Positions 1-64,000 of a stretch of DNA of 64,000 bases are shown here, in pieces; positions within the stretch are counted from its first letter, which is position 1; each line of letters begins with the position of its first letter. The translations under genes were made by a program, and so were the position numbers. Source of the DNA: Hypomesus transpacificus (lineage: Eukaryota; Chordata; Actinopteri; Osmeriformes; Osmeridae); assembly GCF_021917145.1 (NCBI RefSeq), contig NC_061067.1, positions 2,415,631 through 2,479,630 on the forward strand. The letters run 5' to 3'. Under the pieces are notes generated by a model. That model saw only the letters and a program-made list of their open reading frames with translations. It was not told where the DNA came from and made no database searches.

Positions 1-134
1 TACCGGCTGTGCCAAATGACGTTGTGTCCTTGGGCAAGGCACTTCACCCAACTTGCCTCGGGGGGAATGTCCCTGTACTTAGTGTAAGTCGCCCTGGATA
101 AGAGCGTCTGCTAAATGACTAAATGTAAATGTAA
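1..134 (+). repeat. tRNA-derived SINE, 3' part only
   Basis: The window opens inside a SINE. It shows the GTGTCCTTGGGCAAGGCAC core and the tail GATAAGAGCGTCTGCTAAAT followed by an ATGTAA repeat. The same core and tail occur in reverse orientation near 58.2 kb and 59.75 kb, where the tRNA-like head is also present. The 5' head lies outside the window. It resembles the V-SINE/HE1 type tail common in teleosts, but the exact family is not certain. Confidence 0.8.
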
Positions 135-2700
135 GTCATCCATATTCAACAGAGGCTTTTGCCAAGTCCACGCGAGGCCCCGTGGGATGTTCAACCCTGG
201 CCGGAGGCCCAGGTAGGGGAGAAGACCTCCAGCACTCACTGCCATGTCCCCCGTGTTGGTTCTTGGTGGAAGGTGAGCCAGGAGACAAATAGACAGAGGA
301 AATTACAATGGAACAGGAAGTTGACCTTTGGCTTTAGCGACACAGCCTACACCAGACACCGCAGAACAGCTAATACAGACGAGCAAGCTTGTGGTACGGC
401 TGCCAACCAGATAACTGAGGATGACAATACAGTGCTTCACTCAAGGAGGTTTTGCTCTGCAGAAATTAGTTTCGTAACTCCATTTTTGGAGTGAGAGTGC
501 ATGTTTGTGTGTCTTAGTCCCAGACAGAGATGTGAGTGTGCATGTTTGTGTGTCTTAGTCCCAGACAGAGAATTGAGTGTGTGTGTTTGTGTGAAAGGCT
601 AAAAAAGGCCTTGAAAGGAACCACAGAAAAGAGGCCTGTTTCAAAGCCGGCAGACAGAACACACACACTGGAGTTACCGACAAAGTATCTGCACTGACTT
701 GACCTTTGTCTCAACAGCTGTGATACGTTTAGCAAACCAGAAAACACACACACACACTTCTTTTTTCTAATTCTCTCTCTCCCTCCCTCTCTCAGTCTCA
801 CACACACACATATAAACATACTATACACATACTATACACAGAAACACAAATCTTTTTTCATTTTGCTGAATACATTTGGTCTCTGTTTGGTTTTGGATTG
901 TTCTGGTTTCGATTTAGTTTCAGGAGTACTAATGTTAAACCCAGCTGTGGGCAGTGTGTTAAGCAGGGACAACCAAAACAAGTCTGATCATCCAGTGTAG
1001 AGAACAGCAAACTAGACACGGCCTCCAAATGGTTATGCTTTGATTGCATAACACAAGTAACCAAAAAGGACACTTTGGATAAATTACACCTCATCATTTC
1101 CTGAATGAGTGTCTTGTTCTCCCCTTACTTGCTCGACATGCACACATTCCGTGTTTGAGGGCTGCCGAGGAGATGGCGATGATGAGGCAGATAACGGTTC
1201 ACAAGAAGACCGATATTGCGTGCTATATTCTCTTGAAGCAACAAAGACGGAAATGGAGAGAACGAGAGACGTGTCAACATCTGTAACTCATCAATGTGAC
1301 TGGCTGCGGTCGCTCGGTCGAGGATTGTGAAGATCATCTGATATCATCCACTGCAACACACCCACGCATCTTTCTTATAAGATGGACATGAAAACTGTTG
1401 TAGGCCTGAATGTTGAAGCCCTTTCCAACACGCTGCTACCTGGTCAGCGTTGGTTAGTCAGGAAGCTGAAACAGCGCATCTGGACGTTTCGATGCGCAAA
1501 GTAAGCGCCCGGTGTATTTTCGAATTCTCAGAGTTAAAACGTCACATCTTACCCATTTATGCCCCTCGGCGTAGCGTCAGTTCTCCAGAAGACGTGGTAT
1601 AACGCAAAAGGCAGGACTCCGAGGTTATTTGGGGGGTTTAAAACCGGACCGAACCCCAGCTGCCTGCAAGAGAGATCCGCTAAAGCCCTTCGGCGGGAGG
1701 GGCTCGCGATGTAACCATATTCCTTCCGTTTTTTCCCCCGGTGACAGTAGAGAAGAGGCAGAGCGAATTGCCAGAAAACGGAAAAGCGCTGATGCCCTGA
1801 AAGCTCTACGCTCCTCTCTCGCTCGCTCGCTCGCTGACTCCCTCCCTCTATGTTGTATGACCTGCGCATCTCTCCTACACTATAAATCTCGCGAGAAACT
1901 GTGCAACTCCATAGAAGGTTATTTTAACAACTTTTTTGTTGGGTCAATAAACATGATGGTCCTATCCACTACCAGCAATAGGCTAATATTGTAAGCATTT
2001 TTGTTCATAGCGAGACGGAGCAGAAAGGTGGGTGGCTGACCCGCAGTCTATCCTCTACCGCCCTCCACTGGAGAGGGGCTGAATAGTATCCAGCTCCCCT
2101 TCAAATGTGTGCGTAAATGGTGGTGTGAGATCGTGTGGAGTGTGTTTGGTGGGGGACAGACATGGTAAGCTGATGTTAAGCTTCAGTGTTTTGTTGTCCC
2201 TGCGGGCCAGTGAGCCCCCACACCGCAGAGAATGTGCTGGGGACAGCAGAAAGGCAGGAGAGGGGAATGAAGAGAGAGATTGAAGAGAGAGATGGAAGAG
2301 AGAGGAAGTATTGCCTACTTTATTGGGTGTTAGAAAATCCCTCTGTCATTCTCAAAGGCGAGGGAAAAAGAATTGCATGTTAGTATTTCAAAAACCAACA
2401 ATTTCAGATATTCAAGTCTCGGTAGAAAAATACAATAATGACAATACATGGCTGTTATTAAAGATAATTTATTTTAAAATAAATGGATTTAAATAACAAC
2501 GATTTTCCTTGGTTGTGATTAGTATTATTATAGTCTCCAACAAGCCAACTACAACGCAAACTTTGCACTATGCCGGGGACGTCATCAAAATATAATTTGC
2601 CTGCTCTAAATTATTTTAACCAGCAGGTGCCAGTAAACCGTGTTGATTGGAGACTCAGTGATCACACGTCCGCATTTTTCAACTGGAACTCGACGCCGAG
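135..2700. other. Intergenic region with no recognised coding gene
   Basis: No ORF here matches a family I know. A block of about 42 bp is repeated twice in tandem near 495-575. A CA/CT-rich stretch lies near 740-840. The stretch 1560-1900 is richer in CpG and ends in a TATA-like box plus a TCTCGCGAGA palindrome, so it may be a promoter or a small CpG island. Synteny predicts rps6ka3 somewhere to the left, but no exon of it is visible. Confidence 0.5.
1881..1896. promoter_or_regulatory. TATA-like box abutting a TCTCGCGAGA promoter palindrome
   Basis: TATAAA at 1881-1886 is followed directly by the 10-bp palindrome TCTCGCGAGA at 1887-1896. That palindrome is a known vertebrate core-promoter element, usually found in CpG-island promoters of housekeeping genes. 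No coding exon is evident on either side within about 1 kb. Its target is unknown, so promoter activity is an inference. Confidence 0.35.
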
Positions 2701-2717
2701 TCAAGGATTAGAAGTTT

Positions 2718-3310
2718 TTGCAGTATCCCTTCCACCTCCCAAACTGTTCTTGTTGCACCCAAAAACATCCCTACCTCTCCTTCCATTTGTTCCCACTTGA
2801 TATGTTCATGAGGAAGAAATTGATTCAGGCGATCAGAAGGGAAGAAGGGCCGTATTTTACCACTAGAAAAGGCAGCCCTTATGTATGCAGTAGACACCTC
2901 GCACAAGAGGACTACAATGGAGGCTGTAGCCTACCGTCAGTCGCCTAAAAAGTGGTGTTGTCCCAGGTCTTTTCCCTTTCTAACTGCAGCACTAAAAAGG
3001 GAATCTGTATATGAAAGGGCGAATAAACGCCAATCTGATCCCTCTTTGCCCGGGGATGGTAGCGCTACCTGTCAAGTTGGATCACGGCTATGTGACACAC
3101 CCACATAGGTAAGATTTGACCTCAGAGCTCCTTCTAGGGGGCATACTGGGAGTGGGAATCGTTCAGCAGTGAAGTTGTTTAGCACAAGATAACTTTTCTG
3201 TGGTGTTTCACAGGTGCCATGGATGAGGCTCTGGATTACATCCAAGACTTAGAAGCAAGGTTGGAAAAACTGGAAAGCTTTAAGGCACCTGAAAGTTTTG
3301 TTCGGATCAC
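2718..3310 (+). pseudogene. THAP-type zinc-finger relic
   Basis: The translation from about 2718 reads PNCSCCTQKHPYLSFHLFPL, then RKKLIQAIRREEGP and VCSRHLAQEDY. This is the C2-C-H layout and the FHxFP core of a THAP DNA-binding domain. The conserved tail of the domain (a degenerate V-P-S-x-F-P site, then KRESVYERANKR) continues near 2950-3040 in a different reading frame, so the frame is broken around 2945. After a TTTCACAG acceptor, 3213-3300 encodes a short acidic coiled-coil-like stretch (DEALDYIQDLEARLEKLE) that could be the next exon. It may be a decayed THAP host gene or a THAP-containing DNA transposon. No full-length gene can be drawn. Confidence 0.55.
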
Positions 3311-3835
3311 AATAAAATTCACAAATACAAATGTGCGTTGCCATCTGTTGTTTTCTTGAAAAACAAAGGTGTTAAATACATTGCGACTACACAAAAAAAA
3401 CAGCATTGACAAGGAATGAAAACAAATCACAAGTCCTCAGACCAAATAGCTAAACATAATAATACGATTTGTAATTTCAATGTAGTGGTGCGTCTTTTGT
3501 ATGATGTCCTATTATTACCTGAATGTTTCAAAACAAGGAAATTATGACTTTGCATGCAATCAGCATCAGTTATCTAAATATTTTGTCCAGCAGGGAGCAC
3601 TGTAAAAACTTCCGTACCAGAAGGCCTACTGTTAGGAAGATAAGAGTGTCTCAATAAAGCACCGCAGTCTTGAACGTTCTGACGTACGCATGCGTAAACC
3701 GGTCCACCAGCGGTAAATTGTCTTTCGTAGTCGAGAGTCATCGAACAGTTCTTATTACTCAAAGTTGTTGACATAAGAGTAAACGTTATCACATCGACAA
3801 CACCGAGATAACGGGATATCTAAGCTGCGAAGAAT

Positions 3836-6292
3836 ATGCCCAAAAATAAAGGTAAGTCCCCTTGAAACGACGTTTTCTTTGCTCGGTGCTCCCGCCGACT
3901 CGTACACGCAGAGGAAAACGTGCCACACGGTTTGAGACAGACTAGCCAGAGCTAGCTAGATAACGTTACGTCGATAAGTTAGCATTGCTAGCTAGCCAGC
4001 ACGGACAGCAAATTCTTCCAACTGTGATCATAGCCAGCCATCTGATTTTTAACCACTTTGGGATCAGTGTACTGTAACTACTTATATTAAACAAATAAAG
4101 TAACGGTCCCTTCAACATCAGCGGATCAGACTGTTCAGGCCGACTGCGCACTTTCGCTGTTCTATTAATGTTACAACTGGCTATTTAGCACCTAGCTAAA
4201 ATGGCTTGCTAACTCCCTCATCGAGACAATGGCAAATCCTGCACACATATTGTTGGTATTAATTTGCTGTAACTTAACGAAAATAGCTGTGCTAGTCTAT
4301 CAAGGATAAATAGTGACTATTGCGGGAATTCACATATCCGTTAAATTGTCTTCTTTAAAGTGTTACATAGACCCAAACCGTTTCATGTTAGTTTGCTAGA
4401 TGGCAAGCTAGTTGCAACTAGCCAGCTAACTAAGCCATGCTAATTTGCCCATCCCTTCTCAGTTCACATGGGTTTCTGCTATTCTAACTTGTAGCGATAG
4501 TACGAGTTCTTGTAACTCTTGTGATATTTCGTGTCAGAATTGAAGGGGGGGGGGATTGTATATTTTGTATCTCATGTTTAGCTGTCCAGTTAACTCAGTT
4601 CAATTACCGAATATTATTCCACCCTGGGTAATTGTAATTTTAGAGTGAAATGACAAGTCACTGACTGTCCCTCATTTCTCAGGTAAGGGAGGAAAAAATC
4701 GTCGACGTGGAAAGAATGAGAATGAGTCGGAGAAGAGAGAGCTGGTGTTTAAAGAGGATGGGCAGGGTGAGTATCAATATTATATAATGCTGGATTTTGT
4801 ACTAAATAAATGAGCAAGTTTTCTATAAATGACACAACCATAACACACGTTGCCCTGTTATGCTACCCTGTTACTGTAATAGATGACATGGGGAGGATTC
4901 GATCCTGCTTGGATCACAGTAGTGAATAGCTCATCTACTCATTTCTCTTTCTGGGGTACAGAATATGCTCAGGTGATCAAAATGCTAGGGAATGGACGGT
5001 TGGAGGCCATGTGCTTTGATGGAGTCAAGCGCCTCTGCCACATTCGAGGAAAACTCCGGAAAAAGGTAAGAATACACTGTTCCGCCACGCACACGACTGA
5101 ACAGGGAAAACCCTGACTCAACATTTTCTCAAAGGGTTGTTGGCCTCCATAGTCAGAAAGCACGATAGGTCCTGTATGTAAGTATGGGATGCGTTTGGAA
5201 CAATGTAGGTTTTTTGTGTCCCAATTTCTTGTAGGTGTGGATTAACACGTCGGACATCATTCTAGTGGGATTGAGAGATTATCAGGTGGGTTTCATCCTG
5301 GATTACAGCATGAATTCATCATATTAGTGATTGAAGTAATACTTTCAGGTGGTTAATGGGTACAGCTCAGTGGTTGAGTATTTGACTGCTCATTGCAGGT
5401 TCAAATCATATGATCATCGTATGTTGCATTGAATAGAAGCACCAGACAAATGAACACCCATTTCCAACATGAGAATGTCGATTTGGATACACCAGTGTTG
5501 AATTCCAGCAACTGTACAATGATGTAACTGTTGTACTCCTTCCTCAAACTAACCTGCCCTCCTATTCTCCCCTCACTCCAGGACAACAAAGCTGACGTCA
5601 TCCTAAAGTACAATGCAGATGAAGCCCGCAGTCTGAAGGCCTATGGAGAGCTTCCGGAACACGGTACGTTACTCTACCTCAAACATGTCCACTTGGTGGT
5701 CTTGATCGGTGGTCTTCAACCCTGGTCCTCAGGGCCCATTGTCCTGCATGTTTTGGATATTTCCCTGCTCCAACACACCTGATTCAAATGAATGGGATGT
5801 TATCAAGCTCAGAGTATGCTGTCAATGACTGTGTAAATTAGGTTTTCTGTATGTTTTTATTATCTTTTGTTTAACTTTTCCCTGTTGTGTCCCCCTTTTA
5901 TAGCCAAAATCAACGAGACAGACACCTTTGGCCCCGGGGATGATGACGAGATTCAGTTTGATGACATTGGCGATGATGATGAGGACATAGATGATGTAAG
6001 TATTCTCTGAGCCCTACAAAAGATTGTTACCATGGTGATTAGATTATTATGGTCAGCCGTATCCAGGAAGTAAATAATGACGGCGCATAGGATCACAATG
6101 GTGACATCATTAGTCAGACATGCATCAGACAGTGCATTCCTTGTCCAGTTCACTTGTTCTACAAAGATTCCACTGTACTTTTATTTAGAAGGGGTTCATC
6201 CGATGCCCTGAATTCCAGTAGTGGTAACACAGTGTCTGTAACCATTCAGTAGACCAAGTGGTTTTTAAATCTTCATTCTCCTACAGATCTAA
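3836..6292 (+). CDS. eif1ax: Eukaryotic translation initiation factor 1A
   Basis: This encodes eIF1A, which binds the A site of the 40S subunit and promotes scanning and start-codon selection in the cytoplasm. Seven coding exons with GT-AG borders and continuous phase are 3836-3851, 4683-4766, 4962-5065, 5235-5285, 5582-5663, 5904-5995 and 6287-6292. They give 144 residues, the usual family length. Visible landmarks are the basic N-terminal tail ([17 protein letters not shown]), the OB-fold ([20 protein letters not shown], then [14 protein letters not shown]) and the acidic C-terminal tail ending in [12 protein letters not shown]. The last exon holds only two codons, one of them the stop. The gene is followed on the same strand by map7d2, as on human Xp22. 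The sequence does not distinguish X from Y forms; the symbol follows synteny. Confidence 0.97.
5706..5800. mobile_element. Half of a palindromic hAT-type MITE
   Basis: This stretch in eif1ax intron 5 carries TTCAACCCTGGTCCTCAGGG and GCTCCAACACACCTGATTCA, shared with the left arms of the palindromic elements at 21249-21461 and 28394-28604. The matching right arm is missing, so this is a solo or decayed copy. Confidence 0.6.
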
Positions 6293-6553
6293 GAACCAGC
6301 TCCCATAGGAAAAGGTGAGGATTTTCCCTTCAGAGAATCGACACAGGACCTCCACAGCCACACGAGGACTCTGTCCCCCCCTTTTGCCTACAAAACAACA
6401 CGATTTCATGGAGGTCGAACCCTCTCATGTTCTCACTGACGCCGTGACTGCAGCATCTCTCTACACATTTATTTGCGTTATCTTTTTAAATGTATTTATA
6501 TCAATTTCACGCCAAGTGGAATTTAGTTAAAAGTACAGAATCTCTGGATTCGC

Positions 6554-6559
6554 AATAAA
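6554..6559 (+). terminator. eif1ax polyadenylation signal (AATAAA), with a distal one at 7024
   Basis: AATAAA lies about 260 bp after the eif1ax stop codon. A second AATAAA at 7024-7029 could give a longer 3' UTR. The rest of 6560-7650 up to map7d2 exon 1 holds no recognised gene. Confidence 0.6.
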
Positions 6560-7654
6560 AAGATAAACCATTTTATGTTTGGTCTGGCAGTCTGTATCAT
6601 TGTAGTTCATTGGTATTAACACTCTTTATATAGTTTAGATAGACAGAATGAAAATGTTTATTGATTATGGGATGACAAATATCCCTGAAGATGCCAATGT
6701 ATCTTTTGGAATGTTTCTTTTGTTATTACATCATATTCCAATTACAGCATTGCAGTTAGATGAAGTGCTTTATTTTGTTGTTTTGAATCAACCAATGGCC
6801 AAATGAAGGCCCCCTCCAGCCCTCTTTAAAATCAGTCTATTTTTTATTTCCACCCCAATGTGTCTGTCTGTTTTTATGTAACGTTTCAGCTAACTGCTTG
6901 TGAGACTAGTCCTGCCTTAGGGGCTCCGTCTCCTATCTGTTTTCTGGAGTCACCGTGAATGCTTGTGTTTCTTTCACACTTTTAATGTACAATGATGTCT
7001 GAAGGCTGAGTTTAGGGATTCCCAATAAAGAATTTATCTCCATGAATTTGACTTTTTGACTGAACGCTTTTGTGCCTGGCGAGTGTGAATGCGATTGCAC
7101 TGTCACTAGGTTGTGCACTTGAGTCTTTATTTTAACATGCACTTGATTTGGTTAACTATGAATTAAATCATGAGCCTTTGTACACAAACGAAATGTAAGC
7201 GTAAAATAACGCGATGTTTCAAATAAGAATTATGTAATGGCCTGTTTACTGTATGTGCAAAAGAGTATGAGACTGCGTGTGATATCTAGGGAAAAATTGA
7301 CCAGTCATGCACGCACTTATACATCCTCGCAAATAATGACGTCATATCACCCTGGGGCTGCATTGATGGCACGTGCACTCTTCGGGCACCCAGACAGTCA
7401 CCAAAAATAGCTCCGATGTCCTGCGCATCTGGATGTAAACATTAAATGCCACATTTACATGATGCACTGAATTAATGAGCCCCGTGAGACGCTGAAAAAT
7501 ATTTTGGCTGCTCTGTTTGTCTCTCTCTCTCTCTCTGTTTCCCCGAGAAGTCTGCTTCCGTTCAGTTCATAGCTTTCTGCCTTGATTTGCAGCTGGGCCT
7601 CCTAACAGTCTCTGCGGAAAAACAGTATTGATCAGAGGCGTGGAAGAAGCAGAG

Positions 7655-18391
<10,737 letters not shown>

Positions 18392-20440
18392 CCAGGTACA
18401 CACACACACATAAAGGTAGTTTTTTCTATCCTGGTGGGGCGTGGCCATTCACTCCCATTCAAAATCCTGTTATCTCTAACCACTAACCTCTAGCCTTATT
18501 GTTGTTAATGGTCTAATATTGTAACATGTTAGAATTGCATTAAGGGTTAAGATTAGGGTTAGGGGTTAGTGGTTAAAGATGCATGTACAATTAACAATTT
18601 AACAATACTGTTACACAATCTCTAACCACTTACCCCTTTTTGAATCAACCTATATTTCCCCACTCTTCACTCTTTCTCAACTCCTCCTCTTCCTCTCTTC
18701 CTTCCTTCTACAGGGAACTGCTTGGGGCTGAAACTGGACTGGTACAGACAGGAGCCAGGAGCAACAGGGTGGTCTTTCCCCCCGGTCAGAGAGACCACCG
18801 TGAGAGACCAGGGTCTTCCTGTGCCTCCGCCCTCCCCCTCCCCCCCTCTCCCCCACCTCAGGGTTCGGGGGGGGGGGGTCGTTGGAGACCCTCCATCTGC
18901 ACCATCACCCACCATCCCCTGCCCCCCCCCCCCCTTCCCCCGGCCTTCCTAACGAACAGCTGCTGAATGTGTGGGGGTCTCATCCGTATCGACACACCTG
19001 CTGAATACCATGAAACAAACACACACACAATTATACTACAGGAAAGCAACGCTTTGAATCTCAGCCCCTAGCTGCGTAATACTCTGTATGGATCTGTGTC
19101 CATTTTTGTTGATGTCATCACTCTGCCTTTGGGCATTATGACGTGACATGATGTGACACAGTCTTATGTTAATAATATCCTGTAGCGTTTATTCTGTAAG
19201 GAGTTAGGATGACTGTTGTCATTCTGTTGCATCTTTAGAGGGGACTTTGTCTTCTGTAAATACTGTGGCCTGTCAGGGGGATAGTTCTAGGCTGTGGTTG
19301 TTGCTGTCTAACTAACTACTGTTTGGAGTTGATTTCTGTCCATGTTTATGATCGTGTGTTCACACACCCAAACTGTCCTGCTGTACGCTTGACAGTTGGC
19401 ACCCGTGACTATTTAACTATATGCAGCATTTTAGTTACTCAATCTGCTATCAATTCGTTGGCATCCCGCATCTGAAGAAAGTGGATACCATCGTATATGA
19501 AAAAGCCTGGCTTTGTCGGTTTATGTGCTTTCACATCATTGATTTAGTGAGGATGTAAAGGACCTGCAGATTAACAGTGCTCCATGGTGTGAAATTGGTG
19601 TGGAAAATAATCTGTGCAAAAAGTTGTGGCGGTTGTTCTGTATTTTTATTTGCAGGCTCAGAATTATAGAAAATATAGATTATAGAAGAGCAGTGATGTG
19701 TATGTGTGGACTGTGTAACGGCTCTAGCTGTAGTTTAATGTGCACTGTTCTAGTTGTGTTGCACCACGAGACTCTGAAGATGCTTATCTCTGCTCCTGTT
19801 GGACGACACTCTTACTCTGAAACTCAAAATACCCAGTAAATGCAGGTTTAACCTATATAATATGTGGGGACATGTGTCCTACCAGTCAACTATCAACCAC
19901 CCATCAACAGCAGCCCCTTAACATCACAACTCTGCCTTTTCAAACGTAATGCAGATCGCACTATTTAACAGCTCTGCTGCTTTCAAAGAATCAAAGTTGA
20001 CTATGACGGTGTTTTCACATGCTCTTTTTGATGTAAAAACTCAAACTTACAGTAACTGTACTTTGCTCTCAGGGTATGTAGAGCACAGCATGTGTGCTCA
20101 TCCTGTTGTTCCAGGGAATTGGACATAACATGTTCGATGGCTATAGTGAGGTATGTCCTCAACAGTGAGGTAGAAATGACATCTGTTTATAATTGCTGTC
20201 TTCAGTATTACGGAGTTGCAATATCTGTCTCACTCGTTCATTCATTTCCCCCAGATGCTGTTGATATGCATTGTATCATAACGGTCCACCTGCCTTTCAA
20301 GGGTTGTATACAGAGTGAACGATTATGGCCAGAATGTTAATCACAATGTCACTAAACACAGATGTCACTGCAGCTGGTAAATTATAGATGTGGTGCATGG
20401 ATATATCTGCTGATAAATAAACAATAAAATCTCATCAAGA
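18392..20440 (+). other. map7d2 3' UTR and downstream region
   Basis: No further coding exon is supported after the map7d2 stop at 18389-18391. A GTACAC donor right after the stop (about 18396) and a CTACAG acceptor near 18714 could bound a 3' UTR intron. Overlapping AATAAA signals at 20416-20421 and 20423-20428 mark the likely poly(A) site, which would make the 3' UTR up to about 2 kb. Confidence 0.5.
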
Positions 20441-20639
20441 CATTTACTAGTCTTTCTGTGTTATCGTGTTGAATCAGGTTATTTTTAGAGCTACGCACAG
20501 ACAAAGCAGTTGGCCTACAGAGCCATGGAGAGAGATCTCTCTCCTGCTCTATGGCTCTGGCCCTGACATTTTCGACGGTCGCACGGTGGCAGTAATCTTC
20601 CTATCCGGTTGTTTTAGTATCTGATGAAAACACTTCCGG

Positions 20640-20892
20640 GGTATCTGTTTGGAACCGCGAGCTGAACGAAGACGACCACTAATTGTGCATGTTTTCAGTT
20701 TCTCAACATTAAACATTTGTAGCTCTAAGGACTATAGAAAGAATAACTTGTCATTTGTCCAATTACTATATCGTGTCGGTTGTTTTGCAGCCTGGGTTTC
20801 TTTTCCGTTTCCAGGACCGTGCACTGGGAGTTAACTATTAGCTGGTTCAGTCGTTTGCTGCTTTCAAACTACTGTAGCGTTATATTGTTTGG
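20640..20892 (+). other. bclaf3: Probable 5' non-coding exon of bclaf3
   Basis: A GTAAGT donor at 20893 lies after a stretch with no useful open frame. The next acceptor, TATAG at 21529-21533, leads straight into the first coding exon. Exon start and promoter are not determined; the interval is an estimate. Confidence 0.4.
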
Positions 20893-21183
20893 GTAAGTCT
20901 GCATGCTTCCCACTTAAACATTTGTATTTGATTGTTTGTTGTTTTGTTGTAATTGTAATGATCTAAATACGATTTGTACATTTCTTTTTTCTATTGCAAA
21001 ATACATGATCTTTAAAGTAGCATATTCACTACAGTGCATTTATTAGCTAGCGACTGATCTCGTTACTTTGCTGTTACTGTACAATAAATGTTAACTTATT
21101 ATTATACGCAATCGTTGTGTACATTAGTGTGTTACAGTTTGCAAAGTGAGGGGTTATCAACACAGGTCATTGTAAAGATATTG

Positions 21184-21237
21184 TACGGATGACTGGGAGC
21201 TATATAGCTAGAGCTAGCTAGCTCCCAGTCATCCGTA
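21184..21237. repeat. Perfect 18-bp inverted repeat
   Basis: TACGGATGACTGGGAGCT at 21184-21201 is the exact reverse complement of 21220-21237. The 18-base spacer is itself built of AGCTAG palindromes. It lies in the first intron of bclaf3 and abuts a palindromic MITE, but shares no sequence with it. Confidence 0.85.
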
Positions 21238-21248
21238 GCTGGTTCCGC

Positions 21249-21461
21249 CAGTGGTTCCCAACCCTGGTCCTCAAGGCACCCCACCCTGCATGTTTTAGAT
21301 GTTTCCCTGCTCCAACACACCTGATTCAAATGAATGGGTCGTTATCCAGCTCTGCAGAAGCCTGCTTATGACCATTCATTTGAATCAGGTGTGTTGGAGC
21401 AGGGAAACATCTGAAAACAAGCAGCACGGGGTGCCCTGAAGACCAGGGTTGCCAACCACTG
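21249..21461. mobile_element. Palindromic hAT-type MITE
   Basis: The element starts CAGTGGTTCCCAACCCTGGT and ends in the near reverse complement, with long internal inverted arms around CTCCAACACACCTGATTCAA. No matching 8-bp target duplication is visible at this copy. Family membership follows from the copy at 28394-28604. Confidence 0.75.
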
Positions 21462-21542
21462 AGCTATAGAATAGGTCAAATAAATTAACGTCTGTAATTT
21501 GAAAGTTTTTAATCGTTTTGTTTTGCACTATAGGTGATTAAA

Positions 21543-24500
21543 ATGTCAAGACCAAAATCACCTCAATATCTCCACAGGTAAAAAAAGAAACGTTTATGAA
21601 AATATATTCTAAATACAAATATATAGACATAATAAATAGCATTGTGACATTGTGATGAACAGTTAATTTAGGTAACACCATTTGACATCCTAAAAGCTGT
21701 TTGCATGCACTAAGAATGCATTTCAAATGTATCTTTGTACAGAATGAGCCCCAGAAGACATGAAGGCAGAGGAGGCCGCTCTCAGCCGTTTCCATGGGAC
21801 GACCCTGACTTTGACCCCCAGAGGGTGCAGGTTGACCTCAAAAGGGTCCCCTGGAAGGAAATTCCCGAGGACCGAAGAGAACGCTTCACGGAGGACATCC
21901 ACCCTGAGGCCCGGAGAAGACCCCCTCTTTCCCCAGACCACCACCGGCCTGGACATCCTCCCAACCTCCGTCTGAAGGAGTACCACCGCAGGACCCTATC
22001 ACCGTCTCACGAGCTGGGCTACGCCCAAAGCAGGAGGCTCTCTCCGAAACACGAGCTCGACCACGAGGAAGGAGATGATCGAGGAAGAGACGGATTCAGA
22101 GAAGACTGCGGAAGGTTTGAAGGAAGGGATCCAAGTTCTCACTCTCCTCAACGTATTCCCAGGGAGAGGTTGCCTTCTGTGGCCGTGTCGCACTCGCACC
22201 ATCCCTGTGACCTCCATAGAGACCCCAACATGGGCTGGAGGAGAGAGGACCAGATCAGAGGGCAAGGGAGGTCCAGGGAACGGAGCCCGAGGGAGAGGTT
22301 TCAAGACCAAGGAAGAAGTCAGGGGAGGGACAGGGGAGGGGTAGAAATGCATGTTCCATTTGAAGACAGGCGGAGAGAGGATCTGCCAAGAGAGAAGAGC
22401 CCACACTCAGACAGGTACAGGAAGGATGAAGTAGTGACCCGTTGGTAAATTACGGACCGTATAGTCCGTGGTGTTTTGTGATCAGAGCCAAAGAAGAAGA
22501 ACTGGGAGGAAAATTCTACTTTCCTAACCGTAGTGTTATAATGACGTAACGTTTCTTCAAGATGTTTGTTGCTTGGTTTGATACACAAAATGCTTATATT
22601 TGCTCACGTCTCTAGTGCATGTTTGTACGGCTTCAATTAGTTTAGTCAGTGATATCATTTTCCTTGACCTTCTGCATTCGGCAAACTTCTTTTATCTATT
22701 AACTCAATAACTCATCACCTTAAGACATCTCTCTTATGAATGCAAATTACACATTTTCTTGAATACATCAATCGAAAACAAATATCACATTATAATACTG
22801 ACAACCTAAATGTAGTTCAGTCCCATTTTCCTGTGCCGTTGTTGAACAACTTCACCTGCTCTTATGTCAACACAGGTACGCGAGGGACTCAGAGTTTAGA
22901 GAGCGGCCCCGCTTGCTGGATCGGCCTTTAGAGGGCTTTGAAGGAGGCCCAGGGGACCACTGGGGCACCCAAGGAGGCTTTGTCAGGGAACCATGCCCCC
23001 TTATTGTGGAACATGATCATGGCATGATGACCAGTGGAGGTCCGCCACGAAGGGAACCAGCAGACGATCAGAGAAACCGAGGCCCAGGTCGTTACCGAGA
23101 CTCAGACAGGAACCTTGACTATGGTCGAGAGGACCCGCGGCATCGGGTCGGATCATCACAGGAGAGATTCAGAAAGTCCAATGTTAGAGAAGAGGGCAGA
23201 GGTCACTCCGTTCATGATGCCAGGAGAAGCCCGATTAATCCCGTTGCCAGGAGAAGCCCGATTAAACCCGTTGCCAGGAGAAACCCGATTAATCCCGTTG
23301 CCAGGAGAAGCCCGATTAATCCCGTTGCCAGGAGAAGCCCGATTAAACCCGTTGCCAGGAGAAACCCGATTAATCCCGTTGCCAGGAGAAGCCCGATTAA
23401 TCCCGTTGCCAGGAGAAGCCCGATTAATCCCGTTGCCAGGAGAAGCCCGATTCGTCACAATGAAAGGAGAAGCCCGATTAATCATGATGGCATAAGAAAC
23501 CCTGTCTACCCTGAAAGGAGTAGCCCTATGGGTGTCCAACTTGGCAGAAATGGTCCAATGGGCCACCGGGACAGAGGCAGCCAAGGACACAGGGGCCGGG
23601 GCAGTCTGGCTCAGAGGGGCAGAGGGAACCTCTCACGGGGTGGAAGGATGGAAACGGGCCCCTCTAGGAACCAGCCCCACGCACAAACGTTCCCTGGTGG
23701 GCGATCACATTCCCCTCAGGAGCACCAAAGACCGGGTTTTCGATCCAGAGATCCAGCCTGGGACGTCAATCCCAGAGATGAGGAATCTGATTGGGTGCAC
23801 CCCCCAAAAGTACCTAGGTTGGAGCCAGGCAGGCCAAGAGGAGCAGGCCGGCCACCACTAGACAGCAGGATGGGTCCTGGATTGTCAAGAGAGAGGGACC
23901 TCAACCCACGTTGGAACCCACACAAAAAAGTTGGCGACGCTAGAGTCCTCAAACCGGATGCCGTAGAAGAGGAAACGCTCACCATCAAAGTGGACATGAA
24001 CCGACCCATGGGCCAGAACAGGTAAAGTATATCCGACCTCAGCTTAAAGGGCCATGGGTGAAAGTTCATGCTACCGTTCAAGACTTCACCGTAGGACGCT
24101 ATTGGAAGATTTGGAGGCTGTTGGAAGAAAGAAACTATTTTGAAATGCCTTTATTGTCAGGGCACAATCAAAAGAAACCTTTCAAACCGATGCATTTTGG
24201 CATGAAGTCTTCATCAAGGAATCAAACAGAGCTCAGAGAACAACTGGATACAGGATTCTGTCTGCAACAGATACTCAACAAATGGATGACATTTTACAAG
24301 ACAAAAACTGGAGGTATTTTGGTATGCATGCTCAGGTGGAACATTGCACGATGAAGTCTTGGAATCCACCAACAGCACACCATCTTCATATCTCGTGGAA
24401 GGAGCAAGACATATAAGCACCCATTCCGTAACATGATCTGCAAGATGACGCTATTCAGAATCAGATGTGCATGTTGATCCTCTTTAGGAAGAGTCAATAT

Positions 24501-27500
24501 GGACATAATCGTTTGACGCATCTTTCCATATCGAAATCTATCGCAACCACCAGTGGAAGCACTGAATGGCACTGGAAAACTCCTATATCAAGGAGCCCTT
24601 TTATGAAGACCAGCCAAATGTCAGACTTCTTCCGCCTTCGAGTACATCTTATCATACACCGCTGAAGTGGAAAACATCCTACGTGGAGCAAGAGATTGGA
24701 CGAAGAGTCTGACCGCTCTGCTCGGGAAACCACACAACAATTAAGGAAAATACAGGATTTGACTACTGACTGGATGACTAAGCACAAGAGCCTGTTGGTT
24801 ACTGATCATTCACATCATCAAGAGCCACAGAAGAACCTTCATGCCAGTGGCCATGGTGGTCCACTGTGTTACGACTGTTTGGGGCATGTCTTTGGGGTAA
24901 GTTCAAGATCGACGCAATGAAATGAATTGACTAAAACGATTTGCGACACAAGGACGCGTGGAAGATCATCTGGATGACTGTCAGATAGATTACAGTTTGT
25001 GAACTGGATTCTGGGTCCATGTGAAGTGGAAGATGGCGGGTTCCCTGCTAGCAGCAAAACAAGACTGGTTAAGTACCACACAACTACTAGCTATAAGAAT
25101 ATGTTCATCAGGACGCCCAGCCTTTTTTATGTGTTCATATTTTTGTCATTTTCATATTTTATTGAACAGTGAAAGTATGTGAGAGACAGGGAAAGCGGGG
25201 AACACATTTAGATAATGGCTTGGGCTGTATTCCAATTTGCACCTCTGCGGCAAGACCTCAGCACATGCGCAAAGCGGACTTAACTGGTGAAACATCAAGG
25301 CGCTCCTTGCCTTCTGAAGAACTTGTAAATTATGAGACTTGTCCACAAATTGGAAGGAGAGAGATGAGAGATAAAGAGGATGTGTCACAACAGAAGCCAA
25401 TCAGTGGATCTTGTATGGGCAAGAGGAGCACTGACCAGTCCTTGAGGAGACCCCATCTGTTGATCCAGATTAAAAACATCCATGCGCTTTTCATGTCTGT
25501 GGAAAAACGATGAGACAGTGACATTTTCATTCTAGCAACAAAAGGCCTCATCACTGAAGCAAATTTGAGGTTCAGAAGATGGTACTCATGTCTGGTCCTG
25601 CTTGCGATCCTCACCCAGACAGGGACCAGGTTGCACACATACCTGCACTGCACCAAAACAGGCACGATCAAGGAGCACAGTCCCAAGACTTCCATCCCAT
25701 CAAGGCTGTATGAAGTAGGTTACAATGTTACTGGAGACCTGGAGCATCGTCAGGACAAACTTTAAGGAAACGACAGCAATGTGCACTCCCATGTGCTTGA
25801 CCCATGTAACTCAGTGGAAGATCATCATAATCACACACACACAGTGGGACTAGCCTGGCCACTGGATGGGGTAGAGTGGTTCTTCTGGTGCAAGATGAGA
25901 TTCCTTCCTAGGATTCATTCCTTTAGACATTTATTGAAGATTGAAAAAGAACGTGTGGTGGATGGCAGTCTGGCCGTAGAAGCTGATGGCAGCCATTTTG
26001 CTTTGTTGTAAATTGTATGAAGAGACTCTTCAAATCATGTGAAGATGTAATTTGAGGTATCACATTCAAGGCCTGTTGCAAGAGGCTCAAGTTTGCCTAG
26101 GAATTATGGGTATAGCATCGGCATGCGTTTATATGCCAACCCAAGATGTCTGAATTTGAAAAACAAGAAAAGATTTTTGTGGATCAGTGATGGCAAGCTT
26201 TCCATCCCCTGAACATTCCCCAGTAATTGCTGCATAGCAACGGATATTCAGAGGAGACTGGAACAAGCATCAGAGTGGGGATTAAACATGTTTATCCAGT
26301 GGATGAGAAGGTCCTCCGCATTGTACAATGTATTGAGCACTCGTTATAGCAAGATGCGACCACCAGAAGTGACAAGAACCACATTTAGCACAAGATGTCA
26401 GTAGAAGAGCTGACGTTAACCACAACCACGGATATTAGTTTGAAAAAAAAGCATGAACTTTCACCCTCCCTTCTAGAAACATCTTGTGCACAGCAAGGGA
26501 TGTCCGACACAGTGTGTTTTGTTGGGGGGGGGGGGGGGGGGGGTTGGGCTGCAAAACCAATAATAAATGAGTTAGCAATTTGAGTTAGCGAGTTCCCTCA
26601 ATTTCAGCACTAACGTTATACCAGCTAATGAGTCAGTTTACCCTGAGCTGGTAACCAAAGGTAAGTTTATTTGGTAAGGTATGGTACATCATTATGTGTG
26701 TTCTTATTGAAACAAAAGAATAGTAATGGCCTGTCACAATTACTCTACACGGTGACGAATGCATGGTAGGAACAAAGTCAGCTGTAATATTGTTTTGAAA
26801 TTAAGCCCATTCTCCCAATCCTGTTGATTTCCATAGCTGATTTCCCTCTTCTCCTTCCTGTAGCAAACTGTGCTACTCCTCAGAGAGACAGCTGTCTCTG
26901 GACCTGGTCAATGTCGGCCGCCAGAGACTCGACTTCCTGCCCATGATGGAACATTCTGGAACATACCGAGAGAACTCGGTGCACTCTGGAAACTTTGCCC
27001 AGGAAATCATCACACTTGTGCACAAAGTTAAGGGTTGGTACATTAAAGAGTTACCTACACACACACACACACCCACACACCAAATAACTACCTCTTAAGT
27101 CAAGACAAACAGAAATCTACTGACACCTCAGACACAGTGTACTATATGCATCCATTGTGAGCTACTGAAAAATATAAATGTTCTTTCCTCTCCAGAACAC
27201 TATTTTAGAGGAGATTGTGTAACCCTCAATGAACGCTTCTCCGTGCCCCAAAAGGGTGGTTTACGTGCAGAAGCGAAAGCCGAGGTTGAGCCAGAGAGGC
27301 CCACTCTGAACAGGTGCATCTCGTACACCTCTCATCAACCTTCACACTCTGATAGTCTGACATTGACATGGATAACTAAGAGTGACAAACCTCCAGGTGC
27401 GCGCCATCTATCCTCCATGTTCTTTCTCCTCCGTCTCCAGGCGTTTCAACATGAACAAGATGGACCCTGATGTCGAGCCTCTCTTCGACGCGGGCCACAT

Positions 27501-29321
27501 GCAGGTACAAGTCACAGCGTCACGCGAACAGACTGCAGAATCCAGTCGCCAAACATTTGTAACCATCTGTGCGTAATGGGCATAGGTCAGTGGCAGGGCA
27601 TTTGACTGGTTCAAAGCATCTATTAAAGGATTACATGACCTGAATAAATGCCGTATATCTCCTTACATCTCCAGTACTGTACTGCTCCACTGCAGAGATG
27701 TGCACCTTGCTCAGATGCAACCACTATTGTGTCTGTGTAGGCCCTACACCGTAGGGGGTTTAAATGGGTGGATGGATCTTAGCATTTTACATGCACATAT
27801 GGCGTACATGGGACATGTGTAATGATCGTTTTCGATGATCGACACTCTTATTGCTTTGTGGGATGATGGGTGAACAGATGCATCATCTGATTGATAGTGT
27901 GTGTGTTTGAAAGGCCGCTCCTAGGCAGCGTGTGGTGAGTGACCCTGGGGACCTGAGGCACGACCTGGAGAGGAGGAGACAGGAGAGGCTGGAGGGAGTG
28001 AAGGTCACCATCCCTGGTGGTGGCCTCTCACAGCGCCCCCTAGAGCCCAGCAGGTAACAATGCACACTGGAAAACTATACAATTATAATTATTATATAAT
28101 TGATTATTATATAATGATTCATATATGCATGTTTTATCCACACGTGTCTTCCACAGCGAGCTGAATGAGCCTGATGAGGGGATGGACCTGGATGAGGAAG
28201 ATGAGGGGTTCTCAGGCTGGCGTGGAGACGCTGGACAGGGGAACAGATGGGATGGACACATGCTGAGAGACGTGGGGGTTAGAAAAAGATTATGAATTCA
28301 CTCAAACTGGAATAACATCTTGAACTGTGTGAAAAACAGTGGATGTGAGGGTGGCCCGGTAGCTCACTGCATAAGTGCGCATACCATGTAGGCCAGGGGT
28401 GTCCAATCCTGGTCCTCGAGGGTCACTGTCCTTCATGTTTCAGATGTCCCTGCTCCAGCCCACCTGATTCAAATGAATGGTCATTACCCGGCTTCCACAG
28501 AGCTTGATAACGACCCGTTCATTTGAATCAAATGTGCTGGAGCGACAAAAACATCTAAAACATGCAGGACAGTGGCCCTCGAGGACCAGGGTTGGCCACC
28601 CCTGATGTAGGCTGAGGCCTTACTGCAGCAACCTGGGTTTAAAACTGGCCTGGACCTTTTGCTGCATGTCTTTCCCCTCTCTCTCTCCCTGCCTTAAAAA
28701 CTGTCCAATAAAGCAGGAAAATGTAAAAGAGATATCTTAAAAGGTTTTCCTCCATCTAGCATCAGAGGAAAGGAGGCCCGTTCCGACCCAACACAGGTGC
28801 CCAGCGGAGAAGCAACCGACCACCAAATCGCAACCGTCCTGGACCAATGAGGCGACAGAACCGCAACGTCGACGGTTAGTGCTGCTCAGTCACACACACA
28901 AGAATATATACATGTGCATTCACGTATGTAAGTGCCTCAGTTTCAGCCTGCTTACATTTTCGTGGTTTGTAGCTATTAACACATGTACTTGTGTATATAT
29001 AGTCCTGTTATGTTTCGCGCTGGCCCTGTGATGTAAAAGTGATTTCTCTTTCCTGCCTCCTGTCTTGGGAGTTGGCTGGTACTCGGTGAATCAGATTTAG
29101 TCTTGGCCGCTGTGTCACTGTGTGCAACCCACACCTGACCGTGGGACCTTTGCCCTCGGAAGGGTATTCCTGCGGTATCTTAATAATATCTCAGCCAATC
29201 CAATCATCTGTTGTCCTTCTCTGGCCAATCCGCTCACCTCGCTTGCCCTCCAACTGTGAGTACAGTTAGAGCCATAGCCGGCCTCTGACCTATTTGATCT
29301 CTTTCAGGTGTCAACTGGTGA
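21543..29321 (+). CDS. bclaf3: BCLAF1 and THRAP3 family member 3
   Basis: Ten coding exons keep phase: 21543-21577, 21743-22444, 22876-24021, 26864-27033, 27196-27313, 27441-27504, 27914-28053, 28157-28277, 28760-28874 and 29308-29321 (about 874 residues; human is near 710). The N-terminal half is low-complexity and rich in Arg, Asp, Pro and SP dipeptides, as in this nuclear RNA-processing-associated family. The diagnostic part is conserved: LTIKVDMNRP, SSERQLSLDLVNVGR, GNFAQEIITLVHKVKEHYF, VTLNERFSVPQ and DPGDLRHDLERRRQERLEGV all have close counterparts in human BCLAF3. The molecular role of BCLAF3 is poorly known. Its position after map7d2 matches human Xp22. Exon 2 could instead end at GACAG|gtacag near 22414, also in phase. 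The exon 8 donor is GGG|gttaga or GAC|gtgggg. Confidence 0.92.
23221..23490 (+). repeat. 27-bp in-frame coding minisatellite in bclaf3 exon 3
   Basis: About ten copies of a 27-bp unit encode the nonapeptide RSPINPVAR with variants RSPIKPVAR and RNPINPVAR. The variants follow one another in an ordered triplet that is itself repeated, giving an 81-bp higher-order period. The last copies degrade to RSPIRHNER and RSPINHDG. The repeat stays in frame throughout. Confidence 0.95.
24022..26863. other. Large bclaf3 intron 3 with unidentified content
   Basis: The intron is about 2.8 kb, the longest in the gene. The + strand is rich in GAAG/AAGA words and has several open stretches of 60-114 codons in different frames. 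None matches a family I recognise, and no terminal repeats were found. A poly-G run sits near 26524-26542. It may be an old insertion or a non-coding transcript. Confidence 0.4.
28386..28612. mobile_element. hAT-type palindromic MITE with 8-bp target duplication
   Basis: The element body is 28394-28604. Its ends are CAGGGGTGTCC and GGCCACCCCTG, near-perfect terminal inverted repeats. It is flanked by an exact 8-bp direct repeat ATGTAGGC at 28386-28393 and 28605-28612. Eight-base duplications and CAG-type termini are hallmarks of hAT transposons. It lies in the intron between bclaf3 coding exons 8 and 9. There is no transposase, so it is non-autonomous. Confidence 0.9.
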
Positions 29322-29771
29322 TTGGTGTTTTAAGATGGATCACACCGTGAACACTGCTGACGGACTGAGAGGACTCATCCAGCCAATCCGACGCATTAGG
29401 TAACACCAATAATCAAAATGACTAGGGTTTACTGTTGGCCTTTCTACCAGACTTCAGTCGGGGTGACCCTTTTTCATTTAGTTTTAGTTCAGGTCAGTCT
29501 TGATGCCTTAATGTGAAAGAAATGAACTTCATAATTTCCCCTGGCAGTTACATGTAGTATTTTGTCATAAATGCTGCTTATCTTTTGTTGTAACATTTTT
29601 GTTTAAAGAAGAAAACGTTGTGGCACTGTGTCATTTCCTAGCACTGTTGTTTGCAGTTGATGGTTAATCTCCTGTATTTTAGCTGTGATGCCAGCTTGGC
29701 TGACATCTTTGTTTGACCCGTTTGGTTTTCTTTGGCAGATGTTCCATAGTCTGCATATGAGATGTCTATTC

Positions 29772-29777
29772 AATAAA
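29772..29777 (+). terminator. bclaf3 polyadenylation signal (AATAAA)
   Basis: AATAAA lies 450 bp after the bclaf3 stop codon, in TTCAATAAAATAAATTAC. It is the first strong signal downstream. Confidence 0.6.
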
Positions 29778-29799
29778 ATAAATTACATTTCTCAAATGA

Positions 29800-31458
29800 C
29801 ACGTGACGATTTTTTGCATTGTATCTGGCATTTTAAGTGCATTTGCGATCCCAGTACATAACATTCTGAGATTATTTTTGCAATGAGTATTGTGAGGGAC
29901 AGCCATGTGAAGCCAAGTGTGACACTGGTCTACTAACCGCTGTGCTGTGAAGCAGGACAGATCTTTCCTATGCGTGTCAGGGGGAGTGGTAGGAATCACA
30001 CAGCGGCTGTCAAAAAGAAGAGTTCTTTAATCAGGACTCCGGAAATACAAAAACAAGAAATCCAGTCTGGGAAAATAAAACTAAAATATGTAGTCGCTCA
30101 AGGCTAACCCCAAAACAAGGGTAAACAAACTGTATACTCCAGGATACAGTTTGCAGGTTTGAATGGAGAGACCAACAGTTCAACAGGTGAAAAGGATAAA
30201 AGTAATCAGGTCATAATCAGCTACTGTGACTACACACACACACACATACACACACACACACACACAGAGATTGGGAAGGAGGATTAACCTGGAGTCATGA
30301 CAACGTTGTGTTAGGACCAGGCCGGCACACTTAGAAACCTGTCAGGTCACTGCAGGGCAGAAGCAATCTGACTAAACCACCAGCTGGCCTGTTAGAAGAC
30401 CTTAGCAGATTGAGAATCTAGTCACCTTGGTGACCATGAAGAGTCCCTGTAACTGATGCTATACAGGGAGCTTTGATGTGTACTGTGCAAGATGTCTGTA
30501 TATGGATGTATTTAAGCAGTCGTTAACAATATTTAAAATATAAGAGTCCTAAAGAAAAAGGGCCAGTTAGTTCCTACATTAGAGATGCCATAGGGAAAGT
30601 GTTTTTGTTAAATCATCTGTTGGCCTTACAAGCATGCTGATCCTACCTGGACTTAAAAAACATTTCAGAGTTTTGAGATGATTTGAGAGTTACTTCTGGT
30701 GCTTATGAAAGGGACAAACAAACATGCAGGCAATCATGAACACATGGTGCATTTATTTTATAAACAAAATAAGGTAGAAATACAAAAATGCTTACAAAAA
30801 ATCTGCACTGCAATACTGTCGTGAATTCAAAACATAGTTTCGAAGAAGGACCACTTTCAAGCTTTTACGCTGCTCTGTTTGATCCCGATTACAACATCAG
30901 TTTTATGAACTACAAACCAAAATCTTTATTATTTCAGTCATAAGTGATTATAGCTTCTGAAAGCACCTAGTCAAACGTCATAGCAGCTCCACCAAACAAC
31001 ATAAGGCACAGAGTGAGAAAAAGAAGAATCTCACTATGACAAAGTCCCATGTGACATAATCCCAACAGGGCAGCAGTGTTGATCATCTAAATCGTTATCT
31101 CTTTTTTCCAGGCAGCATGGTTGTCACCATATCTATGGTTGTCACTGCCCATGTGAAGAAGCTTGACCTGGCCAGTTCTTATGTCCATTCTCAAGGAAGT
31201 GTTTTCTATGATGGGGCTTTTCCTGCTAAAGAAAATAACACTTTTGTTCACTTGTACATTATCAGAAGTTTCTATGTTTTTCGTGGTTCCATCCTGCAAT
31301 GTACTGATTCCAGATTCAGTGTCCTCAGCAGTCTTCACTGTGTAGCCCCTGGATCTCTGAGTATGAATGGGAGACTCCGTAGGAATTAGTTTTGGGCCTT
31401 GTGATGGTAAATCTCTACTGGCTGTGTGTGTGTGTGTGTGTGAGACAGAACTCAAAGG
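29800..31458. other. Convergent intergenic region and liph 3' UTR
   Basis: bclaf3 (+) and liph (-) converge here. No coding gene is seen. The part nearest liph is probably its 3' UTR; on the - strand an AATAAA is present at 30752-30757 (TTTATT on +). The stretch 29985-30300, with a CA tract at 30232-30266, looks like a dispersed repeat, but its family was not identified. Confidence 0.5.
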
Positions 31459-31949
31459 TCAGAGCCGAGGGTCGCAGGGCAGTGGACGGAACGACACCTC
31501 CATGTTCTCTTCCAAGATGATGTCATAGCGACACATTGATGGTCTGAGGGGAGGAGAGAGATTTGTGAGTAAACACTGTAGCCTTTAATGTTTGTGTAGT
31601 CCCTGTGTGTGTTTGTGTGTGTGTGTGCGTGCGTGCGTGTGTCTCACCTGTCAGGGCGATCCAGGGGTGAGAGACGGATGCGCAGGAGGCGGAATTTGTA
31701 GCGAGGGCCGATCACGTTGCCGGTAGCGATGCGCAGGGAGATCTTCTGAACAGGCTGCAGGTCCTCGTCGAACTGGGCCAGCAGACGGGTGGACGTGTAC
31801 TGCTCCAGCCTGAACAGCTTACTGAACACAGCAGAGAGGGGAGTTTGTACCCGGGAGGAGGAGGGAGAGACAGGATAAACAGGAGGATGTATGTAGTGGG
31901 GGAGAAGGAGAGTGTGTGACAGATGGACAGACTGGGAGTGAGAGAAAGT

Positions 31950-31994
<45 letters not shown>

Positions 31995-32790
31995 GGGGAG
32001 AGAGAGAATGTGACAGAGGGAGAGGGAGGGAGAGACTTGGAGAGACAGAAAGAGAATAAGGAGAGAGAGGGGGAGACTGGGGGAGAGTCAGTGTGGGACT
32101 CACTGGTCGATGCGGGCCTCTGTGAAGTTCCTCCCGCTGTGGATTCTGAGGATGATGACCCCCCAGCGAAGGTACTGGTTCCAGGTCACCATGTCAACCC
32201 TGTAGCTCGCCTCTGCACACACAGGACACAGGTGCTATTACACACACCTGCCTGGATCTTACACCATTTAGGTTAGTGGTCAGAAGTAAGAGATTGGAAG
32301 GGGCTGGAGGAAGAGAGAGTAAGACTCACTGCTATAGGGTAATGTGGCTGTAGTGCTGAAGTAAGCCTTGGTCTGGCCCAATCGTAGCAGGGTATCTCTC
32401 CATCTGCTGACATCATAACCTGTGAGAGTAGAGGTTGAGGAACTAAGCGCTTGCATGTGCTACAAATATACACACAAAAAAAGAAGACATGAAAATCGGA
32501 AGTGCAGTGTGTTGAGAACGTTTTTGTTTATATTTAGTCATTTCATTTCCTTATTTCTTAAAGCATTTTCACATAGTCACGTCAAGCACACACCTAGCTG
32601 TGGGCAAGGGTGGGGCTTAAACGCTTCACACTGCAGGCACCTCCCATCCAGGAAGTCAGAGTAGGATGTGCAGGGGTAGCCTGTGAGGTTGCAGGTGCGG
32701 TTGAGAGCGCACAGGAACAGGAACATTGACCGCTGGTGGTCACACACAAAATAAGACTTTCCTAGGGGAAAAAGGGGAGCAGCGAGTGAG

Positions 32791-32829
<39 letters not shown>

Positions 32830-35114
32830 ATTCACCAGAGAAGATGGTCTTAGGACAGCCAGGCTGATCTGCACCTCCATTGGCGTAGTAGTCGATGTGG
32901 CCGTGAGCCCCACTGAGTCCAAACGCTGTGTCAACAAACAGTACAGAGCCAGGTCACTCCACACCAGTGCATTTTATACACATTTCAGATGAACAACCTT
33001 GAAGTACAGCTTGTTTACACACTTAATAATACACAGACAAAATAGTCCACACACACACACAGTGCTCACAGTTCATGTCGGTGTGGAGGACGTCTACAAA
33101 CATGGCGTCGGAGGGGTCCAGTCTCTCGTCGGGCTGCGCTCCAGTGAACATGGGTCCTGCTGGGTCCAGACCTGAGGGAGGGAGGGAGTTGTTTCTTCTC
33201 CATACCTCATTGGATGTTTGTATTGTGTATTGTATTGTCTCTCTGTCTATTTGTATGAATGAAAAAAAAAATATTTCCCACCTGTGATGCGGCCAATCTT
33301 TCCCTTCAGGTTGGCTCCTACGTACCCCGCCAGGTGCGCTCCCAGACTAACACCAACCAGGTGCACCGAGTCCAGCGACGCCCCCTCCTCCTGAACACAC
33401 ACACACAGCCCATGAACACCCTCAGGTCAGCCTCGTAGACTCGTGCCCACAAACACACCCTCACACCCACTCAAACACACCCTCTCCTCCTCTCCCCACC
33501 CACCTGCATGTTGAGGATGAAGCCCGTAAGGTTGTTGGCAGCCTGGCGGGTGTTCGCCACGGCGGTGAAGTAGTTGAGGTTGGCGGCACCTCGGTTCCAG
33601 TCCACCACCACCACGTTCATATCCTCCTGCTCCGCCAGCAGGTGCACAATGTGATCCACCCAGATAGGGGGTGCTCCGGTGGGCCGGTAGCCGTGGATGA
33701 CGAAGGCGGTGGGCAGGGAGAGGTTGAGGAAGGGCTGGGAGGACAGGTGGTGGTGGCTGAGCTCCCGGCCACAGTAGAGGTTGGACCGGGTGTAGAGGAG
33801 CAGGCGCACGTCCAGGATGGTGCCAATGAACGACTCGTGGAAGTACAGGTCTGTGAAGTTGTCACAGGGTTCGCCCCTCCCACTCTCCTGACCTGGAGGG
33901 AAGGGAGGAGAGGGTTCATTTGTGTGCGTGCGTGCGTGGTTGTAAAGTTTGATCTTTCAGTATTTCATTGTAAGGTAAAACTATGTTGGACTCCAGAATT
34001 TATTGTGTCTGTCAGTGTTCAGAGTAGAGGAACAGGTCAATGTCCTTTAACATGAATACCATCATTTACCAAAAGTCAAGATGGACTCTCATTCATTGCA
34101 CGTGATTGACAAAAAACACTTGTATAACCAGGCAGGCAGGCTGGCCAGTTTTTTTTTTTACAAATTATGTCAAATATTAAAAGCTTTCAAGCACTTAAAA
34201 CGACGCAAAACGGGACACAAAGGATGGGAGATGTGAAAGGGTAAGATCGTTTATTTTGCGATGGCCTTTCTTCTAACATCACGAGTCTCAACCATCTTCT
34301 AAACTGTAACTTGCTCAAATTGAGATGGAAAGTGGATGCATTTGTCTAAGACTTTAGCTTTTTACCCAGACTTGCGAGATAAAGGAGTTCATTAGACAGG
34401 TTTGTGCTGTTTTCTATTAAGGTGCGTATCGTTGTGTTTCCTATTGCCGTCTGTGTTGTCACAGACGGCAAAAGACACAGTTGGCCAGCAGGTTGTGGGG
34501 TATTAGCTTATAGGAAATATCGTACTGTCTCAGGCAGTCTGTCGCTGACTCATCAACGCGACAAACGTTCGCGGTTACATGTCAGCCTTGGCGTTTGCGC
34601 TGCATGCGTAGCATCGGCTTCGGAGCTGCGCATAGGCTTCAGACTCGCTGGCTTTAGAGGTGATCAATGCTCTGTAATTAGCGCTCACAACCCTCAACCG
34701 CTCTCAATTGGATCATGCTGCTATAAAAAAAGAAGCTCATCCCATCATGCTCCGTCCCTGCCCCAATCACAAGTGGTGATTAGCGCTTATGGTTGTCAGT
34801 CACACTGGGTGGTTGGGGGGATCAATCCCCCCCACCCCCGTTTACCTGTGTGTGTTTACATGTATTGTGTGTGAACATGAGTGTGTTTGTCTGTAAGTCC
34901 ACGCAGAAAGCTATACGTTTGGAATACAACGTACAAAAGCGGCCTTAAGTAGAAGCAGATGTGAGAACATTCATGATGTTTCTGTGCTTCTTTGGGCTTT
35001 CTGCAGTTATACACACAAACTTACTGGCATAAGATTGCTATCACTTCAGTTCAGACATTGAACGGAAACAAGTGAACTTTAATAATGTTTCCTGTCCTGA
35101 AACCCCAGATGACT

Positions 35115-35197
<83 letters not shown>

Positions 35198-35315
35198 ACA
35201 CACTTCACCAAAGACAGATGACAACATACACGCACAGAATTTGGCACACAGATGTGCTCTTACCTTTACAAAGCACCAGTAGGACCACCAGACACAGCAG
35301 TCTCCGGGGCGTCAT
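31459..35315 (-). CDS. liph: Lipase member H (membrane phosphatidic acid-selective phospholipase A1)
   Basis: Ten coding exons keep phase, listed 5' to 3' on the - strand: 35264-35315, 33504-33892, 33282-33390, 33070-33171, 32836-32925, 32594-32761, 32330-32419, 32104-32212, 31648-31821 and 31459-31543. They encode 455 residues (human LIPH has 451). Exon 1 is a signal peptide ([16 protein letters not shown]). Motifs include [42 protein letters not shown] with nucleophile Ser162, GLDPAGPMF with Asp186, and FVCDHQRS with His256, a complete catalytic triad. The C-terminal PLAT-like part contains [20 protein letters not shown]. The family releases 2-acyl lysophosphatidic acid at the cell surface. 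The paralogue LIPI is a possible alternative name, but the fit to LIPH is better. Confidence 0.93.
35118..35200. repeat. (CA)n microsatellite in liph intron 1
   Basis: An almost uninterrupted CA run of about 80 bp lies 64 bp downstream of the liph exon 1 donor on the coding strand, where it reads as (TG)n. Confidence 0.9.
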
Positions 35316-35784
35316 CCTCACAGAGAGAAGGAGGAGGGAGACAGAAGAGGTAGAGAGAGAGAGAGAAAGACAGAACACCAGCCAGAGTTTGTCTGGGAGA
35401 ACAGAGGCTGTGAGCTAAGTCAGGCAAGGATAGGGAGAGTGAAGTAAGGCAAGGATAGAAAGAGAGGGAGGGAAAGAGAGAGAGGGAGGGAGGACGGGAG
35501 AAGGGGAGGAGACCAGAGAAGACCAGGGTTCCCTCTGAGCTTACAGGGGAGAGATTGATGGACAGGGAAAGATTGAGAAAGTGGGGGTGTTCAGCGGGAG
35601 ACACACACAGAGAGACGTCAGGAGACACACACACACACAGAGGAGGAGGGAAGAAGAGAGCCGCACGTTTAAGTGACTGAGTGGGATGGAGAAGAGCCCA
35701 TACAACCACGACGGAAGTTTACAAAACACAACACCGACCTAAACACACTCTGCCATTGCAACACACACCATTGAACCCCCCCCC

Positions 35785-35815
<31 letters not shown>

Positions 35816-37461
35816 TACAAGAGGAAGAAATGGCACAAATAGTGAATGGATGTTTGCCAACAAATAAATAAACAAGACTCAAAATGAAAACCTCCTAAAT
35901 AATGTTCTGCAGTAGTGCAGTATAGTTTCTGTTCCAAGCAGTAAGAGTAACCTTAAATACAGGCTTGTTCACCACTATAAGCAGGAGCCACATGGACAAC
36001 GGTTATTATTAGCTTCCAATTATCCAGCCCAGCCCAGCCCTGCCAAGCAAGCCTTTCACCTACTGCCTGCCTGACTGACTGCATTAAATGTATAGCATGG
36101 AGTTTAAATACATATAATCTTTACCCACAGCACAGGGCAGTGGCATCAAACAGCTCAAATGTTTCCAGTGCGCTCCAGGGTGTGTGTGAGTGTCTGTGTG
36201 TGTGTGTTCATCGGTCTGGTGGCCAGCTCCACTGTCTTCCACATTGGAATAGACACAGGTGCACGCAGGTGATCCAGCAGAGGAGACAGAAAGATGTGAT
36301 AAAGAGGTCACAATGTTCTACCAGGATTAAAGAGCTTAACCCCTCTCTCTCTCTCTCTCTCTCCCCCAGACCACGCCCCCAGTCACCATCTGACCACAGG
36401 ACTGGATAATAGAGAGGAGACTTGGGATTGGAGGAGAAAGATGACAGGACTCTGGTGTGTGTGTTCCTCAGGGTTGACTCCATAGTAGGGGACAGAGGAC
36501 CTAGCAGGGACCACCATGTAGAGGCAGGGTCAGGGGGGTGTGGTGCCTGATGCTTTATGTCTGTGTCCTGTTTGTGTACAGGTCACAGCTTTCACACACA
36601 CACTCACTCACACACATTGAGCCGTCTCCTGGTTTGAACCGTTCGAAACGAGGCTAGGCGAGGGTGAGAGAAATGATGATGTACATTTCCCCCTTCTACC
36701 ATTAGTCTCAGCAGCTGATTAGATAGCCTTGGCCTAAAAACAGGAATCCTCTGAAAACAATAGCACAGGAGATGACTATTTAACTTTTTGGAGTATCTGG
36801 GTATGTTATCAGATGGGACCTTTCAGTAAGTGTAAAAAATACATTAGTATTCTGTTAGATAGGCAACTGTTTACCTCAAGATCAGCAGAGAAGGTTGAAC
36901 TGTGTATACTATGATCATGGGGAAGTTATTAGTATCGAGGTATATTACTATACATTACCTTAAAGGTCATGTAAGAAAGATATGAGTGTTATAGCAGACA
37001 AAAGGAAATTATATTTTGTGGGTGACCAACTTGACTTGTGGTTCAGTCAGTTTCCGGCTGTTGTTCTGATTAGGCCTCTGTGTGTTTGCATGTGTGAAGC
37101 AGAATGGAACACTTAACACTAAGAAGGGGCAAAATCAAATTCACTAAGGTAACTTTAAATGTTAAACATTTCCATTTAGACAAATATGCATTATACAAAC
37201 CAACAAATCATCAGGAGCATATACAGAATTATTGAAGTCCTGTATTCAGTCCACACACTTACAATTACAGTTCAATCTTAGAGACCATGACCCCTGACAG
37301 GACTGATATAACACACAGGTTTGTTCTGAAGACACACAAGGAGAAAACATGTTTTAAGAGGCTTAATAAGAACTGATGAGCTGATTAGCCACCACTTCGC
37401 GGACGGAGCAGTGGAGCCGGTTCGTGGCGCCTCGTCGACGCGGCTGAGCCGTTGTGAAGAC
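35316..37461. other. Intergenic region upstream of liph, including its probable promoter
   Basis: The stretch 35320-35700 is GA-rich on + and should contain the liph 5' UTR and promoter. A (CA)n tract is at 35788-35815 and a (CT)n tract at 36345-36362. No coding gene is recognised. The stretch from about 37270 to 37461 is probably the 3' UTR of the stomatin-like gene. Confidence 0.5.
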
Positions 37462-39334
37462 TCAGGGGGTTCCGCAGAGAAGTGAGCCCAGCAGGTCACG
37501 GGGAACAGGGACCACCAGGGTGGAGGTGTGGTCTGTGACCGCAGAGTTGAGAGACTGCAGGTAGCGCAGCTCCAGGGCAACCGGGGAGGACGACATCAAT
37601 AACCCCGCCTCCATCAGGAAGCGAGACGCCTCCACTTCTCCTTCAGCCAAGATCAGCTGCCACACACACACACAGTGACCCACAGACCCACACACACAGT
37701 GACCCACAGGGTTTAGTGAGCTATCAATGAGCTACAATTATTAATACTACGCCCATGCTTATACCACACACCCGCACCGTGCAACCACATTGCATGACCT
37801 GCTAGTATATCAAGTACAGCTGTACATGTCACGTCTTCATGTAGCAGATGTTTCATCCTAAGCAAAGTACAGGTAGGGGATTTGAACCGGCGACCCGTTG
37901 ATCTGTAGGGGACGCCTCTAACCCTGAGGTAAAGCCCTCCCCAACATGGCTAGAGAGGGAGACGTGGGTGGATGAGCCACACACCAGAAGGAAATCTCTT
38001 CGGGTGGTTGTGTGGTAGGCACAGTGCTCCGCTCAGACGCGACGACACAAACATGCAAGCTGCAAGGCTGATAGGACCGAAGCTGACAGCACATGACAGA
38101 ATGCACCATCTCGAACAAGGACAGTGTGTGTGTGTGTAGTGTGTACCTTAGCATGTGCCTCCCTCACAGCCTCCGCCTCGGCCGCCATACTCCTCTGTAG
38201 ACCAGGGGGGAGGGTCACGTCTCTCAGCTCCACCCTCTCCACCTGCACCCCCCACCTCTCAGACGCGGCGGAGAGCAGCTCCTGGATCAAGAACGCTCGT
38301 TTACACAAGACACACGCCTACCGCTCCGCTGGGAAATAATGCTGAGAGGTCACCAACTCGTGGACGACACTCTTAAACACATACATACATACACTGAAAT
38401 ACACTTACTTCTATTTTATGTGAGACCTTCCCTCGCTGTGTGACTGCGTCTGTCAGCGTGTGTGCTCAGAGTAGCCCTAAGTGTGGCCTGTGCCAGGGTG
38501 TGTGTGGCCAAGGTGGCATCTGCCACCTGTGTCACCCACAGAGCAGGCTCAACCACACGGTAGAACATCACAGCGTCCACTTTTAACGGCACCCAATCAG
38601 CAGTCAGCACCTGGAGAGGGGCGGGACATGGTCACGGACAGACCTATCAGAGATGGGATGTGAGTGTGGGAGAGGGACAGAGGCCTTGGTGTGTTAGCAT
38701 AATACAGACCTCTTGTGGTGGGATGTTGAACGAAACCGTTCTCAGGTCTACTTTCTGGATGGTGTCCAACCAGGGAATTATCCAGAAGAGTCCTGCACAG
38801 GAGAGAGATTCCTGTCATTTGCCGTTAGACTCCTAAATGTGCAGGCGCTGTGCTCTGAACACCCGGGATTTGTTTAGGAGAAACGGGAAACGGCACCCGG
38901 TCCTTTGGCCTGTCCCTTAATGACACGTCCCAAACGGAACACGACAGCTCTTTCATACTCCTGGACCACCTGGAGAAGAGAGAATCCTAACTTCAAACAC
39001 ACAAACAGAAATGTATGCCCACGCTAATATATTGTAGGCTACAGCGTTTATTGTTTCTGACCTGACCTTCACACAGCTCCAAACGGACAAGGGAAAGGTA
39101 GCGAGGATGAGGAGGAGCGACAGAAAAGTCAGGATTGTCCCGCAAATGTGCAAACCGCCATCGTGAAGCTTTTCGGCTAATGAGAGTGGACAAGCACACG
39201 TTAGCATATATTATATTGTACGCCAGAATTATGAATTTCAAACAGTTAATCGTGCTCTTACCTGGCTCCGAATCATGGTGGCGGGCTCTTGCGGCATCCT
39301 GCACATCAACTCCTACCCTGTTTCGGTCTGGCAT
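37462..39334 (-). CDS. Stomatin-family membrane protein (STOM/STOML3-like), frame-disrupted in exon 5
   Basis: Seven exons on the - strand, 5' to 3': 39262-39334, 39067-39176, 38897-38969, 38710-38792, 38409-38610, 38147-38281 and 37462-37656. A charged N-terminus is followed by a hydrophobic hairpin (ICGTILTFLSLLLILATFPL), the SPFH start VVQEYERAVVFRLGRVI, AKGPGLFWIIPWLD and VDLRTVSFNIPPQE. It ends with RSMAAEAEAVREAHAK, LILAEGEVEASRFL and ALELRYLQSL. This is the stomatin layout: monotopic scaffold proteins that oligomerise at cholesterol-rich membrane and modulate channels. Exon 5 is 202 bp where 204 is needed. Within a CACACAC stretch (38458-38464) two bases appear to be missing relative to the family, so the literal frame stops within exon 5 although exons 6 and 7 remain intact. 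A sequencing or assembly slip, or a recent null allele, are both possible. Which paralogue (STOM, STOML3 or podocin-like) is unclear. Confidence 0.82.
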
Positions 39335-39711
39335 CACTCGCCTCTTGAATTAGTTCGTATTCACCACTTATTGGGGATAATTCAACCGGTAGGCTGTTTA
39401 CTGACTAAACTAGCGTGCCCGTTTTCCATGACTCATGGGCACCAATTACTCTGCCCTACTCACTTAGCCAATACAAAGGGCTTTAGCGAAGAACGCGTCA
39501 AGTGTCTTCATGCTGTAATATCGCTTTATGCCGGTACAGTTTGTTGCAAAGTAGATTATTTGTGTGCAAGAATAACTGAAGAGTAAATGCAGCAAAAATG
39601 CAATAGCTTAGTTTAGTGACACTTGTAACAAAACACTCGTTACTCACTCGTGGGTGACGTCCTTCAAGCGTCACGGGTATCATTGTAAAATGCATGTTCA
39701 CACTGCGGGAG

Positions 39712-39759
<48 letters not shown>

Positions 39760-40136
39760 CCTGTGTCATAACTGTGGCCGGAGTCGGTGGTACTTTTGTT
39801 CAGCATGTAGGTTTTGTCTTAGCCTCATTCGCTCGTGCTCTTAGTTGTCGAAACATAATCTATGTGTAAGGATTTAAGCGGAAAAAAATCTAATTAAGTA
39901 GGCCTACTGATCATCTGGAGTTGACGAAGACGGCTGTATTTGACAGAACAATTAATGATTAGAACTAGAAAACAGCCGCGGCATCAGGACAGATAGATCA
40001 CAGCAAAAAGGGAGGAGAGGAGCGGAGAAGAAAAGTGAAGGTATAGGTTATTCGTGAGAAACTTAGAACAACTGTGTTACAGTGTTGGGTCTACTGGCTG
40101 AGGGCATAAGTGTGATAGCCCTGTTGGGTTGATACC
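39335..40136. other. Shared upstream region of the stomatin-like and SH2D1-like genes
   Basis: The two genes are divergent, with about 800 bp between start codons, so both promoters should lie here. A (GC)/(CA)n tract is at 39710-39754. No clear TATA box was assigned. The translational start of the SH2D1-like gene has a good context (gataccATGG). Confidence 0.45.
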
Positions 40137-40765
40137 ATGGCAGCATCCTTGCCTGCGTACCATGGGTCAATTAGCAAGCTGGAAGGTGAGACTCTTCTGA
40201 GTGGGAAGGGCAAGGAAGGAGCCTACCTCATCAGAGACAGTGAGACCATACAGGGAGCCATGTGTCTCTGTGTGTAGTAAGTATAGACCTGCGCCTACCC
40301 CAGTCTTTATATCCGTATTTATATCTCTTGTCTGAGGTTAAAAAAAGAGATACAAAAGTATTTTATTTATTTTTAAAAACTTTGTTTGATTCAGCACTAG
40401 TCATGCATATTTCCTTGTATTTGAATTATATCAGATTGGTATGTTTTGTACTTAGTTTTAGTTTTGTACACCCAGATGCCTTCAAACGTATCAATCATTT
40501 AAAAATAGCAGAATACCCTGAAACAACCAGGAACTTCACAGAAGTTTTTTTCTGTCAAAGATATCTAATGTTGCATCATGCAGAAATTGCAACCAGTATG
40601 AGTATGTCGCTGTCTAAAGACATAAAGAACCACTGTGACACTGTATTCTGTCTCTCTCCCTTTTCCATGTTGTATATTTGCCCTGTTTGTTATTGCAGCA
40701 AACAGAAGGTGGTGTATACCTACAGATTACTTCAGACACACAATGGTTACTTCACTCTTCAGGTA

Positions 40766-40852
<87 letters not shown>

Positions 40853-41934
40853 ACATGCAATTGATAGATGAAGTGAATTGCTGGCATGCACTGTCATACC
40901 AAGCCAACTACCACACTGACCAAGTTCCCCTCCCTAAAGGCTGCAGCTGGAGTGGAGGAGAAGTTCTTTAAGACCATACAAGATTTAATCAGCCATTACA
41001 AAAGGAGGGACCAGGGCCTGGCTGTTCATCTTCGTCACTCAGTCAAAAGGAAGACTCTGCTTCAACTTCCGGCTCCCGTAGTACCAGACGAAGACAATGA
41101 ATATGAGAGTACGTAAACGACACACTGCGGCAAACACGTTTCGAGGTTGTTCGTTATTTGCGTGAAGTTAAAAGGTACACTCGAATCAGAGTCAGAAAGG
41201 GTTTTGCAGTTTTTCACAATTGCTAAAACACTAAACCCCATTTTTTGAATCAAATGCTCAGTGAACTAAACCAATGTGTCAAATCAGACACTCTTTTGCC
41301 AAACTCTAAATACATTCTCATTCACTTAACACATTTTGCACTGTGATGCATTTGTGCTGCAAAATGGTAAACACAGGCGGCAAACAGTAAACACAACTAC
41401 AACACAGTTGTCATCTGTAAAACACAGTGACTCAAAATTGTTCACACTTGTTTCTAATACAACACTTTTCTCAACCCAATTGAAAAGTTGTTCTCTGTGT
41501 GGCGGTGAAAGGTCTATGACCTATTGCAAGGTCTATGACCGAAACTCATATACCAGGGTAAATGTCCTACAGGCAATGGAATTGGCCTGTGGTGACATAG
41601 GTGTGGAGTTTTTTCAAGGCTGGATCCAGCACACCAGAGGGTTTTTACCCCATTTTACTTTGTTGCAGATGCAAGTGTGCACCAACACACACACACACAT
41701 CAAATGAATCGATGACAAACAAGTCACTCTATGGTCATACGAAACCAATCTGAGATTCATAAGAAACAACAGTGTACAACCTGTAAATATAGCCCAGTCT
41801 TGTGTGTCTTTAACCTGCCCCGGTGACGTTGAAAATAGCTCAACACTTCTTATTTGGTTCTTGTTTCTCACTGTCCTTTCCTTTATTGTGAAGATATCCC
41901 TTCAGAAGACTATGTCGATGTCCTGCCTTCCTGA
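40137..41934 (+). CDS. sh2d1b: SH2 domain adaptor, SH2D1B (EAT-2)-like
   Basis: Four coding exons keep phase: 40137-40276, 40699-40762, 40940-41108 and 41894-41934 (137 residues; human EAT-2 has 132). A single SH2 domain fills most of the protein: PAYHGSISKLEGETLL, then the phosphotyrosine pocket YLIRDSE with Arg33, then MCLCVYKQKVVYTYRLLQ. The tail contains NEYENIPSEDYVDVLP, closely matching the EAT-2 C-terminal DYVDVLP tyrosine motif. SAP-type RYFRKIK with the Fyn-binding arginine is absent (EEKFFKTI instead), favouring EAT-2 over SAP. The family couples SLAM receptors to signalling in NK and other leukocytes. Exon 3 follows TCCCTAAAG. Intron 3 holds a transposase relic. Confidence 0.88.
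40769..40855. repeat. (CA)n microsatellite at the 5' end of the SH2D1-like intron 2
   Basis: A CA run of about 85 bp begins six bases after the exon 2 donor (gtactc). Confidence 0.95.
41207..41695 (+). mobile_element. IS630/Tc1-like DNA transposon remnant with transposase C-terminus
   Basis: The left end CAGTTTTTCACAATTGCTAA resembles the termini of the two elements downstream. At 41520-41670 the + strand reads KVYDRNSYTRVNVLQAMELA and CGDIGVEFFQGWIQHTRGFL. This matches the C-terminal region of a teleost IS630/Tc1-like (DDE_3 type) transposase as I remember it. The DDE catalytic core is missing and no right terminus was found, so it is a truncated relic within intron 3 of the SH2D1-like gene. 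Confidence 0.65.
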
Positions 41935-42296
41935 CCAGCCCACCTGGAAGATCTGTTTGAAGAAACCCAACTTCTGGTTTGGTGTAGGTCTACTGACCAT
42001 ACCCAACTGACCAAATGCCAAGAGAGTATGAGGATCACAGTGTCAGTGCTGAAACCGTATTGTCCTCTTTGTGACTTTGACAGTTTTGTTTGTTTCTTGC
42101 TTATATTCAGAAGATTGCAGATAGTTTCATTTAAATGCTTAAATGTACAAATATATTTTCAAAATGTAATCTACGGAGGTTACAAATGTAACCCCCCCTC
42201 CCCCCGTTTATGTTCAAAACACTTTGTCACCATGTTTTCACACCTTAACTTTCATGCAGGCCAGTTTGCTTTCAGTTTGCTTTTCAAGTATGATTA

Positions 42297-43546
42297 CAGT
42301 TTTTCTCAATTGTTAAGACACATTTCTTGAATGTGTACCGTATTTTCCCCAAACTCTATACACACATCTTCATACTTACACTGTTTTGGCCAAACCCTTG
42401 ACTTTTGACCCAAAATCGAACACTGTCGTATAAACCTAACTTTGCATTCAAAATACCCACAAAGCCCTCAAATTCATCCTTCTGAATACTCTTTACACAC
42501 TGCTGGGAGGAATTGAAAACACCATTATAAAGAGGTTTTCAAGAACCATTGACTATAACATGTACCTGAATTTAAAATATGTTTCAGCTCATGAGTTTGA
42601 CATGATGTAAATCATAAAACTCACAATTACTGCAATTGTCCTTCTTACAGGCTGTTTATTTTCAATTTACATTATACAGCAATTGCATTTTGAGCTCTTG
42701 TTACTGTAGAGGTCACAGTATACAAATAGTAGTACTGCACAAATGTATTGCTGCAAAGTGTAAAGCTGCACATTGTAATTTGGGGAACAAAGGCTGAGAA
42801 AACAAGGAAAAATACAAATTATTTTTACCCGGATAATAGAGCTTGGGTACGCAACAGTACTGTTCATTCTGGGTCAGTAGCATCCTATCTCTGACTAGGG
42901 TCAGGCCAGAGATTTTCCTCAACATCACAGGCAATGTTTTCCCAAGCCAAACAGCAGGGAAAATGCCCCTGAATGCTTGAGCCATCCCTGACAAGACTCC
43001 ACAGCAATGTCCCATAAGCTTCTTCCATGGCTTGGAGAAGGTTGTTCTGTCAAAGGGATTTCTGTCATAGTGTGGCATGGATCTCATTTGAGATTGGTTG
43101 TTCCTCTGACTCTTCATCTCCCTTGTCCACCTCCTCTCATTCTGACATTTCTGACAATTCTGCCTCTTCCTCCGATATTTGCATCCATGATTTCAAAGTA
43201 CAGATGAGTTACCTTTGTATTCATTCCAAACCCCAGATTGCTTGTTAACTATATTTGCTTGTTAGTGCTTACACATGGATAATTGGTTGTTAAGGGTGTT
43301 TGAATTGCGCTGGTTTGGGTTTACTTATCAAACTGCAGTATTTTCTGAATGACATAATGGTGATAATTGTGTCTTAAAGTGAGAGTTGTGTTTAGACTTT
43401 TGCAAAAAAAGTGTGAATGAACCTGACAAATGTGTCAAAAAGGGTAAATTGTGTTTAAAAATTGGGGTACATGGTTTTTCTGCTAGGATTTGGCTAAATG
43501 GTTTTGTGAGGATGGCTTTTTTGTGTGTTAGCAATCGAGAAAAACT
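42297..43546 (-). mobile_element. IS630/Tc1-like DNA transposon remnant, about 1.25 kb
   Basis: The left terminus CAGTTTTTCTCAATTGTTAA is preceded by TA. Near 43530-43546 the imperfect inverse TTAGCAATCGAGAAAAACTT marks the right end. On the - strand, 42890-43040 encodes degraded DIAVESCQGWLKHSG and then AWENIACDVEENLWPDPSQR, homologous to the transposase C-terminus also seen at 41.6 kb. At least one frame change separates the two pieces and no full transposase remains. Confidence 0.65.
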
Positions 43547-43940
43547 TAGTAGCCTATGGCTCAAGTTGGTTAATTTTCATTATTTAAAGTGTAGGAGTCT
43601 CTTAGTGATGTGGATTAGTGAGCTGCCTACACCTAATAAAAAAACTGAGCTGTGTGAAAAATATCAGGACATGTATCTTGCCATAGTTCATACCACATTT
43701 TCCATGATGTACAGGATCTAATGACGAGCCTGTAGTTGCTTTCAGTCAAATTACAGATGTTCTTGCCAATCGCAGTTCGTCTCCTTTAGTTCATACGGTA
43801 AACTGATTCAAGCGTGAATTTTTAAATAATCAACCCTGTTGTTTGGAAAAATAATAATGGCTTGACATTTAACTTAAACAAATATTTTTCAGGGGACTTA
43901 TAAAGCGCACAAGCGTCTTTGGTTTGTTTTCTGTGGTATA

Positions 43941-44687
43941 CAGTTTTTTACAGTCGCTAGGACACATTTCTCAATACTTAAGTCACGTTTTCAAAACTCT
44001 TCACAGTGAGCACAACAGAAGTCATATGGGCTAAACTGTGGATCATTTATCATTGTTTTGGCACAAAATGCATTCAATGACTACATCTTTCAAATTACAT
44101 TCATTCTTTTCTCACTTCGACACAACAACTGCCAAAACTATGTACCTATAGGCCAATTTGCACATGCTTACATACTGTTTTCAAAACTGTTAAACTTCAG
44201 TTCAAAACAATAACATAATCCAAAACTGAATGAGACAGAAATGTGCTAAATTTCTACAGTTATATTGTAATGAAATATATTTCAAATCAAAACATAAAAT
44301 GCTATAAAATGATATCTATGGAAGGGTTGTGCTAGGTGAGGAAAGGGATACAGAGAGAAGAAATCAGCCAACATTTGTATGGGACAATGTAGCATTTCAC
44401 CTGTTTTACATAAGAAAACTTTGTATAATGCTACTTATTGTTGGTGATTTTTAGGTCATTGTCTTGCGGATGACAAAGTATGTTAGTTGGCTGTCAACCT
44501 TTGCTAGTGTTACGGAAGAATTAGTTGATTTTTAGACATGTATGAAGTGATTTGGTAGTTTTAGTGCATTTTGAATGTGAAATTAACTGCTGTGCCGAGC
44601 TGAAAGTTGGTTAGGACAACTGTGTTAAGAGTTTTGAAAACGTGATTTAAGTATTGAGAAATGGGTCCTAGCGACTGTAAAAAACTG
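43941..44687. mobile_element. 747-bp non-autonomous element with about 60-bp terminal inverted repeats and TA target sites
   Basis: The left end CAGTTTTTTACAGTCGCTAG and following bases (to about 43998) are the near-perfect reverse complement of 44620-44687. TA flanks both ends (43939-43940 and 44688-44689), as in the IS630/Tc1/mariner superfamily. Its termini resemble those of the two neighbouring relics, so it is probably a deletion derivative moved by the same kind of transposase. The interior is non-coding. Confidence 0.8.
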
Positions 44688-44696
44688 TAATACATA

Positions 44697-44765
44697 TTGC
44701 CTAAGAGCGTCCTCTGCTGTGTATTTAGCTTTTTGCCTAAGAGCGCCCTCTGCTGTGTATTTAGT
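44697..44765. repeat. 36-bp tandem duplication
   Basis: TTGCCTAAGAGCG followed by CCTCTGCTGTGTATTTAG occurs twice in direct succession with one mismatch, immediately beside the transposon at 43941-44687. Confidence 0.85.
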
Positions 44766-45437
44766 AGGCATGTTGTCGGATTACCCAACAAATGCGATTT
44801 GTAGAGGGGTGAATTAACTTTCAAAAATATTTCAACATAGAACAGATTTTTGTTTTTTGGGAACATATGTCAAAAAACCATAATACAACAAGATAAACAT
44901 ACAATTCAAACACATACACAGTGAAAAGAGTCTACAAAATATGTTTCGTTTCAGAAATAAATATTGTCATTCCTTTCTTAAGAAGATAGACCGGTCCGCT
45001 TTACGAAAATCTAAGCGGGAGGAAGTAGAACGAGTTGTTGTGTCTGGTACAGTACTGTACCCAACGGGCTCCAAAAATAACAGCAAGTATGTCTCAGGAC
45101 AGTGAAATATGTATCTCAGAACATGAAAATGTGGCTGCATATAAGGCTTCAGTCTGTATGCTGTAAGGTCAATTAGTTGTTAGTTAGCAACATACTGGGG
45201 TTCAATTGAAGTTAGATTGTTAATAGTTGGCTTGGGTAGCCCCGTGCTAGCAACCCACACAAGCAGTCAGCTGTATTTAGCTGCTAAACTCTTAATGTCA
45301 TTTAGCTGGTTATTAACAATTTAATTACGTAGTGCTAGGATTGGTGCCGGTTAAGATCAGCTAGCTAGCTACAAAGACGAAATATTATTGTCTAACTCAA
45401 AGTACATTTGGCAACTTTTGTGTCCTGTCCTTGCAGA

Positions 45438-45962
45438 ATGGATTTGACAACATGTCTGAAGTCACTCCTTCTAGCTATCCAACAATACGGGGACAATAGA
45501 TCTGCTCAAAATACAGCCCAACTCCAAAAACAAGTGGAGGTAAGTCTAACTGATTAAAGAGAGTTTTGTGACCAGATTCATATCAGTCAAGTAACTGTGT
45601 GTGTGTGTGTGTGTGTGTGTAGGTGGTCTTAGGGCAGAGATGCGATCGTCTGCTGTCATCGGGTCAGGTGTTGCCCAGTGAGTGTGTGAGTGGGCTGGTG
45701 GAGCTGGCTGGGGACCCAAACACCAACCCTGCTCTTACAGGAAGCATCATCTCTCTGCTGGCTCAGTTTGGTAAGTTCACCGCTCTCTTTCTCTCTCTTT
45801 CTCTCTCTTTCTCTCTCCCTCTCTCTCTGGGTCAAAACGACTTGAGGGCAGGGGCATGTATGGCTACATAGAACCCCCCTGTACATCTCTTTGGAAAAAA
45901 GCCTCTGCTAAATAAACACAATAGAATTTATATTACGGAAAGTATTGGAGATGTTTACGTGT

Positions 45963-46009
<47 letters not shown>

Positions 46010-48263
46010 AATAACTGTCCCAGCATGTGATGAAGAGAGCAGGGAGGTGCTCCACAGCAGCTATAACCTGACCAGCACTCTGGCCTCTATTATCCACTAC
46101 AACAGCGCCACCCCTCAGGATCCACTGGTACTGCAGGTAGGTACACCAGGCAGACCTACATGGATGTATTACCAGTGTGTCCAGTGTATGGGGCTGGTGA
46201 AATCTTGGGTTGTATAACGTGTGTGTGTTTGTCTCAGTGTCTGCAGCTGCTTCAGAAGCTGACGTATAACGCACGGATATTCCACTGTAGTAACTACATT
46301 CATGAGCTCATAGCATTCCTCATGACCAACATGTAAGATTCTCTCTCCTTTCTCTCTCTGTACGGATGCTAACCTTCACCGTTAAGATGCAGCTTGTCAC
46401 GTTCTCCTTTGCCTCTCCCTCTCAGCCAGTCTCATAATGATGACATCACCATGCCGTGCCTGGGTCTGATGGCTAACCTGTGTCACAACAACCAGTCTGT
46501 TCAGAGTCACATCAAAGCTCTTGTGAGTCTATGCTGTTTGTCTTTAAAGTTCGGTATGAATCCATGAAACAGCCTACTCTTATGTTCTTAAATTATGTGT
46601 GTGTGTGTGTGTTCGTGTTTGTTTGCATGTCCGTGTGTGTGATTGTGTCCATGTCTGTGTGTGTGTGCCCCTATGTGTGTGTGTATGTGTGTGTCCTTGC
46701 AGAGCAATGTGAAGCCCTTCTACCGTACGTTGATCAACTTCCTGGCCCACAACAGTCTGACGGTGGTGGTGTTTGCCCTCTCTCTCCTGGCCAGCCTCAC
46801 CCTGGGGGAGAGGGTGGGAGACAAGGTGAGGCTATCCTGGGGGACAAGGTGAGGCTAGCCTGGGAGAGACAAGGTGAGGCTAGCCTGGGAGACAAGGTGA
46901 GGCTAGCCTGGGGGAGACAAGGTGAGGCTAGCCTGGGAGACAAGGTGAGGCTAGCCTGGGGGAGACAAGGTGAGGCTAGCCTGGGAGAGACAAGGTGAGG
47001 CTAGCCTGGGAGAGACAAGGTGAGGCTAGCCTGGGGGAGACAAGGTGAGGCTAGCCTGGGAGAGACAAGGTGAGGCTAGCCTGGGAGACAAGGTGAGTCT
47101 AGCCTGGGGGAGACAAGGTGAGGCTAGCCTGGGAGAGACAAGGTGAGGCTAGCCTGGGAGACAAGGTGAGGCTAGCCTGGGGGAGACAAGGTGAGGCTAG
47201 CCTGGGGGAGACAAGGTGAGGCTAGCCTGGGAGAGACAAGGTGAGGCTAGCCTGGGAGAGACAAGGTGAGGCTAGCCTGGGGGAGACAAGGTGAGGCTAG
47301 CCTGGGAGAGACAAGGTGAGGCTAGCCTGGGGGAGACAAGGTGAGGCTAGCCTGGGGGAGACAAGGTGAGGCTAGCCTGGGGGAGACAAGGTGAGGCTAG
47401 CCTGGGAGAGACAAGGTGAGGCTAGCCTGGGAGACAAGGTGAGGCTAGCCTGGGGGAGACAAGGTGAGGCTAGCCTGGGAGAGACAAGGTGAGGCTAGCC
47501 TGGGAGAGACAAGGTTAGGCTAGCCTGGGAGAGACAAGGTGAGGCTAGCCTGGGGGAGACAAGGTGAGGCTAGCCTGGGGGAGACAAGGTGAGACTAGCC
47601 TGGGAGAGACAAGGTGAGGCTAGCCTGGGGGAGACAAGGTGAGGCTAGCCTGGGAGAGACAAGGTGAGGCTAGCCTGGGAGACAAGGTGAGGCTAGCCTG
47701 GGGGAGACAAGGTGAGGCTAGCCTGGGAGAGACAAGGTGAGGCTAGCCTGGGAGAGACAAGGTTAGGCTAGCGTGGGGGAGACAAGGTGAGGCTAGCCTG
47801 GGAGACAAGGTGAGGCTAGCCTGGGAGACAAGGTGAGAATAGCCCGGGGGAGACCCCAACCGGCTGACCCAGACCGGTCCCTAACGGAGAGCTTTCAAAC
47901 CTGGTGTACGGGCTGCCTGGTGGAGCTGTCAGATCAGATTTGACTAGAGGTATCTGATGCTCTGTGTGTCTCTCAGCTGTTTGATGCCAAGAACATCCAC
48001 CAGACCTTCCAGCTCATCTTCAACATCATCGTCAACGGTGATGGAACTCTGACCCGGAAGTATTCCGTTGACCTTCTGATTGACCTGATCCGGAACCCCA
48101 AGATATCTGACTACCTCACCAGGTATTCACTCAGATGAAAGACTTTATCGCTGCGTCTTTACGTCGTTGTTTTTCTCACAGAAAGTGTTTTATGCTCGTT
48201 GTTTTAATCTCTCTCTGTTTATCTCACACACTCTCTCTCTGTTTATCTCACACTCTCTGTTTA

Positions 48264-48320
<57 letters not shown>

Positions 48321-48551
48321 ATCTCGATCTCTCCTGCACACGTCCTCTTCTGGGTGTGTGTCTGGAGGTACGAGCACTTCTCCGCCTGTGTGTCCCAGGT
48401 GCTGGGCCTGCTGCATGGGAGGGACCCAGACTCTGCTGCCAAGGTGAGGGGACTGTCCTCCCTCAGAGCTGCTCCTCTCCACATCAGCCCTCCACCCCCT
48501 TCACAAGCCTCTCTCTCTCTCTTTATGTCTCTCTATGTCTCTCTCTGTCTG

Positions 48552-48620
<69 letters not shown>

Positions 48621-48673
48621 GTCTCTCTCTCTATGTCTCTCTCTCTATGTCTCTCTCTCTATGTCTCTCTCTC

Positions 48674-48716
<43 letters not shown>

Positions 48717-48741
48717 ATGTCTCTCTCTGTCTCTCTATGTC

Positions 48742-48793
<52 letters not shown>

Positions 48794-51700
48794 GGTGCTG
48801 GAGTTACTCCTGGCTCTCTGCAGTGTGTCAGGGCTTCGCTCCCTGCTGTGTGATGTGGTTTTCCGCCCGGCTGGGCCGCGGCTCCGGGCAGCAGGCCGTA
48901 AGCAGGGGGCAGGACTGGACCTGGGAAAGAAGGCGGAACCAGGTTTGGCCCTCGTCCAATGGCTGACATCGTCAGTGGAGGGGGCGGGGCCATGCTGTCT
49001 GCAGGCCCTACAGCTGCTCACTGAGTTGCTGGAGGTACGGAGGCCTCACTAGGACACACTGCGACTCACTGAAACTCAAACTGGAAATCTTTAACGCGGT
49101 GCTCGTAAAGTTCCTCGTGCAAGGATTCACTGTTCCGGAAATGTCTGGGTGTTTCTAGTATGATGGTATTTGTGGTGTTTCTCCCTGCCTCTGCAGGAGG
49201 CGCTGGGGGCAGAGAGTGTGCTGGGGTTTGTGGCCATGCTGGTGCCTGTGGTGTTGGGGCTCCTGAAGACACCAGGCACGCTGACAGGAGACGCTCAGCT
49301 CAGAGCCTACTGCCTACGGAGCACACACACCACCGCGCTGCTGCAGGATATCCTTGTGGGTGTGTTTCTGTGTGTGTGTGTGTGTTGTTGAGCTTAACCC
49401 CCCCCCCCCCTCTCTCTCTGTGTGATGAGAACTCCTCCAGGTGTGTGTTATTCTGTGTGTGTGGGTGTGTTAATCCTTAACCCCTTCACTCCTGTGTGGT
49501 GAGGACTCGTCCAGGTGTGTGTTAGCCAGCCAGCTGAGCCCTCAGCTCTGCCTGTCTCATGTAGAACACCTCCTGTCCTGTTGCTATAGCAACGGGCCCC
49601 TCACCAGCCCCGACTGTGACCTCAGGTGAGTGACCTCATCACACAGGTTACACACACACACACGCAGACACGGTCTTACTGTGTGTGTGTGTGTTCCAGT
49701 CAGGTGTGTGCAGAGGCAGTATTGAAGACCGTAGAGATGATGAGTAAGTTAAGACAACAGGTGAAGGGCATGGAGACCAACTTCTACATGATCCTCCAGG
49801 TATACACACACACACACACACTCACGTCCTTACTGTCTTGGTTGAAGGATGATTGTCTGTTTCCATGACAGTATAAACCTCTCCCTCACGCTTTCTCTGT
49901 CTCCCTCACGCTCTCTCTCTCCTCTCTCTGTTCATAGGACCCAAGGATGGTCACTCCCCTCTCCCTGGCCATGACGTCCAATCAGAGAGAGCGCGTGCAG
50001 ACGGGCCTCAGTTTGCTGATAGAAGCCACTCCCCTTCCAGACTTCCCTACTCTAGTGTGAGTCTCTGACCACAGTCACAGGCCCAGCTGTCCATTCATTC
50101 ATGCATCAATCCATCCAACCAGATATTCATCCCTCCACCCACACGGTCATCAGTTCATCACCCTGCTGTACGGGTCCCTCACACAGTGGGTCGTGTGTTT
50201 GTGTCATTATTGATCGTCTCAGATTGGGCGAGAGCATCGCTGCCAACAACGCCTACCGCCAGAGGGAGGCTGAGCTGTCCGTCAAGCGTGTTGCCGTGTC
50301 AGACGTCCCGCCCCCCCTCGGCAACAGCCTATCAGGACCCTGCCCATCCAGTCCCTCTAATCAGGGCATCCACAACTTGATAGAGAAGCTCCAGAATAGC
50401 ATGGAGGTGTGTGTGTGTGTGTGAGAGAGCTTGTTTGTGAGAAAGAGTGTGTGAGTGTGACATAATGTGTGAGCCTAATCTGCATCCCTGTGGTGTGTGT
50501 GTGTGTGCGCGCTGCAGTTACAGGAGCAGGTGAAAGACGTGCGCGTGTCCGAGATCATGGATGTTTACGAGCAGAAGCTGTCTGCTCTGGCGGTGTGTAC
50601 CAACATCACATCTCTCCAGGAGAACACACACACACCCCTACCTGTTTCAGTAAGGAACCCTCTCGACCTGTGTGTGCCTGCGTGTGTGTCTCTGACCTTG
50701 TGTGTGTGTGTGTGTGTGTGTCAGTCTAAGGAGAGCCGTCTGCAGGACCTGCTCCAGGCCAAGGCTCTGGCTCTCTCACAGGCTGACCGGCTCATCTCAC
50801 AGTACCGCTGTCAACGGGCCCAGGCCGAGGCCGAGGTAACGCACACACACACACTCTCATAGGTACACACGCTCACACACACATACTGGTACTGTACACA
50901 CACAGACACAACCCTCCTTGAACACACTCTCACCCCTACACAGACACACGACACAGAGTTAGCTCTATCTACCGTCTCCCTCAGCGTGTGTGTGTGTGTG
51001 CAGGCGCGGAAGCTGGCGTCCCTGCTGAAGGAGGCGGAGCGCGGGCGGGAGGCGCTGCAGGGCGAGGTGGCGTCCAGGACACTGGAGGCCGGCAGCGCCG
51101 AGGCCGACATGAGGGAGATCCTGCGGCACAACGCCCGCCTGCAGGCCGACTCCCAGGAACACGAGGCCCTCAAGGGCTCCTACAACCAGCTGCTCTGCAG
51201 GTCTCACACACACGCGCGCACACACACATGCACAGTAAGAGACACAATCACAGCTAGAGAGAGAGACACACAGAAAGTAGGAGAGACACACAGTCGATGA
51301 GACACTCACATACACACGGGGAGAGACACACGCACTTAGTGAGACCTACACGCCTACAGTAAGAAACGCCTGTGTGACCTGGCTGTGGTGTGTGGGTGCT
51401 GTGTGTGCTGTGTGGTGTGTGTGTGTGGTGTGTGTGTGTGCAGGCTGGAGGAGAGCGAGCGTCAGTTGAAGGAGCTGCAGGGGGCGCACGTCGCCCTCAC
51501 CAAGCAGAGCGACGCTCTGAGGAGGACCCACGATGCCCTGCGGCTGCAGCACGACAAGTAACACACACTCACACAGGGGTTTGGAGAAGTGGTCATGAAC
51601 CCTGGTCATCAGGGCCCACTCTCCTCTATGTTCTAGATGTTTCCCTGCTCCACCTGGTTCAAACGAATGGGTCCCTATGAAGCGGGCCCCATTCGAAGAG

Positions 51701-52429
51701 GGAAACACCTAGAACTTTTAATACATGAACACATAACACACCCTCGTAACTAAGCGTGTCTCTCACACAGGCTCGCCTCTGAGCTGCACGAGAGGGAGGA
51801 GCTTATCAGCGGCCTCCAATCAGATCTTCAGAAGAGAGACAGTGACATCACAGGTTGGTCTTCCACTGTGAACAGCAGCCTTCTACAAGTGACTCTGAAA
51901 TGCCTCTGTCTCTCTCCTAACTCTGCCCATGCCTTCAACTTGATTGGCGGGGGATTTCCGAGACTCATTTCCCACTGGGGACCACAAGGTTTATCTATCT
52001 TAACCGCCACCAAGTAAAACGACTTTCTCTCAGGTCTGCAGGCCGAGTTAAGAGAGCAGGAGGAGAGGGGGAGCGCGAGAGAGAAGGAGAAGAAGGAGCT
52101 GGAGGACACTGTGGACGCTCTGAGGAAGGATCTCCACAAAATGGAGATGGCCAGAAAGGAGGCCAGCATCCGGGTAAGAGAACCCACACACCTGTCTGAA
52201 CCTCCAGAGAAAATCTCATTCAACCCGCTAGGCCCACACTAAGCCTGGGTGTTTCCTTCCTGCCCTCCCCCTCTCCTGGCAGGCCTCTTCTCTGGAGGTC
52301 CAGAAGGGCCAGGTGGAGGCCAAGCTCCAGAAGAGGGAGGACGAACTGAACAAGAACGCCGCCATGATCGCCATGATCCACAGTCTGAGCGGAGGCAAGC
52401 TGACCAAGGATGTGAACCTGTCGCTGTGA
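45438..52429 (+). CDS. cip2a: Cellular inhibitor of PP2A (CIP2A, KIAA1524)
   Basis: Twenty-one coding exons keep phase throughout: 45438-45539, 45623-45770, 46024-46136, 46238-46332, 46426-46522, 46703-46825, 47977-48122, 48368-48443, 48795-49034, 49197-49347, 49490-49625, 49700-49799, 49938-50056, 50223-50406, 50518-50592, 50725-50835, 51004-51200, 51444-51557, 51771-51853, 52034-52173 and 52283-52429. They give 898 residues (human 905). The N-terminal half is an armadillo-like fold with [35 protein letters not shown] and [11 protein letters not shown]. The C-terminal third is coiled coil, ending [16 protein letters not shown]. Human CIP2A stabilises MYC by restraining PP2A-B56 and tethers broken DNA in mitosis. 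Intron 10 looks U12-type (AT-AC); all others are GT-AG. A 1-kb minisatellite fills most of intron 6. Its neighbour hhla2 is also adjacent in human. Confidence 0.96.
46816..47850. repeat. Minisatellite of about 40 units carrying copies of the exon 6 splice donor
   Basis: Units of 23 and 25 bp (differing by GA or GG) repeat about 40 times from the end of cip2a exon 6 into intron 6. The unit core is GACAAGGTGAGGCTAGCCT. The first occurrence spans the true exon-intron border GGAGACAAG|gtgagg at 46825/46826, so nearly every unit contains a full-strength copy of that donor. Variants GTGAGT, GTGAGA, GTTAGG and GTGAGA-AT appear in a few units. Confidence 0.95.
48259..48790. repeat. (CT)n tracts flanking cip2a exon 8
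   Basis: Long CTCTCT runs lie at 48268-48318 and 48550-48790, the latter interrupted by TATGTCTCT. They produce long Leu/Ser-rich open frames on + and Glu/Arg-rich ones on -, which are not genes. Confidence 0.95.
49348..49489 (+). other. cip2a: Apparent U12-type AT-AC intron in cip2a
   Basis: The intron starts ATATCCTT (49348-49355), the consensus 5' splice site of AT-AC minor-spliceosome introns. It has the near-ideal branch site TCCTTAAC (49474-49481) and ends CTTCAC about ten bases later. Joining exon 10 at G49347 to exon 11 at T49490 gives [20 protein letters not shown], aligning with the human CIP2A segment around LTLCGDD. A GT-AG alternative (gtgggt at 49356, acceptor GGTGAG at 49503) is also in frame but loses the conserved LCGE residues. 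Confidence 0.85.
51583..51715. mobile_element. Decayed hAT-type MITE in cip2a intron 18
   Basis: The stretch carries AACCCTGGTCATCAGGGCCC, then TAGATGTTTCCCTGCTCCAC and a shortened, imperfect inverse arm (GAGGGAAACACCTAGAA). It belongs to the palindromic family at 21249 and 28394, but it is shorter and more diverged. Confidence 0.6.
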
Positions 52430-52657
52430 CGCGTGACCTCCACTCCCACGGACACACGCTTTGAGCCTCCCTCAGACACACGAGAAATGATTCTCAAGAA
52501 TGAAACAATTCGTTTTTAAAATAATGTATCTAATGAGCCTGTTTGGGTGTTGTTTGTCGCAGTCCCATGTATTGAGCTTTTTGTCAGTCGTGCTTTTGCT
52601 CGTCTTTAAAACTTTTATCCTTTTAACTATCTGTTATCGTCCCTTATTCTGTTGTCA

Positions 52658-52663
52658 AATAAA
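52658..52663 (+). terminator. cip2a polyadenylation signal (AATAAA)
   Basis: AATAAA lies 229 bp after the cip2a stop codon. Confidence 0.7.
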
Positions 52664-52694
52664 TGATTTATCAGCTCCGGTCATCCATCCCAAT

Positions 52695-53101
52695 TGCGTG
52701 TGCTTATTGTGTGAGTGAGATGTAAGGACAAACACCCGTGTGCTTATTGTGTGAGTGAGATGTAAGGTCAAACACCCGTGTGCTTATTGTGTGAGTGAGA
52801 TGTAAGGACAAACACCCGTGTGCTTATTGTGTGAGTGAGATGTAAGGACAAACACCCGTGTGCTTATTGTGTGAGTGAGATGTAAGGACAAACACCCGTG
52901 TGCTTATTGTGTGAGTGAGATGTAAGGACAAACACCCGTGTGCTTATTGTGTGAGTGAGATGTAAGGACAAACACCCGTGTGCTTATTGTGTGAGTGAGA
53001 TGTAAGGACAAACACCCGTGTGCTTATTGTGTGAGTGAGATGTAAGAACAAACACCCGTGTGCTTATTGTGTGAGTGAGATGTAAGGACAAACACCCGTG
53101 T
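52695..53101. repeat. 40-bp minisatellite between cip2a and chrnd
   Basis: About ten near-identical 40-bp units (TGCTTATTGTGTGAGTGAGA followed by TGTAAGGACAAACACCCGTG) lie head to tail. Only single-base differences are seen (for example GGTCA, GAACA). The array ends about 190 bp upstream of the chrnd start codon. Confidence 0.95.
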
Positions 53102-53123
53102 CGGCGTCAGGAAGGGTTCTGAG

Positions 53124-53204
53124 CATGTGCTTTGCTCGACTACATTTACTCTACAACCACCGAGGATCGGATGTCTGTTTCTTGTCGAGGGGAAAGCCCA
53201 CCTG
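53124..53204 (+). promoter_or_regulatory. Candidate E-boxes upstream of chrnd
   Basis: CATGTG (53124-53129) and CACCTG (53199-53204) match the CANNTG E-box that myogenic factors use in muscle acetylcholine-receptor promoters. The transcription start is unknown, so they may lie in the 5' UTR, and such hexamers are common by chance. Confidence 0.3.
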
Positions 53205-53289
53205 TTCCCGCCACTCAGGCAGCGAGACCTAAAGGCTTCTAACTGCAGACTGCAGAACCGGCTGAGAAAGCATTCGGTGGCCGACAAAC

Positions 53290-57883
<4,594 letters not shown>

Positions 57884-59187
57884 CACGCGCGGCGCTCACA
57901 CACTTACACACTGTATACACACATTGTATACACATACTGTACACCTACACACACACCTACTCACACTGTACATACACTTACCTTACATATACAGACATAC
58001 ACACATTCACCAATAATCTCTTTCTTTCTTCTGTGTGTGATTTAATCATGTTTATTTCATTTAAGATAGTTTTGACATTTTGTGTTCTTTTGTGTGCCAA
58101 AGGCAGCAGTGTTTTGGACCTTACATCACTGGCTTATACTCAGTCAAATGTGAACTTGCATTAAATATCTAGTACTTTCAAGTGAGTGATGTTTACATTT
58201 ACATTTAGTCATAGCAGACGCTCTTATCCAGAGCGACTTACAGTAAGTACAGGGACATTCTCCCCAAGACAAGTAAGGTGAAGTGCCTTGCCCAAGGACA
58301 CAATGTCATTTGGCACGGCCAGGAATCGAACCAACAACCTTCTGATTAATAGCCCGACTACCTAACCGCTCAGCTATCTGACCCCCATGTATAAGCATTG
58401 TCAGTCTGGTACAAGGAGATAAAGAATCGATCCAGGCTGTGCCCTGTAGGTGGCAGTGTTGTCCTGTCTGACCTTCAGTGGTGACCCTTGACCCAGACCA
58501 GTCTCAGAGCTGCTGATAACAACCTCTCCCAGAGGTGGGTTCTCATGGTGTCTGAAAGATCTGCTGATTTCACAAGTCTTAAAAGTCTGCTGTTTCACTT
58601 CTCCAAGGACGGTTTCCAAGTAGGTTTCTCCTCTGGGTGTTTTCATAATGGCTGGCACGTTGCATCTGGAACAGATCCAAACTTTTTGGATTTGTAAACA
58701 TGACAGGCTGTCCAGGGTATCCAACCCTAAATGATGACCAGAGGAACAGTCTGTGGAGAAGACCCAGCAACACAGATATCCAGCCTGACTGGGTTTCCTG
58801 TCTGGACCGGCGTCGTGAATGGATGAAGCTTGACAGCTGATTGGTCTGTTTTAATGAGGACAGCTGTATGTCATGTGTTTGTTCTGTTTTGGTGATGAGG
58901 AAACGGCCACATAGTGACCCAGGTGGAGCTGAACGTCACCAGGCTCACTGCTTCAATGTGGCCAGTTCAGAGGAGCTAACCACCCACACACAGGCTCTCT
59001 GACCCTCTAAATACTAAACATTGGCATTCAAATAAAACCAATGATGAAATATGCACATCTAATTGTTTCAAATAGCAGGGCTATTCTATTCCAAGGAATA
59101 CATTTTAAGTAAAAAAATATTTCAGTTATTCTTCACATACATAAACCACTGTGTGTGCATTGTAAGTAGCATAAGGAGGCCGACAGT
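57884..59187. other. Convergent intergenic region between chrnd and the HHLA2-like gene
   Basis: CA-rich sequence follows the chrnd stop, and no canonical AATAAA close to it is obvious (ATTAAA-like at 58160). A SINE is inserted at 58195-58387. No coding gene is recognised from 58388 to 59187. An AATAAA on + near 59031 may be a distal chrnd signal. Confidence 0.5.
58195..58387 (-). mobile_element. tRNA-derived SINE, full length
   Basis: Read on the - strand, it opens with a tRNA-like head containing box A (TAGCTGAGCGGTTAGG) and box B (GGTTCGATTCC). The shared core GTGTCCTTGGGCAAGGCAC and the tail CGCTCTGGATAAGAGCGTCT then lead into ATGTAAATGTAAA. No clean target duplication was assigned. Confidence 0.88.
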
Positions 59188-60898
59188 TCAGCTAGAAGTC
59201 TCTCTTTGTGGAAGTTGGTGAATTTCCTCCATTTCACTCATGTTTTGTTCCATGTGATGGCTGTCTTTTCTTGTGAGAGGGTCTGCTGATGTCACAGGAC
59301 TTGATTGTGTTAATTCTGCCATGACGTATTCCTCATGAATCTCAGCCCCTCCATTAGACATGGGTGACAGTCCACCTTCAGTGATCTGAGTATTCTGGGG
59401 TAAAAAGGTCTGTTGCTCTGGGCTCTGCGAGGGTTGTGGACTCCCTCCGTTCTCTCTGGGTGTGGCTACAGGGAGGATAAACGAGTCTGTTTGTTTAGAC
59501 ACAGTTAGCAGCAAAAACACAGTGTCTGACTTAGTTAGAATTGATACACTATTGATTACTATACAAACTGCATTAATCTATTGTGTTTTCAGTCTTTATT
59601 ACCTGTGTCATTGAAACCTGCACATCTTCTTCCTGAGTAGAAAAATGATAAACTATTAGACTTTTAGGCAGGGGTTAGAAGTTATGTGTCAGTGGATGAA
59701 GATAAAACACCCCCCTGCTGCCCCTTTCTGAACACCACCAGCCTTACATTTACATTTAGTCATTTAGCAGACGCTCCTATCCAGAGCGACTTACATACAG
59801 TACAGGCACATTCCCCCCGCAGCAAGTAGGGTGAAGTGCCTTGCCCAAGGACACAACATAATTTTACACGGCTGGGAATCGAACTGGCAACCTTCAGATT
59901 ACTAGCCTGACTCCCTCACCGCACAGCCACCTGACAGCCTTACCTCTGCAACACCAAATAATGAGGGCAGTAGCAAGCACACCCGCGATCACCAGACCCG
60001 CGATCACCGGACCCACAATCCGCCAATTGGGTGCCTCTTTCTCTCCTGCATATAGTAGTACACAGAAGAACAAATGAGCCACAATCCTACCACACTCCAG
60101 GTAAACAACATTTGCCAGGGGTTAGTCAGGAAAATATGGTAAAATCAAGTAAGTGTTTGTGAGCCAGGTTTACTCGACTCAGAGAGTTTGTAAGTGTTTG
60201 TTTCACCTTCAGGTAAAATCTGCAGGTCTGTGACAGACACGTATCTGTTTCCTGCAGACCTGAGGTCACAGGTGTAAGTCCCCTGGTGAGACAGTGTTAG
60301 CTTGTGGAGCTGAAGCCTGCCAGGCTCAGGGGTACTCTCAACCTGGTCCTTCCACGTCCCCTGGACCTGGGGCTCAGCTGTCTCACTGCTGAGGGTGAGG
60401 ATGAGCTCTGAGTGGTTGAACCTCCACTCAAGGTCAAAGGTCAGGGGGTCAGAGTGAGACTTAGGGAGGCTGCAGAAGATTGACACACTGCTGCTAGGAG
60501 AACCTTCAACTGGATCTGCAATAAGACATAAACAATCTGTCAGGACAGTCTGCTTGAAGCAGAGAATGGAACGAGGAGATGGGAGGACTTGGTGATTCAG
60601 AGATGAACTGACAGTACCTTGCTTCCTCAGAGTGGCTGTTCTGTTCCGAGTGTTGGATGACACAGAGCAGACATAGTCAACATCTGAGTTATTTCCCATG
60701 ATCCTTAGAGAGCTGTGGATGTTGTACAGTCCTAGGGTGTCTGTCTCAGAACTGAGGGGGGGTTGGCCGACCAGGGTGGGGCTGGTGGACCAGGTGAGTT
60801 TAGGGAGGGGGTAGATGGCTCTGGAACTGCAGGTCAACACGTCATCTGACAGCTTTATGTCTACAGAACGTACTGGAGCTGTACAAGGAAGGTTGAAT

Positions 60899-60972
<74 letters not shown>

Positions 60973-62062
60973 CTTTAGAAAGGAGCGGTAGGTGTGAAAA
61001 GACAGCGTCACTAGGGCGACATTCTAGGTCAATTTGTGTTTAGCTGTTGTACCTTCTACGGTCAGTTTGATGAAGTGCTCGAGTGTTCCTTTGGTAATGC
61101 TGGTGTAGCACTTGTAGCGTCCCTGGTCCTGAACCTTTACCTCTGTCAGCTGGAGGGAAGCGTTGCCATGAGACAACTGCTCATCAAACAGGGACGTTCT
61201 GTTTTTAAACCACGGGTCTTGGAGGTTGAGCTGGTTGCTATCGCTGTAGTATGAGTGAGCAGTTTGAGTTGGATCTCCACCTGGACCGAACATCCAGTGG
61301 AGAACCAAGTCCTCGCCTGCTTGGAAGGAGCAGGGAAGAACACAGGTCTCGGAGAACTCACACACCACAGGGACGTCTGAAACACATTTACAGGAAATAC
61401 ACCAGTCTTTCAACATACTGTGTGTGTGTCTGGTATTTATGCATTTACAACTTGTGCTTTTCTTATTGTCAAGCTACTTAGAATGTGGAATGACGCTTTT
61501 CAGGTTGTCAGGTTTCGGTTCTTCCAAGTTTGAAAGTAATACTAAAGACTTATAAAAAAACGTTTCCAGAATAAAGACCTAATATTCAAAGGGAGCATTG
61601 GAATATTCATTATTTCATGACTTTGCCTCGGTTAGCACAGTAAAATGGACCTTGTACTTCTAAACTGATTAGATATTAACCTAAAAGTAACCTTCAGAAG
61701 TCCACGTTAACTCTAGAAATTCCCTTCTCGTTTAGTTTCACTTTGACAACTGATTCTTTACATAATTCTTTATATTTTTACATTATTTACAAGTTTACGT
61801 TTCCGTACATCAAATTATTGACCATTAAAAATATATATATTTAAAATAAAACTAATTTCTACAAAATTGAAGTTACTCAGCTTTAGAGTACTTTGTGATA
61901 GTAGGCTTTTTTTTGATGATGCTTAACAGATCTGAAAAAATATTGACAGTTGAAAGACTAACCTGCTCCCTTGACCGTCTGGCTTATTATCACCATGGAC
62001 ACCATACTGTAGATCACGACCACCATGATCGATGCCATATTCCAAGCCATTGTAGTCTTCAT
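59188..62062 (-). CDS. HHLA2-like B7-family immunoglobulin receptor ligand, copy 1
   Basis: Seven exons on the - strand keep phase: 61963-62062 (signal peptide), 61053-61376 (Ig V), 60618-60878 (Ig C), 60207-60515 (second V-like Ig), 59944-60045 (transmembrane), 59603-59632 and 59188-59465 (cytoplasmic tail), about 467 residues. The first V domain has CEFSETCVLPCSFQAGEDLV, FKNRTSLFDEQLSHGNASLQ and QGRYKCYTS, very like HHLA2 (NRTSLF, NGNASL, YTCY). V-C-V order also fits HHLA2 (B7-H7), a T- and NK-cell co-regulatory ligand. The transmembrane segment is VIAGLVIAGVLATALIIWCC. The last acceptor could instead be at about 59482, adding five or six residues. The tail has one tyrosine (EEYVMAEL) but no clear ITIM. 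CIP2A adjacency matches human 3q13. It could be annotated as butyrophilin-like or CD276-like by default pipelines. Confidence 0.82.
59739..59943 (-). mobile_element. tRNA-derived SINE with 9-bp target duplication at a splice donor
   Basis: The SINE body is 59748-59934, in the same orientation as the host gene. It is flanked by exact direct repeats CAGCCTTAC at 59739-59747 and 59935-59943. On the coding strand the right-hand copy reads GTAAGGCTG, which is the 5' splice site of the transmembrane exon, so the SINE begins nine bases into the intron. The tandem paralogue has no SINE at this position (63830-63885). Confidence 0.92.
60900..60970. repeat. (CA)n microsatellite in HHLA2-like intron 2
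   Basis: A pure CA run of about 70 bp. On the coding strand it is (TG)n ending about 22 bp before the exon 3 acceptor. Confidence 0.95.
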
Positions 62063-63232
62063 TTACGATGTCACTCCTTGTTATGCACTCTCACAAAGTT
62101 GCACCCATACACTGTAATCTGAACAAACCAGATAGGTTGGTAACAAGTATGTTCGGCATGTCGATTGACAGCAAATGACTCAAGATATGGGCAGAGGTTT
62201 TCTGATAGAAACCACTCGATTGATTTTCCAGTGGTGTTAAAAGTCCTTCTGATTAATCTGTCTCATTGCAGTTTTCTAGTGACGGCAAGATATTTAACTG
62301 GAAGAACCCAAGTTGTACAGGTAACCTATTACATGGTCAAACTACTTATGTTGTTAAACATTAATTAACTTTATTGGAATGAGTTTCAGTTTCCATTGGT
62401 GTCAGAGCATGATGGCAGGAGGACCCAAACACAGGGAGAGGCAGGCTGGATACCAAAAACCTAAACATTTATTTTACAAATCTGGGAACAAGCAGCTACT
62501 CACATGAAACTCGACAACAAAGACACAAAGATTGTCATGGGGAGCAGAGATATTCAGGGCAGTGTAATCACACATGCACAACAGCTGGGCGATTGGAACG
62601 AGACAGAGGTGAGGTGGTGCAGGGAGCCAGGAGAGAGAGACAAGACCAGGACTGGACACACCCAGGAAGATGGACAGAAAACACCAGGGCAGGTTAACTC
62701 TGTTAACTCCGGGGAACAGGATTTTAGTTTCAGGATTAAGTGCTGTGTATGCTGCTTAGAGGACCACAAGTAAATGTAAACATAAAGATATGGGAAAGTT
62801 ACTTTCACACCAGCTCCTCACTCAAGCTTGCAATGCACAGGGTTTAGCTATCTGTCGTCGAGACACACAAGTCAGGGACAGAACAGCTGATGTATCTGTA
62901 GTCATGGTCTGATACAGAATGTATCGGTCAGACATTACTCAAGGACAAACTGTAACTCACCTCTGGTCATTTCCCAAACTCTCCACGTAAAAAATGTAAT
63001 CCACCACAGAAACTCCGGCAGTCGTCGGAGCAAAAACTCACAACATTAGAGCTCAAGGTCTATTTTTATTGGTGAATCATGTGGCTGTCATGAGGCAAGA
63101 TTAGGCACAGAGGGCCTCCCATGATTTCACAAACACATACCAGAGGTTTTATCCACCAATAACACAACTTTATTAGGAATCTTCATGGGTCTGCCCCATC
63201 GTGTATTTAATATTTGCCCAGACAGGTCAGAG
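62063..63232. other. Region between the two HHLA2-like genes
   Basis: It should contain the promoter of copy 1 and the 3' UTR of copy 2. No coding exon is recognised. The stretch 62398-62720, starting GTCAGAGCATGATGGCAGGA, has the look of a dispersed repeat (a primer-like phrase GACCCAAACACAGGGAGAGG), but I could not assign it to a family. Confidence 0.45.
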
Positions 63233-63993
63233 TTAGCTGTGTCTGTTGCTTTCGTCTGCTGTCAAGACACTGTCCTCGCCTGGTTCAGCATTGACTGGGT
63301 CTCCTGTTAAATCAGGGGGGGAGAAGACAAGGTTATTGTCATGATACGAGAAGAATGCCAACAAGTTCAATCAACAAGTTCCAACAATTGTAAACATGAC
63401 AGCCTGTCATGTTTACGATGCCAACAAGTTCAATCTGCTATTTTCTCACACTCCACTTTCACACACTCCTCTTGCTCCCTCCAGTGTTCGTTGTGAGTAC
63501 TTGACGTTATCAAATCACATCTTAAGACCCACTTATACTTCAAACCCAGCATGTGATACTGTGTAAGGCAAGCACAGCAATGTCATCCTATCATGTATAT
63601 ATCTGCATCTATGTCCATGTGATAAATGTTCATTATTTTAGTGTGTGGTTTTGCCTGGTTGGCTGCTAACCAGTTGTTTTTGAATGTGCTTGAGGAATAC
63701 ATGTCTTGACTTGGTCGTGGTGACGTGAGCCTGTGTTTACCTCTGACAGGATGCATCTCAGAGGCCTCCTCCACCATCTTGCTGGGTTTAGGCTGGTCAC
63801 CTGGCCAGGGGGGCAGAGCTGTCAGTGGATGAAGTGAAAGATAAAACGCCCCCCTGCTGCCCCTCTCTGAACCTTACAGTCTTACCTTTGATCTTCAGAT
63901 ATCCCAGAATGCCCACAAGAGCAAGGGCCAGCAATGCGATCACCAGACCTACGATCCACCAATTGGATTCCCCAGCCAGATACTTTGTCTCTC
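63233..63993 (-). CDS. HHLA2-like gene, copy 2, 3' part only (continues beyond the window)
   Basis: Three 3' exons on the - strand are inside the window: 63886-63993 (transmembrane: ESNWWIVGLVIALLALALVG), 63741-63800 and 63233-63303, ending in RHS-stop. Splice phases (1,1,1) match copy 1. The transmembrane exon starts GGAGAGA and keeps NW-x-IVG as in copy 1. The intron after it shares the phrase GTCAGTGGATGAAG and GATAAAAC-CCCCCTGCTGCCCC with copy 1, so the pair is a tandem duplication. The cytoplasmic tail is short and differs from copy 1. The immunoglobulin exons lie to the right of the window. Confidence 0.78.
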
Positions 63994-64000
63994 CTGCACG

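What the first reader, a model, noticed from the sequence alone, without database searches (positions are those of the whole stretch)
46816..47850. A minisatellite that multiplied a real 5' splice site about forty times
The array begins at the end of cip2a exon 6, and its unit contains GACAAG|GTGAGG, identical to the authentic donor at 46825/46826. The intron therefore carries dozens of strong decoy donors in series, each able to end exon 6 later. Either the first donor wins by position, or long heterogeneous exon 6 isoforms are made. Expansion seems to have started from the exon-intron border itself.
Basis: partly seen in the sequence, partly recalled or inferred. Interest (0 to 1): 0.75.

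Follow-up and report, generated by a model that had tools for sequence, protein, structure and literature searches.

The report
Smelt intron repeat copying splice donor
In the delta smelt cip2a gene, a short DNA repeat has copied the end of one exon and its splicing signal about forty times into the following intron; similar repeats are known in a few human genes, and most likely the cell still cuts at the first copy.

Summary
Confirmed. A 23/25-bp minisatellite (46816-47854) fills most of intron 6 of cip2a. The window encodes 896 of 898 residues of delta smelt (Hypomesus transpacificus) CIP2A in exact stretches; the other two codons are split by introns. The array holds 42 copies of GACAAG|GT. 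The first is the real exon 6 donor; 37 of 42 share its full 12-mer, all 42 keep GT. A 20-mer spanning the real border (11 exonic + 9 intronic bases) recurs six times in the array, so the array copies the border; introns 1-5, 7 and 8 gave no such recurrence. The public smelt protein joins exon 6 at the first donor; all 41 others would give early stops. Best explanation: a minisatellite seeded at the border, first donor dominant, slight leakage into the next unit, decay of those products. This is a known kind: human IFI6, CBS and ABCA7 carry donor-bearing minisatellites, and ABCA7 (25-bp unit) shows the predicted behaviour. Newer, unproven: of three smelt-specific residues at the exon 6 end, two raise its match to the array, as if exon and array evolve together. 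Not tested: RNA, allele length, DNA of related smelts.

The parts
46703..46825 (+). cip2a exon 6 (counting the first coding exon as 1), 41 codons, ends GACAAG at phase 0
   Evidence: splice consensus and translation; window exons 1-9 identical to the first 380 residues of P0001
46801..46811 (+). exonic CCTGGGGGAGA, also 15 times in the array, otherwise absent from the window
46815..46834 (+). 20-mer across the real exon 6/intron 6 border, repeated exactly six more times in the array
46826..46831 (+). authentic donor GTGAGG of intron 6
   Evidence: used by P0001
46816..47854 (+). minisatellite, 42 units of 23 or 25 bp, each with GACAAG|GT
47087..47111 (+). unit with GTGAGT, predicted to pair with U1 slightly better than the real donor (-10.7 against -10.1 kcal/mol)
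47855..47976 (+). remaining non-repeat intron 6 with the acceptor CTCTCAG|CTG
47977..48122 (+). cip2a exon 7, 146 nt (skipping would shift the frame)

Best explanation
A minisatellite arose by tandem duplication across the exon 6/intron 6 border of cip2a, probably in the smelt lineage, and grew to 42 units, enlarging an intron that would be 144 nt with one unit to 1151 nt. Shown: every unit carries a copy of the exon end and GT, and the catalogued protein uses the first donor. Inferred: U1 and exon definition commit to the first donor because it alone bounds a normal-sized exon, is made first, and sits at a less paired edge of the repeat RNA. Rare use of the second unit (and perhaps the next few) yields frameshifted or stopped mRNAs that are removed by nonsense-mediated decay. 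The array's length, not donor choice, is the more likely quantitative effect on expression or exon 7 skipping (inferred from ABCA7).
For: Border 20-mer and exonic 11-mer recur only in the array. In the 8 cip2a introns tested, only intron 6 repeats its junction 20-mer. P0001, identical to window exons 1-9, joins at the first donor. In an alignment of the first 460 residues of all 120 listed proteins there is no insertion at the exon 6/7 join (one row, P0116, lacks exon 6). Six proteins of the second search continue after the exon 6 end with V and then unrelated residues, as if read into another intron 6: P0121 Notothenia, P0122 Albula, P0131 vole and unnamed P0141, P0144, P0146 (126 of 148 continue with exon 7, 16 could not be read by the pattern). 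All 41 alternative donors give a stop: 40 inside the array, unit 2 in exon 7. First-donor accessibility is 0.18 against a median of 0.011 for decoys in the main setting; rank 1 of 42 in 6 of 10 settings, 3rd in 3 and 4th in 1; it exceeds the summed value of units 2-12 in 6 of 10. In human ABCA7 retention of one 25-bp unit is about 2% (PMC5954066, passages and section 21).
Against: No RNA was available; annotation hides decayed isoforms. Most decoy donors equal the real one in U1 pairing (37 of 42 units incl. the real one at -10.1, one at -10.7 kcal/mol). Summed accessibility of all 41 decoys exceeds the first donor's in 10 of 10 settings, and in the two most local settings the first donor exceeds the decoy median only 1.3- to 1.4-fold, so structure alone cannot explain first-donor dominance. 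Low decoy accessibility is not special: 26 of 100 arrays with shuffled spacers are as low. 'Smelt lineage' rests on distant species only.
Confidence: 0.68

Rival explanations
1. The decoys are used substantially and stochastically, making many extended exon 6 isoforms that all end early; the array acts as a length-dependent brake on CIP2A through splicing-coupled decay.
For: Most decoys match the real donor in U1 pairing; all 41 alternatives give a stop; summed decoy accessibility exceeds the first donor's in 10 of 10 settings; IFI6 uses two downstream repeat donors according to a passage in PMC4526556.
Against: The catalogued protein uses the first donor and no smelt-named truncated form was found. 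In ABCA7 unit retention is about 2% and independent of array length.
Confidence: 0.17
2. Exon end and array evolve in concert: array sequence has been copied back (conversion or slippage across the border) and has changed conserved residues of CIP2A from N-E-[KED]-V-G-E-K towards G-E-R-V-G-D-K. Not exclusive of the best explanation.
For: Smelt has 3 departures in the last 8 residues of exon 6, the most of 119 ungapped sequences (83 have 0, 32 have 1, 3 have 2). The observed tail matches the array at 21 of 21 compared bases; three ancestral-type peptides reach at most 17 under any of 3072 codings each. Taken singly, N to G raises the best match by 3 bases and E to D by 1.
Against: The third change, to R, does not raise the match. 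The 21 bases were chosen because they match, leaving 3 of 24 uncompared. The exon could have changed first and then seeded the array. Two other stretches of the smelt protein also have 3 departures in 8 residues. No DNA of other smelts.
Confidence: 0.28
3. An unrelated minisatellite arrived next to exon 6 and resembles it by chance.
For: Six proteins of other species continue past exon 6 into unrelated residues, so the array does not seem ancestral.
Against: A 20-mer and an 11-mer shared with the exon end, expected 0.00 and 0.07 times in shuffled windows.
Confidence: 0.03

Closest known systems
ABCA7 intron 18 VNTR (human; PMC5954066, passages and section 21 read)
   Same: 25-bp unit, array starts at the exon donor, the array's first two bases are the donor GT, alternative use of one unit shifts the frame
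   Different: That paper lets the array start at the GT, i.e. within the intron; here 11 exonic bases of the border are repeated too. ABCA7 is length-polymorphic (about 12 to 427 units) with measured RNA; here neither is known
CBS 31-bp VNTR at exon 13/intron 13 (human; PMC2630376, passages read; the exon number is recalled)
   Same: The name c.1444_1467+7 implies a unit of 24 exonic and 7 intronic bases, 16-21 copies, so the border itself is repeated
   Different: Different gene and unit. Its alternative donor use (Lievers 2001) is recalled, not read
IFI6/6-16 minisatellite with multiple splice donors (Turri 1995, seen only as a cited title; use described in a passage of PMC4526556)
   Same: Repeats act as splice donors; two downstream repeats are used, giving three mRNAs
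   Different: There the alternatives encode IFI6 isoforms (PMC4526556); here every alternative gives a stop. The shorter, in-frame unit of IFI6 is recalled
CBS 844ins68 (human; PMC2630376, passages read)
   Same: Duplicated splice border with one copy preferred, and gene conversion proposed for the haplotypes
   Different: One 68-bp copy of an intron/exon junction at the other end of an intron, not an array

Membership tests
Donor-bearing minisatellite (IFI6, CBS, ABCA7 type) | Tandem unit of minisatellite size at an exon's 3' edge | tested here: met
   TRF 46816-47854; exon ends 46825
Donor-bearing minisatellite (IFI6, CBS, ABCA7 type) | Unit contains the authentic donor of that exon | tested here: met
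   37 of 42 exact 12-mers, GT in 42 of 42
Donor-bearing minisatellite (IFI6, CBS, ABCA7 type) | Copy number varies between individuals | not testable with these tools
   one assembly only; the genome search did not complete
Donor-bearing minisatellite (IFI6, CBS, ABCA7 type) | At least one downstream unit is used as donor in RNA | not testable with these tools
   no RNA; no smelt-named truncated protein among 28 hits
Intron gain by tandem duplication of an exonic AGGT | The intron is new at this place | tested here: not met
   six proteins of other sequences leave exon 6 at the same residue with V, as if into an intron; protein-level inference

The most novel reading that the evidence does not exclude
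The minisatellite has spread back across the border and rewritten a conserved coding exon end: the smelt-specific G and D residues of CIP2A (and perhaps the R) are array sequence, so splice border, array and protein evolve in concert, with the array multiplying a real donor while selection keeps only the first one in use.
Probability: 0.28. Interest if true: 0.55.

Novelty: new member of a known kind. Interest (0 to 1): 0.36.

Why it matters
It offers a natural series of about forty near-identical donors at near-constant spacing, in which position is the main variable, so it could test how the first of many equal 5' splice sites is chosen. It also extends a small human set (IFI6, CBS, ABCA7) to a fish gene. 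If the exon end was rewritten by the array, it would show a minisatellite changing a conserved protein through its own growth.

Tried and rejected
Structural masking as a special feature: the unit holds a perfect palindrome AGGCTAGCCT (37 copies in the array, 1 at 54521) that pairs between units (z -7.4 for 451 nt of array; only -0.9 for the 298 nt that include exon 6), and the first unit has CTATCC instead. Changing that T to G in a fold lowered first-donor accessibility from 0.18 to 0.041; the reverse change raised it in 6 of 6 other units tried. But 26 of 100 shuffled-spacer arrays give equally closed decoys, so I keep it as a contributing edge effect only.

Selection against decoys: GT is intact in 42 of 42. 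Of 9 substitutions in the first 21 bases of the units, 5 are at +3 or +6, too few to conclude.

Growth by block duplication: the longest repeated run of unit types is 6, reached in 954 of 2000 shuffles; no evidence.

Intron gain by AGGT duplication (search listing only): rejected, the intron seems older.

Sparus MSTN-2 intron repeat (PMC3045353, abstract and passages): a 150-bp repeat; the passages seen do not say that it copies the donor. DDX3Y/MSY2 (PMC3039753, passages including part of the abstract): a promoter minisatellite, not a donor copy. Rfam found only two LINE 3' elements in the window.

In print: the ten paper searches (one listed nothing) showed no smelt donor repeat in the titles and abstract starts listed. 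None used cip2a as a term, and the library holds open-licence papers only, so absence is weakly tested.

Full report
The thing. Between 46816 and 47854 lies one tandem array, consensus period 25, 42.3 copies, 93% matches. Cut at each GACAAGGT it gives 42 units of 23 or 25 bp. Fourteen end in GGGAGA, fourteen in GGGGGA, eight are the 23-bp form, and six carry substitutions, including the first and last units. The 12-mer GACAAGGTGAGG is exact in 37 of 42 and has one mismatch in 5; three further near-matches lie outside the array. Every unit keeps GT.

The gene. Exon 6 (46703-46825) and exon 7 (47977-48122) have standard splice signals. Exons 1-9 of the window translate to 380 residues identical to the start of P0001, CIP2A of Hypomesus transpacificus. 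Of P0001's 898 residues, 896 lie in exact stretches of six or more in the window's frames; the other two are codons split by introns. So the window is from the delta smelt or something indistinguishable in this protein. A solved CIP2A structure, 5ufl, matches residues 1-380 at E 3e-131.

Origin at the border. The 20-mer TGGGAGACAAGGTGAGGCTA, 11 exonic and 9 intronic bases, occurs at the real border and six more times, all in the array; shuffled windows give 0.00. The exonic 11-mer CCTGGGGGAGA at 46801-46811 occurs 15 more times, all in the array; expectation 0.07. Of introns 1-8 only intron 6 repeats its own junction 20-mer, and the longest match of the last 40 exonic bases with the intron is 11 there against 4-8 in the other seven. 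Removing 41 units would leave an intron of 144 nt, in line with the other seven, 83-351 nt.

Other species. The first protein search gave 812 hits, of which 120 were listed. In an alignment of the first 460 residues of all 120 there is no insertion at the exon 6/7 join; one row, P0116, lacks exon 6. Of the 148 proteins held after the second search (28 hits), 126 continue from exon 6 into exon 7, 16 could not be read by the pattern, and six continue with V and unrelated residues: P0121 Notothenia, P0122 Albula, P0131 vole and unnamed P0141, P0144 and P0146. I read these six as run-on into intron 6 (V = GTN), and none continues as the smelt array would. So the border is old and the array is not shared by these; DNA of close smelts was not available.

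Exon end. Most fish listed have L-N-E-[KED]-V-G-E-K; smelt has L-G-E-R-V-G-D-K. It has 3 departures from consensus in 8 residues, the most among 119 ungapped rows (83 have 0, 32 have 1, 3 have 2; one row gapped). The observed tail matches the array at 21 of 21 compared bases, against at most 17 under any coding of three ancestral-type peptides. Singly, N to G adds 3 matched bases, E to D adds 1, and the change to R adds none. Against reading too much into this, the compared bases were chosen because they match, the smelt protein departs at 21 of 230 well-conserved columns of exons 1-8, and it has two other stretches with 3 in 8. Either the exon changed and then seeded the array, or the array was copied back.

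What splicing would do. By U1 pairing the real donor scores -10.1 kcal/mol; 37 of 42 units (the real one included) are the same, one is -10.7, two -9.6 and two -6.1. Among 12 authentic cip2a donors examined the range is -13.2 to -4.4, and exon 8 uses the same AAG|GTGAGG. Use of unit 2 ends in a stop in exon 7; use of any of units 3-42 ends at one stop inside the array. So 41 of 41 alternatives are broken messages. Local folding makes the first donor more open than most decoys (0.18 against a median 0.011 in the main setting), ranking first in 6 of 10 settings, third in 3 and fourth in 1. It exceeds units 2-12 together in 6 of 10 settings, but all 41 decoys together exceed it in 10 of 10. In the two most local settings the advantage over the median decoy is only 1.3- to 1.4-fold, and shuffled-spacer arrays are as closed in 26 of 100 cases. 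Among the other authentic donors of exons 1-9 accessibility varies widely, and four of eight (exons 1, 3, 5 and 8) lie below the median decoy, so accessibility is a weak predictor by itself. Structure therefore helps at best; position is needed. That exon definition and order of synthesis favour the first donor is inference from general splicing knowledge.

Known parallels. ABCA7 intron 18 has a 25-bp VNTR whose first two bases are the exon 18 donor; retention of exactly one unit is seen, at about 2%, it shifts the frame, and it does not depend on length, while exon 19 skipping rises with length (PMC5954066, passages and section 21). CBS has a 31-bp VNTR named c.1444_1467+7, which by its name spans an exon end and donor, with 16-21 copies (PMC2630376, passages). 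IFI6 uses two downstream repeats as donors (PMC4526556, passage); the 1995 paper itself was seen only as a cited title. SRSF1 and hnRNP A1 are described as favouring intron-proximal and intron-distal donors respectively (PMC5585400, passages), so the balance can be tuned.

Verdict. It belongs, by its anatomy, with donor-bearing minisatellites; the two features that need individuals or RNA were not testable. First-donor dominance with small leakage is the best reading (0.68). The part that may be new is the joint change of exon end and array (0.28).

Noticed in passing
49348-49489: cip2a intron 10 looks like a U12-type AT-AC intron: CAGG|ATATCCTT, TCCTTAAC near the end, CAC|TCCTG. P0001 (VLCGEDSS) uses these borders. 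The U12 consensus is recalled.
   Followed up: partly
49406-49450 versus 49481-49524: A diverged copy of about 45 bases of the intron 10/exon 11 border lies just upstream of the real one: a second duplicated splice border in the same gene.
   Followed up: partly
55242-55512: A 46-bp minisatellite (5.9 copies) starts about 25 bases after the end of an exon-like reading frame resembling a nicotinic receptor subunit (resemblance recalled).
   Followed up: no
52697-53101: 40-bp minisatellite, 10.1 copies, 98% alike, about 270 bases after the cip2a stop codon at 52427-52429.
   Followed up: no
71-124 (+) and 59754-59807 (-): Two UnaL2 LINE 3' elements (Rfam RF00436).
   Followed up: no
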